IMG/VR virus record: IMGVR_UViG_3300031825_000017 | Span: 1 to 50,870 of that record | Reading direction: 5' to 3' (one strand) | DNA: 50,870 nucleotides | Source of the DNA: a virus | Shown: piece by piece, positions 1 to 50,870 of the stretch | Layout: each line of letters opens with the position of its first letter | Numbering within the stretch: the first letter of the stretch is position 1 | Program-made: the position numbers and the translations under genes | The notes under the pieces: generated by a model | What the model was told of the DNA's origin: nothing | What the model saw: only the letters and a program-made list of their open reading frames with translations | The model's database searches: none

Positions 1-44
1 AGGTTAATAGCCTATCGGGGGTTCGAATCCCCCTCTCTCCGCCA
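1..44 (+). tRNA. tRNA-Ser, 3' part only
   Basis: The 5' part lies outside the window. Visible are a class II variable arm (AGG and CCT pairing across positions 1-13), a T arm with 5 bp stem at 17-21 and 29-33 around the loop TTCGAAT, the acceptor strand TCTCTCC at 34-40, discriminator G41 and encoded CCA at 42-44. The long variable arm and the acceptor strand, which would pair with GGAGAGA, point to serine. The anticodon is not visible, so the isoacceptor is unknown. Confidence 0.85.
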
Positions 45-60
45 CTGATTCCATAAGGCT
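17..60. other. Putative attL (integration site in the tRNA-Ser 3' end)
   Basis: A tyrosine integrase reads towards this tRNA end and stops 75 bp from its CCA. Phage integrases of this class commonly recombine within the T arm or 3' end of tRNA genes, leaving the gene intact. The exact core cannot be set because the matching attR copy lies outside the window, so the boundaries given are only a guess. Confidence 0.5.
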
Positions 61-118
61 TTGCGGGTTAGTGGTTGCTGACGGAGCCCTATAGATTTAG
101 CGGCGTCCTATTCAGCTA

Positions 119-1171
119 CTACCGCAGAGGCTGCACCAACTCAGGTTTGCGCCGATACACCCGGTCCGTGATCCTGCTGTCAGCGTGGGCCATCAGCGCC
201 CGCGCATGCTCCAACGTAGCCGCATCGCTTGCGCATTTCGCGCGCAGGTCGTGCTCGTTGAAGCGCATTTTGACCTCCGTCTCCTTCAGCACGCGCTCCA
301 TGAAGCCGCGCCACATCGAATCCCATCCGCCAGCCCGGCCCGTCTCCTCGTTGAGATAGGATTGCCCGTCGCGATTGCAGAAGAGCCAGGGTGAGATGCG
401 CACCGGCCGCGCTTGCTTGGCCATTTCGACGCCTGCACGCAGCTCGTCCGTCCAGGCCAGGATGATCCGCTTTGCGGTGCTGCCGGCCGTCTTCGCCGGC
501 GTGACGTGAATGCCGTCATCCTGCAGGTCGGACATGGTCAGGCGCAGCAGATCCCCGCGGCGTAGGCCGGTGATCAGCTTGACCCGGATGTAGGCCTGCA
601 CCGCGAGGACGCTGCCCGCTTTGCGTTTCGACTCCAGCGACAGGCATTCGACGATCTCCCAGTCCTCCACGTAGCGCGTGCGCGCCTTCTCGCCGGCCAG
701 GCGCACCTCGCCCTTGAACGGGTGCCTGTCGATGATTCCCCACTCGACCGCCTTGGTGAAAGCGTGCGACAGGATCTCAATCTCGCGGCGCGCTGCGACC
801 TTCGATTGCCGGTGCTCGATGTACTGGTAGATCACCTGGGGCCGTACCCCGGAGATAGGGGCCTTGCCGAGCACGGCGCGCAGGCGCTTGATCGCCACCT
901 GATTCTGCACTCGCGTGCTGGGGGCCTTCGTTGGCACGACCTGGAGCGAGTACCGGTCCAGCAGTTGAGCGATCGTGCGCGTGTCTTCGGCGCTGGCCAG
1001 GCGCTCGGCCCAGACCTTATACGCCTCGGGCAGCGATGCGCCGAGCCGGAATTCCTTCTTTCCATCCCACATCGCTTCCAGTCCGGGCGGCACCTGGTAG
1101 TAATAGGCGCCCCGGCGTTGCCGCCAGCGCGTCGGCAGGCCCTTGTTCTCGGGGTTGCGCGGCTTGGGCAT
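119..1171 (-). CDS. int: Tyrosine-recombinase phage integrase
   Basis: This 350-residue protein catalyses site-specific integration and excision of the prophage at the adjacent tRNA. The catalytic set is visible: Arg in TGLRRGD (about residue 204), Lys in TPAKTAG (227), HDLR (307-310), His in LMAHAD (329) and the nucleophile Tyr in RVYRRKPE (339). The N-terminal half looks like an arm-binding plus SAM-like core-binding region. A start five codons upstream exists, but the chosen ATG overlaps the stop of the preceding DUF4224 gene as TGATG, the pattern seen throughout this operon. It is the last gene of the leftward early transcript, next to attL, as in many temperate phages. Confidence 0.95.
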   Translation of the reverse strand: MPKPRNPENKGLPTRWRQRRGAYYYQVPPGLEAMWDGKKEFRLGASLPEAYKVWAERLASAEDTRTIAQLLDRYSLQVVPTKAPSTRVQNQVAIKRLRAVLGKAPISGVRPQVIYQYIEHRQSKVAARREIEILSHAFTKAVEWGIIDRHPFKGEVRLAGEKARTRYVEDWEIVECLSLESKRKAGSVLAVQAYIRVKLITGLRRGDLLRLTMSDLQDDGIHVTPAKTAGSTAKRIILAWTDELRAGVEMAKQARPVRISPWLFCNRDGQSYLNEETGRAGGWDSMWRGFMERVLKETEVKMRFNEHDLRAKCASDAATLEHARALMAHADSRITDRVYRRKPELVQPLR

Positions 1172-1446
1172 CAGGCAGCGTCCCAATCAGGTTGCCACGA
1201 CGGCTGATTGGCGGCCTGGGGTGCGCCGCCCAACTGGGCTTCGATATGCGAGCGCAGTACCACTACGGTGCCGTCGGCGCGCACCTTGTGCTCAATGCCC
1301 ATGGCCCGAAGCGCGCGCACCTGCGCCGAGGATTTTTGCTTGTGCGTGAGGTCTTGGAGTTCCTCGCGCGAGAGGGTCAGGCTTGCCATCTGGTGCTCCC
1401 AGTATTTCCTGGTCGTTTCAATCATACGTGCTGCTGCTTCGGTCAT
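1171..1446 (-). CDS. DUF4224 domain protein (integrase-associated)
   Basis: This is a 91-residue protein. Its middle (LTLSREELQDLTHKQKSSAQ followed by an RALRAMGIEHKVRADG segment) matches the DUF4224 pattern, a small domain found just upstream of phage integrases. The function is not established; an excisionase-like or directionality role is sometimes suggested by position. It overlaps the upstream J-domain gene by ATGA and the integrase start by TGATG, so the three are almost certainly translated from one message. Confidence 0.75.
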   Translation of the reverse strand: MTEAAARMIETTRKYWEHQMASLTLSREELQDLTHKQKSSAQVRALRAMGIEHKVRADGTVVVLRSHIEAQLGGAPQAANQPSWQPDWDAA

Positions 1447-2114
1447 TCCAGTTCCTGCTCCGCCTGACGCATCGCTGCCGTGAGCGTCGCCATTTCTTCG
1501 TGCGAGCCTCCGCGGTCCGGGTGCGCCGACTGCGCGCGCCGGCGGTACGCCGCGCGGACGGCCGCCAGATCCTGCTCGCCGGCCGGGACGCCGATCACCT
1601 CGCGCCAGCCCTTCGGCGCCGCCGGCGACGGCAGGGCGGTGAAACCGGTGAACGCACGGTCCAGGATCTGGGCGCCTCCGTGGCGTTCGATCGCGCGCAG
1701 GGCTTCCAGCGTCGCCGCGATGGCGGCCAGGTTGTCGGCCACCGCGCGGTATCGGTCGATGGCCATCACGCGCGGCGCGCCGGCGCGGTCCTGCCAGTAG
1801 ACGGCGGCGCCCGGATCAGCGGGCTCGCGCTGGCCAGATCGCGGCAGGCCGTCCAGGCGGACAGCCACGTTGGTGCTGATGATGGTCGAGCCCGGCCGCG
1901 CGCCGAGGCGTGCCAGCTCGTCGAGCACGCGGTTTGTGCCGTCCGAGACGGTCAGGGCCTTCTTGCTGCGGTAGACGGTTGAGGTGCCGTCCGACCACCG
2001 GTGTTCGGTGGAGGTGCCGCGGCCGAACCTCGCCTCGGCGCGCTGGGCATCGGTCTTGCGCGGCCAGCCGGTCGGCCAAGCCAGCGGGTATCGGGTGATC
2101 GTGTCGGTACTCAT
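1443..2114 (-). CDS. Phage J-domain (DnaJ-like) protein
   Basis: This is a 223-residue protein whose last ~70 residues form a short J domain. AAYRRRAQSAHPDRGGS carries the HPD tripeptide (about residue 198) needed to stimulate DnaK ATPase, followed by the helix IV pattern. The N-terminal 140 residues are not recognised. Phage J proteins probably recruit the host Hsp70 for replication or for turnover of initiator complexes, but which step this one serves is unknown. It starts 19 bp downstream of the DUF1643 gene and overlaps the next gene by 4 bp. Confidence 0.75.
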   Translation of the reverse strand: MSTDTITRYPLAWPTGWPRKTDAQRAEARFGRGTSTEHRWSDGTSTVYRSKKALTVSDGTNRVLDELARLGARPGSTIISTNVAVRLDGLPRSGQREPADPGAAVYWQDRAGAPRVMAIDRYRAVADNLAAIAATLEALRAIERHGGAQILDRAFTGFTALPSPAAPKGWREVIGVPAGEQDLAAVRAAYRRRAQSAHPDRGGSHEEMATLTAAMRQAEQELE

Positions 2115-2132
2115 AGGGTTGGTATCTGGTGG

Positions 2133-2663
2133 TTACGCATGGGGTTGGTAGGGAGCGGGCCGTACCGCGCCAGCGACGTACAGCGGGTGCTTGGGGCTGC
2201 CGTCCTTGTTCAGGCCCAAGTGGTGCAGCAGCGGCCCGCGGCCACACATCCGGACGATGCGCAGCACCTCCGCCGCGCGCGCCGGCGCCGCCTTGTGCGC
2301 GCCCCATGCGCAGATCACCAGCGAGCAGCGGTCCAGTGCATCCATGATGGCGCCGTCGTTCCGGTCAGCCCGGTCGCCCAGCGGTGCCGGATGGGTCAGC
2401 AGGCCGTCCGGATCGGTCGAGCGCAGCGGGTAGAGGTTGACCACCTCCAGCCGGCCGTACTTGCCGGCCAGCGCGCGCTGCAGGCACCGCATGATCGTTG
2501 GGTCGTTGACCTGGTGATCTGCGGTTGACGGGTTGAGCATGATGAAGCCCAAGGCCGGCCGGCTGCGGTCCCACTCGCGCCACAGGCGGTAGCGGTACTG
2601 TTCGCAGTCGGAGAGGATGCAGCCGGCCTCGCCGTCGAGGGTAGTTTCCGTCAGATGTTTCAT
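2133..2663 (-). CDS. DUF1643 domain protein
   Basis: This is a 176-residue protein with the DUF1643 signature: RYRLWREW, then LGFIMLNPSTADHQVNDPT, then RLEVVNLYPLRSTDP and VICAWGAHK. The family is widespread in phages and bacteria and its activity is not known. The reading frame is open further upstream, but the ATG at 2663 overlaps the stop of the helicase gene (ATGA), and family homology begins just after it. The extra upstream frame is antisense-like sequence. Confidence 0.8.
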   Translation of the reverse strand: MKHLTETTLDGEAGCILSDCEQYRYRLWREWDRSRPALGFIMLNPSTADHQVNDPTIMRCLQRALAGKYGRLEVVNLYPLRSTDPDGLLTHPAPLGDRADRNDGAIMDALDRCSLVICAWGAHKAAPARAAEVLRIVRMCGRGPLLHHLGLNKDGSPKHPLYVAGAVRPAPYQPHA

Positions 2664-2872
2664 GGCATGCACCGCGGGTTGCCACAGCACATGCCGCGCA
2701 CCACGTCGCCATCCGTCAGGGTGTCGAGGTCGTCGGCGGTATACCAGCGTGAATCGCCGGCGCGCAGCGCGGCGATCTTCACCGTCTCGCGCGCGCCGCA
2801 ATGGCATTCCAACCAAACCTCAGATTCGTCGGCGAGCGCCTGATCCGCCATCCACTGGTCGAAGGACTTCAT
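2660..2872 (-). CDS. Small Cys-rich phage protein, in frame at the end of the helicase ORF
   Basis: An ATG at 2872, preceded by GGAGGTGGCGGC, could start a separate 70-residue protein in the same frame as the helicase/methylase. It begins MKSFDQWMADQ and ends in CCGNPRCMP, with CHC and CC clusters suggesting a zinc site. It reads like an independent phage gene whose own ribosome binding site is now translated as a run of glycines inside the larger ORF. Whether it is made alone, as the fusion tail, or both cannot be told from sequence. Confidence 0.4.
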   Translation of the reverse strand: MKSFDQWMADQALADESEVWLECHCGARETVKIAALRAGDSRWYTADDLDTLTDGDVVRGMCCGNPRCMP

Positions 2873-4516
2873 GCCGCCACCTCCGGGAATCCGGCCCGGC
2901 TTCAGCATGCGCAGCAGCTCGGGCGTCAGGAAATCCATCTGCTGCCAGAAGTGCGAGTTGTCCTCGGTGTGGCCGAAGTCGTTGTACGAGGGCGAATACT
3001 CGTAGTGGTTGGCGAACGGGATCGAGGTCACGATCAGGTCGACCGATGCGTCCGACTGCCGGCGCGCCTCGTCCACGCAGTCGTTGTTCGCCACGCGGAA
3101 GAACCGGCCCTCGACCTCGATGCGCTTGACGCCGATCGAGCGCGCGAGGGTCTCCTGCATGGCGAGTTGGTTGAGGCCATACTGCTTGATGATGTCGGTC
3201 ATCTTCTGCACCATTTCGTCGTGACGGCGCCACTTTTCCTGCAGCGTGCGAAGGATCTCGCGCTCGGCCTCCGAGTGGATGATGTCCACACGGCAGGCGT
3301 GGGGCTGCTGGAACCGCTGGATGCGGTGGATCGCCTGGATGAAGTCGTTGAACTTGAACCCGATGCCGGAGAAGATCTCGCGATGGCAGTGCCGCTGGAA
3401 GTTGCAGCCGCTGCCGGCGATGATCGGCTTCGTGGAGAGCAGCCGGTACCGGCCCTCGCCGAAGTCGATGATGCGCTGCTCGCGCTCATCCAGATCCTGG
3501 CTGCCCCACACGCTGACTGCCTCGGGCAGCGCCTCTTGGATGGCATGCCGCTCCATCTCCAGGTCGTGCCAGATCACGAAATGGTCGTCGGGTGCCTCGG
3601 CCACCAGCTCAGCCGCTTTGGCCACGCGCGCGTCCAGACTGTTGCGCTTCTCCGCCGAGGCCGCTTGCACGCCTAGCGCCGGGTCGTTGAACATCAGGCC
3701 CTGGCCGATCTTGTCGGTGCCGGCCGTGCTGTAGTCGGTGGGTACCTCGTGGTATCGCACGTCGAGCGGCGGCAATTCATAGCCCTCGTCGCTGTAGCCG
3801 AGATCGGATGGCTTCTGGATGAACACCGCCCAGCTGCTCACCCACATCCAGAATTCCTGTTCCTTGTGCGGATAGAGCGTCAGGTTGCCGGCCTTCTCGC
3901 TGTCCCGCTGGAAGAAGCGGGTTAGCGCCTGACCAGTGTCCATCTGCCCAAGGAAGCCGGCGTAGTGGATCAGTTCCTTGAAGCGATTCGGGCTCGGCGT
4001 CGCCGTGTTGACCAGTTTGAACGGCACGCCTTCGAACAGCGGCAGAAACTCCTGATAGGTCTTGCTGCCGAACGAGCGCAGCACGGACGCCTCGTCCAGG
4101 CTGACGGCCGTAAACCGACGCGGGTCGATCTTCCCCTCGCGCACCGATTCGTAGTTGGTCAGGTAGTAGCGCTGGCCGGCGGCGACCTCGGCATCCGTCC
4201 GGATGAAGCGCAGGTCGATGCCGAGCATGCGGGCATCGCGGATCAGTTCTTGGCGCACACCCAGTGGAGCGACGAGCAGCAGCATGCCGCCGGCGCGTTC
4301 GACGGTCAGGCGCCCCCATTCGCACTGCATCACCGACTTACCCAGGCCGAATGAGGCGAAGATGCCGCGGTTTCCGCCCTTGACGGCCCAGCGCACGATA
4401 TCGCGCTGGTGGCCGAACAGGATCGGATTCACGTCACCCGGCGCGACGTCGAACCCGTCGAAGCGAGCCATCTTGATCTTGGCGCGCAGGAATTCGTCGT
4501 ATCGGTCCGCCGTCAT
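2660..4516 (-). CDS. SNF2-like helicase fused to a truncated N4/N6 DNA methylase
   Basis: This is a 618-residue protein. The N-terminal half is a superfamily 2 helicase with Walker A-like SFGLGKS, a degenerate Walker B region (SLDEASVLRSF) and TATPSPNR; the C-terminal helicase lobe includes AIHRIQRFQQ. A beta-class methylase segment follows with the catalytic motif TSIPF in place of DPPY, then the family hallmark EYSPSYNDFGHTEDN. After LRMLKPGR the sequence jumps into a different 70-residue protein. From memory, full-length relatives continue about 250 residues further and include a DPFGG-type AdoMet-binding motif, which is missing here. It is therefore probably active as a helicase at best. 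The start overlaps the methyltransferase stop (ATGA) behind a GGAGG site. Confidence 0.8.
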   Translation of the reverse strand: MTADRYDEFLRAKIKMARFDGFDVAPGDVNPILFGHQRDIVRWAVKGGNRGIFASFGLGKSVMQCEWGRLTVERAGGMLLLVAPLGVRQELIRDARMLGIDLRFIRTDAEVAAGQRYYLTNYESVREGKIDPRRFTAVSLDEASVLRSFGSKTYQEFLPLFEGVPFKLVNTATPSPNRFKELIHYAGFLGQMDTGQALTRFFQRDSEKAGNLTLYPHKEQEFWMWVSSWAVFIQKPSDLGYSDEGYELPPLDVRYHEVPTDYSTAGTDKIGQGLMFNDPALGVQAASAEKRNSLDARVAKAAELVAEAPDDHFVIWHDLEMERHAIQEALPEAVSVWGSQDLDEREQRIIDFGEGRYRLLSTKPIIAGSGCNFQRHCHREIFSGIGFKFNDFIQAIHRIQRFQQPHACRVDIIHSEAEREILRTLQEKWRRHDEMVQKMTDIIKQYGLNQLAMQETLARSIGVKRIEVEGRFFRVANNDCVDEARRQSDASVDLIVTSIPFANHYEYSPSYNDFGHTEDNSHFWQQMDFLTPELLRMLKPGRIPGGGGMKSFDQWMADQALADESEVWLECHCGARETVKIAALRAGDSRWYTADDLDTLTDGDVVRGMCCGNPRCMP

Positions 4517-6297
4517 ACTGCCTCCGTGATGCCGGCCACCGACAGCGCCACCGCCACCTGCCGCACCCACACCGGCGTGGCGGACAGCATGAAGGTCTCG
4601 CCCGCCTCGGCCAGCAGTAGGGTGGTGCCCATCACCTCGGCGATGGCCTGCGCCGCGTCGGGCGGCACGGCATTGCCGATACGCTCGCGCCAAGCCTGGT
4701 CGCTCAGGCCGTCCAGCTCGAGGTATTCCTCGGGCTCGATCAGCGACTGCAGGGCGGCCAGCTCCAGCGTGGTGAACGGGCGGTGCCAGGTGCCATCGAG
4801 CGCGCGGATGATCGCCACCAGCTTGTCGTTCGCCGCCGGCATGCGTGGATCGGCCACCGACCACCGGCCGTTGTCGTGCCCGGCCGCCGCCGATACCGCG
4901 CCGCTGGGCTGTTCCCACGCCACCACGCCATAGTGCCCGCCGGTCAGGTAGTTATCGCCCGGTTCGCGGCGCATACCCGGGCGCGGATCGGCCACGGCGT
5001 ATGCACCCTGGCCGGTCGTGCTACCGCTGATGACCGTGCCGGCCGGCGCGTCGAAGGGCGTAACCGCATACTTGCCGAACGTGGGTCCGGCGCGCCGCGG
5101 GTCCTGCACGCACTGGCCGGTGCCGTGGGCGCTGGTGACGGCGCCGGCGGCCTCTGCCCACGGCACGATCCGGAACTCGTTGTTGTGCTTGGCCGGCCCG
5201 GCGTGGCGAGGGTCGGCGACGCTGAAGGTGCCCTGGCCGGGATTGGTTCCGGCCGTGATGGCGCCCGAACTCTCGCCCCAGCATAGCACGCCGTATTGCT
5301 GGTACTGCGCCGCGCCGGCCGGGCCGCGCGGGTCCGCGATCGAGAACGTGCCATTGCTGGGCAGCGATTCGCCCGCAACCGCACCGGCATGCTCTTCCCA
5401 GCCCAAGACGCCCAGGGCGCCGTTGCGGCGCTCCGGCATGATCAGGTAGTCGCGCAGCTTGCCGTTCTCCACCGCCAGCTTGTTCAGGCTGCGCCAGTCG
5501 CTGCCGGCCTCAACGAACGCCAGCCTCACCCATGTCTTCCACTGCAGCGACGGCACGCGGTGCATTGGGCCGCCAGCGGAGTCGCCAGGCAGCGGCATGC
5601 GGCCCAGCACCGTGCCGACACCCTGCAGGCGGTGAATCTCCGGTTCGTACAGGAATGCCGGCACCTTGGCCGTGTGCCGCGCCACCAGCAGGAAGCGCTT
5701 GCGGCTTTGCGCCAACTTGCCGATCTCCCCGCAGTCGTGGGTCGTCTCGTTCACCGCATAGCCGTAATAGCGCAGGATCTTTGCGATCTGGTCCAGCAGG
5801 TGGCGTCCGCGCGTGGCGAGCCGCGGCACGTTTTCGAACACGATCAACTCGACCGGGTCATCCTTCCAAGCCTCGCACATCAGCCACACGCAGCGCAGCG
5901 TCAGCTCGTTGAGCGCCTGGTACTTCGGCGTGCGGCTCAACGCCTCGGACAGCAGGCCGGAGGCGCCCTTGCACGGCGATGAGATGAACACACAGTTCGG
6001 CCGCTCGTTGCCGGCGGCGCGCCGGATGTCGGCGGCCGTGGCCTCGCGCCAGCCCGCCGGCGGCTCCTTGCCATGGAACGCGGTGTACTGTTCGCGCGTG
6101 AACAGGTCCATCACCGTGCACGGCACGCCCACCAGTTGCTGGAAGTCGCGCGCGGCGGCCGGGTCCACGTCAATGCCGCCGATGCACTTCCAGGTGGCAA
6201 TCATGTTGCCGACTTGCGAGGCGGCCTTCTTGAAGCCCTTGGCGCCACCGCCGAGACCGCAGCAGAAACCGAACGTCTTGTATTCTCGGCGGATCAT
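4513..6297 (-). CDS. DNA cytosine-5 methyltransferase with a repeated insert
   Basis: This 594-residue enzyme transfers a methyl group to C5 of cytosine in a specific DNA site, probably shielding phage DNA from host restriction. Motif I is FGFCCGLGGGAKGF (residues 9-22), the catalytic Cys is in SPC (109), motif VI is ENV (155-157), motif VIII is QSRKRFLLVA, and motif X is RIGNAVPP. Between VIII and the end, about residues 300-485, lie five related units of about 35-45 residues. Each has a W or F, then GAV or GTV, then a DPR motif. They fall where the target-recognition region is expected. It overlaps both neighbours by 4 bp. Confidence 0.9.
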   Translation of the reverse strand: MIRREYKTFGFCCGLGGGAKGFKKAASQVGNMIATWKCIGGIDVDPAAARDFQQLVGVPCTVMDLFTREQYTAFHGKEPPAGWREATAADIRRAAGNERPNCVFISSPCKGASGLLSEALSRTPKYQALNELTLRCVWLMCEAWKDDPVELIVFENVPRLATRGRHLLDQIAKILRYYGYAVNETTHDCGEIGKLAQSRKRFLLVARHTAKVPAFLYEPEIHRLQGVGTVLGRMPLPGDSAGGPMHRVPSLQWKTWVRLAFVEAGSDWRSLNKLAVENGKLRDYLIMPERRNGALGVLGWEEHAGAVAGESLPSNGTFSIADPRGPAGAAQYQQYGVLCWGESSGAITAGTNPGQGTFSVADPRHAGPAKHNNEFRIVPWAEAAGAVTSAHGTGQCVQDPRRAGPTFGKYAVTPFDAPAGTVISGSTTGQGAYAVADPRPGMRREPGDNYLTGGHYGVVAWEQPSGAVSAAAGHDNGRWSVADPRMPAANDKLVAIIRALDGTWHRPFTTLELAALQSLIEPEEYLELDGLSDQAWRERIGNAVPPDAAQAIAEVMGTTLLLAEAGETFMLSATPVWVRQVAVALSVAGITEAV

Positions 6298-6551
6298 GCG
6301 GAGGCTCCCTTGGCGATTGCAGCGTCGATGGCGTCCATCGTGTCCATGCGGAATGAACGGGCAGGATGCTGTTTGACGGCGGCTCTCAATACCTTGCGGG
6401 CCTCTATGAAATCACTATAGCGCGCGATAAGCTCGGGATCGCATGTGGTCGCCAATGAGCTGGGTTCGTCTTCGTCACTGGGTTCGGTGAGCCAGCAATC
6501 TCCAAGCACACAGTGCACGCGGATCACGTAGTCTTTCTTCGGTGGAGGCAT
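6294..6551 (-). CDS. Hypothetical phage protein, 85 aa
   Basis: A small acidic protein (MPPPKKDYVIRVHCVLGDCW start) with two cysteines near the N-terminus and a helical C-terminal half. No family recognised. The frame stays open upstream, but this ATG follows a short intergenic spacer and the gene's stop overlaps the methyltransferase start (ATGA), which supports co-translation with it. Confidence 0.55.
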   Translation of the reverse strand: MPPPKKDYVIRVHCVLGDCWLTEPSDEDEPSSLATTCDPELIARYSDFIEARKVLRAAVKQHPARSFRMDTMDAIDAAIAKGASA

Positions 6552-6552
6552 C

Positions 6553-8694
6553 TCAGACTCCCTTCGTGGTTGTGACGTCGCGCTTGTCCTCGCTGGGCTG
6601 CTCTGCGGCCAGGAGGTCGCGCAGTTCCGCCCGGCATTCCTCGGCCCGGTCCATTGCGGTGCCATCATCGAACCTGCCGCCGGCTACCGCCCATGTGCTG
6701 GCAAACTCCTGCACCTTGGTCATGATGGCCTCGACATCCAGCGCCTTGGCGCTCGGTTGCGGGGTAGTGGCCTCTGCCGGCTTGGCGCCGATAGGCTGCC
6801 CAAGCGCCCACAAGAACATGCAGAAGTTCGCCACGTCGCGTGGGTCGCCTTTTTCAACGTGTTCGCGCAGCATGCGAGAGAGGTCAGCAGGGTCGCATCG
6901 CTCCCATCCGCCGCGGCCTTTTGCGCGAGACTTGGCCAGCTTCGCCTTCATAGCGACAGCGAAGCGGTCTACCTCAACATCGTCTGGATGTTGCTCCGCC
7001 AACGCAGCCTTCAGGTGTGACCAGTCAGACGGCGGATCGCAAGAGTTATCACGGCATTCCATTGACTCGATATGTTCAATTGCTTCTGCTAGCGCCTCCC
7101 GGAGCGATACGTTCACCGGATCATCCGTCAGCGCGGCAGGCGATGCGCTCGGCGCAGGGGCGGCGATCTTTGCCAAGGCTTCAGCGATGGTGTCCTTGCC
7201 AAGCTCAATGCCATGCTTCGCGCATAGCTGCTTGAACAAGTAGCTGTTCGTCGGATTGCCGGCCACCGGCACCGCCTGCTGCGCGCTCGGCGCAGGGGTG
7301 GCGAGCGTGCTATCGGCGTTGCCGCGCGTCTTCACGGTTTTTACACCGTTCGTCGGCACGTCAGCGGGGCGCCAGATATGACCGCAGCCGTGGCACAGGT
7401 GGCTGCGGTGGGGCGGGTTGTTCCAGCGCTCCGGCTTGTCGCCGCCGCATTCCCACCACGACGACTCGTGCAGGCGCTCGGTGTACTGCGCGTCGGTCAT
7501 CGGCGCGTCGATGTGCTGCTCCCCGCAGGCCGGGCAGAACAGCACCATGTCGATGGGCTGTGCCTGTTGCGCGCCGGCGCTCGGCCCGCGCCCGGCAACA
7601 TCGGGCGGCATGGGGGTGGTGGCGAGCATGGCAGCGCGGTAGCGATTCCACATGTCCGCACCGACACAGCAGGCGTACTCGTCGGGGTTCGCAGTCGGGT
7701 CCAGCAGCGCCGGCACTTCCTCCGGCTCGATCTTCGGTGGCGCCGGCTGCGCATCCTCTCCGGCCCGTCCGCGCAGCAACTCCATCGCATGCTGCAGCAG
7801 CAGTTCGGCGCTGTAGTCGTGGGATGCGATGCGCGCCTCGATTTCGGCGAGGGTGTACGGTTCCTTGATAGGGTGCTCGGTAGTTTGATGCGGCCGAGTT
7901 GGGGCAGCCAGTGGTGCAGCCTGTGCGGCATCGGGGTTGATGATCCAGCCGCCCCCAGGCCCAACGAGCGTACCTGTGGGCCGCGCATCCTCGCCGGCCT
8001 GCGGCACCGATTGCCCCGCGAGTGCGTGCGGGATCTCCGCAAACCAGCAATTGCCGGTGCGTTCGACGGTTGGCCAGCAACCATCCGTCTGAAGACAAAT
8101 GAACGCATGGTCGCCGCTGTAGCCGATTACCTTGCGCCAGGAGTAACCGCGGTGCTGGTCGCTTTCGATGTCGCAGTTTGCGCCTGATACCAAACAAAAG
8201 GAGTTGATGGCCGGAAGAGTGTCACCAGGTTGATACGGGCGTTCCGCTAGCCTGCCTTCGCGGCGGCCGGTCTGAACCGGATAGGTCATCACCACGGCTG
8301 GCGAAGCCTGTGAGGCGGGGATGCCAAGCACATCGCGCGCCGCTGCCAGCGCCTCTCCCGGCGACAGCAGCCGCTCCGAATATCCACGGCATTCCCCGAA
8401 GCACTGCCACGCGAGGGCCTGTGCGAGATCGCGTATGGCGGCGGCGTTCTGAGCCGGCTGCGGCGATGAAGCGAGTGCCTCGTGCCGATGGAAATGGAGA
8501 TCGCTGACAAGTTGCCGAAAGACTTCGCGGATAGCTGGGCCGCTAGCTTGACCATGCTCGCTGTCAGCATTGAACAGGTAGCATGAATCTCCGCTAGGCG
8601 ACTCCACGCGACAGCCTTCTGTATCGGGGTCAAATTTCCAGCCATCCGTCAGCCCATGTGCCAACGAGGCACCTTGTTTCTGTTCTTCGCTCAT
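6553..8694 (-). CDS. Large mosaic phage protein with a zinc-finger-like centre
   Basis: This is a 713-residue protein of unknown function. The N-terminal part contains two segments of a type often seen as stand-alone phage proteins. Around residues 380-450 is a likely zinc site (FCPACGEQHIDAP, then HRSHLCHGCGHIWRPAD), a motif that recurs in phage early proteins. Low-complexity Ala/Pro linkers separate the parts (APSAQQAV, APAPSAS). The ATG at 8694 is preferred over an upstream one because it lies just after the stop of the next upstream gene. The impression is of several small phage domains strung together. Confidence 0.6.
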   Translation of the reverse strand: MSEEQKQGASLAHGLTDGWKFDPDTEGCRVESPSGDSCYLFNADSEHGQASGPAIREVFRQLVSDLHFHRHEALASSPQPAQNAAAIRDLAQALAWQCFGECRGYSERLLSPGEALAAARDVLGIPASQASPAVVMTYPVQTGRREGRLAERPYQPGDTLPAINSFCLVSGANCDIESDQHRGYSWRKVIGYSGDHAFICLQTDGCWPTVERTGNCWFAEIPHALAGQSVPQAGEDARPTGTLVGPGGGWIINPDAAQAAPLAAPTRPHQTTEHPIKEPYTLAEIEARIASHDYSAELLLQHAMELLRGRAGEDAQPAPPKIEPEEVPALLDPTANPDEYACCVGADMWNRYRAAMLATTPMPPDVAGRGPSAGAQQAQPIDMVLFCPACGEQHIDAPMTDAQYTERLHESSWWECGGDKPERWNNPPHRSHLCHGCGHIWRPADVPTNGVKTVKTRGNADSTLATPAPSAQQAVPVAGNPTNSYLFKQLCAKHGIELGKDTIAEALAKIAAPAPSASPAALTDDPVNVSLREALAEAIEHIESMECRDNSCDPPSDWSHLKAALAEQHPDDVEVDRFAVAMKAKLAKSRAKGRGGWERCDPADLSRMLREHVEKGDPRDVANFCMFLWALGQPIGAKPAEATTPQPSAKALDVEAIMTKVQEFASTWAVAGGRFDDGTAMDRAEECRAELRDLLAAEQPSEDKRDVTTTKGV

Positions 8695-8695
8695 C

Positions 8696-8971
8696 TCAGG
8701 CTCCCCGCCGCTTGTCGACCAGCGCCCAGCCAGCGTTCTTGCCACTGCCGAGGAAGTGGATCTTCCCGGCCTTGCGCAGGGCTTGGAGGCGGCGCTCGAG
8801 GATGCGGAAGGTATCGACTTGGGTGTAGATGGTGCGCCCCATGTTCTCTTCATGGGCGATGCACGAGCACTCGTCCATCACCTCTCCGCCGAAGAGGTCA
8901 TTGAAGGTATTCGACTGGTCGCCGATCTTGAGCAAGATCAGGGCATCAAGCTTCTCGTATTTGGTTTTCAT
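8696..8971 (-). CDS. Hypothetical phage protein, 91 aa, winged-helix-like
   Basis: The middle and end (FRILERRLQALRKAGKIHFLGSG) resemble the recognition helix and wing of a winged-helix protein that reads short linear sequences, so DNA binding is possible. No named family recognised. It overlaps the preceding coiled-coil gene by 4 bp and its stop abuts the next start. Confidence 0.5.
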   Translation of the reverse strand: MKTKYEKLDALILLKIGDQSNTFNDLFGGEVMDECSCIAHEENMGRTIYTQVDTFRILERRLQALRKAGKIHFLGSGKNAGWALVDKRRGA

Positions 8972-9279
8972 TGGTGATCCTTGATCTTTTCCAGGAATGC
9001 GGCCATCGGCCCGTATTTCACCCAGCGCGCCAGCGGCTGCGAAGGTCGGTTCTTCGCACCGTCGTGCAGCGCGTCGAGCAAGCGCTCGAATTGCTGCAGG
9101 CGGGCGGCCTGGGCAATTCCGGCCTCGCGCGCCACGTCGAGCAGGGACAGCGTCTCCGCCAACTGCCGGCGCAGCTCGGCGTTCTTTCGCTTCAGGTCGT
9201 CGGAGTCGCGCGCGAGGTCGGCGATGTCGTGGTTCATCCGATCAGCCTGGCGGATCGGCGTGCGGAGGGGCCAGTTCAT
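8968..9279 (-). CDS. Hypothetical coiled-coil protein immediately downstream of the RT gene
   Basis: This is a 103-residue protein with a heptad-rich stretch (about residues 16-60, DLARDSDDLKRKNAELRRQL), which should form a coiled coil. Its start codon overlaps the stop of the reverse transcriptase (ATGA), so it is translated with the retroelement genes. That position makes a role in the DGR possible, but nothing else supports it; homologous coiled-coil proteins are common in phage early operons. Confidence 0.55.
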   Translation of the reverse strand: MNWPLRTPIRQADRMNHDIADLARDSDDLKRKNAELRRQLAETLSLLDVAREAGIAQAARLQQFERLLDALHDGAKNRPSQPLARWVKYGPMAAFLEKIKDHQ

Positions 9280-10643
9280 GAGGGCTCCTTTCTGGCGGCG
9301 GTGGAATTGCGGTATGCCTTGGTCAGGCCGAAATCGACGGCATGCCCGCGGTAGCGGATGATCTTCGCCAGGTGCGCGCGGTCGGCGTGGCTGCCAGTCG
9401 CCTGCCGCAGCAGGCCGAGATAGCTGTTCGCCGCGGCATGCACCTCATGCGCTTCCATCTGCGCGAGACGCTGCGCGGCGACGTTGACGGTGCGGCGGCG
9501 AGTAGTGCGCACCCACGGACGGATGACTTGACCGACGAAGTCGATGCCGCGGCTCACCGGCTGCAGGATGGTCTTCGTCGGGTTCAGCCGGGCGCCGAGT
9601 CGGCGCGGCAGGAACGCCTCGATGTCATCGTGCGCGGCGTTGAGCCACTGTGGCGATTCGTGCAGCAGCAGGAAGTCGTCGACGTAGCGGATGTAGTGCC
9701 GCGCGCCGAGGACATGCTTTGCGCGCTGGTCGAGCACGTTCAGGTACACGTTGGCGAAGAACTGCGACGACAGATTTCCGATGGGCAGGCCGAGATGTGC
9801 GGGCTGTTCCATGAGGCGCTTGTGGGGCGGCACCCGGTCCATCAGCTTGGGATCACCCAGGTAGACGAAGTCGGCTCGTGGATCGTGCATCAGCACGAGC
9901 TCGGTCAGCGCGCGCCAGAACGGCTCGGGGATCTTCGCGAGCAGCAGATCGAGAAGAACGCGCTTGTCGATGCTGACGAAGAAGTTGGCCAGGTCGCATT
10001 TGAGGTAATACGCCGGCCGCGACCAGTTCTGCGTGATCGAGCGCACCTTGGCTTCGAGGCGTCGCGCTGCGTAGAGCGTTCCGTGCCCCTTGATGCATGC
10101 GCACGAGTCCGCGATGAACGAGCGCTCGAAGCGTGGGCCGATGCGGTTGTACAGCAGGTGGTGCACGATACGGTCGCGGAACTCGGCCGCCCACACCTCG
10201 CGGTGCTTTGGCCGATCGATGACGAAGCACTTCGAGCGGCCGGGCACATAGCTGCCATCCTCCAATTCGTCGTGCAGGCGGCACAGGTTGCGCTCGAGAT
10301 CGGCCTCGAACGCAAGCGCGCTTGCTGTGTTGCGTTTGGTGCGCCGGCAGTCGTGGTAGGCCACGACGAGCTCGGCGCCAGTGAATCCTTCTACTTCGTT
10401 CCAATCTGCTGACGACGACCGCGCGAAGCGCGGCGCTCTTGTGGTTGTTGTTCTGGTTGCCGTTGTTGAAGTTCTGGTACCAGGCGTAAGCGGAACCATC
10501 GCGCTATCTACGTCGCCCACCCGATCACTCAGGCGGGAAACTGCGCCGGACCCTGTCGCACACTGGCGGTCGGTTTCCGTTTTGCGCATGGCGGTGGCCT
10601 TGTGGGCCAGCGGCGCGACCAGATTGAAACGGCGCTCAGTCAT
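9276..10643 (-). CDS. DGR reverse transcriptase
   Basis: This 455-residue protein copies the template RNA into cDNA with errors at adenines. The polymerase palm is clear: first catalytic Asp in LKCDLANFF (217), PIGNLSSQ (287-294, the SQ variant typical of DGR enzymes where other group II-like RTs have SP), and the active site YVDD (320-323). The thumb follows (DFVGQVIRPWVRTTRRR). The start at 10643 has a GGAGG 11 nt upstream, and its ATG overlaps the Avd stop. Read from there, residues 51-81 are encoded by the template repeat in another frame, giving a Thr/Arg-rich stretch. Conserved RT sequence begins only around residue 85, so a later non-ATG start cannot be excluded. Confidence 0.93.
   Translation of the reverse strand: MTERRFNLVAPLAHKATAMRKTETDRQCATGSGAVSRLSDRVGDVDSAMVPLTPGTRTSTTATRTTTTRAPRFARSSSADWNEVEGFTGAELVVAYHDCRRTKRNTASALAFEADLERNLCRLHDELEDGSYVPGRSKCFVIDRPKHREVWAAEFRDRIVHHLLYNRIGPRFERSFIADSCACIKGHGTLYAARRLEAKVRSITQNWSRPAYYLKCDLANFFVSIDKRVLLDLLLAKIPEPFWRALTELVLMHDPRADFVYLGDPKLMDRVPPHKRLMEQPAHLGLPIGNLSSQFFANVYLNVLDQRAKHVLGARHYIRYVDDFLLLHESPQWLNAAHDDIEAFLPRRLGARLNPTKTILQPVSRGIDFVGQVIRPWVRTTRRRTVNVAAQRLAQMEAHEVHAAANSYLGLLRQATGSHADRAHLAKIIRYRGHAVDFGLTKAYRNSTAARKEPS
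10403..10493 (-). repeat. DGR template repeat (TR)
   Basis: A 91 bp sequence matching both variable repeats. In the reading direction of the target genes it would encode AYAWYQNFNNGNQNNNHK followed by SAALRAVVVSR. The AAC codons are concentrated where the targets vary. The first 35 bp on the + strand (10403-10437) are identical in all three copies and form the constant end, equivalent to the initiation-of-mutagenic-homing region. A 6 bp perfect hairpin (CCGCGC, loop GAA, GCGCGG) sits at 10419-10433. The TR lies between avd and the RT core, inside the RT open frame. Confidence 0.95.
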
Positions 10644-11013
10644 GACGGCCTTGACCTCCATGAAGCGGGCGCTTAGCAGCATATTTTTTCCAGGCCGTGG
10701 CTTGCTTGCTGATGCTCACGGTCAACCGGATGACACACCAATACTGCTTTGGCGAAATTCTCTCCATATCCAGCGCGAGGCGTAGCAGCAACTCAACCAG
10801 CTTTATCTTCTCTATCAGATGAGCAAGGTGTGGCACCTTGTCATCGGCGACGTTTGCGCGATAGACAAGAATCAGCAACTTGGAAGATTCCCGCACGATC
10901 TCCTCACCGATCAGGCGCTTGAACGAGCGTTCCATGTTGGCGACGATCTTCGTTACCCTACCGAAAAGGTCGTAGCCAGTCTTATAGACGTCGAGCTCGG
11001 TATGGAGAGCCAT
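10636..11013 (-). CDS. avd: Avd-like DGR accessory protein
   Basis: This is a 125-residue basic, all-helical protein (YKTGYDLFGRVTKIVANMER, then RANVADDKVPHLAHLIEKI, then LLLRLALDMERIS). The pattern of an N-terminal helix, R-hydrophobic repeats and a late conserved helix is that of the four-helix-bundle Avd family. In the Bordetella phage DGR, Avd forms a pentamer that binds the RT and template RNA and is essential for mutagenic homing. The position between a variable repeat and the template repeat is the classic order. Its stop overlaps the RT start. Confidence 0.88.
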   Translation of the reverse strand: MALHTELDVYKTGYDLFGRVTKIVANMERSFKRLIGEEIVRESSKLLILVYRANVADDKVPHLAHLIEKIKLVELLLRLALDMERISPKQYWCVIRLTVSISKQATAWKKYAAKRPLHGGQGRHD

Positions 11014-11027
11014 GGCGTGTCAAATGA

Positions 11028-11495
11028 TTAAATTATTGAAGGAATGAATCTGCTGACGACGACCGCGCGAAGCGCGGCGCTCTTGCGGTAGTAGTCCTGG
11101 GTGCCGTAGCAGAAGTACTGGAACCAGGCGTAAGCGGGATCGCCTTCGTAGTCTTCTTCGAGCCAGATGCTTCCCTTGGTGCATTCCTCGGGGAAGGCCG
11201 CCTGCAGAAGGCGCCCCTCGCGACAGTTCGGCAGCTTGAGCCCACGGCCTGCCGCATATGCTTTTGCATCGTCGTGCGGCGCTATCTCGCCCTCGCCGGC
11301 GTGCAGGATCAGGTAGTAGTCGATGGTGCCATCTTCCTTGAAGATCGGACCCGCAACGCGGGCGCCGGGAGGCAGCGGAATTACCGCGCGCTCGATGACA
11401 TATTCGGTGGTGCCTGATTGCTTTTCGTACTGCTCGATCAGCGCGCCGACGCGCGCGTGCTCGGACTTGATGTGTTCCAGCGTGACACTCGACAT
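11028..11495 (-). CDS. DGR target protein 1 (C-type-lectin-like end, carries VR1)
   Basis: This is a 155-residue protein without a signal peptide or membrane segment. The N-terminal ~40 residues are helical (EHIKSEHARVGALIEQYEK). The rest resembles a DUF1566/Lcl C-type-lectin fold, with KLPNCREG and SIWLEED before the variable end. Residues 121-150 (AYAWFQYFCYGTQDYYRK then SAALRAVVVSRF) are the VR. Nine residues differ from the template: Y125F, N127Y, N129C, N130Y, N132T, N134D, N135Y, N136Y and H137R. A GGAGGT site lies 5 nt before the ATG. It is probably a diversified ligand-binding protein; its ligand and location are unknown. Confidence 0.9.
   Translation of the reverse strand: MSSVTLEHIKSEHARVGALIEQYEKQSGTTEYVIERAVIPLPPGARVAGPIFKEDGTIDYYLILHAGEGEIAPHDDAKAYAAGRGLKLPNCREGRLLQAAFPEECTKGSIWLEEDYEGDPAYAWFQYFCYGTQDYYRKSAALRAVVVSRFIPSII
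11047..11137 (-). repeat. DGR variable repeat 1 (VR1)
   Basis: 91 bp aligned without gaps to the TR at 10403-10493. Ten positions differ: 11086, 11090, 11093, 11096, 11101, 11108, 11110, 11111, 11117 and 11122. Every one of them is an adenine on the coding strand of the TR. The 35 bp constant end (11047-11081) is identical to the TR and includes the hairpin at 11063-11077. The stop codon follows a few codons after the repeat. Confidence 0.96.
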
Positions 11496-11532
11496 GGAAG
11501 ACCTCCGGTGGTGGATCGAATGGGTGAATGAA

Positions 11533-11892
11533 TCAATTTTTGAATCTGCTGACGACGACCGCGCGAAGCGCGGCGCTATTGTGGTCGTTGCTCTGGCCGC
11601 CGTCGTAGAAGTCCTGGGACCAGGCGTAAGCGGAGTCCCACTCGACGTCGTCGTCGGTCCAGTACGCCTCTGGCTTCACGAGCTCTCGGTGCTCGTTGTA
11701 GATGATCAGCGCATCGACTCGGGTGAAGAGGACGCCGCCGACGCTCTTCGCCCATTCACGCTGCTGGTCACGCGGCCGCCGTGTGTCGGTCACTGCGATG
11801 ATCACGGTGTGCTCGATGTCGCCGTTCTTGTCGATGCGGCCGTGCAGATAGGTTTGGCCTTCGGCGAGCGGTGGGATTTGGATTTGCTGCAT
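11533..11892 (-). CDS. DGR target protein 2 (C-type-lectin-like end, carries VR2)
   Basis: This is a 119-residue protein. It has no signal peptide and shows DUF1566-like landmarks (REWAKSVGG, AYWTDDDVEW) before the variable end AYAWSQDFYDGGQSNDHN and the constant SAALRAVVVSRF. Its N-terminal part is unlike target 1, so it is not a simple recent duplication. Of three possible starts, the ATG at 11892 is preferred because GGGAGA lies just upstream; a GTG at 11919 is the longest alternative. It stands upstream of target 1 and shares the same template repeat. Confidence 0.88.
   Translation of the reverse strand: MQQIQIPPLAEGQTYLHGRIDKNGDIEHTVIIAVTDTRRPRDQQREWAKSVGGVLFTRVDALIIYNEHRELVKPEAYWTDDDVEWDSAYAWSQDFYDGGQSNDHNSAALRAVVVSRFKN
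11543..11633 (-). repeat. DGR variable repeat 2 (VR2)
   Basis: 91 bp aligned without gaps to the TR. Nine positions differ: 11578, 11586, 11591, 11597, 11598, 11604, 11607, 11613 and 11618. Eight are at template adenines of the coding strand. The exception, 11578, changes a coding-strand G to T (Lys to Asn) directly next to the constant end. The 35 bp constant end (11543-11577) and its hairpin (11559-11573) are identical to the TR. Confidence 0.96.
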
Positions 11893-11940
11893 GGGTTCTC
11901 CCATTGGGTTGAGGGGCACTGCGAAAGGTGGTTGATCTGG

Positions 11941-12444
11941 TCAGGTGGCTTCCTGGAATTCCTCGGGCTCGTCGTACGACAGGCTCATGTGGACCTCCTG
12001 GCCGAGGAGCTGGCAGATCCTAGCCAGAGTCTTCTCGTCAGGATGGATCTGCACGCGGAAGTTGATGAAGACGGTGCCGCCTTCCTGAAAGTCGAAGGAG
12101 AGTCTGTTCACTCGTGCATCGTCGAGCACGATGTTGTCTTCCTTGCGCACCTGGCTGAGAATGCTCAGCACCTGGTGCTCCCAGTCGCCGTCCCACTTCA
12201 CGGTGCCCAGCGCCGGGTTCTTCAGGTTCGGCAGGTAGCCGGCATCGGTCACCAGGTCGCCCTGGACGGCCTCGTCCTTGTGGTAGAACGAAGACTTGAG
12301 CGTCGGCGAGAACAGGGTCAGCAGGTCATTGGAGACGCGCGCCTGCAGCTTCAGGTCCACGCCCAACACGCTGTCCTCACCGTGCTTCTCGGTGCGCGTG
12401 TTGATGTGCAGGATCTTGACCAGTTGGTTATCGAGTTCGAGCAT
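11941..12444 (-). CDS. Conserved hypothetical phage protein, 167 aa
   Basis: A soluble mixed alpha/beta protein beginning MLELDNQLVKILHINTRTEK and containing a probable beta-rich core (SFDFQEGGTVFINFRVQIHPDE). I do not recognise a named family. It lies between the recombination genes and the retroelement in the same early transcript, so a DNA-transaction role is possible, but there is no motif to support one. Confidence 0.6.
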   Translation of the reverse strand: MLELDNQLVKILHINTRTEKHGEDSVLGVDLKLQARVSNDLLTLFSPTLKSSFYHKDEAVQGDLVTDAGYLPNLKNPALGTVKWDGDWEHQVLSILSQVRKEDNIVLDDARVNRLSFDFQEGGTVFINFRVQIHPDEKTLARICQLLGQEVHMSLSYDEPEEFQEAT

Positions 12445-12472
12445 TGCTTGGCTCCGGTGGTGGGAAGGGGGA

Positions 12473-13297
12473 TCAGGCTGCGCGGGCAGACATCACTTCG
12501 TCCGGGTAGGCCTCGCAGCCGCCGATCTGCATGGCATCCTTCTGGGCCTTGGCCATCTGGTTGAGCGCCGACTGGTTGACGTCCAGCAGGTTCAGGAACG
12601 TCGGGTTCGCGGCGACGAAGCGGACGAGCGCTATCTTGTCGACGCAGCGCGCCTTCCAGTTCTTGCGGGTGGACAGGCCGGAAACCTTCGGCGCCGCGGA
12701 TGCCACCGGCACCGGCGCGGCGGTGACCAGGTCGGCGGTCATCTGGATGGACCGAGCCTCGACGGCGCCGGCTTCTGCCGTGCTGATGGCCGCCTGTTCG
12801 AGTTCAGCCGCCTTGGCGGCGTCGCCCGCGGCGGCAGCGGCGGCAGCTTCGGCTGCGATGGCGTCGGCTTCCACCTGGGACTTGCGCGCGGCCTCCCGTG
12901 CCTCTGCTTCGATGCGCTCGCGTTCCACGCGGGCCAGACGTTCGGCCTCGCGGCGCGCCTCATCCGCCTTGCGCTGCTGCTCGCGGTCGTAGGTGAGCAG
13001 GGCGCCCTTCAGCACCGACTCGGCTTCGTCGAGATACGTCTTGGGTGCGCGGAACAGATCGTTCACGGCCTTGACTGCTTGGTTGAGCGGCCCCGTGATG
13101 GCAGTGCGCTTTTCCTCGACGTGCTTGACCAGCGCTTTGACTTTCGCCAGATCCTCGGCCGCCAGTTCGTACATGGTCGGGCTGTCGATGACGAAGTCCT
13201 TGGCGCTGGCCAGCATGCGCTGGGCCTTGCCGCCGAGCACGATTGCGTCGCTCGCGTCGTATGCGACGGAGCCCTGGGTGTTGTTGGTATCGCTCAT
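12473..13297 (-). CDS. Phage coiled-coil protein of the recombination cluster
   Basis: This is a 274-residue protein. Residues about 30-185 are a long Glu/Arg/Ala-rich coiled coil (EEARREAERLARVERERIE type sequence, then an alanine-rich stretch EAAAAAAAGDAAKAAEL). The C-terminal 75 residues look globular (TRKNWKARCVDKIALVRFVAANP). Proteins of this build accompany Bet/exonuclease genes in many phages, but their role is not established. It sits directly downstream of the exonuclease in the transcript. Confidence 0.65.
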   Translation of the reverse strand: MSDTNNTQGSVAYDASDAIVLGGKAQRMLASAKDFVIDSPTMYELAAEDLAKVKALVKHVEEKRTAITGPLNQAVKAVNDLFRAPKTYLDEAESVLKGALLTYDREQQRKADEARREAERLARVERERIEAEAREAARKSQVEADAIAAEAAAAAAAGDAAKAAELEQAAISTAEAGAVEARSIQMTADLVTAAPVPVASAAPKVSGLSTRKNWKARCVDKIALVRFVAANPTFLNLLDVNQSALNQMAKAQKDAMQIGGCEAYPDEVMSARAA

Positions 13298-13321
13298 GGT
13301 CGGTATCTCCGGGAGCCGCGC

Positions 13322-13906
13322 TCAGGCGGCGTGTTTGCTGCGGTAGCGGTGAAGGGTCAGGCACGACAGGAAGACGGCCCAGTCGTCCGGGTCCTTCATC
13401 TCGTGCAGGCGGTAGGTACCGTCGTCGCGCAACTGCAGCGTGTAGCGGCCAGGCACGCGCTTGCCGGTTTCCTGCTCGACGGCGTTCTTGTACGCGGCGG
13501 TCTGCGGGCCATAGCTCGGGTACAGCTCGCCGGTCTTGAGGTCGAGGATCCCGCGCGCGCCGTCCATATGGATCAGCCGGTCATAGGTGCCGGCGTACCG
13601 ATGGGCGGGATGGAACACACGTTGCTCCATGCCAAGGATCTCGAATTCCTTCTCGGCTCGGAACCGAATCCACGCGTCGAGGTAGGGACGCACGACGTCC
13701 GAGACCGTCGATTCGTCGAGATCGCCCTCGTCGTATAGTTCGGTCGCCTTGTGCACCGCGGTGCCGAGCTGGCGCTTGTATTCCAGCACCTCGGGGGCGA
13801 CGAACTTGAAGTCGACCAGGGGCGCGAGGATCTGCGTCACGCTCGGCACAGCGACGCCTTCGAACGTGTAGGTGTGCGACGGCTCGTCGAAGACCAGACC
13901 AGACAT
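13322..13906 (-). CDS. PD-(D/E)XK family phage exonuclease
   Basis: This is a 194-residue nuclease. It shows GTAVHKATELYDEG (a RecB/Cas4-like helix), a catalytic acidic residue in YAGTYDRL, and ILDLKTG with the D-x-K of the PD-(D/E)XK core, then YGPQTAAYKNAVE. Paired with the Bet-type annealing protein immediately upstream, it should resect double-strand ends to give single strands for annealing, as lambda Exo and Beta do. The start overlaps the bet stop as TGATG; the longer open frame upstream is a shadow of bet. Confidence 0.87.
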   Translation of the reverse strand: MSGLVFDEPSHTYTFEGVAVPSVTQILAPLVDFKFVAPEVLEYKRQLGTAVHKATELYDEGDLDESTVSDVVRPYLDAWIRFRAEKEFEILGMEQRVFHPAHRYAGTYDRLIHMDGARGILDLKTGELYPSYGPQTAAYKNAVEQETGKRVPGRYTLQLRDDGTYRLHEMKDPDDWAVFLSCLTLHRYRSKHAA

Positions 13907-14877
13907 CAGCAGTTCTCCCGGATGTAGTCCTGCAGCGCCACGAAGCCATCGCGCGTCAGGCCGTCGAGCGTGTCGGACAGCGACAGGCCGGTGGCGGCCA
14001 GCGCGTCCGCCACGGCGATGTCTGCGCTGCCGAGTTTTTTGCGTACGTACTGCTTCTCTCCGTCCGTGGCCAGGTCGGTGGCCTCGGCGTCTTCGAATTC
14101 GCGAGACTGCGTCGCGCGCTGGGCGGGCGGCTGCTTGGTGGCTTCGCGCTCGACGTGCTCGACCGGCGCGGCGCTCGTGAGTGGCTGTTCGATGGTGGTC
14201 GCCTGCTGCTGCTCGACCTGCTTCGGCTTTGCCTTGGGCTGCTGCACGGCCACTGCGGAGCCGGCAGCGGAGCGCGCTACGTCGGCGGCGCCCATATCGC
14301 GCTCGACGATGCGCTGTGCCTCGTCCTCGTCGTAGATGCCGGCGAAGCCGTAGGCCAGGCGTGCGCCCTGGATGAGCGTCTTGTGGCGCATCATCCGCGA
14401 CGGGTGGGACTTCCACGGCTGCATGCTCGGCCGAACCACCTCCGCGAAGCGCTCGCGGATCTTGATCGGCCGCGCGCGGTCCTTCCGGTAGATATGCACT
14501 TCCATCCAGACCGGCACCGTCTTGCCCTCGAAGGTGGTCGTTTCCTCGGACTCCACGAACTCGAAACCGTCAGACTGAGGGTGTTCGTTGATGATCCGCG
14601 ACCAACCGTCGACGCCCACCACCGGCACGATGCCGCCCTTGTCGGGGAAGGCGTAGATTTCCTTCGTGAATGGGTTCAGACCGTACTGGTCAGCCACGAT
14701 CAGCAGCGCGGCCATCTGCTCGTTGCTGATGTCTTGGTTGCCGTTCTGGCGGAACGCCGTGGCCTTCAGCGTGTTGAGAAGCTTGTCGGCCTCGATGCTG
14801 TACTTCGCCGCAAACTTCGCAACGAGGGTCTGTTTCTGGGGCGCGGCGGCCGGGCGCTCGGCAACTGCAGTAGACAT
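13906..14877 (-). CDS. bet: Single-strand annealing protein, Bet/RecT family
   Basis: This 323-residue protein anneals complementary single strands during phage recombination. Diagnostic sequence includes DKLLNTLKATAFRQNGNQDI, MAALLIVADQYGLNPFTKEI, YAFPDKGGIVPVVGVDGWSR and RMMRHKTLIQGARLAYGFAG, all typical of the phage Bet subgroup. The C-terminal third is a Gln/Ala/Lys-rich linker followed by a small domain. It pairs with the exonuclease downstream. Confidence 0.95.
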   Translation of the reverse strand: MSTAVAERPAAAPQKQTLVAKFAAKYSIEADKLLNTLKATAFRQNGNQDISNEQMAALLIVADQYGLNPFTKEIYAFPDKGGIVPVVGVDGWSRIINEHPQSDGFEFVESEETTTFEGKTVPVWMEVHIYRKDRARPIKIRERFAEVVRPSMQPWKSHPSRMMRHKTLIQGARLAYGFAGIYDEDEAQRIVERDMGAADVARSAAGSAVAVQQPKAKPKQVEQQQATTIEQPLTSAAPVEHVEREATKQPPAQRATQSREFEDAEATDLATDGEKQYVRKKLGSADIAVADALAATGLSLSDTLDGLTRDGFVALQDYIRENC

Positions 14878-14911
14878 TCCAATCTCCTGTGGCAGGGTGG
14901 CGAAGAGGCGA

Positions 14912-15196
14912 TCAGGCGGCAGCCGGCGCCGGCGCAGCCTCGACCTTCACGTACGGGTACTTCTTGTCGTACGGCTTGATGTGCTTGCCGTGGTGCGAGC
15001 CCTTCGACTCGGCATCGCAGAACGCCGCGAAGTCGTCGGTGGTGAAGTTGCTGTAGTGATAGAGCGACGTCGGCGCGTTGGTGCGGCGGTCGCGGAAGCG
15101 GATCGCGAGCGTGTTGCTCTCCGCGTCGTGCCCGATGCTGTGGATCTGCGACGATTCGACTTCCTGCATTTCGATGGTGGGCATGGTCGATTCCAT
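14912..15196 (-). CDS. KTSC domain protein
   Basis: This is a 94-residue protein with the KTSC pattern: SSQIHSIGHDAESNTLAIRF, a YHYSNF motif, and a final AAFCDAESKGSHHGKHIKP stretch. The domain occurs alone in phages and fused to lysyl-tRNA synthetase in some bacteria; its function is unknown. The C-terminus ends in an Ala/Pro tail. A second in-frame ATG lies four codons later. Confidence 0.75.
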   Translation of the reverse strand: MESTMPTIEMQEVESSQIHSIGHDAESNTLAIRFRDRRTNAPTSLYHYSNFTTDDFAAFCDAESKGSHHGKHIKPYDKKYPYVKVEAAPAPAAA

Positions 15197-15219
15197 GGTG
15201 ATCTCCAGGTGGTGGTGGG

Positions 15220-15360
15220 TTAGGCGCCAGCGCAGATCGCGATGGCGAGATACCAGATGCAGCCGATGGCCAGGCCGTAGCCGATGGCGCCGGCCCACTG
15301 CCGGGCGCGCGAGCACTTCGCGACGGCCAGCAATGCGTTGGAGCGGGGGTCGTAGGTCAT
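15220..15360 (-). CDS. Small membrane protein, 46 aa
   Basis: Begins MTYDPRSNALLAVAK and has one hydrophobic segment (AIGYGLAIGCIWYLAIAI). Its ATG overlaps the stop of the 28-residue gene before it (ATGA), which is the main reason for calling it real. No family recognised; a small inner-membrane protein is likely. Confidence 0.5.
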   Translation of the reverse strand: MTYDPRSNALLAVAKCSRARQWAGAIGYGLAIGCIWYLAIAICAGA

Positions 15361-15443
15361 GCCAGCAGCTCCTGCGCAGCGATGACCACCGCGTAGCCGA
15401 CGGCGAGCCAGCGGTTGTTGCGGTCGACTTTGGCGCGATCCAT
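15357..15443 (-). CDS. Small membrane protein, 28 aa
   Basis: Begins MDRAKVDRNNRW with a short hydrophobic helix (LAVGYAVVIAA). It is bracketed by a TGATG overlap with the upstream gene and an ATGA overlap with the downstream gene, so it fits exactly between two coding regions. Function unknown. Confidence 0.45.
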   Translation of the reverse strand: MDRAKVDRNNRWLAVGYAVVIAAQELLA

Positions 15444-15784
15444 CAGAAGGGCACCTCAGCCGACTCGGTCGGGGTGAACTCGATGGCCGTCACCTTGCTG
15501 ATCTTGTCGTTGATTTCCGCGGTACGGCGCCCGAGCTCGGCACGTACGTTCTCGCGCTCGCGCTCCAGCGCAGCAAGCATCAGCGAGCGCGGGTCGATGT
15601 CGCTCGGGACCTCGACAGTGATCGTGTGCGGCATGATCTTTCGATAGCGCGCCCAGTTGCCGCCCAGCTCATTCCTTGCCCATTTCTCAAAGTCGTTCAC
15701 GCTGAACTCGTAGGACAGCTTGTCGGAGTATTCGCTGACGCTGGCGTAGATCCAGCCCTTGATTTCGATGATTTTCGTGGTCAT
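15443..15784 (-). CDS. Hypothetical phage protein, 113 aa
   Basis: Begins MTTKIIEIKGWIYASVSEYS; the second half is a likely helical hairpin (LMLAALERERENVRAELGRR). No recognised family. It is the first of a chain of overlapping small genes leading to the KTSC and bet genes. Confidence 0.6.
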   Translation of the reverse strand: MTTKIIEIKGWIYASVSEYSDKLSYEFSVNDFEKWARNELGGNWARYRKIMPHTITVEVPSDIDPRSLMLAALERERENVRAELGRRTAEINDKISKVTAIEFTPTESAEVPF

Positions 15785-15816
15785 GGCAGTCTCCTGGTAG
15801 TCGGAAGCGAGGTATG

Positions 15817-16038
15817 TCAGGCAGCGAGGCGTTGAACAGCCTCTGCCTCATCCAGCAGCTGCTGCGCGTAGAGCAGCACCGCGGTCTTGTCGATCTCGTT
15901 CCAGACGGCCCGGCGGTCGGCGGCGGCGATGTAGTTGCGCAGCAGTGCGGCGCGCGCCGGGTTCTTGCCCAGGCTGTCGAGGAATGCAATCTCATTGGCC
16001 GTGCCGTAGCTGCGGGCGGCGGTGTTGTTGGCGCTCAT
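15817..16038 (-). CDS. Hypothetical phage protein, 73 aa
   Basis: A small helical protein (NEIAFLDSLGKNPARAALLR and WNEIDKTAVLLYAQQLLDEA). Its start overlaps the stop of the gene before it by 4 bp. No family recognised. Confidence 0.55.
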   Translation of the reverse strand: MSANNTAARSYGTANEIAFLDSLGKNPARAALLRNYIAAADRRAVWNEIDKTAVLLYAQQLLDEAEAVQRLAA

Positions 16039-16217
16039 GCTTGCTCCCTGGCGTGGACGAGGGCGCTGCGGGCGATGTCGCCCAGCATTGCCGGGACATC
16101 GACCAGGTCACGATCTGCCGTGCGCGACAGGCGTTCGATCTGCTGCAACGCAGTGGTCAGGATGCGGGTCAGATTCTCGTGCGCGGCTTGGCGCGACACG
16201 GCTTGGTCGGTCGTCAT
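16035..16217 (-). CDS. Hypothetical phage protein, 60 aa
   Basis: A helical protein starting MTTDQAVSRQAAHENLTRIL. The ATG at 16217 is chosen over an upstream one because it overlaps the preceding stop as ATGA. Function unknown. Confidence 0.55.
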   Translation of the reverse strand: MTTDQAVSRQAAHENLTRILTTALQQIERLSRTADRDLVDVPAMLGDIARSALVHAREQA

Positions 16218-16570
16218 GCGGCGCTCCTGGCTGCATCGATCCGGTCGCACATGTCCTGCTCGGCGTGCGACTTCGCGATGAAGGCACGCGCCTCTGCGCG
16301 CTCGTCGGCCAGCGACTCAGCGGCCTGTTCTTCCAGGTGCGCCATGAAGTGAGCGTCGAAGAGGTCGAGCACGTTCGCCGTCTCGCTGCCGTCGTCGTTC
16401 ACCATGCGGACGTCCGTGGCCATGAACCGCGGCGCCGCGCCCGGGCCCGGCGTGGTGAACTCGCCGGTGATGGACCACAGGAAATTTGGGGTGCTCACGA
16501 CCGTGCGCACTTGGTCGGCGCTCAGCGCGCGCGGGCGGAAGACGCGGGCGAGGGGAGTGATGGCGGGCAT
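16214..16570 (-). CDS. Hypothetical phage protein, 118 aa
   Basis: Begins MPAITPLARVFRPRALSADQ. It has a beta-rich first half (PNFLWSITGEFTTPG, RFMATDVRMVNDDGSET) and an acidic helical second half. No recognised family. It starts 4 bp after the repeat protein ends, as part of the same transcript. Confidence 0.6.
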   Translation of the reverse strand: MPAITPLARVFRPRALSADQVRTVVSTPNFLWSITGEFTTPGPGAAPRFMATDVRMVNDDGSETANVLDLFDAHFMAHLEEQAAESLADERAEARAFIAKSHAEQDMCDRIDAARSAA

Positions 16571-16573
16571 AGC

Positions 16574-17413
16574 TCACTCCACCTCAACGAAGTTGCCGGC
16601 GGCGTCCAGCGAATACCAGGTATCCGGCTTGACGCCATCCCGGCCAGCGATAGCCGCGCGGATATGGCGGATCCGGCCATAGTCGTCGCCATCGCCATCT
16701 TTGTCGCGGTAGCAGAGAACCATGGCGCTGCCAGCGCTAGCCTTCGCGCGACCCTCGATGCCAGTAGCAGCGGCCACGGCATGCTTGCCCTCAACGCTGG
16801 CCGCCGACTGGTAGCCGGTGTTCGTGGCCGCCGACCGGTTGCCGGTGTTCGTGGCCGCCGACTGGTCGCCGGTGTTCGTGGCCGCCGACTGGTCGCCGGT
16901 GTTCGTGGCCGCCGACTGGTAGCCGGTGTTCGTGGCCGCCGACCGGTTGCCGGTGTTCGTGGCCGCCGACCGGTTGCCGGTGTTCGTGGCCGCCGACTGG
17001 TAGCCGGTGTTGGACTCCGTCTTGCTCGACTCCACGCGCGACAGGATGTAGCTGACAGCGCGCGAGATGATCTCGGGGATCTTCAGTTCGGCCTTGATGC
17101 TGATGCGCGCCGCGGCGATCTTGCTGTCCGAGTTCTCGCGGCTCAGCTCGCCGGACATTTCCACCAGGGCGAAGCGGCTATCGGCCGGCGCGTAGTAGCC
17201 AAACACGTCGAGCGGGTATTCGCAGGCGTGGAAGCCACTGGCGCATGCCTCGACGCAGCCCTTGTGCTCGTAGGTGGCGCCCATTTCGTACTGGAAATCG
17301 CGGCACTGCATGTCCTTGTTGAAGCCCTTGTAGGCCGTCACGACGTGCTCGCCGCTGTCGGTCAGCGCCTGGTCGGCTTGGGGCTCTACTGCTGCGGGGC
17401 TTTGGCTCTGCAT
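16574..17413 (-). CDS. DUF7666-type phage protein with 9-residue tandem repeats
   Basis: This 279-residue protein is the first gene of the leftward early operon. Residues 20-110 match a phage domain beginning YKGFNKDMQCRDFQYEMG and continuing with HACEYPLDVFGYYAP and SGELSRENSDSK. Residues 135-206 are eight copies of NTGxxSAAT, where the variable pair is YQ, NR or DQ; such repeats probably stack as a beta-solenoid. A conserved C-terminal tail follows (AMVLCYRDKDG, DTWYSLDAAG). Function unknown. The ATG at 17413 follows GGAGAACAGG; a GTG nine codons earlier is less likely. Confidence 0.7.
   Translation of the reverse strand: MQSQSPAAVEPQADQALTDSGEHVVTAYKGFNKDMQCRDFQYEMGATYEHKGCVEACASGFHACEYPLDVFGYYAPADSRFALVEMSGELSRENSDSKIAAARISIKAELKIPEIISRAVSYILSRVESSKTESNTGYQSAATNTGNRSAATNTGNRSAATNTGYQSAATNTGDQSAATNTGDQSAATNTGNRSAATNTGYQSAASVEGKHAVAAATGIEGRAKASAGSAMVLCYRDKDGDGDDYGRIRHIRAAIAGRDGVKPDTWYSLDAAGNFVEVE
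16796..17011 (-). repeat. Eight in-frame 27 bp tandem repeats
   Basis: Each unit encodes NTG, two variable residues, then SAAT. In translation order the variable pairs are YQ, NR, NR, YQ, DQ, DQ, NR, YQ. The constant codons are nearly identical from unit to unit, which indicates recent expansion or repeated conversion. Copy number would be expected to vary between relatives. Confidence 0.9.
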
Positions 17414-17463
17414 CCTGTTCTCCATCGGGTTGGTGGGCACCCAGCGGTGCGTCGATGGAAATC

Positions 17464-17517
17464 ATTCTACAAATACGTTTGTAGACGCGCAAGGGAAATC
17501 TACAAAAAAATACGTAG
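17464..17517 (-). promoter_or_regulatory. Leftward early promoter PL with two repressor operators
   Basis: On the minus strand a -35 TTGCGC (17492-17487) and a -10 TAGAAT (17469-17464) are separated by exactly 17 bp. The operator CTACAAATACGTTTGTAG (17467-17484) lies in the spacer and overlaps the -10. A weaker copy, CTACAAAAAAATACGTAG, lies at 17500-17517. The first is the same as an operator in front of cro. Repressor bound here would block the whole early operon, including the DGR and the integrase. Confidence 0.8.
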
Positions 17518-17567
17518 ACCAAGAATGTCTGGTACTAGGCATTCAATGAGTGGGGGTGGCGCGGACG

Positions 17568-17597
17568 AAAAAAAGCCCGCCGGTAGAGGGCGGGCTT
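17568..17597 (-). terminator. Rho-independent terminator of the cI transcript
   Basis: Read leftward, stem AAGCCCGCC and GGCGGGCTT around a 7 nt loop, followed by a run of T (A at 17568-17574 on the + strand). It closes the cI / zinc-ribbon / lipoprotein transcript just before the PL region. Confidence 0.85.
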
Positions 17598-17619
17598 GGT
17601 GGGGTGGGGAAGGTGGCGC

Positions 17620-17988
17620 TTACGAGGCGCCGTACCTCAATGGAATTGGCAGAGGGGCGGGCTTGGCAGTAGTGCACCCTTTTTCATAGGCGACGATCTC
17701 CAGCTGGTAGTAGCGCTGCTTCGCACTTTCGACTGCAGCGTCCTTCTCGACAGCATTGCCGATGCCAAAGTCCCCGAGGAAGGCTAGGACATCGCGACCG
17801 TCGAACGCGCTTTCCTTGTCGATGTGTTGGGTGAACCCCATGACTCTTGCCTTGTCGAGATCGATCTCTCGGCATGTCATCGTCTGCTTCTCGAAGTCGG
17901 TCAGCGCACCCTGTCGCCCGTAGTTTTTCGTTGCGCAACCCTGCAGCGCGAGCAGGCTCATCCCTGTGATGACAGCCCATTTCAGCAT
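17620..17988 (-). CDS. Small lipoprotein expressed with the repressor
   Basis: This is a 122-residue protein with a lipoprotein signal, MLKWAVITGMSLLALQGC, so Cys18 would be lipidated and the protein anchored in the cell envelope. The mature part is small and charged (FEKQTMTCREIDLDKARVMG). No family recognised. It is the third gene after cI on the same strand with no terminator between, so it is probably made in the lysogen. That position suits a superinfection-exclusion or lysogenic-conversion protein, which is an inference from context only. Confidence 0.65.
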   Translation of the reverse strand: MLKWAVITGMSLLALQGCATKNYGRQGALTDFEKQTMTCREIDLDKARVMGFTQHIDKESAFDGRDVLAFLGDFGIGNAVEKDAAVESAKQRYYQLEIVAYEKGCTTAKPAPLPIPLRYGAS

Positions 17989-18014
17989 GGCTCGATCTCC
18001 TTCCGTTGTCGCTG

Positions 18015-18284
18015 CTACTGGGGAACTAGGGTCGCACCGCAGTGCTTGCATTTTCGAGCATCCCGGAGCACGAGTTCACGGCAGTCGGGGCATTTCACGT
18101 GGGTGTTCGGATTGGGCTGGCTGGCCATCGCAGCTTTATCCGGGAGGACCAAGACGAAGATGAAGCCGATCAGCGGCGAGAGGAACAGGCAAATGAAAAA
18201 CCAGCCAATCCCTGATCGCCCGCGGCGAGCCGCCAGAAAAGCGCAGGCGATTGCCAGCGCGATATAGACGAATGCGATTTCCAT
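18015..18284 (-). CDS. Membrane protein with C-terminal zinc ribbon, next to cI
   Basis: This is an 89-residue protein with two hydrophobic segments: the N-terminus MEIAFVYIALAIACAFLAA, and residues ~27-50 (GWFFICLFLSPLIGFIFVLV). A zinc ribbon follows (CPDCRELVLRDARKCKHCG). Proteins of this build are frequent in phage immunity regions, where a superinfection-exclusion role has been suggested. It starts 13 bp after cI ends and is likely co-transcribed with it. Confidence 0.65.
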   Translation of the reverse strand: MEIAFVYIALAIACAFLAARRGRSGIGWFFICLFLSPLIGFIFVLVLPDKAAMASQPNPNTHVKCPDCRELVLRDARKCKHCGATLVPQ

Positions 18285-18296
18285 GGCAAGTCCCGA

Positions 18297-19049
18297 TTAC
18301 AGGCGCGTTTTGATCTTGCGCGCCGGCACAGGGTGCGCAACGTAGTACATCCAGGTGATCTGGTCTATGTCGTAGGTCAGAATCTCCGGATCGTTGTAGC
18401 TGCCCAGGCGGACGCCCTGACGACGAGAGAGAAGGCGCTTGATGATCGTCTCGCCGGATTCCAGGCGCACAAGCACGTCGTCTTCGATCTCCGGCTCTGT
18501 TCCTGGCTCGACCAGGGCGAACTCGCCAGGGTTGAAGCGGGGCACCATCGACGTCCCCACCACCGGCGTGAGAAACGCCTGCGGGTCGGGGCTCGCCATC
18601 TCTGCGTACTGGTCTGTTGCTCCCACTGGATAGTCCCCGTCCGTCCAAATGCGATCGGGCAGTCCCCCGGTCGCGCGGCCGACGACGTAGATCCGTCTGA
18701 ACTTGGAAGTGTCGGCCGGATAGGTCAGCGGGGTGGCTGGTGGTGCCCTTGAAAGGTCATTGTAAGCCGGTGCCGATGGCTCTTTGACACCCTTCTCTAG
18801 TAGGGCATGGGGCATCTTCGGCTTATGGGCACCGCCATAAGCCAGCCAGTTCACATCGCACTTGAGTACCTCCGCGAGGCGCACCGTGTACTTGCTGGAG
18901 CGCGCGTTTTTGTTCGGGTCCAGCAGGTGCTGGATGTTCTGTGGCTTGCATCCATGGCCCACCTGGCGGGCCAATTCGCTCTGGTCTGTATGGGGGTCGA
19001 GCCCGGCGCATTTCATTGCCCAGGCGAGCCGCTCGGCGTACGTGTTCAT
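18297..19049 (-). CDS. cI: CI-type phage repressor (HTH plus LexA/S24 domain)
   Basis: This 250-residue protein maintains lysogeny. The N-terminal region contains a helix-turn-helix (QSELARQVGHGCKPQNIQHLL, about residues 23-43). The C-terminal half is a LexA/S24 peptidase-like dimerisation domain with the nucleophile Ser167 in VVGTSMVPRFNPG and Lys204 in ETIIKRLL. The self-cleavage region is near VVGRATGG, without the usual Ala-Gly pair. The ATG at 19049 touches the first operator, so the maintenance transcript could be leaderless, as for lambda cI; the longer open frame upstream runs through the operators and cro. It faces cro across a three-operator region. Confidence 0.9.
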   Translation of the reverse strand: MNTYAERLAWAMKCAGLDPHTDQSELARQVGHGCKPQNIQHLLDPNKNARSSKYTVRLAEVLKCDVNWLAYGGAHKPKMPHALLEKGVKEPSAPAYNDLSRAPPATPLTYPADTSKFRRIYVVGRATGGLPDRIWTDGDYPVGATDQYAEMASPDPQAFLTPVVGTSMVPRFNPGEFALVEPGTEPEIEDDVLVRLESGETIIKRLLSRRQGVRLGSYNDPEILTYDIDQITWMYYVAHPVPARKIKTRL

Positions 19050-19113
19050 AACAAAGCATTTTGTAGCCTTGCCTTGCAAAAAGGTTTGTAGGGTGCTACA
19101 AATACGTTTGTAA
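19049..19113. promoter_or_regulatory. Divergent cI/cro control region with three operators and PR
   Basis: Three related 18 bp sites lie at 19049-19066 (TAACAAAGCATTTTGTAG), 19074-19091 (TTGCAAAAAGGTTTGTAG) and 19096-19113 (CTACAAATACGTTTGTAA), spaced 25 and 22 bp start to start. On the + strand a promoter fits between them: -35 TTGCAA (19074-19079), 17 bp, then -10 TACAAA (19097-19102). Both boxes lie inside operators, so repressor should block it. The arrangement is lambda OR-like. Confidence 0.8.
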
Positions 19114-19116
19114 TGA

Positions 19117-19383
19117 ATGACCTTATGCGCCATGACCGAAGCCCTCAATGAAGTCGCCGGCCCGCTCGACATCGCCATCTCCATCGTCGGCTCGCAAACC
19201 AAGCTGGCCGCGCTGCTCGGCGTCTCCCAGCAGAACGTTTCCAACTGGGTGAAGAACGGCATCCCGGATGACAAGAAGCCGGTGATCGCGGGGAAGCTCG
19301 AGCGAATCACGGACGGGCGCGTCACTCGTCGGATGGTCTGCCCGAACAACTGGGCAGAAATCTGGCCGGAACTGGCGGCCTAG
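19117..19383 (+). CDS. Cro/YdaS-like regulator
   Basis: This is an 88-residue helix-turn-helix protein (GSQTKLAALLGVSQQNVSNW) with the C-terminal pattern GKLERITDGRVTRRMVCPNN and WAEIWPEL, typical of YdaS/Cro proteins in lambdoid-type immunity regions. It is divergent from cI and should repress the maintenance promoter during lytic growth. Starts are possible at 19117 or 19132; neither has a good ribosome binding site, and the predicted PR transcript would begin only a few bases upstream. Confidence 0.85.
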   Translation: MTLCAMTEALNEVAGPLDIAISIVGSQTKLAALLGVSQQNVSNWVKNGIPDDKKPVIAGKLERITDGRVTRRMVCPNNWAEIWPELAA

Positions 19384-19577
19384 TCCTCGGGTTTTTCCTT
19401 GGCGACCTGAACCATGGCCTTCACGCCGCGCAAGTCTTTCTTGAACGCGGTCACCCATGGGTCGCCCAGGATGATCGGGCCGCCGCACAGCCGGCAGGTC
19501 TTTGCGTCGGCAGCAATATCCGTCTGGTTGCCGCAGTTGGCGCAGTGACGGATTTCGATTTTTGGGACGTTCGGCAT
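19380..19577 (-). CDS. Small zinc-ribbon protein
   Basis: This is a 65-residue protein with two CxxC pairs (RHCANCGNQ and CRLCGGPI), which should bind one zinc. It is convergent with cro and overlaps its end by 4 bp. No named family. The protein-like sequence and paired cysteines support it, but the weak ribosome binding site leaves some doubt. Confidence 0.5.
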   Translation of the reverse strand: MPNVPKIEIRHCANCGNQTDIAADAKTCRLCGGPIILGDPWVTAFKKDLRGVKAMVQVAKEKPED

Positions 19578-19678
19578 TTCTGATCTCGCTCATGGCAGTC
19601 GGGGCGGGTTCTTCAGGTTAGTCGATCGGGGGATGCACCGGGCGCTGTGATGGCGCCTTCATTTAAACGGAGATTCAA

Positions 19679-20098
19679 GTGTCCACGCGACTGTCAACTG
19701 ATGACGCTCAGATCGAGCTGCCTTTGATGTGCCTGATGGAAAAGCCGAAACGCATTGCCGCCGAGGTTGTTGCCGGGATTGCCGGCGAGGCGGACTTGAT
19801 CCGTAGAGCGATCGAGCTCTCACGCTTCAAGTTCATGGAGAAGACCTACGCGGGCTACCTGGGCCTGTCGCCCTCGCAGTTCTCGAAGATCAAAAACGGG
19901 AAGGACAGCGCCGGCAAGGTCTGGCATTTGCCTATTACCTCCATCGCCCGCTTTGAATGCCTGGTCGGGCACACGCTGCTCACGCAGTGGATCGACTTCC
20001 AGCGCGAACTGCTGATGAACGACGACCTGCGCGAGTTGCTCGAGCACGAACAGCGTGCCGCGGCGCTGCGCGAAAAGATGCGGAAGAAGGCGGCTTGA
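19679..20098 (+). CDS. Helix-turn-helix phage protein in CII position
   Basis: This is a 139-residue protein starting at a GTG behind GGAG. The central segment EKTYAGYLGLSPSQFSKIKNG looks like a helix-turn-helix, followed by WHLPITSIARFECLVG and a helical C-terminus rich in Glu and Arg. The position, second gene of the rightward early operon before the replication genes, is where lambda cII lies. A CII-like activator is therefore a reasonable guess, not shown. Confidence 0.65.
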   Translation: MSTRLSTDDAQIELPLMCLMEKPKRIAAEVVAGIAGEADLIRRAIELSRFKFMEKTYAGYLGLSPSQFSKIKNGKDSAGKVWHLPITSIARFECLVGHTLLTQWIDFQRELLMNDDLRELLEHEQRAAALREKMRKKAA

Positions 20099-20133
20099 GA
20101 GGGCGGCGAGGGAACGGGTAACAGGAGCAGTAC

Positions 20134-20331
20134 ATGGGATCACTTCAGAGACGAAGCAAGCAGGTGGCCGCCATCGGCCCAATGCCGCCGGCCGCCGGGC
20201 ACCGTGCCCACATCGATGAACTCTGCCACCGCATGACGGTCGCCGATACGCGTGCCGTGCGCATGCACCTGTGCAGCGAGCTCAAGCGCGCGGTCGCCGA
20301 GTACCTGGAAGCGGCGAGGGGTGTGGCATGA
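20134..20331 (+). CDS. Hypothetical phage protein, 65 aa
   Basis: A small basic protein (MGSLQRRSKQVAAIG) ending in a helix (LKRAVAEYLEAARGVA). Its stop overlaps the start of the replication gene (ATGA). No family recognised. Confidence 0.55.
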   Translation: MGSLQRRSKQVAAIGPMPPAAGHRAHIDELCHRMTVADTRAVRMHLCSELKRAVAEYLEAARGVA

Positions 20332-21278
20332 GCAAGGAAGTCCAGAAGACCACACAGAAGAACCGATATCGCAAGATCGAGGTGCGCATGTGGGGCGACG
20401 AGAAATTCAGGCATCTCACGCAGATTCAGCCCTGCGGACAGGGCCTTTGGGTATTCCTGCTGACCGGGCCACATACCGGACCCATCCCTGGCCTATTTCG
20501 CGCTGGCCGCGCCGCGATGGCGGAGGAATTGGATTGGAGCGTCGAAGCCTTCGAGGAAGCCTTCGGGGAAGTCTTTCGGCAAGGCATGGCCAAAGCTGAT
20601 TGGAAGGCCAAGGTGGTGTGGATTCCGAACGCGATCAACTGCAACCGCCCCGAGTCTCCCAATGTGGTGCTGTCATGGGGCGGAGAGTGGGATCTGATCC
20701 CCGAATGCGACCTCAAGCGGGAAGCCTACGAAGCCCTCAAAGCCAGTATTTACGCGCTCGGAGAGGGTTTCGCCAAGGCTTTCGATAAGGCTTTCTGTAA
20801 GCCTTCCGCAAAGCCTTCCGACATGCCTAGCCGTAAGACATGCGCTAATCAGGAACAGGAGCAGGAGCAGGAGCAGGAAAAAGAAAGTAACCCTAACGGG
20901 TTACTCGTCGACAGCGACGACGCTGCCGACTTCTCCCTCGACGGAGGCAATCCAAAACCTGCCCGTCCTGAATGCCCGCATCAGGAAATCATCGCGCTTT
21001 ACCACGAGCTGTTGCCGATGTGTCCGAGCATCCGTGAGTGGACGCCGGCGCGAGCACAGGCCCTGCGCGCGAGATGGAACGAAGACCCGAAGCGCCAGAA
21101 CCTCGACTACTGGCGCGCATTTTTTGGCTACGTGTCCGAATCCAAATTCCTCACCGGTCGCGCGCGCACCGCTGAAGGCCGCAAGCCCTTCGTTGCCAGC
21201 CTCGACTGGATCGTCAAGTCCGAGAACTTCACCAAGATCCGCGAGGAGCGGTATCACAACGAGGCGGCCGCAGCATGA
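20328..21278 (+). CDS. Phage replication initiator, O-like
   Basis: This is a 316-residue protein. Residues 1-150 look like a winged-helix replication domain (RKIEVRMWGDEKFRHLTQIQ, LWVFLLTGPHTGPIPGLFRA). Then comes a repetitive low-complexity stretch (AKAF, DKAF, CKPS, AKPS units followed by EQEQEQEQ), and a C-terminal domain with ALRARWNEDPKRQNLDYWRA and FVASLDWIVKSENFTKI, which is common in phage O/DnaT-like proteins. The stop overlaps dnaB, so it probably loads that helicase at the phage origin. The start at 20328 overlaps the previous stop. Confidence 0.75.
   Translation: MSKEVQKTTQKNRYRKIEVRMWGDEKFRHLTQIQPCGQGLWVFLLTGPHTGPIPGLFRAGRAAMAEELDWSVEAFEEAFGEVFRQGMAKADWKAKVVWIPNAINCNRPESPNVVLSWGGEWDLIPECDLKREAYEALKASIYALGEGFAKAFDKAFCKPSAKPSDMPSRKTCANQEQEQEQEQEKESNPNGLLVDSDDAADFSLDGGNPKPARPECPHQEIIALYHELLPMCPSIREWTPARAQALRARWNEDPKRQNLDYWRAFFGYVSESKFLTGRARTAEGRKPFVASLDWIVKSENFTKIREERYHNEAAAA
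20772..20905. other. Candidate replication origin inside the O-like gene
   Basis: Four head-to-tail 12 bp units (20772-20819) share AAGGCTTTC or AAGCCTTCC after three variable bases. A run of GAGCAG hexamers follows (20853-20876), then a purine-rich stretch, then a perfect inverted repeat AGTAACCC / GGGTTACT with a 4 nt loop (20886-20905). In lambda the origin iterons and AT-rich segment lie inside O. This is the only comparable repeat cluster seen here, but the repeats could instead only reflect the protein linker. Confidence 0.4.
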
Positions 21279-22663
21279 ACGCACCCGACGATCTTCCCCA
21301 GGCGCGCGCGCTGTTCAGCGTCGAAGCCGAACAGGCTGTGCTCGGCGGCCTGCTGCTCGACAACAATGCGGTGGACCGCATCAACGGGCTCGACGCGGCG
21401 CACTTCTACCGCGAAGACCATCGCGCCATCTTCGTGGCCATCCTGCAGCTCGTCGTCTCCAACCGGCCGGCCGACGTCGTGACCGTCTTCGAGCGCCTGC
21501 AGTCGGAAGGGCATGCCGCGCGCGCGGGCGGCTTGCCGTACCTGACGGCCATGGCGCAGCGCACGCCCAGCGCGGCGAACATCGCGCGCTACGCCGAGAT
21601 CGTGCGCGACCGGGCGATGTTGCGCGAGACGGCCGCCGCGGCACGCAAGGTGCTCGAGTTGGTCGAAACGCCGAGCGCGATGAAGGGCGCCGAGGTCGTG
21701 GACCGCGCCCAAGCGCTGCTGGCCGACCTGGCCGCCGTGGGCGTTCGCCGAGAGCCGAAGATGCTGTACGAGCTGCTGACCGAGTTCGTGGAAGAGGTCG
21801 ACGAGCGGTACCACAGCAAAGTCAACCCAGGGATCTCCACGGGCATCGAGTCTCTGGACCGGGCGCTGAACGGTGGGCTCCAGCCGGGCAACCTGGTCAT
21901 CGTCGCTGGCCGCCCCTCGATGGGCAAGACGGCTCTCGCCACGGACATCGGTCTGAACATCGCCAACGCTCACAGCGTGCTGGAGCTGTCGATGGAGATG
22001 TCGGATCGCGAGATCGTCGCGCGTGCGGCTGCCAACCGGGGAAACATCAGCCTTTCCGCGCTGCTGCGTGGGCATATGGATGACGATGACTGGGCGCATC
22101 TCGCCTGGGCGGTCCAGCACATCGGAGATCTGCGCTTCGCCGTGGACGATTCGCCCGCGCTGACGCTCCTGGAAGTCCGGATGAAGGCCAAGGCCCACAA
22201 GCGCAAGCATGGCCTGGACCTGCTGATCGTCGACTACCTGGGCCTCATGACCGGCGGCGAGGAAAAGATGCGCACGCAGCAGATCGGCGCCTACTCGCGC
22301 GGCCTGAAGGCGCTGGCCAAGGAGTTGGGCATCCCTGTCGTGGCGCTTGCGCAGCTCAGCCGCAAGAACGAGGATCGCCCGGACCGCAAGCCCATCCTCT
22401 CCGACCTGCGCGACTCGGGCGACATCGAGCAGGACGCGGACGTGGTGATGTTCGTGCACCGGCCGGAGATGTACGACCCCGGCAATGAGGCGTTGAAGGG
22501 CTACGCCGAGGTGCTGATCCGCAAGCATCGCAACGGCGCGCTCAGCGACGTGCCGCTGCTCTATCGCGGCGCGGTGACCAAATTCGACGAGTGGACCGGG
22601 CCTCTGCCGATGCTGTCGGCGGGCCCGGCCGTGCGCAAGCGCGGCATCGCCGCGGAACTGTGA
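21275..22663 (+). CDS. dnaB: Replicative DNA helicase DnaB
   Basis: This 462-residue protein unwinds DNA at the fork as a hexamer. The N-terminal domain is standard (EAEQAVLGGLLLDNNAVDRI). The RecA-like domain has Walker A GRPSMGKTAL (about residue 212), LELSMEMSDREIVAR, Walker B LLIVDYLGLM, VVALAQLSRKNE and LRDSGDIEQDADVVMFVHRP. Full family length. It carries its own phage helicase downstream of the O-like initiator, with a 4 bp overlap. Confidence 0.97.
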   Translation: MNAPDDLPQARALFSVEAEQAVLGGLLLDNNAVDRINGLDAAHFYREDHRAIFVAILQLVVSNRPADVVTVFERLQSEGHAARAGGLPYLTAMAQRTPSAANIARYAEIVRDRAMLRETAAAARKVLELVETPSAMKGAEVVDRAQALLADLAAVGVRREPKMLYELLTEFVEEVDERYHSKVNPGISTGIESLDRALNGGLQPGNLVIVAGRPSMGKTALATDIGLNIANAHSVLELSMEMSDREIVARAAANRGNISLSALLRGHMDDDDWAHLAWAVQHIGDLRFAVDDSPALTLLEVRMKAKAHKRKHGLDLLIVDYLGLMTGGEEKMRTQQIGAYSRGLKALAKELGIPVVALAQLSRKNEDRPDRKPILSDLRDSGDIEQDADVVMFVHRPEMYDPGNEALKGYAEVLIRKHRNGALSDVPLLYRGAVTKFDEWTGPLPMLSAGPAVRKRGIAAEL

Positions 22664-22670
22664 GGACCAC

Positions 22671-23138
22671 ATGACCAAGATCATCCTGACGCTGCCATAC
22701 CCCGTGAGCGCGAACCGTTACTGGCGCACCTACATGCCGAAGGGCTTCAAGGCGCCTGTCACAGCGCCGAGCGATGAGGCGAGGGCCTACAAGGCCGAGG
22801 TCGGCTGGCGCGCGAAGGCCGCCGGCGTGCGGCAGCCGCTGGCCTGCCGCGTGGCCATCGCCTACACGCTCTACCCGAAGCGCCCGCAGGACTGGCAGAG
22901 GCGCGTAGCCAAGGACCCGTTGAACTGGGACGACAGCGTGCTCTGCATCGACCTGGATAACGCTCAGAAGGTCTTGCTCGACGCGCTGAAGGGCGTGGTG
23001 ATCCAGGACGATGGCTGGCAGGTACGCCGGATCCTCGCCGAGCGCGCGGAGCCAGACGGCGAGGCCCGCCTGGTCGTGACGATCACGCCGCTGCTGACCG
23101 ACTCGCCTCAGGCTGGGTTGTTCGGGGAGGCCGCGTGA
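22671..23138 (+). CDS. rusA: RusA family Holliday-junction resolvase
   Basis: This is a 155-residue endonuclease with the RusA pattern PYPVSANRYWR near the N-terminus and the acidic motif CIDLDNAQKVLLDALKGVVIQDD (about residues 93-115), which holds the catalytic aspartates. It resolves four-way junctions formed in phage replication and recombination. It starts 7 bp after dnaB and overlaps the next gene by 4 bp. Confidence 0.93.
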   Translation: MTKIILTLPYPVSANRYWRTYMPKGFKAPVTAPSDEARAYKAEVGWRAKAAGVRQPLACRVAIAYTLYPKRPQDWQRRVAKDPLNWDDSVLCIDLDNAQKVLLDALKGVVIQDDGWQVRRILAERAEPDGEARLVVTITPLLTDSPQAGLFGEAA

Positions 23139-23791
23139 TGTGCGCCGATTCGAAATCCACCGTCGCGCACCAATTGCACGCGGCGTTCCTCCGCGGCGAG
23201 AAGATCGCGCCGCCCGAGTTTGCTCGGCGCATCGGCGTTTCAACTATGGGCGTTCATCATGCCATCAGGGCGCACTTTGCAGGGATGCTGCGAGAAGAAG
23301 AGCCCAGGGGCACGCGGAACGGCGCTGTGCTGGTCTGCATCAGCATCGAAGAGATGCGGCAGTGGAAGCCCAGGGAGCGCCTTTCGCGCTCTGCGCCCAC
23401 GGAGCCGTTGGGTTATGCCCTGCGTGCTGCCTTCCTGTGCGGCGAGAAGGTCGTCGCCACGACGTTCGCCGAGCGGTCAGGCTATTCGCGGCAGGGCGTG
23501 AGCGATGCGCTGAAGACGATGGAGCGCCGCGGGCTGATCACCGGCGAACTCCTGCGGCCGAACGGGCGCGGCAACGCCGCGATGGTCTGGTCATGCCCGG
23601 ACCGGGTGGCCATGCAGGCCTACCAGCCCCAGGTGCAGACCATGAACCCGATGGCCGGCCGTCGCTCGCGTGGGCCTCGCGGCGCGTTTTCCGCGCTGCT
23701 GGATGTCTGGGGCATCCGCGCCACGGAGATCGCATTGCCGGCGCTGCAGCACCGAATGGCAGTTCCTGAAGACGACATGGAGGTGGCGTGA
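23135..23791 (+). CDS. Protein with two winged-helix DNA-binding domains
   Basis: This is a 218-residue protein with two similar helix-turn-helix blocks: FLRGEKIAPPEFARRIGVST followed by MGVHHAIRAHF, and FLCGEKVVATTFAERSGYSR followed by QGVSDALKTMERRGLITGE. The second resembles MarR/Lrp-type helices. The repeat suggests internal duplication. A regulator or DNA-organising protein is likely; its target is unknown. Confidence 0.65.
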   Translation: MMCADSKSTVAHQLHAAFLRGEKIAPPEFARRIGVSTMGVHHAIRAHFAGMLREEEPRGTRNGAVLVCISIEEMRQWKPRERLSRSAPTEPLGYALRAAFLCGEKVVATTFAERSGYSRQGVSDALKTMERRGLITGELLRPNGRGNAAMVWSCPDRVAMQAYQPQVQTMNPMAGRRSRGPRGAFSALLDVWGIRATEIALPALQHRMAVPEDDMEVA

Positions 23792-23874
23792 TGGATGACC
23801 TGATGATGGCGTGGGTTGCCCTGGTGATCGTGATCATGGGCGGCATGGTCCTCTGGGCGTGGGGGCAGAAATGA
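23791..23874 (+). CDS. Small membrane protein, 27 aa
   Basis: Begins MDDLMMAWVALVIVIMGGMV and is almost entirely one transmembrane helix. The ATG overlaps the previous stop (TGATG) and its stop overlaps the next start (ATGA), so it fits exactly between two genes. Function unknown. Confidence 0.45.
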   Translation: MDDLMMAWVALVIVIMGGMVLWAWGQK

Positions 23875-23957
23875 GGTGCGCGAACTGTGGTAGCACCGGC
23901 CACACGGCGCGCAATTGCCCTTGGACCCGCTGCATGCGGATTGCGAGGCCGGCATGA
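23871..23957 (+). CDS. Zinc-knuckle mini-protein, 28 aa
   Basis: The sequence MRCANCGSTGHTARNCPW contains a CCHC zinc knuckle (CxxCxxxGHxxxxC), a fold that binds single-stranded nucleic acid. The remaining ten residues are basic. Overlaps of ATGA at both ends support translation. It could bind RNA or ssDNA, though a 28-residue free knuckle is unusual. Confidence 0.5.
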   Translation: MRCANCGSTGHTARNCPWTRCMRIARPA

Positions 23958-24265
23958 ATTGCAAACCTGGGGATATGGCCATCGTCGTGGCTTCAGGAAC
24001 CGAGCATGGCCGTAAGTACATCGGCAGTATCGTGAAGGTTCTTCATGCAGCACCACCATACCGGTTTCAACAGCCGGATGGAATGTGGCACGTCGGATGC
24101 GAGGCCGGTTTCTGGTTGCTCGAGTCCACTACCGGCATTCCATTCGATGTCAAAGCCGGATACCTGATGGTTCGGACAATGTTTGCGACTGGGGCGGATT
24201 GGAATTTACGTCCCATCAGCGGCATCCCGGTCCACGATGAGCAGCTCGACGAGGTACCGGCATGA
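23954..24265 (+). CDS. Hypothetical phage protein, 103 aa
   Basis: A beta-rich protein (MNCKPGDMAIVVASGTEHGR, KYIGSIVKVLHAAPPYRFQQ) that reads like a small SH3-like barrel. The start at 23954 overlaps the previous stop, and its stop overlaps ninB. No family recognised. Confidence 0.6.
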   Translation: MNCKPGDMAIVVASGTEHGRKYIGSIVKVLHAAPPYRFQQPDGMWHVGCEAGFWLLESTTGIPFDVKAGYLMVRTMFATGADWNLRPISGIPVHDEQLDEVPA

Positions 24266-24684
24266 GTCAGCTCTACCGCGAGTTCACCCTGAAGAGCCCG
24301 GGCATCTGGCCTACCGTGCTCGCCTTCATCAAAGCCAACGCGGCGGCCTTCGCGGAGAAGGGGCAGCCCCTGCGCATCGTGGTGACGGCGGAAGAGCGCC
24401 GGCGCACCTCCGAGGCGAACCGCTACTACTGGGGCGTGGTCCTGCGCGACATCGCGGACCAGGCGTGGGTACAGGGTCGCCAGTTCGACAAGGACACGTG
24501 GCACGCCTATTTCGCGGACGTGCACGGCGTGAAGGTCGAGATCACGCTGCCGGACGGACGGATCCACATGACGCGCAAGTCCACGTCGGAGATGTCGGTT
24601 GGCGAGTTCAGCGAGTACCTGGCCCGCGTGCAAGCCGACGCGGCGAACGAGTTCGGAGTCACGTTCGATGGGGTGCACGGATGA
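24262..24684 (+). CDS. ninB: NinB/Orf family recombination mediator
   Basis: This is a 140-residue protein of the NinB family: EANRYYWGVVLRDIADQAWV, DKDTWHAYFADVHG, and the very conserved RKSTSEMSVGEFSEYLARVQ. Lambda Orf helps load the annealing protein onto SSB-coated DNA and can replace RecFOR. Here it should support Bet-dependent recombination. It overlaps both neighbours by 4 bp. Confidence 0.93.
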   Translation: MSQLYREFTLKSPGIWPTVLAFIKANAAAFAEKGQPLRIVVTAEERRRTSEANRYYWGVVLRDIADQAWVQGRQFDKDTWHAYFADVHGVKVEITLPDGRIHMTRKSTSEMSVGEFSEYLARVQADAANEFGVTFDGVHG

Positions 24685-24959
24685 CCTATCGATCTGAAAA
24701 GCTGCGCCGCGCGGTGGCATCCCTTGCATGCGTCCACTGCGGCCGCCACGGAGACACGCAAGCCGCGCACCGCAACGAAGGCAAGGGGATGGGCATGAAG
24801 ACCAGCGACGCCCTGTGCGCGGCGCTGTGCTCGGGCTGCCACCACGAGCTCGACAGCGGCAAGACCATGACGCGCGACGAGCGCCGCGACTTCTGGAATC
24901 GAGCGTTCGTGAAGACCATGCAGCAGTTGATCGAAGCGGGGGTGCTCCATGTCGCATGA
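24681..24959 (+). CDS. HNH-like (DUF1364/NinG-type) nuclease
   Basis: This is a 92-residue protein with a zinc-bound HNH pattern: CVHCGRHGDTQAAHRNEGKG, then a catalytic-type AAH, then CSGCHHELDSGKTM. Family members lie after ninB in phage nin-type regions and are thought to act in recombination or repair. The activity has not been shown for this protein. The start overlaps the ninB stop. Confidence 0.75.
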   Translation: MTYRSEKLRRAVASLACVHCGRHGDTQAAHRNEGKGMGMKTSDALCAALCSGCHHELDSGKTMTRDERRDFWNRAFVKTMQQLIEAGVLHVA

Positions 24960-25320
24960 CGAAGGCGCCGGCATCGGCATCACGATCGATCTCGCCGAAG
25001 AAGACAAGGCCGTGGTGCTCTCGTTTCCAGGCAAGAAAAAGCCGGAGGCCGACGAGGGCCCGTACCTGAAGCAGGTCCTGTACAAGCCTGGCTGCCGCCA
25101 TGACCACGGGTTCGAGATCGACGAGAAGCTCATGGAGGTCGAATGCACGGTCTGCCACGAGAAGCTGAACCCCATGTGGGCGCTGATCCAGCTCGCGAAC
25201 ATGGAGACCCGCTGGCACCGGTACCACGAGCAGTACCAGCAGGAAGTCGCGCGGCTCCGCGAACGCCTGCGCACCAAGTGCCGCCACTGCGGCGAGATGA
25301 CGCCAATCAGCCGCAACTGA
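24949..25320 (+). CDS. Zinc-binding hypothetical phage protein, 123 aa
   Basis: Residues 45-70 hold CRHDHGFEIDEKLMEVECTVCH and the C-terminus RTKCRHCGEM, giving several paired cysteines. A short coiled coil lies between them (RYHEQYQQEVARLRERL). It overlaps the end of the HNH gene by 11 bp. Function unknown. Confidence 0.6.
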   Translation: MSHDEGAGIGITIDLAEEDKAVVLSFPGKKKPEADEGPYLKQVLYKPGCRHDHGFEIDEKLMEVECTVCHEKLNPMWALIQLANMETRWHRYHEQYQQEVARLRERLRTKCRHCGEMTPISRN

Positions 25321-25332
25321 AAGGAGACCACC

Positions 25333-25548
25333 ATGCAAACCATCATCATCTTCGGCCTGCTGGCCACGTTCCTCGCGCTGGTCATCGCGGTGAGCCTCGA
25401 GGCCATCGGCCGGCTGGGCGAGGACGATCTGGACGACGAAGACCTGCGGGGCTATGTCGACCAGGATGGGGAGAGCACGCCGGACCCATACGACCGCGAC
25501 GCCTGGCGGCACGCGAGCGTGAAGGTTCCGCGCGCCGAGGATTGCTGA
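25333..25548 (+). CDS. Single-pass membrane protein, 71 aa
   Basis: An N-terminal transmembrane helix (IIIFGLLATFLALVIAVSL) is followed by an acidic tail (LGEDDLDDEDLRG). AGGAG lies 7 nt upstream. No family recognised; its stop overlaps the next start (TGATG). Confidence 0.6.
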   Translation: MQTIIIFGLLATFLALVIAVSLEAIGRLGEDDLDDEDLRGYVDQDGESTPDPYDRDAWRHASVKVPRAEDC

Positions 25549-25745
25549 TGGCGTTGCCGAGCTACTGCTACCGCGACCCAGCCGAGGTCTACGAGCAAAA
25601 GGAAAGCCGGTCCTGCCGCGGCTGCGTCTACGAGAAGACCGCCCGGCTGATGGGCACAGAGCACACGGTGTGCACGAAGTTGCTGCCGAGCGGGAAGCGA
25701 AGGAATCACGGCAAGCGATGCCAGTTTTACGGGGAGAGGGTATGA
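25548..25745 (+). CDS. Cys-rich hypothetical phage protein, 65 aa
   Basis: Has four spaced cysteines in SCRGCVYEK, TVCTKLLP and RCQFYGERV, suggesting a small zinc or iron site. Short Cys-rich proteins like this are frequent just before the late regulator in phages. Start and stop overlap neighbours. Confidence 0.6.
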   Translation: MALPSYCYRDPAEVYEQKESRSCRGCVYEKTARLMGTEHTVCTKLLPSGKRRNHGKRCQFYGERV

Positions 25746-26356
25746 CCGAAGCGATTTTCAAGACCACGAGCCAGGCGCTGCATGTGTCCTACCTGGTGCT
25801 GTCCATGCCGCCGCGGCAGGGCGCGCCGTTCCGGAACATGCTGATCCGCTTGCTGGAGGATCTGGACGAGCGGACGCCCCGGCAGGATGTGTGGCTTCAG
25901 CAGCTGCGCGGCGAGGCCAGCGGCAGCGGCATCAACTTCGGCGGCCTGACGCCGGACGAGATCCGGGCCCAGTGCAGCATGATCACGGCGGCCGTGCGCG
26001 ACCGGCTGCCCGAACCCGAGCGCAACGTCATATGGGCGCGATACGCCTACCAGGTCGAGCGGGCTGCCGGCGTGCGCGGGCTGTCCAGCTACTACCGCAG
26101 CCTGATCGGTGTGGGCAACGATATGGGCATGCTCGCGCTGGTCTGGCGGCGGTATGCCGGCCGGGAGCGGGCGGACCAGGATTTCTCGTTCCGGCAGATC
26201 GCGGCCGAGTGCGGCGGGAGCAAGAGCACTTACGAGCGGGCGAACAAGGTGCTGGCCGCCCACCTGGTTGCGCTGGAGAAGCGGGCTGACGAGACGTTGA
26301 CCGCCAGTTTCCGGGCCCACGGGGTGATCGAAGATGATTCCTTACAGGCCGCTTGA
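25742..26356 (+). CDS. Likely late-gene regulator (antiterminator-position protein)
   Basis: This 204-residue helical protein begins MTEAIFKTTSQALHVSYLVL, with WLQQLRGEASGSGINFGGLT and a C-terminal helix-turn-helix-like stretch (FRQIAAECGGSKSTYERANK). It is the last gene of the rightward early operon and is followed by a terminator, the place where Q-type antiterminators lie. I do not see a motif that proves antitermination, so the role is inferred from position and general resemblance. Confidence 0.55.
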   Translation: MTEAIFKTTSQALHVSYLVLSMPPRQGAPFRNMLIRLLEDLDERTPRQDVWLQQLRGEASGSGINFGGLTPDEIRAQCSMITAAVRDRLPEPERNVIWARYAYQVERAAGVRGLSSYYRSLIGVGNDMGMLALVWRRYAGRERADQDFSFRQIAAECGGSKSTYERANKVLAAHLVALEKRADETLTASFRAHGVIEDDSLQAA

Positions 26357-26407
26357 GTTTTTGGGACAGTTGGCATAGTATTTCGCCAGACTCGCCACTA
26401 GAGTCAC

Positions 26408-26440
26408 AAAAGCCCGCATGGTTCGCCCGGCGGGCTTTTT
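26408..26440 (+). terminator. Rho-independent terminator after the early operon
   Basis: Stem AAAGCCCGC / GCGGGCTTT with a 12 nt loop and a T-run at 26436-26440. If the gene before it is a Q-type antiterminator, this would be a natural target for readthrough into the late genes. Confidence 0.8.
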
Positions 26441-26454
26441 CATTGGAGTCCGCC

Positions 26455-26586
26455 ATGTTCGCACCGCTCGCCGCCTGCCTCTGGTGGGGCGTCTGGGCGA
26501 GAGCATGCTGGCCCACGCCGCCCAAGGACCCCGAGCATGGCCAAGATGATCCTCAAGGCAACGGAGATCGACTACAGCGACCTTGA
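26455..26586 (+). CDS. Possible small protein, 43 aa
   Basis: Begins MFAPLAACLWWGVWARACW behind a good GGAG site, so it may insert in the membrane. The second half is a shadow of the overlapping gene in another frame. It could be a leader peptide or spurious. Confidence 0.3.
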   Translation: MFAPLAACLWWGVWARACWPTPPKDPEHGQDDPQGNGDRLQRP

Positions 26587-26833
26587 GCGGTATGGGCGCG
26601 TGACCATCGAGTATGGTAGCGACGGCGCCCGCATCACGGTAGACGGCTTCGATTTCGCGGAGCCTGCCTTGTGCCGACAGCATGTGGCGAAGGCGATGTC
26701 CTGGGCGCGCGACGTGCTCGCAGTCGAGATCGAGGCCAACCGGATCATCCCCGGGGGCCATCTGGTTGGCGTTCTGGGCTTGGACCAGGATGGGCTGGAA
26801 GAAGAGAAAAAGTCGAGCATAGCCGACATTTAG
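26537..26833 (+). CDS. Hypothetical phage protein, 98 aa
   Basis: An acidic mixed alpha/beta protein (MAKMILKATEIDYSDLERYG, RITVDGFDFAEPALCRQHVA). AAGGA lies 8 nt upstream of the ATG. No family recognised. It stands alone between the early terminator and the tRNA. Confidence 0.6.
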   Translation: MAKMILKATEIDYSDLERYGRVTIEYGSDGARITVDGFDFAEPALCRQHVAKAMSWARDVLAVEIEANRIIPGGHLVGVLGLDQDGLEEEKKSSIADI

Positions 26834-27299
26834 AGCAGGCAACTGGTGCCGGACCCGTAACCGGCTTCCTCACGCATGGCGGTTGCAACAGGTGGCCCGC
26901 AGCGTTGGCGAAAGCAGACAGCGATGCCCGACCGCAGCCGCCAGTCGTGAGGGGAAATAAAAGCCGATGCGGGCCAGCGAATACGCGGCCTAAGCATGCC
27001 GAGATTGGCGCCGGCCCCTCACCCTGTAGCCCAGCGGCGCCATCAGCGTGCCAAATCCAGAATTTTGTGTCCCATCGGACACACAGCATTGCGGCATGGC
27101 GCAGAGGTAGCGCAGCGGGTTCATACCCCGATGGTCCCTGGTTCGAATCCAGGTGCCGCAACCAGTCTCGATGACAGTCGAGGCCACCCCCGGCCGGCGG
27201 TGGGGACAATAACACCGGCAGCTGCTGACGTGACGTAAGCCAGTCTCCTCCCCGTTTGGGATCGCGGGTCCTTTCAGGCGACGGGCAGCAGCCCCTTTC
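26834..27299 (+). other. Non-coding region upstream of the terminase genes
   Basis: About 470 bp with no credible protein gene. It holds a tRNA (27090-27164) and, just before it, an inverted repeat TGTGTCC / GGACACA with a 4 nt loop (27066-27083). The stretch 27165-27299 before the terminase gene shows no clear gene; it is where a pac/cos site or late leader would be expected, but I see no diagnostic sequence. Confidence 0.6.
27090..27164 (+). tRNA. Phage tRNA with CAT anticodon (Met, or Ile reading ATA)
   Basis: A full cloverleaf is visible. The acceptor is TGCGGCA / TGCCGCA, all seven pairs matched. The D stem is GCGC / GCGC and the anticodon loop TTCATAC (27120-27126). The anticodon stem is GCGGG / CCCGA, with its outermost pair G-A mismatched. 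The T arm is CCTGG-TTCGAAT-CCAGG, then A and encoded CCA. CAT can be elongator tRNA-Met, or tRNA-Ile after lysidine modification; sequence alone does not decide. The matched 1-72 pair argues against an initiator. Confidence 0.85.
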
Positions 27300-27311
27300 A
27301 TGGGTTTCCGA

Positions 27312-27845
27312 ATGGCAAGAGCAAAAGATATCGACTGGGTCGCGGTCGAGGCGGCATATCGGGCCGGCACTGACCCGGTGACGGCGATCGCCGCAAAGCA
27401 CGGCATCAGCCACACCGCAGTGAATAAGAGGGCCAAAGCTCAGGGCTGGATTCGTAACCCTGGGACCGCCAAGCGGGCTATTGTCGAGGCGCATTTCAGC
27501 GGTTCCGGCGCTGCGGTGACTGGTGGAGTTTCACCCGAGGTTTCAGGTTTAACCCGTGAAACTATCCAGGATGCTGCCCGCCAGGACATCGATGACATGG
27601 AGCGCGGCCTGCGCATCCATCGCATGTGTCTGTTGAACCTGGAGGCTGGTGCCGAGAAGGCATCCGACCCGAGAGAAATCAAGATCATCGTCGAGGCGGC
27701 GAGCGCGGCCGTGGTGGCGATCCGGAAGATTCGAGGCCTCGACGCCCCGTCGTCTGCCGATACCAAAGACATCGATGCAGCAATCGAGGCAGAACTGGCG
27801 CAACTGGAGCGCAGCCGACAAGTTGGCACTCCTACAGACGCTTAA
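27312..27845 (+). CDS. Terminase small subunit-like protein
   Basis: This 177-residue protein should recognise phage DNA for packaging. The N-terminal helix-turn-helix is clear: DWVAVEAAYRAGTDPVTAIA, then AKHGISHTAVNKRAKAQGW. A helical C-terminal part follows (IDAAIEAELAQLERS), likely for oligomerisation. An ATG at 27300 is an alternative; neither start has a strong ribosome binding site, and relatives begin MARAK-like. It overlaps the large subunit gene by about 70 bp. Confidence 0.8.
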   Translation: MARAKDIDWVAVEAAYRAGTDPVTAIAAKHGISHTAVNKRAKAQGWIRNPGTAKRAIVEAHFSGSGAAVTGGVSPEVSGLTRETIQDAARQDIDDMERGLRIHRMCLLNLEAGAEKASDPREIKIIVEAASAAVVAIRKIRGLDAPSSADTKDIDAAIEAELAQLERSRQVGTPTDA

Positions 27846-29304
27846 GGCGCGTAACCGACTGAACTGGAAGCCGCTGCCCGGACCTCAGTCTCAGGCATAT
27901 GCTTGCCGAGCCGATATCCTGCTCTACGGTGGCGCAGCCGGCGGTGGTAAGACGGACTTGGCACTGGGAAAGGCTCTGACACAGCATCAGCGGTCCCTGA
28001 TCCTGCGGCGGGAGTTTCCCCAGCTCAAGGGCATCATCGACCGCGCGCAGCAGCTCTATAGTGAGTATGGCCGCTACGGCGATAAGGTCTGGCGGTGCGA
28101 GTTCGCCGGCAAGCGACGGCAGATCGAGTTCGGGTCGGTCCAGCATGATGACGACAAGAACAAGTTCCAGGGACGGCCCCACGACCTGAAGGTATTCGAC
28201 GAAGCAGCGAATTTTCTAGAATCACAAGTCGAGTTCATCGCCGGCTGGAATCGGAGCGAGGATCCAGATCAGCATTGCCAGGTTCTGTTGTGCTCGAACC
28301 CGCCAACTGATGCCACGGGGGACTGGCTGAACAGATGGTTTGCGCCTTGGCTCGACCCGATGCACCCGAATCCTGCGGCGCCTGGCGAATTGCGCTGGTT
28401 TGCCTCTCTGGAAGGCCAGCAGATCGAATGTGAGACCGGAGCCCCGTTCATTCTGGTGGATGGACGGCGCGTATATGACTTCAATCCGTCCAACGCCAAG
28501 AAGGTGGACATTATTCGGCCGCTGACGCGCACGTTTATTCCGGCGCGCGTGACGGACAACCCGTTCTATGCCGATTCCGGCTACGTGGCCAAGCTGCAAG
28601 CGATGCCCGAGCCGTTGCGCAGCAAGATGCTATATGGTGACTTCACAGCCGGTCGAGAGGATGACCCATGGCAGATTATCCCAACGGAATGGGTCCGGAT
28701 GGCGCAGCAACGTTGGCGAGGTCGCCCGCGGCCGGTTACGACAATGGACACACTCGGCGTCGATGTGGCGCGCGGCGGTAAGGACAAGACGATCTATACA
28801 CCGCGGCACGGCAACTGGATCGGCGAGCAGTTCAGTCTTCCCGGAAGCGCCACCCCCGACGGTTCGTCTGTGGCAGCGCAGGCGATTCGATTACGTGAAG
28901 AGCGTACGGCCGTCAATATCGATGTGATCGGGGTGGGAACCAGTCCGTACGACATCCTGAAAAGCACAATCTATGCATACGCCGTGCCGATGAATGGCTC
29001 CGAGAAGTCGGAAGCCAGAGATCGCACCGGCCAACTTGGGTTCGTGAACAAGCGCGCCGAGTGGTGGTGGAGCATGCGTGAAGCGCTGGATCCAGTGCAT
29101 GGCCAGGATCTGGCGTTACCTCCTGACAACGAACTGGCGGCGGACCTATGTGCGCCCCGCTGGAAGATGATGGCGCGCGGAATCCAGGTCGAGTCAAAAG
29201 AAGAGATCAAGAAACGGATCGGTCGCAGCCCAGACAAGGGTGATAGTGCGGTGTACGCGTTGCCGGATGATGGTCTTGCTATCTGGGCAAAGCTCGCAGG
29301 TTAA
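27775..29304 (+). CDS. Terminase large subunit
   Basis: This is the 509-residue packaging motor. The ATPase has Walker A GGAAGGGKT (Lys about residue 59) and Walker B KVFDEAANF, with a coupling motif near VLLCSNPPTD. The C-terminal nuclease has TLGVDVARGGKDKTIY with the first metal-binding Asp, VIGVGTSPYDIL and GDSAVYAL. The gene begins inside the small subunit gene in another frame; 27775 is the most economical ATG, but the ribosome binding site is weak and nearby starts are possible. Confidence 0.93.
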   Translation: MQQSRQNWRNWSAADKLALLQTLKARNRLNWKPLPGPQSQAYACRADILLYGGAAGGGKTDLALGKALTQHQRSLILRREFPQLKGIIDRAQQLYSEYGRYGDKVWRCEFAGKRRQIEFGSVQHDDDKNKFQGRPHDLKVFDEAANFLESQVEFIAGWNRSEDPDQHCQVLLCSNPPTDATGDWLNRWFAPWLDPMHPNPAAPGELRWFASLEGQQIECETGAPFILVDGRRVYDFNPSNAKKVDIIRPLTRTFIPARVTDNPFYADSGYVAKLQAMPEPLRSKMLYGDFTAGREDDPWQIIPTEWVRMAQQRWRGRPRPVTTMDTLGVDVARGGKDKTIYTPRHGNWIGEQFSLPGSATPDGSSVAAQAIRLREERTAVNIDVIGVGTSPYDILKSTIYAYAVPMNGSEKSEARDRTGQLGFVNKRAEWWWSMREALDPVHGQDLALPPDNELAADLCAPRWKMMARGIQVESKEEIKKRIGRSPDKGDSAVYALPDDGLAIWAKLAG

Positions 29305-29320
29305 ACAGGATTCTCGACAT

Positions 29321-30754
29321 ATGAGCCGGAAGAAAGGGAATCCAGCACGCCATCAGCCGGCGACTCGCACGAATGACAGCTTCGCGAATTTCCAGGCTCG
29401 GTTAGGCTGGGGGGCGGACAATCTGTCGTCTGGCTCGCAGTACACGCTGAGCTACCAGAGCCGGAACCGGATCTGGCTGGAAGCGGCGTACCGCGGCAGT
29501 TGGATCGTTGCCAAGGCAGTTGATGCCATCCCGGAAGATATGACACGGGCTGGCATTGAGATGTCTGGACTCGACCCAAGCGATATCAGCCGTATCGAGC
29601 GGGACTTTAGCCGGCTGGCGCTGTGGGATGCGCTTTGCGACAACGGCAAGTGGGCGCGCTTGTATGGCGGCGCCGTCGCCGTGATGCTGATCGACGGTCA
29701 GGATCCCAGCACCCCGCTGCGCGTCGAGACTGTGGGCAGGAACCAGTTCAAGGGCCTGCTCGTACTGGACCGCTGGATGATCTCGCCGCCGGTGGGCGAG
29801 CTGGTGCGAGAGTACGGTCCCGATCTCGGCAAGCCGGTCTACTACGACGTGATGCCTGGCGCCCAGGCGTTGGCTGGCGCGCGCATCCACTACACCCGCG
29901 TGCTGCGGATGGAAGGCGCCGACCTGCCGTACTACCAGCGTGTCAGTGAGAACGGTTGGGGACTATCTATCCTGGAACCGCTCTGGGATCGGCTGGTGGC
30001 TTTCGACAGTGCCAGCGTCGGTGCGGGCCAACTGATCTACAAGGCTCACCTGCGCACCATGAGCGTGGAAGGCTTCCGCGACATCGTGGCCCAGGGCGGC
30101 CCGGCACTCGCCGGTCTGGAAGCCATGATGGAGTTCACGCGGCAGGCGCAGAGCAATGAGGGCATGACCGTCCTCGATGCAAAGGACAAGTTCGAGGCGC
30201 ATCAATACACCTTCAGCGGGCTATCGGACATGCTGATTCAATTCGCCCAGCAGTTGTCGGGCGCGACCGGCATTCCGATGGTGCGGCTATTCGGCCAGTC
30301 GCCGGCGGGCCTGAATGCCACCGGTGAAGGTGACATGAAGCAGTACCACGAGAACATCAAGCAGCAGCAGGAACGGCGCCTGCGCAACCCGTTGTACCGG
30401 CTGCTGTCCGTGATGTCTATGTCGACGCTTGGCCAGCCACTGCCCGACGAATTCCAGTCCGAATTCCGTTCGCTGCAGGAAATGTCAGAGACGGAGAAGG
30501 CGGACATCGCCGTGAAGAAGACCACGGCCGTGACGGAAGCGCTCGATGCTGGCCTGATCGACCATGCGACCGGCATGAAGGAGTTGAAGGCATCGGCGCC
30601 GGTGACGGGGCTGTTCGGCAATATCAGTGACGACGATATCGCAACGGCCGAGGAAGATGAGCCGCCAGCGCCAGAGTTGGACCTTCCTGCGCTGTCAGGC
30701 GCTGTGCCGTCAGCGACGAAGGATTCGATCCTGAAACGGCTCTGGAGGAGATGA
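29321..30754 (+). CDS. Portal protein, DUF1073 family
   Basis: This 477-residue protein would form the portal ring through which DNA enters the head. Typical sequence includes DSFANFQARLGWGADNLSSG, AYRGSWIVAKAVDAIPEDMT (the membrane-like clip helix), and GMTVLDAKDKFEAHQYTFSG. A late YHENIKQQQERRLRNPLY follows. The start at 29321 follows AGGA. It lies between the terminase and the minor head protein, as expected. Confidence 0.88.
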   Translation: MSRKKGNPARHQPATRTNDSFANFQARLGWGADNLSSGSQYTLSYQSRNRIWLEAAYRGSWIVAKAVDAIPEDMTRAGIEMSGLDPSDISRIERDFSRLALWDALCDNGKWARLYGGAVAVMLIDGQDPSTPLRVETVGRNQFKGLLVLDRWMISPPVGELVREYGPDLGKPVYYDVMPGAQALAGARIHYTRVLRMEGADLPYYQRVSENGWGLSILEPLWDRLVAFDSASVGAGQLIYKAHLRTMSVEGFRDIVAQGGPALAGLEAMMEFTRQAQSNEGMTVLDAKDKFEAHQYTFSGLSDMLIQFAQQLSGATGIPMVRLFGQSPAGLNATGEGDMKQYHENIKQQQERRLRNPLYRLLSVMSMSTLGQPLPDEFQSEFRSLQEMSETEKADIAVKKTTAVTEALDAGLIDHATGMKELKASAPVTGLFGNISDDDIATAEEDEPPAPELDLPALSGAVPSATKDSILKRLWRR

Positions 30755-30755
30755 C

Positions 30756-30977
30756 ATGCCACGCATCCCGGAATTCACTAGCATTCCCGCGCCGCCTATG
30801 CCGGGATGCCGTGAGCCCAATCCATTTGTGACAGAAGGTGCCGCTATTGGCTATGCTGCCGAGCGCCTCAGGAAATGCATCGATGACGTTCACGCGCGCG
30901 ACGCATTGCGATCAGTTCGATATTTCCTTGAGATCGCCGAGGCACGACTGCTCGATGGCGCCAATAAAGACCAATGA
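30756..30977 (+). CDS. Hypothetical protein in head operon, 73 aa
   Basis: A small protein beginning MPRIPEFTSIPAPPMPGCRE, with a helical second half (ERLRKCIDDVHARDALRSVR). Located between portal and head morphogenesis genes, overlapping the latter by 4 bp. No family recognised. Confidence 0.55.
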   Translation: MPRIPEFTSIPAPPMPGCREPNPFVTEGAAIGYAAERLRKCIDDVHARDALRSVRYFLEIAEARLLDGANKDQ

Positions 30978-31714
30978 GTTTCACGCTAGATCGCAGGCGT
31001 CGTGGCAACCCAGTCAAGACGCGGCCGGCCGAGCGCCGGTATGCCGGCCAACTTCGGAAGATCGCCGAGCATTGCGGCACGGTCATTAACGGCTTTCCGC
31101 CGGGAGATCAGGGCGCAGCGGCAACCATCACCCAACTTCTGGACGCCTACGCGGCAATGCTGCAGCCGTGGGCTGTGCAGACCGCCAGCAACATGCTGAT
31201 GGACGTGGCGCTGCGGGACGAGCGTACGTGGAAGGAATACGCCAAGGACCTGTCCCGCGGGCTGCGCGAGGAGATTCGAAGGACACCCACTGGCGTGGTC
31301 ATGCAGCAGTTGTTGTCCGAACAGGTCGGGCTGATCCAGAGCATCCCCCGGGACGCGGCAGAGCGAGTCCATCGGCTGACGCTGGCCGGCATCGAAGATT
31401 CGACCCGGGCGAGCGAGATCGCCAAGGAAATCATGCGGTCTGGTGAGGTGGCCAAGAGCCGAGCTGTTCTGATCGCCAGGACGGAGGTGTCGCGGACGGC
31501 CTCAACGCTGACGGAAGCACGCGCACTGCATATCGGTTCGCCCGGCTATTTTTGGCGCACATCAGATGACATCGATGTGCGCCACTCTCATCGAGAAATG
31601 GAAGGGAAATTCGTCCGGTGGGACACGCCGCCGACGCTGGATGGCATGACCGGCCATGCCGGGTGCTTTCCGAACTGCCGGTGCTATCCCGAGCCGGTGA
31701 TACCGGATGAATGA
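30974..31714 (+). CDS. Minor head protein, Mu F / SPP1 gp7 family
   Basis: This 246-residue protein acts in head assembly and probably DNA ejection. Conserved sequence: SRAVLIARTEVSRTASTLTE, FWRTSDDIDVRHSHREMEGK and the end HAGCFPNCRCYPEPV with three cysteines. It follows the portal, as in Mu-like head modules. Confidence 0.88.
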   Translation: MSFTLDRRRRGNPVKTRPAERRYAGQLRKIAEHCGTVINGFPPGDQGAAATITQLLDAYAAMLQPWAVQTASNMLMDVALRDERTWKEYAKDLSRGLREEIRRTPTGVVMQQLLSEQVGLIQSIPRDAAERVHRLTLAGIEDSTRASEIAKEIMRSGEVAKSRAVLIARTEVSRTASTLTEARALHIGSPGYFWRTSDDIDVRHSHREMEGKFVRWDTPPTLDGMTGHAGCFPNCRCYPEPVIPDE

Positions 31715-31759
31715 AGCGCCATCGTCAGACTGGCATAGCAAGCTCGATCCCCCAAAAAC

Positions 31760-31782
31760 AGCCCGCCTCGCGCGGGCTTTTT
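31760..31782 (+). terminator. Hairpin with T-run inside the head operon
   Basis: Stem AGCCCGC / GCGGGCT, 5 nt loop, then T at 31778-31782. It lies between the minor head gene and the DUF2213 gene and could attenuate late transcription or set the ratio of the two products. Confidence 0.6.
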
Positions 31783-31794
31783 CATGCCCATTCC

Positions 31795-33150
31795 ATGCGC
31801 CTGTACACCGTAGAGAAGCTTGGCCCCAAGCAGGCCCTGACGCCGGAGGGCTTCCTCGTCTGCTACGACGTTCCGGTCGCGCGCGTCGGCGTGATGGATT
31901 ACCACGAGTTGGAACTGCCGGATCTGGAAGCCAAGGACGGCGTGATCCAGGTCGAGCGGACCGAAGACGTCGTATTCAGCCCTGAAACGATTGCCAGCTT
32001 CGTCGGCAAGCCGGTGACGATCGACCATCCGTTCGAACCCGTCACGCCGTCGAACTGGCTGGCGTTCGCGAAGGGCAACGCCATGAATGTGCGCCGTGGC
32101 GAAGGCGACCAGAGCAACCTGCTGCTGGCTGACCTGTTGATAACGGACAGGGTTGCCATCGACAAGGTGCGCGGAAAGGACCTGACCGAAGTCAGCTGTG
32201 GCTACGACAGCCAATACGAGCAAATCGCGCCTGGGCGGGCGCGGCAGGCGACCGTAGTGGGAAACCACGTGGCGCTTGTGAAGAACGCCCGCTGTGGCCC
32301 CGTCTGCACGATTGGGGACAGTTTCAAGAACCTCTCGGGAGAAAACCCCATGGCAGCAAAGAAAGGCGCCAAGTCCGTTTCGGACTTGCTGCGCAAGATG
32401 TTCATGACCCGCGACTCGGAGGGCTTCGAGAAGGCGCTTTCCGAGGTCAACGACGAAGATCTCGGTGGCGAAGGCAAGGAAATCCACATCCATGTCGGTG
32501 CGCCGGCGGCACCGGGTGCTGGTGTCGCGGACAAGACCAAGGACGCCGACGATCCGGACGAGCTGGCAGCCGGACCGCTGGCCGAGCTGACTGCGGCCGT
32601 AAAGGGCTTGGCCGAGACCGTCACGGGGATCGGTGAGCGCGTCGCCAAGCTGGAGGCTGGCAAGACCGCGGACGCCGACCCGGACGACGATCCGGGCGCG
32701 GACCCCGACGGCGAGACGACCGATGCGGACCCCGACGGCGACCCGGACAAATCCATGACCGCCGACTCGGCCACGTTCCGCGGGGAATTCCAGGACACCA
32801 TGTCGCGCGCCGAGATCCTCGCCCCGGGCATCAAGCTGCCGACCTACGACAAGAAGGCAGCGCCCAAGAAGACGTCCGACTCGCTGTGCGTCTTGCGCCG
32901 GCGTGCGCTGCGTGCCGCGGGCGAGAACGATAACGCCGAGATCGTTCAGTCGCTGATGGCAGGTGCCGATCTCACGAAGATGACCTGCGATGCGGTGAAG
33001 ACCACCTTCGTGGCCGCCTCCGAAGTCATCAAGCAAAAGAACATGCTCGCCGACAAGGCAAAGCATCAGCAGACCCATGACAGCGGTGGCACGAGCTGGG
33101 CGGAAACCCAGAACAAGCGCAACGCCGATTTCTGGGCCAACCGTAAGTAA
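31795..33150 (+). CDS. DUF2213 head protein (protease plus scaffold-like part)
   Basis: This is a 451-residue protein. Residues 1-185 match the DUF2213 region (TPEGFLVCYDVPVARVGVMD, VGKPVTIDHPFEPVTPSNWL, SCGYDSQYE), regarded as a prohead protease domain. After that comes a scaffold-like part with a coiled coil (AELTAAVKGLAETVTGIGER) and an Asp-rich linker (DADPDDDPGADPDGET). An ATG at 31711 would extend it through the hairpin. The ATG at 31795 is preferred because family homology begins there, although no good ribosome binding site precedes it. Confidence 0.75.
   Translation: MRLYTVEKLGPKQALTPEGFLVCYDVPVARVGVMDYHELELPDLEAKDGVIQVERTEDVVFSPETIASFVGKPVTIDHPFEPVTPSNWLAFAKGNAMNVRRGEGDQSNLLLADLLITDRVAIDKVRGKDLTEVSCGYDSQYEQIAPGRARQATVVGNHVALVKNARCGPVCTIGDSFKNLSGENPMAAKKGAKSVSDLLRKMFMTRDSEGFEKALSEVNDEDLGGEGKEIHIHVGAPAAPGAGVADKTKDADDPDELAAGPLAELTAAVKGLAETVTGIGERVAKLEAGKTADADPDDDPGADPDGETTDADPDGDPDKSMTADSATFRGEFQDTMSRAEILAPGIKLPTYDKKAAPKKTSDSLCVLRRRALRAAGENDNAEIVQSLMAGADLTKMTCDAVKTTFVAASEVIKQKNMLADKAKHQQTHDSGGTSWAETQNKRNADFWANRK
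32350..33150 (+). CDS. Nested in-frame scaffold-like product
   Basis: An internal ATG in the same frame, starting MAAKKGAKSVSDLLRKMF, is preceded by GGGAGA at a good distance. It would give a 266-residue protein lacking the protease part. Lambda uses the same plan (C and Nu3) to make scaffold in excess of protease. Translation from here is inferred, not shown. Confidence 0.5.
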   Translation: MAAKKGAKSVSDLLRKMFMTRDSEGFEKALSEVNDEDLGGEGKEIHIHVGAPAAPGAGVADKTKDADDPDELAAGPLAELTAAVKGLAETVTGIGERVAKLEAGKTADADPDDDPGADPDGETTDADPDGDPDKSMTADSATFRGEFQDTMSRAEILAPGIKLPTYDKKAAPKKTSDSLCVLRRRALRAAGENDNAEIVQSLMAGADLTKMTCDAVKTTFVAASEVIKQKNMLADKAKHQQTHDSGGTSWAETQNKRNADFWANRK

Positions 33151-33159
33151 GGAGCCGAC

Positions 33160-33666
33160 ATGCCCGCATTGAACGTCTTCCAATACCGCATGCCGGCGGG
33201 TTTCGCCGGCGACCTGCAGCGCGCCGAGGTGGCCACCATCGAGACGCAGCTGATCGACCCGGCCGCCGCACCGGGCGCCTTCGGGGTGCCCGTGAAGCTG
33301 GTGTCTGGCAAGATCCAGCCGATCAACAATGCCGCCGACACCGCGGCCCTCGTGCAGGGCGTGAACCTGCGTGCTTACCCCATCCAGGGCAATGGGACCG
33401 ACCCGCTCGGCACCTCGACCCCGCCGGCGTCCGGCGTCGTGGACATCCTCAAGCGCGGCTACGTCATGGTCTCGCTGGGCGGAACGGCCGATGCCACCAA
33501 GGGCGGTACCGTCTACGTGCGCGTCGCCGGCGCGGCGGCGGGCAAGCCGCTGGGTGGCTTCGAGGCCGCCGCGGACAGCACCAATACCGTGGCGATGCCC
33601 GGCAACTGGTACTTCACCGGTCCGAAGGACGCATACGGCGTGGTCGAGCTGGCCGTCAACATCTAA
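33160..33666 (+). CDS. Head decoration / cement protein
   Basis: This is a 168-residue beta-rich protein with no signal peptide (FQYRMPAGFAGDLQRAEVAT, VYVRVAGAAAGKPLGGFEAA). The composition, size and place directly before the major capsid gene suit a structural cement protein of the DUF2190-like kind. The stop is followed by a hairpin. Confidence 0.7.
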   Translation: MPALNVFQYRMPAGFAGDLQRAEVATIETQLIDPAAAPGAFGVPVKLVSGKIQPINNAADTAALVQGVNLRAYPIQGNGTDPLGTSTPPASGVVDILKRGYVMVSLGGTADATKGGTVYVRVAGAAAGKPLGGFEAAADSTNTVAMPGNWYFTGPKDAYGVVELAVNI

Positions 33667-33687
33667 CCTGGCGCCCACTGCGCAAAC

Positions 33688-33707
33688 AGCCCCGCTTCGG
33701 CGGGGCT
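33688..33707 (+). other. Stable UUCG hairpin before the major capsid gene
   Basis: Perfect 8 bp stem AGCCCCGC / GCGGGGCT closed by TTCG, an extra-stable tetraloop. No T-run follows (TTCC), so it is more likely to protect or process mRNA than to terminate it. Confidence 0.7.
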
Positions 33708-33729
33708 TCCCATTTCAGGAGCCATCCAA

Positions 33730-34797
33730 ATGGATATGTCCGTTCAGAAGCACCTCCATCGCCGGGCCGTGGCCGCCGCATCGCAGCACCTGGTGCGCCA
33801 CTTCACCCGCGATCAGCAATTCACCTACGACCAGGCCACCGTCGATTCGACCGGCGCCTTCCTGGTCGGCCAACTCGAGCGCCTGGACCAAACGCTCAAT
33901 GAGCCGCTGGTCGAGTACACCTGGTCGCGTGACATCGATCTGCGCACCGACGTGTCGGCTGCCGATGAAATCGCGTCGTTCACGAACTCCACCTTCGCAT
34001 CGTCGGGCGGCATCACCCCGGGCGGCCTCAACTGGATCAGCAACGAGGGCAATGCCATCGCTGGTCCGTCCGTGGACATCGGCAAGACCGGCCAGCCCAT
34101 GCGCCTCTGGGGTAGCGAGGTCAAGTACACGGTACCCGAACTGGTGAAGTCCCAGAAGCTGGGCCTGCCCATCGACGCGCAGAAGGTCGAGGGGATGAAC
34201 CTCAAGCGCAACATGGACATCGACCAGATCGTCTACATCGGCGATCCGGCGCTGTCGTTCACAGGTCTGGTCAACTCGTCTTCCGCAGTCGGCAGCGTCA
34301 GCAACGTGCCCAATGGCACTGCCGGCACGCCGCAGTGGACCACCAAGACGCCGAACGAGATCCTGAAGGACGTCAACGATCTGTTTACCGCTGCCTGGGC
34401 CGCCTCCGGCTGGAAGGTGATGCCGAATCGCCTGATGCTGCCGCCGGCGCAGTATGGCTACCTGGCCGCCACGATCGTCAGCTCGGCCGGCAATCAGTCG
34501 ATTCTGACCTACCTGCTGGAAAACAACATCAGCACCCGCAGCGGCACCAAGCTGGAAATCCTGCCGCTGAAGTGGCTGATCGGCATGGGCGCCGGCGGCA
34601 CGCAAGGCCAGCTCGGCACGGTCGATCGCATGGTCGCGTACAACAAGGACAAGAAGTATGTCCAGTACCCGATGACCGAGCTGCAGCGCACGCCGCTGGA
34701 ATACCGTTCGCTCTTCCAGATCTGCACTTATTGGTCCCGTCTGGGCCAGGTCGAATTCCGCTACGGCGTCACGCTGGCCTATCGCGACGGCCTGTAA
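33730..34797 (+). CDS. Major capsid protein, DUF2184 family
   Basis: This is the 355-residue main shell protein. Family landmarks include NEPLVEYTWSRDIDLRTDVS, NWISNEGNAIAGPSVDIGKT, ELVKSQKLGLPIDAQKVEGM, and the C-terminal MTELQRTPLEYRSLFQICTY with QVEFRYGVTLAYRDGL. It has no obvious removable N-terminal delta domain, consistent with a separate scaffold. AGGAG lies before the ATG. Confidence 0.92.
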   Translation: MDMSVQKHLHRRAVAAASQHLVRHFTRDQQFTYDQATVDSTGAFLVGQLERLDQTLNEPLVEYTWSRDIDLRTDVSAADEIASFTNSTFASSGGITPGGLNWISNEGNAIAGPSVDIGKTGQPMRLWGSEVKYTVPELVKSQKLGLPIDAQKVEGMNLKRNMDIDQIVYIGDPALSFTGLVNSSSAVGSVSNVPNGTAGTPQWTTKTPNEILKDVNDLFTAAWAASGWKVMPNRLMLPPAQYGYLAATIVSSAGNQSILTYLLENNISTRSGTKLEILPLKWLIGMGAGGTQGQLGTVDRMVAYNKDKKYVQYPMTELQRTPLEYRSLFQICTYWSRLGQVEFRYGVTLAYRDGL

Positions 34798-34812
34798 GCG
34801 AGGAGGGGCAGG

Positions 34813-35010
34813 ATGGCAATGCTCAACATCATCGAGCCCTTCACCATCACCCTGGAAAACGGCAGCCCTCGCGAGTTTGCTGCCGGCATCCAGGAGGTGC
34901 CAGATGAATTGGCATCGCACTGGTATGTGAAGGTGCATTGTGCCGAAGTACCTGCTGAAGAAAGCGCTGAATCGGTAAAGTCCAGTCAGCGCAAGCTACA
35001 GCAGAAGTGA
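34813..35010 (+). CDS. STY1053-family phage protein
   Basis: This is a 65-residue protein beginning MAMLNIIEPFTITLENGSPR, with IQEVPDELASHWYVKVH. It matches the STY1053 family of unknown role, found between capsid and connector genes. A GGAGGGG site precedes it. Confidence 0.75.
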   Translation: MAMLNIIEPFTITLENGSPREFAAGIQEVPDELASHWYVKVHCAEVPAEESAESVKSSQRKLQQK

Positions 35011-35016
35011 GGGGGT

Positions 35017-35040
35017 ATGATGCCTCGCATGGGGCATCAT
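35017..35040 (+). other. Inverted repeat between head genes
   Basis: ATGATGCC / GGCATCAT with an 8 nt loop. It ends just before the start of the DUF4054 gene and lacks a T-run. It could occlude that gene's translation start region or separate transcripts. Confidence 0.5.
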
Positions 35041-35050
35041 CCTTCAGCCT

Positions 35051-35434
35051 ATGACACCGAACGACTTCCGAACCAATTTTCCCGAGTTCGCTGACACGGC
35101 GCAGTACCCGGACGCATCTGTCTCGTTCTGGCTGACGGTTGCCGTCCAACTCGTGAACGCTGAACGTTGGGGCCCGCTGACGGACCTTGGCCAGGCGCTT
35201 GTCACCGCGCATCACCTAGTGATCGGCGCTCACGACCAACAAGCGGTCGCCATTGGCGGTGTGCCGGGGAAAATGACCGGTCCGCAATCTTCGAAAACGG
35301 TTGATAAGGTCAGCGGCAGCTACGACACGGGAGCGGCTACGCTCGACAATGGCGGCATCTGGAATCTCACCTCCTATGGGGTGCGGTATCTCACTCTCGC
35401 ACGATCCATAGGCGCCGGGCCGATGCAGTTCTAG
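35051..35434 (+). CDS. DUF4054 head-tail connector protein
   Basis: This is a 127-residue protein: MTPNDFRTNFPEFADTAQYP, WLTVAVQLVNAERWG, ALVTAHHLVIGA and SYGVRYLTLARSIGAGPMQF are the family pattern. It is expected to sit under the portal as an adaptor. No unusual features. Confidence 0.85.
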   Translation: MTPNDFRTNFPEFADTAQYPDASVSFWLTVAVQLVNAERWGPLTDLGQALVTAHHLVIGAHDQQAVAIGGVPGKMTGPQSSKTVDKVSGSYDTGAATLDNGGIWNLTSYGVRYLTLARSIGAGPMQF

Positions 35435-35459
35435 CCGGTACACCCATCCGGAGGTCCCC

Positions 35460-35948
35460 ATGGGCAACTCTTTCACGAAAATTGATCGATTGAAGGAAGT
35501 TATTCAGTCGATCAATGGACTCGTTCAGAAGCAGGTACTGGTTGGTGTGCCAGATAGCACCGCCGGGAACCGTGAGGATGGCCAGCCCATCAGCAACGCC
35601 GAGATCGGCTACCTGATGGAGTACGGCTCTCCCGCCAACAACATTCCCGAGCGGCCGCACTTGGTGCCAGGGGTTAGGGATGCAGAGCCGAAATACCTGC
35701 CGCATCTGCGCAAGAGCGCTGAGGCGGCGCTGGATGGTGATCTGGAGATGGCGCAACGCGGCATGGCATCAGCCGGCCTGCAGGCCCAGAACGCCGTGCG
35801 AGCCAAGGTCAATAGCAACATACAGCCCAAACTGGCTGATTCCACGTTGGCTGCGCGCCGACGTCGCGGCGTCACGCGGACCAATACGCTGGTCGATACT
35901 GGCCAGTATCGGAATTCCATCATCTATGTGATACGCAAGAAGGGGTAG
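35460..35948 (+). CDS. Head-tail joining / tail completion-like protein
   Basis: This is a 162-residue protein with QVLVGVPDST, ISNAEIGYLMEYGSPANNIP, ERPHLVPGVRDAE and LADSTLAARRRRGV. This pattern is shared with HK97 gp10 / Mu gpG-like tail completion proteins. It is expected at the neck of the virion. Confidence 0.8.
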   Translation: MGNSFTKIDRLKEVIQSINGLVQKQVLVGVPDSTAGNREDGQPISNAEIGYLMEYGSPANNIPERPHLVPGVRDAEPKYLPHLRKSAEAALDGDLEMAQRGMASAGLQAQNAVRAKVNSNIQPKLADSTLAARRRRGVTRTNTLVDTGQYRNSIIYVIRKKG

Positions 35949-35951
35949 CCC

Positions 35952-36323
35952 ATGGCTTGGCTAGACGTCACAGATGTGCTGACCGACCCCGACTTCATGG
36001 ACGCAGGCCTGACCTGCAACCGTATGGTTCAGACCGTAGGCGAAAACGGGCGCGCCGTGAACACCCCGAGCGCCATCCCCTTCGCCGCGGTCGTGACCAG
36101 TGACAAGGGGGACATCTTGCACCGCAACGAGGATGGGTCTCGCATCCTGGGCTCGATCACGTTGCACACGCCTTTCCGGCTTCTCGATGGTGCGCCGGGT
36201 CAGGATGCCGACGAGATCGTCTGGCAGGGCCGTACCTACACGGTGGTGAGCGTCAACGACTACAGCCACTTCGGACGCGGCTTCGTGGCGGCTACCTGTG
36301 ACCTGAAGCCGCTTTCTGGATGA
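35952..36323 (+). CDS. Phage neck / head closure-like protein
   Basis: This is a 123-residue beta-rich protein (VVTSDKGDILHRNEDGSRIL, GSITLHTPFRLLDG, EIVWQGRTYTVVSVNDYSHF). The latter part resembles head-tail stopper proteins. It starts 4 bp after the preceding gene. Role inferred from position. Confidence 0.65.
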   Translation: MAWLDVTDVLTDPDFMDAGLTCNRMVQTVGENGRAVNTPSAIPFAAVVTSDKGDILHRNEDGSRILGSITLHTPFRLLDGAPGQDADEIVWQGRTYTVVSVNDYSHFGRGFVAATCDLKPLSG

Positions 36324-36327
36324 CCAC

Positions 36328-36990
36328 ATGAACGACAGTTCAACCGGAGGCTACCTAGCGCCATCCGTCGCGGCGCCGCCGGCCGAGGACGATGCGCTTG
36401 ACGATCTGCTGCAGATGATGGTGTGCGGCATCACTGGACTCGACGGCAGCCTGGTGCGCCCGCGCTGGCAGCCGACTGTTCCGAAACAGCCGGAACCCAG
36501 CGTGAACTGGTGTGCGCTCGGCGTCTCCGTACAGACGAACGACGCCGGCCCAGCCATTCGGCATGAAGGGTCGTTCCTCGACAACGTGATCGTCGAAGGC
36601 GGGACGGAGGTTGTCATGGACAGTGGCCCGGTCCTGTTCAGTGATGGCGATGGCCGGGACACCTACATCCGACACCAGGACATCGAGTTGCTGTGTTCGT
36701 TCTACGGGCCCAGTGCCAAGGGTTATGTCCAACGGTTGGCGGATGGCATGAGCATTCCGCAGAATCACGAGCAACTCGGCCAAGACGACATGGCGTTCGT
36801 CAGCGCGAGCGAGATCCGCGCTGCGTCCGACCTGGTCAACCAGCAGTGGGTGCGGCGCTACGACATGACGATTTACCTGCGCCGCAAGATCAGCCGCACG
36901 TATCCTGTGCTGAATTTGCGTTCAGCACAGGCATCCACCACAACGGACAGTTCGCCGCCAATCGGCGGCACTGTCGATGCCAGCCCTTGA
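36328..36990 (+). CDS. Phage neck terminator-like protein (gp12/LIC_12616 type)
   Basis: This is a 220-residue protein: PVLFSDGDGRDTYIRHQDIE, LLCSFYGPSAKGYVQRLADG, ASDLVNQQWVRRYDMTIYLR. The motifs fit the family described as neck terminator or tail terminator in contractile phages of this type. It ends just before a strong terminator and the sheath gene. Confidence 0.75.
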   Translation: MNDSSTGGYLAPSVAAPPAEDDALDDLLQMMVCGITGLDGSLVRPRWQPTVPKQPEPSVNWCALGVSVQTNDAGPAIRHEGSFLDNVIVEGGTEVVMDSGPVLFSDGDGRDTYIRHQDIELLCSFYGPSAKGYVQRLADGMSIPQNHEQLGQDDMAFVSASEIRAASDLVNQQWVRRYDMTIYLRRKISRTYPVLNLRSAQASTTTDSSPPIGGTVDASP

Positions 36991-37014
36991 GCCGGCACGA
37001 ATGACCACCCAGAG

Positions 37015-37038
37015 GCCCCGCCACGTGCGGGGCTTTTT
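37015..37038 (+). terminator. Rho-independent terminator before the tail sheath gene
   Basis: Stem GCCCCGC / GCGGGGC, 5 nt loop, then TTTTT at 37034-37038. It divides head and tail transcription units, so a tail promoter or antitermination must operate. Confidence 0.85.
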
Positions 37039-37058
37039 CATATCGACGAGGGATGACC

Positions 37059-38534
37059 ATGTCCAACGGACTGCCGGTATCGCGGCTGATCAACGTCACC
37101 ATCAATATGTCGCCGCTGGCGGCGCAAGGTGCCAACCTGAATACTGCGCTGCTGCTCGGCGCATCGACCGTCATCGATACCAACGAGCGCATGCGGTCAT
37201 ACGGCCTGATCGACGACGTCGCTGGCGACTTTGGCACGTCGGCACCCGAGTACCTTGCTGCGCTACTGTATTTTCAGCAAACGCCTCAGCCTTCGCAGCT
37301 CTACATCGGCCGCTGGGCGAAGACGGCGACGGCTGGCCTGGTGCGTGGCGCGGTGCTGTCGGCTGCCCAGAAGGACATCACGGCCTGGAAAGCGGTGACT
37401 GCCGGCGGCTTCAAGATCACGGTGGACGCCACGCTCAAGACGCTGTCCGGGCTGGATTTCTCCAGCGTGACGAACCTTAACGGCGTGGCCAGCATCATTC
37501 AGACGGCGTTGGCCGGCGCGACTTGCGTGTGGAACGGCTCACAGTTCGTCGTGTCGTCTCCGACCACGGGCGCCTCGTCGAAGGTCAGCTATGCGACGGC
37601 GCCAGCCAGTGGGACCGATATCTCGGCGATGCTTGGCCTCACGAGCGGCCTGGCGTCGGTGCCGGTGGACGGCATTGTGGCTGAGGCGCCCGATGCATGT
37701 GTGGCGCTGTTCCTGGATCGCTTCGCAAACAAGTTCCTCGGCCTTCAGTTCGCCGATACCGGCGTCACCGACGACCAGCACGCGGCCGTGGCTGCGCTGA
37801 TCGAGGCGGATCAGCGTCATCTGTACGGGATCACGACGCAGGCGCCTCAGGTCCTGGACCCAACCAGCACGAGCGATATCGCCAGTCGGCTGAAAGCGCT
37901 TGGCTACAAGTATTCGTTCGTGCAATTTTCGAGCAGTAGCCCGTACGCCGCGGCGTCGCTGTTCGGTCGGTTGCTGACCACGAACTTCGATGCCAACAAC
38001 ACCACGATCACCCTGATGTACAAGCAGGAACCCGGGATCGGGCCGGATGAACTGACGAGCACCCAGGCCAACACGCTGCAAGACAAGCGCTGCAACGTGT
38101 TCGTCGAGTACGACAACGACACGGCCATCGTGCAGTATGGTGCGACGCCGAGCGGCATCTTCATCGACTCGATTTACAACGCGATCTGGTTCCGGAATCG
38201 CATCCAGACAGACGTCTACAACCTGCTGTACCAGAGCCCGACGAAGATCCCGCAGACCGACGCCGGCAACGCGTTGATCGCAACGGCCATCGAGGGGGCC
38301 TGCGAGGCAGCGGTGAACAACGGCTACCTGGCGCCGGGTGTCTGGAACTCGGGCGGCTTCGGCGCGCTGAAGCAGGGCGACACGCTGGCCAAGGGCTACT
38401 ACGTCTACACGCCGCCGATCTCGCAGCAGTCGCAGGCCGATCGCGAGGCGCGCAAGTCGGTGCCGTTCCAGGTGGCGGCAAAGGAGGCTGGCGCCATCCA
38501 CTCTGTCGACATCATCGTTAACGTGAACCGGTAA
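37059..38534 (+). CDS. Tail sheath-like protein, DUF3383 family
   Basis: This 491-residue protein forms the contractile sheath; its presence marks the phage as a myovirus. Landmarks: [52 protein letters not shown]-like segment, [40 protein letters not shown] and [20 protein letters not shown]. The second in-frame ATG (37059) is preferred since GAGGG lies at the proper distance. Confidence 0.88.
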
Positions 38535-38549
38535 TCGGAGCGGAACAAC

Positions 38550-38990
38550 ATGAGCACGTATTCCTTTATGGACGTTCAGGCGTCCATCGTTGGCCCTGGT
38601 GGCGCATTTTCTCTGGGCTATGGCGAGGCCGCTGCCGAAGAAGGCATCACCATTGCTACGGGCGCCGACAAGAACACCATGACTATCGGCGCGGACGGCG
38701 AGGGCATGCACAGCCTCCATGCGGACAAGTCCGGCCAGGTGACGTTACGGTACCTGAAGACGGCGCCGGTCAATGCGCTGCTGCAGGCGCTGTACGACGC
38801 CCAGACGCTCGATAGTCGGCTGCACGGGAAGAACCTGATCACGGTCACGCAGTCAGCGAGCGGTGATGTCACCGCGGCGCGCAGCTGCGCTTTCAAGAAA
38901 AAGCCAGATCTGAGGTACGCCAAGGATGGCGATATCGTGGAGTGGGTCTTCGACGCGATCAAGATCGACACCATCCTGGGCACCTACTAA
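38550..38990 (+). CDS. Tail tube-like protein, DUF3277 family
   Basis: This is a 146-residue protein of the DUF3277 family (YSFMDVQASIVGPGGAFSLG, GADKNTMTIGADGEGMHSLH, SGQVTLRYLKTAPVN). It follows the sheath gene, where the inner tube gene belongs. Confidence 0.87.
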   Translation: MSTYSFMDVQASIVGPGGAFSLGYGEAAAEEGITIATGADKNTMTIGADGEGMHSLHADKSGQVTLRYLKTAPVNALLQALYDAQTLDSRLHGKNLITVTQSASGDVTAARSCAFKKKPDLRYAKDGDIVEWVFDAIKIDTILGTY

Positions 38991-38992
38991 CC

Positions 38993-39451
38993 ATGGCACT
39001 CGAAATCGAACTGAACGGCAACCGCTATTCGATCGGCCGCCTGAGCGCGATGCAGCAGTTCCACGTGTCGCGCCGGATTGCCCCGATCATCCCGACGCTG
39101 ATCCCGGTATTCATGCGCATGCGCGAGAAAGGTATCGAGGGTTCGGGGTTGGCCGACCTGGATGGCCTCGCAGCAGCACTGCAGCCCCTGGCCGATGGCC
39201 TGGCAGCGCTCAAGGACGAGGATGCCGAGTATGTGCTCGGAACCTGCATGTCAGCAGTGCAGCGCCAGCAAGAAACCGGATGGGCCCGTGTCTGGGCACT
39301 CGAGCAGAAACGCGCGATGTTTCAGGACATCGGCATCGAGACCATGCTTCCGCTGGCTGTCCGTGTCATCACAGAGAACCTCGGCCCTTTTATCAGCGGG
39401 CTGCTTACCGGCCAAGCGAGCAGCCCGGCACCGGCAGCACCAGTTGGCTGA
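38993..39451 (+). CDS. Tail assembly chaperone, short form (gpG-like)
   Basis: This is a 152-residue protein (MALEIELNGNRYSIGRLSAM, RRIAPIIPTLIPVFMRMREK, VQRQQETGWARVWALEQKRA). It precedes the tape measure gene and contains near its end a -1 frameshift signal, giving a longer product in the next frame. This is the gpG/gpGT layout of lambda. The short form ends in an Ala/Pro tail (SSPAPAAPVG). Confidence 0.85.
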   Translation: MALEIELNGNRYSIGRLSAMQQFHVSRRIAPIIPTLIPVFMRMREKGIEGSGLADLDGLAAALQPLADGLAALKDEDAEYVLGTCMSAVQRQQETGWARVWALEQKRAMFQDIGIETMLPLAVRVITENLGPFISGLLTGQASSPAPAAPVG

Positions 39452-39636
39452 AATCGCTGCCCGGCGGCGAGGACTGGCTGATGGCGCCCGTGTTGGAGGG
39501 GATGTGCAAGTTCGAGTCATTGAAGGACGGCACCATCGGGTTGGAAGACATTGCCTTGATGCACGACGCACTGGCCGTCAGGGCCGACAACCAGGCCGAA
39601 GCACGCCGCAGGATGGAAGAAAAGCATGGCCAATAG
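38993..39636 (+). CDS. Tail assembly chaperone, long frameshift product (gpGT-like)
   Basis: After the heptamer at 39385-39391, ribosomes slipping by -1 continue as PFYQRAAYRPSEQPGTGSTS and then WLKSLPGGEDWLMAPVLEGM, CKFESLKDGTIGLEDIALMH, ending MEEKHGQ. That second-frame stretch is clearly protein-like, conserved in style with related phages, and has no start of its own. Annotated as a join of 38993-39390 and 39390-39636. It overlaps the tape measure start. Confidence 0.8.
39385..39427 (+). promoter_or_regulatory. -1 ribosomal frameshift element
   Basis: The slippery heptamer C CCT TTT (39385-39391) is in the right frame for X XXY YYZ slippage. After a 5 nt spacer comes a 9 bp stem, CGGGCTGCT (39397-39405) with AGCAGCCCG (39419-39427), around a 13 nt loop. 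The -1 frame is open into the downstream chaperone domain. Confidence 0.85.
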
Positions 39637-41392
39637 CACCGTCATCCGCGAATTCCTGGTGGCGCTCGGCTTCAAGGTCGACGAGAAAGGTCTGAAAAAC
39701 TTCACTACTGGGGTGGAGAAGGCCACAAAGGGCGTTACGCAGTTGGTAGCGAGCATTCAGGGTGCATCGCTCGCCGTGGCCGCCGGCGTGTCAGCATTTG
39801 CCTCGAAGCTCGAGGCGCTGTACTTCGTTGGGCAGAGAACCGGGGCAACCACGACGAGCCTGAAGGCACTGGAATATGCTGCGCGCAACTTGGGCATCTC
39901 GTCGCAGGATGCCTTCGGAGCCGTCGAGAATCTGGCTCGTTTCCTGCGCAACAACCCGGCCGGCGAGGGCTATCTCGCAAGTCTTGGCGTGCAGACAAGA
40001 AATGCCAGCGGCGAGTTGCGCGACACTGTCGACATCCTTTCGGACGTCGGGGCCGAACTCGCGAAGCGGCCGACTTGGTTGGCGAGCCAGTACGGCAACA
40101 TCTTGGGCATCCCCGAGAATCTGTTGCTTGCAATGCGCAACGGCGACTTCGCCAAGTTCATGCAGCAGTACCGCGAGATGTCGCGGGGCAGTGGTCTGGA
40201 CAAGGCCGCCAATGATGCCCACGCGTTCATGATCGCTCTGCGCGATCTCTGGACGACGTTCGAGAACTTCGCCATCCGAGTGGAAGGGGTGCTGCTGAAG
40301 AAGATCGGCCCGCAGCTCGAGCGATTCCAGAAATGGTTTGCAGAGCATGAGCCAGAGATCGCGGATCGGATCGGTGATATCGCCGTAGCGCTGTTAGCGG
40401 CTGCCGCCGCCATGGGACCGCCTCTGTCATGGTTGGTCGACAAGTTCATCGAACTGGATCGTGCAACCGACGGCTGGTCGACGAAGATCGGGCTGGCTCT
40501 TGGGCTATTCACCGCCTTCGGCGGTGCGAGCCTTATCGGTGGGATCTGGAAGATGGTCGCAGCCCTTCGGGCGATGTCTTTGGCTACGGCCGCTGTTGGC
40601 ACTGCAGCAACTGCAGCGGGCGCGGCTACCGCAGGGGCAAATGTGGCTGGCGCCGCCGGCGCAGGCGCGGCAGCAGGCGTCGGGGCCGGCGCAGGCGCGG
40701 CAGCAGGTTGGCTGTCACGTTTGCTTCCATGGTTGAGTCGTGCTGCTGGTGCCGCCGGCCTCCTGTTCTACAGCGGTGGGCTGAACAATGGCGAGGAAGC
40801 TGAACTGGCGCGGCGTCGGGCTGGTTCCGGAAAGGTCGGCGGTCCAGCTACAGCATCCGCGGAAGATCCACCGCGAAATGCGGTCGATGCGGTGAGTTTC
40901 TTCCAGCGCATGGGCTGGACGAAAGAGCAGGCGGCCGGCATCGTCGCGAACCTGCACGCGGAGAGCAATCTCAACCCTCGCGCGGTGGGCGACAACGGCC
41001 AGGCCATCGGCGTTGCACAGTGGCATCCGGATCGCCAGTCCAATTTCAAGGCGTGGGCAGGAAAGGACATCCGCGAGTCCTCGCTGATGGAACAGCTGCA
41101 ATTCGTCAACTACGAGCTGACCCAGGGCGCTGAGCGGCGCGCTGGCGCTTTGCTTCGTGCTGCGCAGAACGCGCAGCAGGCTGGCGAGATCGTGTCTCGG
41201 TACTACGAACGACCTGCCTTGGCTGATGCCGAGGCGTCACGCCGTGGAGCAGGGGCGGTGCAGATTGCCCAGGACATCAAGATCGACGTGCGCGGTGTGG
41301 ACGATCCTGTGGCCGCTGCCAATGAGGTGCGCCGTCAGCAGAGCGACCTCAATGCCGATATGGTCAGGAACCTACAAGGGGCAATCTCGTGA
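39626..41392 (+). CDS. Short tail tape measure protein with lysozyme-like domain
   Basis: This is a 588-residue protein. The N-terminal part is a tape-measure region (EFLVALGFKVDEKGLKNFTT, TTTSLKALEYAARNLGISSQ). It has two hydrophobic stretches around residues 250-330 and an Ala/Gly-rich segment at 330-365. Residues about 425-520 are a phage tail lysozyme domain (FFQRMGWTKEQAAGIVANLH, AESNLNPRAVGDNGQAIGVA). It is short, so by the rough tape rule of 1.5 A per residue the tail would be near 90 nm or less. It overlaps the next gene by 4 bp. Confidence 0.88.
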   Translation: MANSTVIREFLVALGFKVDEKGLKNFTTGVEKATKGVTQLVASIQGASLAVAAGVSAFASKLEALYFVGQRTGATTTSLKALEYAARNLGISSQDAFGAVENLARFLRNNPAGEGYLASLGVQTRNASGELRDTVDILSDVGAELAKRPTWLASQYGNILGIPENLLLAMRNGDFAKFMQQYREMSRGSGLDKAANDAHAFMIALRDLWTTFENFAIRVEGVLLKKIGPQLERFQKWFAEHEPEIADRIGDIAVALLAAAAAMGPPLSWLVDKFIELDRATDGWSTKIGLALGLFTAFGGASLIGGIWKMVAALRAMSLATAAVGTAATAAGAATAGANVAGAAGAGAAAGVGAGAGAAAGWLSRLLPWLSRAAGAAGLLFYSGGLNNGEEAELARRRAGSGKVGGPATASAEDPPRNAVDAVSFFQRMGWTKEQAAGIVANLHAESNLNPRAVGDNGQAIGVAQWHPDRQSNFKAWAGKDIRESSLMEQLQFVNYELTQGAERRAGALLRAAQNAQQAGEIVSRYYERPALADAEASRRGAGAVQIAQDIKIDVRGVDDPVAAANEVRRQQSDLNADMVRNLQGAIS

Positions 41393-41973
41393 GTCTGCTG
41401 GACATGGTACTGATCTCGTCCAAGTCGATCGGCGACATCACTGTCGCCGTGTCGATCGAGGAGACCGCCACGGACGAATTGACAATCACCGAGCATCCGG
41501 TCGAGCTTGGCGCCGAGATCAGCGACCATGCCTTCAAACGGCCCGCGGAACTGGTGATGAAGTGCGGCTGGTCCAACGCGGACTATGCCGCGCTGATTGG
41601 CGTCTTCCAGGCACTGTTCAACGGCCAGTTGCCCACGGCTGACTACGTCAATTCGGTCTATTCGCAGTTGCTGGCGTTGCAGGCCACGCGCAGGCCGTTC
41701 ACGGTTGTGAGCAGCCGGCTCACCTATCCGAACATGCTGCTGAAGGGATTAACGGTCGTGACAGACCAGAAGACCTCGGCCACGCTGATGGTGACTGCCT
41801 CGCTGCGCGAGGTGATCATCGTCAACACACAGGTGACCACATTGCCGCCGCGGGAGAGTCAAGCGAACCCGCAGGCCACGGCGGAGACCGTCATCGCAGG
41901 CGTGAAGTCGGCGATTCCAGCAATCCCGGCACCCGGCGGCATCATCCCGCCGACGGCATGGGGCAGCCTATGA
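41389..41973 (+). CDS. Phage tail/baseplate protein, 194 aa
   Basis: The sequence begins MSLLDMVLISSKSIGDITVA and contains ITEHPVELGAEISDHAFKRP and TRRPFTVVSSRLTYPNMLLK, a pattern of Dit/gp53-like N-terminal baseplate domains. It follows the tape measure and precedes the plug and hub genes, so it likely caps the tube. The C-terminus is Pro-rich. Confidence 0.7.
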   Translation: MSLLDMVLISSKSIGDITVAVSIEETATDELTITEHPVELGAEISDHAFKRPAELVMKCGWSNADYAALIGVFQALFNGQLPTADYVNSVYSQLLALQATRRPFTVVSSRLTYPNMLLKGLTVVTDQKTSATLMVTASLREVIIVNTQVTTLPPRESQANPQATAETVIAGVKSAIPAIPAPGGIIPPTAWGSL

Positions 41974-42281
41974 ATTATTTCGAGATCCCGCTGTCGCCGG
42001 ATCCGCAAACGTTCTCCATCACGCTGAGTGGCATCGACTATCGCCTGACCGTCCAATACCGGTCGGCGGGCGGAGCAGGGTGGGTGCTGGACATTGCGGA
42101 TGCCAATGACAATCTGCTCGTTGGAGGAATTCCGCTGGTGACTGGCGTGAATCTTCTGGGTCAATACGGGTATCTGGGCTTCGGTGGGCGGCTCTGGGTG
42201 CAAGGGGCGGCAAATCCTGACGACGTGCCGACGTTCGATGACTTGGGCGTCGGGTCGCATGTTTTCTGGGTAACGGACTGA
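41970..42281 (+). CDS. Baseplate plug-like protein
   Basis: This is a 103-residue beta-rich protein (MNYFEIPLSPDPQTFSITLS, YRSAGGAGWVLDIADANDNL, LVGGIPLVTGVNLLGQYGYL). The pattern matches the small plug/connector proteins in this tail class. Its start overlaps the previous stop (ATGA) and its end overlaps the hub. Confidence 0.75.
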   Translation: MNYFEIPLSPDPQTFSITLSGIDYRLTVQYRSAGGAGWVLDIADANDNLLVGGIPLVTGVNLLGQYGYLGFGGRLWVQGAANPDDVPTFDDLGVGSHVFWVTD

Positions 42282-43579
42282 TGAGCACGCCGCAATACCT
42301 CCGCAAAGCCTCGCTGATCATCGGTCAGGCCGCAGGCGATGCGCTTGACCTGTCGGCGCTGCGATTTGTCTTCGACGTACGCCGCGGCGACCTGCAGACA
42401 CCAAACTCGGCGCGCGTGCGTGTCTTCAACGTAGGGCCGATGACGGCGCAGCGGGTCCAGAAGGAATTCACGCGCCTGGTGCTGCAGGCAGGCTACGAGG
42501 GCAACTACGGCATCATCTTCGATGGCAACATCAAGCAAGTTCGCCGCGGCCGCGTCAGCCAGACCGATACCTACCTGGACATCACGGCGGCCGATGGCGA
42601 TTCGGCCTACAACTTCGCCGTGGTGAACGCCACACTGGCCGCCGGCTCGACATCGGCGGATCACGTCGCGGCCGCCTGCACGGCCATGAACCCCTACGGC
42701 GTAAGTCTGGGTTATGCCCCGTGGGGCAAGCCGGCGCAGGCGAAGCCGACGGCGGACGACATTGCTGCGCAACAGGCGGCGGTGGACGCGGCGAGGAAGA
42801 CGGTAGACGACAACACCAACAAGGCTTCCGACCTTGTCAGCCAGGGAATTCAGCTTCGCAAGCAGGGAGATGCGGCGGCAGCGGCGGGGGATTCCGCTGC
42901 TGCGCGTCAGTATTACCTACAGGCGAAGGCGTTGAATGACCAGGCCGGCTCGGTGCTGACCGGCGTCAACAAGGTGGATCTGCCTCGCTACAACAGCGAA
43001 CTCGACAAGCTCAAGGCGATGAAAGAGGCTGCGGCGCAGCCGGATACGCCGTCGGCCGCCATGTCGGGCCTACCGCGGGGCAAGGTGATGTTCGGCATGG
43101 CGCGCGACTTCATGCGCTCGACAGCAAAGAGCACGCAGACGGTCTGGAGTATCCAGGACGGAAAGGTGGTGCTGGTGCCGGAGACGTCTTACAAGCCTGG
43201 TGATATCCCGGTAGTTACGGCAGCCACCGGCATGGTGGGTCTGCCAGAGCAGACCCAGAACGGCATCAGGGTGAAGATGCTGCTCAATCCGAACGTGAAG
43301 ATCAGCCAGTTGATCCATTTGGACAACGCCAGCATCCAGCGATTCGAGTTCAGCCTGAACGTAGGTCAGCAGGCTGAAATGGAGCGCGTGGGGCTGCAGA
43401 ACAAGCTGCAGGACGATGGCTTCTACTACGTCATGGTGGCCGAGCACACCGGCGACACCCGGGGTAACGACTGGTACACCGAGGTCATCTGCCTGGCGGC
43501 GGATGTGACCTCGATTCCGAAATCCTTCCTGCAGCAACAGGATGTTCCCCCGGACAACGTGATCAAGCCCTTCGGTTAG
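42281..43579 (+). CDS. Baseplate hub-like protein
   Basis: This 432-residue protein corresponds to the central hub beneath the tube. The N-terminal part (LRFVFDVRRGDLQTPNSARV, RVFNVGPMTAQRVQKE, GYEGNYGIIFDGNIKQVRRG) and the C-terminal part (IRVKMLLNPNVKISQLIHLD, DDGFYYVMVAEHTGDTRGND) are typical. Between them, residues about 155-250 are a helical Lys/Ala-rich insertion. It converges with an opposite-strand gene that ends inside its last codons. Confidence 0.8.
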   Translation: MSTPQYLRKASLIIGQAAGDALDLSALRFVFDVRRGDLQTPNSARVRVFNVGPMTAQRVQKEFTRLVLQAGYEGNYGIIFDGNIKQVRRGRVSQTDTYLDITAADGDSAYNFAVVNATLAAGSTSADHVAAACTAMNPYGVSLGYAPWGKPAQAKPTADDIAAQQAAVDAARKTVDDNTNKASDLVSQGIQLRKQGDAAAAAGDSAAARQYYLQAKALNDQAGSVLTGVNKVDLPRYNSELDKLKAMKEAAAQPDTPSAAMSGLPRGKVMFGMARDFMRSTAKSTQTVWSIQDGKVVLVPETSYKPGDIPVVTAATGMVGLPEQTQNGIRVKMLLNPNVKISQLIHLDNASIQRFEFSLNVGQQAEMERVGLQNKLQDDGFYYVMVAEHTGDTRGNDWYTEVICLAADVTSIPKSFLQQQDVPPDNVIKPFG

Positions 43580-44394
43580 CGCATCGAATCGTGATATTTC
43601 CGCACGTTCTCGATGTACTTGCTCATTGACATAGCGGGACCGATGACCTCGGCCGATCCATCAGCCTTGATCATCGCCTCTTGATATGACGTGAGCGAAC
43701 CGGATCGGATGTCTCCGAACTTTGTAATGGTGACTATCTTGTCGTCGGTCGGGCTTAGAACCTTCCCCCAACAACCGCCAACCAGGCCCATGCCAAGTAG
43801 GAATTCGGCTTTCTTCATGTTGCGGGCGTTCGCGACGGGAAGATCGCAGGGCCGAGACGGATACAGCAAGGAAATCATGGCTGCGCGGGGAATTACGGCC
43901 GAGCCAGTCACAGAAGGAGCCTCCACGAGCGCTACTTTCCCAGTCGTCGATGGGTCGAAGGATTTCATGCTCGCGGCCTCGGTCCGCTCGGCCTGACCTC
44001 GCATGTATGCGGGTTCAACGACGGGTTCGCGGTATTCGGAGATGCCAGTTAGAACGCACGTCGGCTGCGGTTGCGATTTCAAGACTTTTATCTCGCACTG
44101 CGCCGAGACGGCGCCAATCGATGACGAGGTGACGGCGGAGGCAACGGAATCGTCTTTCGGGTCGATGATGAAGGACTCCGGCGAATTTTGACCGGGCCTG
44201 GTAATTACGAACGACCTCGGTGTGAGAAAGTAAGCCTTCCTCTGGACAACCATCCCATCCTGAACGCCAAATGTGGACCCCAATCGGATGCTCCCAATCA
44301 TGGTCACATGCTCTCCATCTTGGACGAGCGTTGGCTCTACCGCGTGAGCACTCAGTGATGCAACCGCAGCAAACGCCAAAATAATTTTCTTCAT
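43576..44394 (-). CDS. Secreted protein inserted on the opposite strand (moron)
   Basis: This is a 272-residue protein with a clear signal peptide, MKKIILAFAAVASLSAHA, then VEPTLVQDG. It has several cysteines (AQCEIKV, QPTCVLTG, RPCDLPVANA, GGCWGK). No named family recognised. It lies alone, against the direction of the late operon, between the hub and the spike genes, and its composition is more AT-rich than theirs. Its promoter would have to lie within the spike gene. The likely explanation is a lysogen-expressed conversion gene, but the function is unknown. The start at 44394 is set by the signal peptide. Confidence 0.7.
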   Translation of the reverse strand: MKKIILAFAAVASLSAHAVEPTLVQDGEHVTMIGSIRLGSTFGVQDGMVVQRKAYFLTPRSFVITRPGQNSPESFIIDPKDDSVASAVTSSSIGAVSAQCEIKVLKSQPQPTCVLTGISEYREPVVEPAYMRGQAERTEAASMKSFDPSTTGKVALVEAPSVTGSAVIPRAAMISLLYPSRPCDLPVANARNMKKAEFLLGMGLVGGCWGKVLSPTDDKIVTITKFGDIRSGSLTSYQEAMIKADGSAEVIGPAMSMSKYIENVRKYHDSMR

Positions 44395-44403
44395 AGCAAC
44401 CCC

Positions 44404-45120
44404 ATGGACAGACGAGAGCGAGTAGGCGATCCCGAGGAAGCTATTCGGGAAGCGTTCGATGGGATGCGTGCCGGGCTGTGGACCGCGCTGCCAGGCACCA
44501 TCGAGAGCTTCGATGCCGAGGCGATGACCTGTACCGTCCAGCCAGGGCTCAAGATGCTCGTGCGCGGCCAGGACGGCACCATAACCAGCATGGCCCTGCC
44601 GCTGCTGGTCGACTGCCCGGTGCATTTCCCATCTGGCGGGAATTGTACGCTGACATTTCCTGTCACCCGGGGAGACGAATGCCTGGTGGTATTCGCCTCG
44701 CGCTGCATCGACGCCTGGTGGCAATCTGGCGGCGTGCAAGAGCAGGCCGAGCTGCGAATGCACGACTTGTCGGACGGATTTGCCTTTGTGGGCTTCCGAT
44801 CCAGGCCGCGCGCGCTGGCCGCGGTGAGCACGGGCACCGCACAACTACGCAGTGACGACGGCGAAACATACGTGGACCTGGATCCAGCCGGCCAGATTGT
44901 CAAGGTCAAGGCTCCCGGCGGCATGGTGCTGGACACACCGACAGTGACGGTAACTGGCGTGATGGATATCCAGAACGCCGACAGTGCGCCCACGGCATTT
45001 GCGATCAACGGCAAGACGCAGTTCAGCGGTCAGGTCTGGGCGAACGGAAAACGCATCGACGAGACACACAACCACAACGGCGTGCAGCCTGGCAGCGGAA
45101 ATAGCGGCGACGTCAACTAG
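44404..45120 (+). CDS. Baseplate spike, Gp138-type membrane-puncturing protein
   Basis: This is a 238-residue protein with an OB-like N-terminal part (GLWTALPGTIESFDAEAMTC, TVQPGLKMLVRGQDGTI), then HFPSGGNCTLTFPVTRGDEC. A beta-helical end follows with ETHNHNGVQPGSG, whose HxH motif resembles the metal-binding tip of phage spikes. It punctures the outer membrane during contraction. Confidence 0.85.
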   Translation: MDRRERVGDPEEAIREAFDGMRAGLWTALPGTIESFDAEAMTCTVQPGLKMLVRGQDGTITSMALPLLVDCPVHFPSGGNCTLTFPVTRGDECLVVFASRCIDAWWQSGGVQEQAELRMHDLSDGFAFVGFRSRPRALAAVSTGTAQLRSDDGETYVDLDPAGQIVKVKAPGGMVLDTPTVTVTGVMDIQNADSAPTAFAINGKTQFSGQVWANGKRIDETHNHNGVQPGSGNSGDVN

Positions 45121-45141
45121 AACCCATCACATCGAATCTCG

Positions 45142-45164
45142 ACCCGCCCGTGTGGCGGGTTTTT
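45142..45164 (+). terminator. Rho-independent terminator, left side of the rha gene
   Basis: Stem ACCCGCC / GGCGGGT with a 5 nt loop followed by TTTT. It separates the spike gene from the rha insert. Confidence 0.8.
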
Positions 45165-45258
45165 GCTTTGCGCTGCGGATAGGCCGACGGGCCGAACACA
45201 CGCTTCCCTGGGCGTGCTTCCGCAGCCCCTCATCTCCAGGGCTGCTCAGGGGTTCCCG

Positions 45259-45768
45259 ATGAAAGACTTTCCGTTTCCTCTTGTGGTGCCGATCGATGGC
45301 GAGGCGCGCTCCTCTTCCGAGATCATCGCCAAGGGCGTTGGCATTCAGCACAAGAACATGCTCGGGCTGATCCGACGCTACGTGATTGATTTCGAGCAGT
45401 TTGGCCCACTCGCGTTTCAAACGCGATTGGCGAAGACGCCGCAGGGCGGCGGCCGGCCAGTCGAGTTCGCCATGCTCAATGAACACCAGGCGACTCTGCT
45501 TCTGACATTCATGCGCAACTCGCCCAAGGTGGTCGAATTCAAGATCGCGCTCGTCAAAGAGTTCTTCCGCATGCGTGACGAGTTGCAAGGGCGGAACAAA
45601 GACCTGTGGCAGCAGATGCAGGCGCTCATCTCCAAGGAGGTGGAGTCCAAGGTGCGGGCATCGTTCGGCTCACACCTGATGCTCGAGCGGAAACGCGAAA
45701 TCCCCGGTTTCGATGACGAGCGATCTCGACTCGAAAGCCAGATACAGCCTTCTCTTCTTACCCACTGA
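45259..45768 (+). CDS. rha: Rha family phage regulatory protein
   Basis: This is a 169-residue protein with the Rha pattern: SSSEIIAKGVGIQHKNMLGL, RPVEFAMLNEHQATLLLTFM, NSPKVVEFKIALVKEFFRMR. Rha proteins are phage-encoded regulators that interfere with growth in some hosts. It is out of place among baseplate genes and is bracketed by two terminators. The start at 45259 has AGGGG 6 nt before it. Confidence 0.85.
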   Translation: MKDFPFPLVVPIDGEARSSSEIIAKGVGIQHKNMLGLIRRYVIDFEQFGPLAFQTRLAKTPQGGGRPVEFAMLNEHQATLLLTFMRNSPKVVEFKIALVKEFFRMRDELQGRNKDLWQQMQALISKEVESKVRASFGSHLMLERKREIPGFDDERSRLESQIQPSLLTH

Positions 45769-45788
45769 CCCGGCCCAGAGCCGGGTTT
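45768..45788 (+). terminator. Terminator-like hairpin, right side of the rha gene
   Basis: Stem ACCCGGC / GCCGGGT with a 5 nt loop and a short T-rich tail (TTCCTGTTT). With the terminator at 45142-45164 it brackets the rha gene as a separate unit. Confidence 0.7.
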
Positions 45789-45809
45789 CCTGTTTATGGG
45801 GATGCATCA

Positions 45810-46163
45810 ATGCGATACCGGAAATTAACCCCGGACGGTGACTATCAGTTCGGTGGGCAGCAGGCCGACTTCTATCGGGACAGCCCGGAGGCGGTGGCGC
45901 AGGCGGTCCTGACGCGCCTGCGCCTGCTGCGCGGCGAGTGGTTCCTAGACACGACCGAGGGAATGCCTTGGCTGACCGAGGTGCTGGGCAAGTACACCGG
46001 CTCGACAGCCGATGCGGCGATCCGGCAGCGCATTCTCACCACGCCCGGCGTGACCGAGCTCACGGACTACAGTAGCTCGCTGGACAGCGAGGCCCGCACA
46101 CTTAGCGTGTCGGCCACGATCAATACCCTCTATGGCTCCACGCCCGTTCAGGCGACGCTATGA
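45810..46163 (+). CDS. Baseplate wedge protein, gp25/W-like
   Basis: This is a 117-residue protein (YRKLTPDGDYQFGGQQADFY, EAVAQAVLTRLRLLRGEWFL, DTTEGMPWLTEVLGKYTG). The pattern of a lysozyme-like gp25 wedge fold fits in size and position before baseplate J. Overlaps J by 4 bp. Confidence 0.85.
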   Translation: MRYRKLTPDGDYQFGGQQADFYRDSPEAVAQAVLTRLRLLRGEWFLDTTEGMPWLTEVLGKYTGSTADAAIRQRILTTPGVTELTDYSSSLDSEARTLSVSATINTLYGSTPVQATL

Positions 46164-47341
46164 CCATCACCACGACCGCGCCAACTATCGACGCCAACGG
46201 CATCACGGCGCCGACCTACGCCGACGTGCTGGACTACCTGAAGGCGCAATATCGCAGCATCTACGGCGAGGATACCTACCTGGAAGCCGACAGCCAGGAC
46301 GGGCAATTGCTCGCGGTGTTCGCCTCGGCCATCAACGACGCCAACGCAGTAGCGATCGCCATCTACAACTCGTTCAGCCCGGCCACGGCTCAGGGGGCGG
46401 CGCTATCCAGCAACATCAAGATCAACGGCATCGCCAGAAAAGAGGCGTCGCGTTCCACGGCCGACCTGTTGATCGTCGGCCAAGCCGGCACCACCATTGT
46501 CAACGGCCTTGCGAAGGACGTCGATGGCAACAAGTGGGCGCTGCCGGACTCGGTGGTGATTCCGCCTGGCGGCGACATCACGGTCACGGCCACCTGCCAG
46601 GCCCTTGGCGCAGTGGCCGCGCGTGAGAACGCGATCAACCAGATTGGCACACCCACGCGGGGGTGGCAGTCGGTCACGAATCCCGTTGCGGCGGCGCCTG
46701 GCGCGCAAGTCGAGACGGACGCGGCGCTGCGCCAGCGCCAGATGGTTTCCACGGCGCTGCCTTCGCTGACGGTGCTCGACGGCATTGCCGGCGCGGTTTC
46801 CAATCTGCCGGGGGTGACGCGCCTGGCGGTCTACGAGAACGACACCGCTGCCGAGGACGGCAACGGCCTGCCGCCGCATTCGATTTCCCTGGTCGTGGAA
46901 GGAGGCGATGCCACGGAGATCGCACAGGCAATCGCAGCCAAGAAAACGCCCGGGTCCGGCACCTACGGCACGACGGGAGTCGTGGTGCGGGACGCATACG
47001 AACGGCCGATCACGATACGGTTCTATCGCCCGGCCGAGGCGCAGGTCACGGTGGCGGTCACGCTCAAGGCACTGCCGGGCTACACGACCATGGCGGGCGA
47101 CGAGATCAAGCAGGCGATCGCGGACTACGTGAACGCGGTGGCCATCGGCGGCGGCACTTCGGGCAGCGTGGAGTGGGCCGACGCCATCACCGCCGCGAAC
47201 GGCATCGGCGGTGGCACCGCGTTCAAGCTGACGGCGCTTGCGCTGGCCGGTCCCCGCGGCGCCGGTATGCCGGACGTTGCGCTGCTGTTCAACGAAGTGG
47301 CGTCGTGCAAGCCCGGCGACGTCGCGATCACGGTGCTCTGA
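46160..47341 (+). CDS. Baseplate J / gp47-like wedge protein
   Basis: This is a 393-residue wedge protein with EDTYLEADSQDGQLLAVFAS, NDANAVAIAIYNSFSPATAQ, NGIARKEASRSTADL, ALRQRQMVSTALPSLTVLDG and GKTPGSGTYGTTGV-type sequence. Full family length. It joins the wedge to the tail tube. Confidence 0.95.
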   Translation: MTITTTAPTIDANGITAPTYADVLDYLKAQYRSIYGEDTYLEADSQDGQLLAVFASAINDANAVAIAIYNSFSPATAQGAALSSNIKINGIARKEASRSTADLLIVGQAGTTIVNGLAKDVDGNKWALPDSVVIPPGGDITVTATCQALGAVAARENAINQIGTPTRGWQSVTNPVAAAPGAQVETDAALRQRQMVSTALPSLTVLDGIAGAVSNLPGVTRLAVYENDTAAEDGNGLPPHSISLVVEGGDATEIAQAIAAKKTPGSGTYGTTGVVVRDAYERPITIRFYRPAEAQVTVAVTLKALPGYTTMAGDEIKQAIADYVNAVAIGGGTSGSVEWADAITAANGIGGGTAFKLTALALAGPRGAGMPDVALLFNEVASCKPGDVAITVL

Positions 47342-47342
47342 C

Positions 47343-48005
47343 ATGGCCGAAGCGAGCGACTACACCAGGCTGGTCACCAGCCAGCACAGCCGCAGGCCGA
47401 AGTTCATGGCGGTGGTCGAGACACTGGTCCGGCCGATGGTCGGGGTGATGAACGTGCTCGGCGACATGCCGGCGAAGTTTGACCTGGATGGCGCCGTCGA
47501 TGCGCAACTGGACGCCGTGGGCCAGTGGGCCGGCATTTCGCGCAACGTGGCAGTGCCGTTGACTGACGTTTACTTCTCGTTCGACACGGAGCGGCTCGGC
47601 TTCGACCAGGGCAGCTGGAAGGGCCCGTTCGACCCGGACAACGGACTGACGCGGCTGGACAACGAGACTTACCGGCTTGTCATTCGCGCCAAGATCGGCG
47701 CCAACCACTGGGATGGCACGCTGGAATCGTCACGCTCCATCCTCAACACGATCTTCGGTGGCGGCACCTTTGTCTTCATCCAGGACAACCAGGACATGTC
47801 GATGACGATCGGCATTGCCGGAGTCATCCCGTCCGCCGTCTTCCTGGCACTGCTGGCGAACGGAATCATCCCGCTCAAGCCGGAAGGCGTGCGGGTGAAC
47901 TACACCATCGTCACTTCGACAGACGGCGCGCCGATCTTCGGCCTCGACGTCGAGAACGACCTGATTGCGGGCTTCGATACCGGGGCCTGGGGCACACCAC
48001 TGTAA
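47343..48005 (+). CDS. DUF2612 baseplate protein
   Basis: This is a 220-residue protein (YTRLVTSQHSRRPKFMAVVE, FDLDGAVDAQLDAVGQWAGI, RLDNETYRLVIRAKIGANHW, GTLESSRSILNTIFGGG). It corresponds to tail protein I-type components linking the wedge to the fibres. The start follows the J stop by 1 bp. Confidence 0.88.
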   Translation: MAEASDYTRLVTSQHSRRPKFMAVVETLVRPMVGVMNVLGDMPAKFDLDGAVDAQLDAVGQWAGISRNVAVPLTDVYFSFDTERLGFDQGSWKGPFDPDNGLTRLDNETYRLVIRAKIGANHWDGTLESSRSILNTIFGGGTFVFIQDNQDMSMTIGIAGVIPSAVFLALLANGIIPLKPEGVRVNYTIVTSTDGAPIFGLDVENDLIAGFDTGAWGTPL

Positions 48006-48014
48006 GGACTATCA

Positions 48015-48899
48015 ATGCCTGCAAACGATTTCCTGGTGTTCGGCGGCGGCGCCGGCGCCAACGTGATGAGCCAGGCCGATTGGGCGGCGCTCGCCCAGCG
48101 GCTCAGCGGCTTCCAATCCGGCGTGGCGCAGTCTGCGCAACTCAACAAGGCATGGCGGCAATCGAGCATCATGGCTGCGGTGCTGGCGCAGTTCATTTCG
48201 GACCAGACTGGTCAGGATGTGCTGGACGATGGGACCATCGCCACGATCCTAGCGAACATGAAGAAGGCAATGCCCGGCCGCTACTTGGGAACTCGCGTGT
48301 TCACCGCCAGCGGTACCTACACTCCCACGGCCGGCACGACCAGCGTCATTGTCGAAGTAATCGGCGGCGGCGGCGGCGGCGGAAATACATCTACAACAAG
48401 TGCTTCTCAGGTGTGCATCGCAGGTGGCGGAGGTGCAGGGGGGTATGCCAGAAGCTACCTGACATCTGGATTCAGTGGCGCGAGCATCACGATCGGCACT
48501 GCTGGCGCAGCAAATGGAAACGGTGGCACGACTTCCTTTGGCGCGTTGCTTTCTGCGACGGGCGGTGCGGGGGCAGGTAACGGCCCAGCTGTGATCCCGG
48601 CGGCCACGGCAATCGGCGGCATCGGTGGTAACGGCTCGTCTGGGAACATCATCAATTCGAAGGGGGGGGACGGATCCTGTGGCGTAGCTGGCGCGACGAC
48701 CAGCTTCATCAGTGGAGCGGGCGGCACCTCAGAGTTGGGCGCTGGCGGGGCTGGTCAGCCCACTAGCACAGCAGCAGGGATTGCTGCGGTGACACGCGGT
48801 TCCGGCGGCGGCGGATCCTTGTGTGGAACCAGCACCGGGACTGTTATCTTGGGCGGTGCGGGGGCGGCCGGGATCTGCTTGGTTCACGAGTTCGCTTGA
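48015..48899 (+). CDS. Tail fibre with glycine-rich C-terminal domain
   Basis: This is a 294-residue protein. The N-terminal part (NDFLVFGGGAGANVMSQADW, LAQFISDQTGQDVLDDGTIA) is a common fibre base for this tail class. From residue ~115 the sequence has repeated polyglycine stretches (GGGGGGGN, AGGGGAGGYA, GAGGTSELGAGGAG), a build seen in phage adhesins with stacked glycine helices. The tip would define host range and has no DGR repeat. Confidence 0.75.
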   Translation: MPANDFLVFGGGAGANVMSQADWAALAQRLSGFQSGVAQSAQLNKAWRQSSIMAAVLAQFISDQTGQDVLDDGTIATILANMKKAMPGRYLGTRVFTASGTYTPTAGTTSVIVEVIGGGGGGGNTSTTSASQVCIAGGGGAGGYARSYLTSGFSGASITIGTAGAANGNGGTTSFGALLSATGGAGAGNGPAVIPAATAIGGIGGNGSSGNIINSKGGDGSCGVAGATTSFISGAGGTSELGAGGAGQPTSTAAGIAAVTRGSGGGGSLCGTSTGTVILGGAGAAGICLVHEFA

Positions 48900-48916
48900 A
48901 AGGGAGATAGAGACAT

Positions 48917-49534
48917 ATGAAAACCTACGCCCGTATTGAGAGTGGCCGAGTGGTTGAGATCATCGAGCCGATGGTCTACGAGATCGATGCGCCGGGAGAC
49001 CAGCCAGATTTCAAGAGCGGTGAAGAGGTTCCAATCGAGCGCCGCTTCACACCGGAGATCGTGGCAACTCTCGTTGATGTCGGCGACCTTTCGAGCGTCG
49101 GTATCGGTGATGCCTACGCGAATGGAATCTTCACCCCATGCGTATCTCCTGCGCCCACCGCCGCGCAACTGCTCACCCAAGCGCAGGCGGCGCAGATCGC
49201 GAAGGTCAGTGCATCGTGTCAAGCGACCATCCTAGCCGGCTTCACCTCGTCTGCGCTCGGCGCCACGCGCAACTATCCGTCCCAGGATACCGATCAACGC
49301 AACCTGCTGAGCGCGGTATCGGCGTCGGTCGGGGCCGCAACTGGTTGGGCGACGCCGATCTGGTGCGCGGTGGGCGATGTATGGTCCTTCGAATCGCACT
49401 CTGCCGCACAGGTGCAGCAAGTCAACGGCGACTGGCTGGCTGCGCGTGTGGTGGCGCAGAAAAAGTATGCCGATCTGGTCGCGCAGATCAATGCGGCGGC
49501 GACGGTCGCTGCGGTTGAAGCCATCGACTGGTAA
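48917..49534 (+). CDS. Tail fibre assembly-like protein with DUF4376 end
   Basis: This is a 205-residue protein. The first 75 residues resemble fibre assembly partners (KTYARIESGRVVEIIEP). The second half (ATILAGFTSSALGATRNYPS, QDTDQRNLLSAVSASVG, VWSFESHSAAQVQQVNGDWL) is DUF4376. It follows the fibre gene, as Tfa genes do, and is followed by a terminator. Confidence 0.75.
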   Translation: MKTYARIESGRVVEIIEPMVYEIDAPGDQPDFKSGEEVPIERRFTPEIVATLVDVGDLSSVGIGDAYANGIFTPCVSPAPTAAQLLTQAQAAQIAKVSASCQATILAGFTSSALGATRNYPSQDTDQRNLLSAVSASVGAATGWATPIWCAVGDVWSFESHSAAQVQQVNGDWLAARVVAQKKYADLVAQINAAATVAAVEAIDW

Positions 49535-49556
49535 GAGCAAAAATCCCGCAGCAACG

Positions 49557-49588
49557 ATGCCCGCCCCAGCGCGGGCATTTCTCTTTCT
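49557..49588 (+). terminator. Rho-independent terminator after the fibre genes
   Basis: Stem ATGCCCGC / GCGGGCAT with a 6 nt loop and a T-rich tail (TTCTCTTT). The HNH gene starts 14 bp later. Confidence 0.75.
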
Positions 49589-49601
49589 GGACACACCAGA
49601 C

Positions 49602-50348
49602 ATGGCAGGGGACGACGGCGTCTGCAATACAAAGGCGTGCAGGGTGTGCGGTATTACCAAGCCCTCCTCCGAGTTCTACAGGCGGCGCAGTGATGGGGAT
49701 GGCCTTAGATCGGAGTGCAAGTCATGCAGAAGTGCGGCTAACAGGGCGAGGAAAGATGCGGATCCAGAGCGCTACGCCGCGACTAAAAGAGCATGGCATG
49801 AGGCCAATCGCGATTCCCAGTTGCTCAAGAATAAGGCGTGGCGCGAGACGAACAAAGAGCGCCATCTTGCTAGCGTAAAGGCGTGGCAGACCGACAACCA
49901 AGAACGGATCGCTATCGCAAGACGCAAGTGGCGGAAGGAAAATAAGCATCGGCACGCCAATACCCACAAGAACTGGTGCGGGGCAAATCCGGATCTGATC
50001 CGGGCTTATGCGGCCGCACGACGCGCTATGAAGCTGCAGGCTACGCCGTCCTGGGCAAATCGTGACGCAATCATCGAGTACTACGAAGACGCGGTCCGGC
50101 TTTCTGCCGAGACTGGCTATGCGTGGCACGTTGACCACATCGTTCCGCTCAAGTCCAAGTTTGTGTGCGGGTTGCATTGTGAGGCGAACCTGCGAGTCAT
50201 CCCGTCGATAGAGAACCAAATGAAGAACAACCGCTGGTGGCCGCACATGGCCATTGACGGCCCACGTGCGCGAAGAACTTCGAGCGCCTCGGGCGCATTT
50301 CAATGCAACACTGCCGCTTACGGCGGCTCTATTGGGCAACAGACATGA
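49602..50348 (+). CDS. HNH endonuclease with N-terminal zinc finger (homing-type)
   Basis: This is a 248-residue protein. The N-terminal finger is CRVCGITKPSSEFYRRRSDG followed by CKSC. A basic helical middle follows, with repeated W and NR/NK pairs (AWHEANRDSQ, AWRETNKERH, AWQTDNQERI). The HNH core is at about residue 175: WHVDHIVPLKSKFVCGLHCE, then ANLRVIPSIENQMKNN. Free-standing enzymes of this build spread as homing endonucleases in phages. It is AT-richer than its neighbours and follows a terminator. The last 35 residues look like extended, non-conserved tail. Confidence 0.85.
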   Translation: MAGDDGVCNTKACRVCGITKPSSEFYRRRSDGDGLRSECKSCRSAANRARKDADPERYAATKRAWHEANRDSQLLKNKAWRETNKERHLASVKAWQTDNQERIAIARRKWRKENKHRHANTHKNWCGANPDLIRAYAAARRAMKLQATPSWANRDAIIEYYEDAVRLSAETGYAWHVDHIVPLKSKFVCGLHCEANLRVIPSIENQMKNNRWWPHMAIDGPRARRTSSASGAFQCNTAAYGGSIGQQT

Positions 50349-50761
50349 CAACTGGCCGACAACTGAAGGACTTCGACCCAGCCGCCCCAATCACTGATGC
50401 AGACGTTCTCTACGGAGCGCAGTCAGGCGCCGAGAAGAAGGTGACGGCGGCGCAGGTGGCGGCGTATATCGTGGGCAGCCAACTCGACTTGACGCTGCTC
50501 GGCTGGGCCCAGACGCAAAACTTCCAACTGGTGAGCGGCACGCGCGATGCCAATGGCGCGCTGACGGCAGCGCAGATCGCATGGCCTGACGGTACTGCCG
50601 GCGTATTCACCGCAGACGTGCTCAGCACCGCGTTTCCGGGTGCCATCGACGCATGGCATGCCACCTACGTGGGTGCCACCACCAAGACCGTCACGCAGCC
50701 TGCTGTGACGCGAGATGCCAACGGCGCCGTGACGGCGCAGCCTGCAATTTTGATTTCGTGA
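50345..50761 (+). CDS. Virion appendage protein, 138 aa
   Basis: The N-terminus (MTTGRQLKDFDPAAPITDAD, VLYGAQSGAEKKVTAAQVAA) is a pattern found at the base of phage tail fibre and appendage proteins. The remainder has beta-like repeats (TRDANGALTAAQIAW and TRDANGAVTAQPAILIS). It overlaps the HNH stop by 4 bp, so HNH insertion may have occurred just ahead of it. Confidence 0.6.
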   Translation: MTTGRQLKDFDPAAPITDADVLYGAQSGAEKKVTAAQVAAYIVGSQLDLTLLGWAQTQNFQLVSGTRDANGALTAAQIAWPDGTAGVFTADVLSTAFPGAIDAWHATYVGATTKTVTQPAVTRDANGAVTAQPAILIS

Positions 50762-50769
50762 GGTGAGAG

Positions 50770-50870
50770 ATGGGATTGCTTGACCCGCCGTTTCGTCAGC
50801 CAACAAAGGTCCAGAATTGGGCGCGCAGCATGCGCAACCCGCGTTCGGTATTTCCGGTTATGGCGGCCCC
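50770..50870 (+). CDS. Phage gene cut by the window edge
   Basis: Starts MGLLDPPFRQPTKVQNWARS behind GAGGTGAGAG and remains open to the last base, so only 33 residues are visible. Product not recognisable. Confidence 0.5.
   Translation, partial: MGLLDPPFRQPTKVQNWARSMRNPRSVFPVMAA

Follow-up and report, generated by a model that had tools for sequence, protein, structure and literature searches.

The window (the whole stretch of viral DNA analysed here, 50,870 nucleotides) carries a bona fide, complete DGR in which one template repeat (TR) serves two target genes. Taken as a whole, we consider it likely that this is a complete and probably active early-operon DGR of a temperate, Magia-like Burkholderiales phage, with the mechanism and the intracellular targets proposed below. 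As a DGR it adds one more member to a known family, and the use of two targets is already known. What makes the lineage worth testing is a short periodic array that replaces the hairpin behind the VR, a link to the RNA family RT-15, and early, non-tail targets, although earlier descriptions of the array and of the RT-15 link may exist.

Components of the DGR

On the minus strand the cassette runs in the order target 2, target 1, avd, RT-15/TR and RT. Its features, together with the early-operon genes discussed later, are the following:

11533..11892, minus strand: target 2, 119 aa, C-type-lectin domain alone (predicted)
11543..11633, minus strand: VR2, at the 3' end of target 2
11519..11544, minus strand: 8-nt-period TT array behind VR2, TTCAAAAATTGATTCATTCACCCATT
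11028..11495, minus strand: target 1, 155 aa, C-type-lectin domain preceded by an N-terminal helix of ~21 residues (predicted)
11047..11137, minus strand: VR1, at the 3' end of target 1
11023..11048, minus strand: 8-nt-period TT array behind VR1, TTCATTCCTTCAATAATTTAATCATT
10636..11013, minus strand: avd, accessory variability determinant (PHROG 3206, Pfam bAvd)
10492..10674, minus strand: RT-15 RNA (Rfam RF03018 match), putative 5' leader of the template RNA, overlapping the 3' end of avd and abutting TR
10403..10493, minus strand: TR, 91 nt, repeated in VR1 and VR2 with differences confined to A but for one
9276..10589, minus strand: RT gene, reading frame through TR; presumed start at ATG 10589, or 10643, or 10499
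119..1186, minus strand: tyrosine integrase, at the end of the same leftward gene set as the DGR
13322..13897, minus strand: PD-(D/E)XK exonuclease, early operon
13906..14877, minus strand: RecT/Bet-like annealing protein, early operon

The Avd protein matches PHROG 3206 ('Avd protein of DGR', E=1e-21) and, slightly below the curated cut-off, Pfam bAvd (E=2e-8). RT matches RVT_1 (E=1e-14) and PHROG 1423 (E=1e-111), aligns with brt of BPP-1 (tblastn, E=3e-31), and its translation carries IGNLSSQ, a DGR-type GNxxSQ motif, as well as YVDD. All DGR reading frames and RT motifs are intact in the window. Coordinates and profile matches agree with the original prediction, according to which RT, Avd, one 91-nt TR and two VRs are all present and form a complete DGR. 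A recount of the gap-free alignments returned exactly the predicted 10 changes in VR1 and 9 in VR2, with 18 of the 19 at TR adenines: each VR1 change falls at a TR A, and those of VR2 comprise eight at a TR A and one G-to-T. The final 35 nt are identical across TR, VR1 and VR2, a constant 27-mer occurs in exactly three copies in the 50,870-base record, and a constant-region search of the whole record found no further VR. With VR1 and VR2 at the two 3' ends and a single TR, the claim that one template serves two target genes also stands. A defence identity of the RT was rejected with PADLOC, the general RT model being the best match and the defence RT models weaker; no defence partner genes were found by the same tool.

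Both targets are predicted to be single-domain C-type-lectin (Lcl_C-like) proteins with the VR at the C-terminus. Pfam gives weak Lcl_C matches on the single targets (E ~0.02), and the assignment is clear only across relatives, where Lcl_C was recognised in 29 of 31 for target 1 and 31 of 32 for target 2. Structure models, computed from input without rows from phage records, reached a pLDDT of 85 for target 1, with the Legionella Lcl C-terminal domain as the nearest fold, and of 93 for target 2, with 8q4e as the nearest. The closest solved folds for the targets are the Legionella Lcl C-terminal domain and Bd2740, followed by many C-type lectins, among them some that trimerise through a helical neck. 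Domain recognition yielded no secretion or virion-attachment domain in either target, and no tail homology was found for them.

The lineage and its activity

Nine phage records match at 62–76% identity (tblastn, phage records), with no further record above ~37%: Magia (twice), QDWS, zrk29-1, Haboob, phPA-G, SC_8, Cruim01 and LPPA56. The lineage set comprises 80 loci from IMG/VR and 51 more from GTDB genomes, the hosts of the latter being mostly Burkholderiaceae, Oxalobacteraceae and Rhodocyclaceae; in E. coli genomes the cassette had no match. The original prediction held a pair of targets to be less common, which is true for DGRs overall (two-target DGRs make up ~13% of cassettes, cited in PMC10743442, and PMC3521204 and PMC6642488 put multiple-VR DGRs at one seventh and 28.6%, respectively) but fails within this lineage, where two is normal. 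At least two VRs are present in 101 of the 116 loci with a detectable TR (two in 78, three in 23 and one in 15, some of the one-VR loci sitting on short contigs).

Several loci depart from the common arrangement. L129, L135, L137, L139 and L143-L145, with hosts in Massilia, Janthinobacterium and other Oxalobacteraceae, carry three or four VRs per single TR, some of them several kb away. The close relatives L012 (5919-6010) and L013 have an RT and an intact TR with no avd or targets in the stretch covered, the targets being lost or elsewhere. L103, L108, L114 and L125, in bacterial genomes, hold target homologues with RT fragments only and are apparently decayed DGRs.

The targets have been diversified to the same extent, with 43.7% of TR adenines changed in VR1, 42.6% in VR2 and 43.9% in other VRs across the lineage loci, which answers in the affirmative whether the VR1 and VR2 classes are equally diversified. 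The A rate of 98.8% across loci is inflated because the finder favours A mismatches; this bias leaves the 18 of 19 changes in the window and the counts from near-identical pairs unaffected.

The lineage is demonstrably active. Shewanella phage QDWS (OK094664) and zrk29-1 (OP650936), both of 47,902 nt, differ at 31 positions: VR2 accounts for 14, a third VR (44976-45066, adjoining recT) for 13 and the rest of the genome for 4. TR adenines underlie 26 of the 27 VR changes, and the two records have the same TR and the same VR1. As VR2 and the third VR have changed and VR1 has not, the VRs are rewritten independently. Six further pairs (L053/L054, L055/L056, L006/L010, L089/L090, L035/L037 and L038/L057) show VR changes nearly all at a TR A, with 0-1 changes in TR. 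The expectation that VR differences would be confined to TR adenines was therefore borne out, near-identical relatives differing almost only there. OK094664 and OP650936 (L093 and L094) state Shewanella baltica and Tenericutes bacterium as hosts, and OP650936 is titled Hujiaoplasma phage; one phage with two stated hosts means that at least one of these host assignments is doubtful.

The window copy is probably active too, judging from these close relatives and from its own TR/VR pattern. A decayed, inactive DGR, of the kind suggested by those relatives that carry just RT fragments, is very improbable here given the intact reading frames and RT motifs and the expected pattern in the VRs.

Template RNA, RT start and acceptor array

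RT-15 (RF03018) matches positions 10674-10492 over its full length (167 bits, E=1e-41; gathering threshold 82) and ends at the start of TR in the window. It abuts TR in all 12 relatives tested, ending at most 4 nt from the TR start, and its fold shows two-sided changes at 19 of 49 pairs. Judged by this placement and these paired changes, RT-15 is the leader of the DGR template RNA, whereas Rfam lists RF03018 as an sRNA gene.

In most lineage members the template appears, in addition, to lie inside the RT gene. In 71 of 80 loci the RT-15 ATG site and the RT core are separated by a multiple of three nucleotides, at many different lengths, and in these frame-keeping loci the other two frames before TR are closed in 71/71 and 67/71 cases. 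Each of the 52 loci that lack a later ATG has an open frame from the RT-15 site through TR, and in each of the nine loci with a broken frame an ATG lies within TR or shortly after it (frame kept versus later ATG, Fisher p=3e-5, a value that ignores phylogeny and reflects about six independent events). The Magia RT is annotated from the ATG at the RT-15 site, and a 2012 paper (PMC3521204) already lists as a class those DGRs whose TR overlaps the annotated RT ORF. No purifying (codon-level) selection on the amino acids of the RT extension was seen. The extension would thus be tolerated rather than selected, and the case for an RT read through TR is therefore carried entirely by frame openness and the indel pattern. 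The lack of codon-level selection would also fit a translation start at a rare start codon just after TR, which would leave TR non-coding, and Haboob and phPA-G do have an ATG 11-12 nt after TR. We nevertheless regard such a start as unlikely, since in 63 of 80 loci no canonical start follows TR before the RT core is reached, and the frame is kept wherever a later ATG is missing and broken only where one exists. An RT start upstream of TR is thus the reading that we retain.

As TR and VR share identical last 35 nt, the VR flank is the obvious candidate for a signal that separates acceptor from template. For phage DGRs, Guo et al. 2011 (PMC3240598) found the VR to be followed by a GC-rich hairpin with a GRNA loop and suggested that this element is a conserved requirement. 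A GC-rich hairpin was found behind the VR in all seven control phages, one of them imperfect, and in 3 of the 192 unique VR flanks of this lineage; behind the window VRs there is no hairpin with a GRNA loop. A hairpin/cruciform as the VR mark in this lineage was rejected, its occurrence behind VRs being not above chance.

What follows the VRs of every class is instead a repeated TT, at offsets 3, 11, 19 and 27. At least three in-register TTs are found in 96% of 192 VR flanks, in 0% of 91 TR flanks and in 4% of shuffles, and the mean number out of four is 3.1, 2.8 and 3.0 in the VR classes versus 0.95 behind TR (the first array unit, shared with the VRs) and 0.42 in shuffles. The pooled unit approximates WTYANNNM and the array is T-rich. 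Both strands of the 50.9 kb window hold only three 4-fold arrays, two of which are the VR flanks. The register is the same in target 1, target 2 and the unlinked third targets, and in target 2 the last two TTs fall beyond the stop codon. Coding or gene order does not explain the array, because the target 2 units pass the stop and the genes downstream of the third targets differ. From its conservation only, we infer that the array marks the acceptor and would keep the transfer one-way. Since it overlaps a stop codon and sits between genes, it might instead be a signal for transcription, translation or mRNA stability. We find this improbable, as such a signal would hardly keep an identical register in front of different downstream genes, run past the target 2 stop, and be absent behind TR.

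Mechanistically, one transcript would carry the folded RT-15 leader, TR and the RT message. RT, together with Avd, would copy TR with errors at adenines, and the cDNA would replace the 3' end of either target, independently of the other one. The 8-nt-period TT array behind each VR, absent at TR, would do the job of the BPP-1 hairpin/cruciform. This would yield two small C-type-lectin proteins, each with about 10 variable residues located where other DGR targets with this fold are variable, in the C-terminal hairpin region.

Early-operon targets and comparison with known systems

The targets sit with recT, the exonuclease, a CI-like repressor and the integrase on the leftward strand, while the tail genes lie at 37-50 kb on the opposite strand. 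Early genes are found near the DGR in 78 of 138 loci and late genes in 4 of 138, with markers taken from only three phages, so that divergent genes may escape them. A constant-region search found no VR in the window's own tail fibre genes. The early gene set also includes, at 2660-6297, a helicase/methyltransferase-like gene and a cytosine methyltransferase, with matches to the methyltransferase models in the defence library. Directly upstream of target 2, the gene at 11941-12444 has homologues in 15 of 138 loci and no family match, and positions 16574-17440 encode a protein with many tandem NTG-x-SAA repeats (solenoid-like).

Given that the targets lie with recT, the exonuclease and the integrase, and that domain recognition returned neither a secretion nor a virion-attachment domain, we consider a role inside the host cell the most likely, in which they would bind variable factors of the host or of rival phages. 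The targets could also be receptor-binding parts added to the virion, the DGR then switching host range as in BPP-1: most studied phage DGR targets are tail proteins (PMC8144416), the C-type-lectin fold is compatible with such a role, and the authors of the Magia study proposed adaptation or host-range change (PMC7883833). A virion role appears rather unlikely to us, given the distance of these genes from the tail module, the missing attachment domain and tail fibre genes devoid of a VR. Action inside the cell remains our preferred reading.

Among known systems, Burkholderia phage Magia (PMC7883833, MT701587) likewise has RT, Avd, RT-15, TR and a tandem target pair in an early operon, and its tail-region DNA is ~75% identical over 23% of the query. 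Unlike the window, Magia has a third target, gp57, close to the immunity region. The targets named in the Magia study are genes 47 and 57; gene 46, which is homologous to target 1, is not among them (PMC7883833). BPP-1 shares RT (32% identity), Avd, A mutagenesis of TR/VR, a C-type-lectin target and a VR at the gene 3' end, and differs in its one tail target, in the hairpin/cruciform behind the VR and in a TR outside brt, which starts 145 nt after TR. The Tentaclin-type DGRs of gut phages (PMC10743442) also have two different C-type-lectin targets per single TR, but one VR lies near the gene 5' end and the targets are proposed receptor-binding proteins (PMC10743442). Finally, DGR classes G2/G4 (PMC6642488) and group 3 (PMC3521204) have at least two VRs from one TR, in hosts that include Burkholderia, Ralstonia and Pseudomonas; the passages of these sources that describe them contain no frame analysis, RT-15 link, array or early-operon context.

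It is conceivable, although we would put it somewhat short of an even chance, that these loci form a large DGR lineage of temperate proteobacterial phages with a TT-array address in place of a hairpin/cruciform, a template inside the RT gene behind a structured leader, and early, non-virion lectins aimed inside the cell. How DGRs discriminate target from template is known mainly from BPP-1 (hairpin/cruciform, PMC3240598), and an active, hairpin-free lineage with a short periodic array offers a second, portable and directly testable address signal. Through its link to the DGR, the RNA family RT-15, which is found in this lineage, gains a role. Early, non-tail targets, if true, would widen the purposes of phage DGRs.

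Follow-up and report, generated by a model that had tools for sequence, protein, structure and literature searches.

The DGRs of phages have mostly been explained by tail-tip tropism switching, and the mechanism by which they copy is well established. In phage BPP-1 (mtd-avd-TR-brt), the diversified protein Mtd has a lectin fold and is a single 381-aa target encoded directly beside the tail genes, on the same strand. The announcement of Burkholderia phage Magia described a potential DGR, named the short products 47 and 57 as its targets, and proposed adaptation or host range as its role (PMC7883833). In one survey, tail proteins make up most of the viral targets in three DGR clades (PMC8144416, Roux 2021), and DUF1566 targets and multi-VR elements have been described as well (PMC6642488). 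Small phage DGR targets as such are not new. Among the titles and abstract openings of the literature searched, we recognized no account of early-operon DGR targets as a class, and we did not find the operator control, leader RNA and tail decoupling of the lineage presented below described as a class.

The stretch of DNA analyzed here (the window: 50,870 nucleotides, IMG/VR record IMGVR_UViG_3300031825_000017) is a temperate phage with a contractile tail. An integrase (119-1186) occupies its left end, the left part carries a leftward operon that includes RecT, and cI and a cro-like gene are found near 19 kb. The replication, packaging, head and tail genes form a rightward block reaching to about 50 kb, with the sheath starting at 37053 and the fibre at 48015. 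At the far end of the leftward operon (2660-6297, minus strand) lie genes for a DNA methyltransferase and a helicase-like protein, which weakly match the PADLOC models DruM/DrmMII, DrmD and BrxH. The features discussed are listed in Table 1.

Table 1. Features of the window, with positions counted from its first letter
Feature	Position	Strand	Basis
DGR reverse transcriptase (RT) ORF	9276..10682	-	PHROG 1423 at 1.6e-111; Pfam RVT_1 (PF00078) at 1e-14
Template repeat (TR), core 91 nt	10403..10493	-	TR/VR comparison
RT-15 RNA (Rfam RF03018), directly 5' of TR	10492..10674	-	167.3 bits, E 1.1e-41, full model
avd, DGR accessory protein	10636..11013	-	PHROG 3206 at 1.3e-21
Target 1, 155 aa; predicted N-terminal helix and C-type lectin fold	11028..11495	-	ORF, VR1, AlphaFold model
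VR1, in target 1	11047-11137	-	Alignment to TR
Target 2, 119 aa (ATG 11892); predicted bare C-type lectin fold	11533..11892	-	ORF, VR2, AlphaFold model
VR2, in target 2	11543-11633	-	Alignment to TR
RecT/Bet-like annealing protein, in leftward operon with DGR	13906..14877	-	Profile matches
Two operator-like palindromes before leftward operon	17466..17518		Motif search
Terminator-like hairpin parting cI unit from leftward early operon	17573..17597	-	Hairpin search
cI-like repressor ORF, start probably near 19049	18297..19349	-	PHROG 4 at 1.6e-26
17-mer operator between cI and cro-like gene	19096..19112		Motif search
cro-like repressor ORF	19117..19383	+	PHROG 35 at 1.4e-17
Tail fibre, VR-less (contrast)	48015..48899	+	Tail PHROGs, best 1.3e-46

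The leftward operon contains a complete DGR in the order target 2, target 1, avd, RT-15 RNA, TR and RT. Its RT adjoins the TR and is related to Brt, and the VRs lie at the 3' ends of both target genes, in a C-type lectin fold. Over 91 aligned bases, VR1 differs from the TR at 10 positions, all of them template adenines, and VR2 at 9, of which 8 are template adenines (18/19 for both VRs together). When the whole window was scanned on both strands with the 66 non-A positions of the TR, the TR scored 1.00, VR1 1.00 and VR2 0.98, while every other place scored at most 0.58 and no third VR-like place was found. The tail fibre thus carries no VR, as the preliminary description had claimed. The same scan, together with the adenine bias, ruled out a chance repeat as the source of the TR/VR pairs. 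Likewise, a hidden VR in the tail fibre was rejected, as there was none in the window and none outside the early region in 22 IMG/VR records, Magia and Shewanella phage QDWS. The window Avd matched Pfam bAvd at 2.2e-8 with 35 bits, below the Pfam cut-off of 40.

The RT ORF crosses both the RT-15 RNA and the TR (10403-10682, minus strand). Only 49 of 60 relatives have no stop in this frame across the TR. Because of this, and because the Rfam RNA occupies the stretch, the true RT start probably lies downstream of the TR and the long N terminus is probably not coding; on the same grounds we rejected translation of the RT from a start upstream of the TR. The stops found in the other relatives (11/60) suggest that the annotated RT starts of such phages, including that of Magia gp44, may be too far upstream.

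The order target-avd-TR-RT, the adenine-specific TR/VR pair and the lectin-fold target are all reminiscent of BPP-1, whose brt is 32% identical to the window RT over the matched part. However, the window harbors two small targets in its early operon instead of one large target beside the tail genes, and RT-15 lies upstream of the TR whereas in BPP-1 RF03022 lies downstream of it. Furthermore, in BPP-1, BalMu-1, Lagaffe, VHML, ACA1, YPCBV-1, ZX4290 and 1F273 the cassette is on the strand of baseplate, tail or virion genes and only a few genes away from them. The cassette of Bacteroides F2 is near a gene labelled outer capsid protein, and around those of Bise and phiWae15 the genes examined are mostly annotated as hypothetical. 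In the window, the targets (minus strand) are neither in the tail module nor on its strand (plus), in agreement with the preliminary description. The distance of more than 15 kb given there holds for the linear, prophage-like order, in which 25-36 kb separate the targets from the tail genes; if the genome is circularised, the fibre end is about 13 kb away.

We then considered the control of the operon. The 17-mer CTACAAATACGTTTGTA is present at 17467-17483, beside a second palindrome of like kind, and at 19096-19112 (2 sites found in the window with up to 3 mismatches, 0.02 expected). Since identical operators are found at cI/cro and before the leftward operon, the proposed control of the targets' operon by the phage repressor is supported at the level of sequence. 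No promoter-like site was found at the leftward operator of the window. In Magia, the design is alike and the operator sequence different: GGTTRT-N10-AYAACC occurs only at 39600 and 40388 (0.11 expected), the latter site being located between cI and cro. The former overlaps a 12-of-12 sigma-70 promoter match pointing leftward into the operon, and the first annotated leftward gene behind this promoter is gp57, a VR-bearing target. A terminator-like hairpin closely precedes target 2 in Magia but is lacking at this place in the window, and no promoter-like site was found there in either phage. An independent transcription unit ("moron") was therefore rejected despite the Magia hairpin.

Both targets are small, and target 2 would reach 128 aa if begun at an upstream GTG. 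Their best 19-residue Kyte-Doolittle means are 1.01 and 0.88, so that a hydropathy test, as opposed to a signal-peptide predictor, detected no membrane- or signal-like stretch in either; in agreement with this, none of 137 targets (window and relatives) had a 19-residue mean above 1.6. The small size noted at the outset is borne out, and the hydropathy agrees with a lack of signal peptides. The DUF1566/lectin-like ends are borne out in part. The window targets reached E 0.019 and 0.031 (15.7 and 15 bits) against Pfam Lcl_C (PF07603), which we take to be the former DUF1566, and so stay below the curated cut-off of 34.9 bits. Nevertheless, 33 of 39 target-1 family members match Lcl_C at E<=0.01 (an E-value criterion, not the bit cut-off), and 3 of 36 target-2 family members weakly resemble adhesin Lcl in NCBIfam.

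AlphaFold models, built from alignments of 37 and 33 sequences, predict for target 1 a helix followed by a lectin fold (mean pLDDT 86), and for target 2 the lectin fold alone (mean pLDDT 95). No segment precedes the lectin domain in the model of target 2, and no domain able to anchor the protein is present. Among the matches listed, the solved folds closest to target 2 are the C-terminal domains of Legionella Lcl (8q4e; Z 13.0, rmsd 3.6, 112 aligned, 17% identity) and Bdellovibrio Bd2740 (8oks; Z 13.2, rmsd 2.4, 101 aligned, 11% identity). Both are parts of larger bacterial proteins, with no DGR implied, and this likeness shows no function. The solved DGR variable proteins Mtd, TvpA, AvpA and TaqVP were absent from the 50 structure matches listed, which leaves room for kinship. 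Searching the solved structures by sequence gave weak matches (best E 0.022 and 0.16). The targets matched no known defence or counter-defence family, with 0 PADLOC defence families at E<=0.01; the window RT matched many PADLOC RT models, a general RT likeness.

Magia (gp44-gp47, gp57) belongs to the same lineage, with an RT 72% and targets 44% identical to those of the window and the same gene order, operon and tail genes; it differs by an additional target, gp57, which opens the operon and makes three in all. Magia gp46 (L002, 32316-32780) also bears a VR, with 55/55 non-A positions matching and 11 A changed. This VR is as good as those of gp47 and gp57; the announcement does not list gp46, which is called hypothetical, among the targets. 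The Pseudomonas phages Haboob, phPA-G, Cruim01, LPPA56 and SC_8_H2H8_2017, identified through their RTs, have RTs 62-66% identical to that of the window, the RT-15 RNA and two small VR-bearing ORFs before avd, with VRs matching the TR at all non-A positions. Compared to the window, their targets are longer (163-221 aa, annotated ORFs) and their operon neighbours are different; in Haboob and phPA-G the cassette is beside CI.

A scan with target 1 of the window alone found no relatives, and a scan with target-1 relatives found 79 viral loci. Together with the window, Magia and QDWS, these loci make 82 records. A TR and supported VRs were obtained from 64 of them: two VRs in 36, three in 22, four in 1 and one in 5. 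The spacing is stereotyped: in most records the gap to avd downstream is 15-30 bases from the end of target 1 and about 500 from that of target 2. The early counts of 71 are upper bounds owing to spurious short "RT" and "target" matches (L009, L036, L045, L074 and L076, for example); later counts exclude TR/VR pairs with less than 95% non-A identity or fewer than 4 changed A. Because these loci (L004-L082) had been found by target 1, small targets were to be expected, and we therefore added sets drawn by RT and by leader RNA.

VRs were found at 72 of the 80 RT-drawn loci, two or three of them at 59 of these 72, and no large tail-type target was found in this set. In this set, 32/80 contigs are shared with the target-drawn set, 5/80 loci are too near a contig end and three have no TR/VR pair; target lengths are those of the longest start, so that some (to 511) run into upstream sequence. 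For the leader-RNA-drawn set, 299 genomes were sampled from species of one bacterial family, that of the genome of locus L144 (G051, titled Burkholderia aenigmatica); 19 of them contained loci scoring above the cut-off, 20 in all. Two or three VRs lie within 1.5 kb at 18 of these loci, one at 1 and none at 1. Taken together, Magia, QDWS, the five Pseudomonas phages and the drawn samples have mostly two small lectin-fold targets, sometimes three or four. The claim that the diversified proteins sit in the early operon and not in the tail module thus extends beyond the window, and early-operon placement is supported as a conserved trait of the lineage, of which IMG/VR holds at least 555 relatives by RT.

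Lineage cassettes were also found in prophages of named bacterial genomes, with a long RT match at 39 of 46 loci. Plasmid carriage was rejected (one record, 5% of the query). At L036, L045, L153 and L156, targets 1 and 2 occur without avd and with only a short RT-like match, and a search of the genome of L156 gave no RT-15 RNA; the target genes may persist after loss of the DGR.

The RT-15 match of the window (167.3 bits) is above the Rfam gathering score of 82 bits. This RNA was present in all 18 lineage members tested and in none of 11 named DGR phages outside the RT clade; of the latter, RF03022 was found in BPP-1 and RT-14 in BalMu-1, and nine gave no RNA match. This link suggests that the RNA family acts as a leader for the DGR template RNA, and it offers a way to search for further members independently of the targets. 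In the RT tree, the early-operon elements make up one side of a branch with support 87/95, recovered in 84% of bootstrap trees, in a tree where the long-branch row of Bacteroides F2 stands beside the early clade and Bise and phiWae15 are labelled "tail" though nearly all neighbours examined are named hypothetical.

We next analyzed how the cassette relates to virion genes in 50 of the 79 records, 22 of which were scanned whole for VRs. The cassette occurs with baseplate-J in 29/50 and with gpJ tails in 9/50 (8 over the cut-off), and it is on the strand opposite the baseplate-J/gpJ marker in all 17 IMG/VR records with a mapped marker. The tail genes of the window, Magia and QDWS are likewise on the opposite strand. 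In the 22 whole records VRs were found only on the cassette strand, in scans by 20-kb pieces that miss a VR crossing a piece end, as probably happened to the target-1 VR of G007.

Were the targets docked to the tail, one would expect their constant part to vary along with its genes, and the mismatch observed argues against a fixed tail part. Outside the VR, target 1 is 93% identical between Magia and QDWS and 80% identical between Magia (baseplate) and G002 (gpJ tail), with 0 shared late ORFs in both pairs; a shared ORF has 40% identity over 60% of its length, and "late" denotes opposite-strand ORFs of at least 200 aa, some of which are not real genes. Conversely, Magia and the window have 20 structural genes in common, mostly 50-80% identical and including nearly the whole tail, whereas their targets 1 and 2 are only 44% identical between the two phages. 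As expected of close relatives, G016 and Magia share 16-17 late ORFs and a target 1 that is 98% identical. Decoupled pairs have only one to three early ORFs in common, RT included, indicating that the cassette itself is the travelling unit. As it shares little with the other early genes of its carriers, decoupling alone names no compartment. We consider decoupling the main new sequence-derived argument against the targets being a fixed part of the tail, with which an adhesin with a permissive anchor would still be compatible. The window fibre (48015-48899) matches the Magia fibre over its first 86 residues only, the usual mark of fibre-tip exchange, and the fibre itself thus looks like the tropism-bearing part.

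Variation among relatives is an indirect sign of mutagenic retrohoming. Across 29 close, mutually non-independent pairs, 648/4622 VR sites and 5709/79072 other sites differ, and 638 of the 648 VR differences fall at TR adenines. The contrast is sharpest between L017 and L029, with differences at 24/160 VR sites, all template A, and at 31/2781 other sites; two still closer pairs (of three very close ones) have 2/160 and 0/160 VR differences. The 3.2-kb cassettes of L042 and L043 are identical save for 2 sites, both in a VR and one at a template adenine.

We give an even chance to the reading that the targets, in a distinct phage lineage, are soluble binders produced early and are not tail tips. 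Its basis in the sequence consists of the shared operators, one TR serving two (elsewhere up to four) paralogues and the adenine-specific variation, and both early placement and decoupling argue against a dedicated tail tip. Derepression or infection would switch on the leftward operon, so that targets, avd and RT would be made together, beside recombination functions. The RT-15/TR transcript would be copied with errors at adenines and home into the 3' ends of the target genes. The targets would fold in the cytosol and bind, through their mutable lectin face, a macromolecule of the host or a competitor, most plausibly a defence or takeover factor; the N-terminal helix of target 1 may oligomerise it or make an effector contact. 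As the DGR would alter this face between generations, some phages of a population would carry a fitting binder, and the new binders of descendants would act in the cytosol of the next cell. That a whole lineage diversifies early non-tail proteins suggests that they act on something besides the entry receptor, the ligands probably being host or competitor factors. A widespread lineage of this kind needs an explanation other than tail-tip tropism switching. The intracellular recognition proposed in the preliminary description is thus favored by operator control, decoupling and the lack of a signal-like stretch, with timing, ligand and compartment left to inference. Several points count against early binders: to our knowledge, every well-studied phage DGR target acts in adsorption, the nearest solved folds are extracellular adhesin domains, the targets match no known defence or counter-defence family, and two of the three very close pairs show few or no VR differences. 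A bolder version sees here a phage counterpart of an antibody repertoire, in which a dedicated DGR lineage, with an RT clade and an RT-15 leader RNA of its own and two to four targets distributed over one repressor-controlled operon, would vary proteins that bind immune or takeover factors of the host in the cytosol. This version is tentative and somewhat unlikely; if true, phage populations would pre-adapt to defences inside the cell and not to receptors outside.

The targets could instead be virion adhesins encoded in an unusual place, made early, accumulating and joining tail or head at assembly, with the DGR shifting tropism. Indeed, early promoters do not forbid late assembly, a C-type lectin fold combined with a DGR is what Mtd displays, host range was proposed by the Magia authors (PMC7883833) and tail proteins are most of the viral targets in three DGR clades (PMC8144416). 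We nevertheless regard this as unlikely, given the early operon on the opposite strand throughout and a constant part that is decoupled from late genes and common to baseplate and gpJ-tailed phages; moreover, target 2 has no predicted anchor domain, and the fibre, alike in Magia and the window over only its first 86 residues, looks tropism-bearing. Prophage carriage in named bacterial genomes (39/46 loci with a long RT match) would suit a factor made in lysogens that binds incoming phages or their parts in superinfection exclusion or immunity. DGR-based immunity has already been proposed (PMC10053308), and the Magia hairpin upstream of target 2 would allow a separate unit. Yet neither the window nor Magia shows a promoter-like site ahead of target 2, and the operators place the operon under the repressor, making such lysogen protection improbable. 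Finally, lectins released at lysis could work outside the cell, as decoys for or agglutinins of debris, neighbours or competing virions. This would require no export signal and accord with the likeness to extracellular adhesins. Nothing positive points to such a release, however, and a late promoter would fit it better than an early one; we consider it improbable too.

The reading of the targets as early-made binders is open to direct test in the cultured members Magia, QDWS, Haboob, phPA-G, LPPA56 and Cruim01. "Hujiaoplasma phage zrk29-1" (OP650936.1) and QDWS are both 47902 long and 99.8% identical over the 9 kb compared; as zrk29-1 is recorded with a Tenericutes bacterium as host, the host label of one or the other record is doubtful. 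In the window, a tRNA-Met gene (27090-27164, plus strand) lies just before the packaging genes, and Haboob, of the same DGR lineage, likewise carries a tRNA-Met before its terminase.
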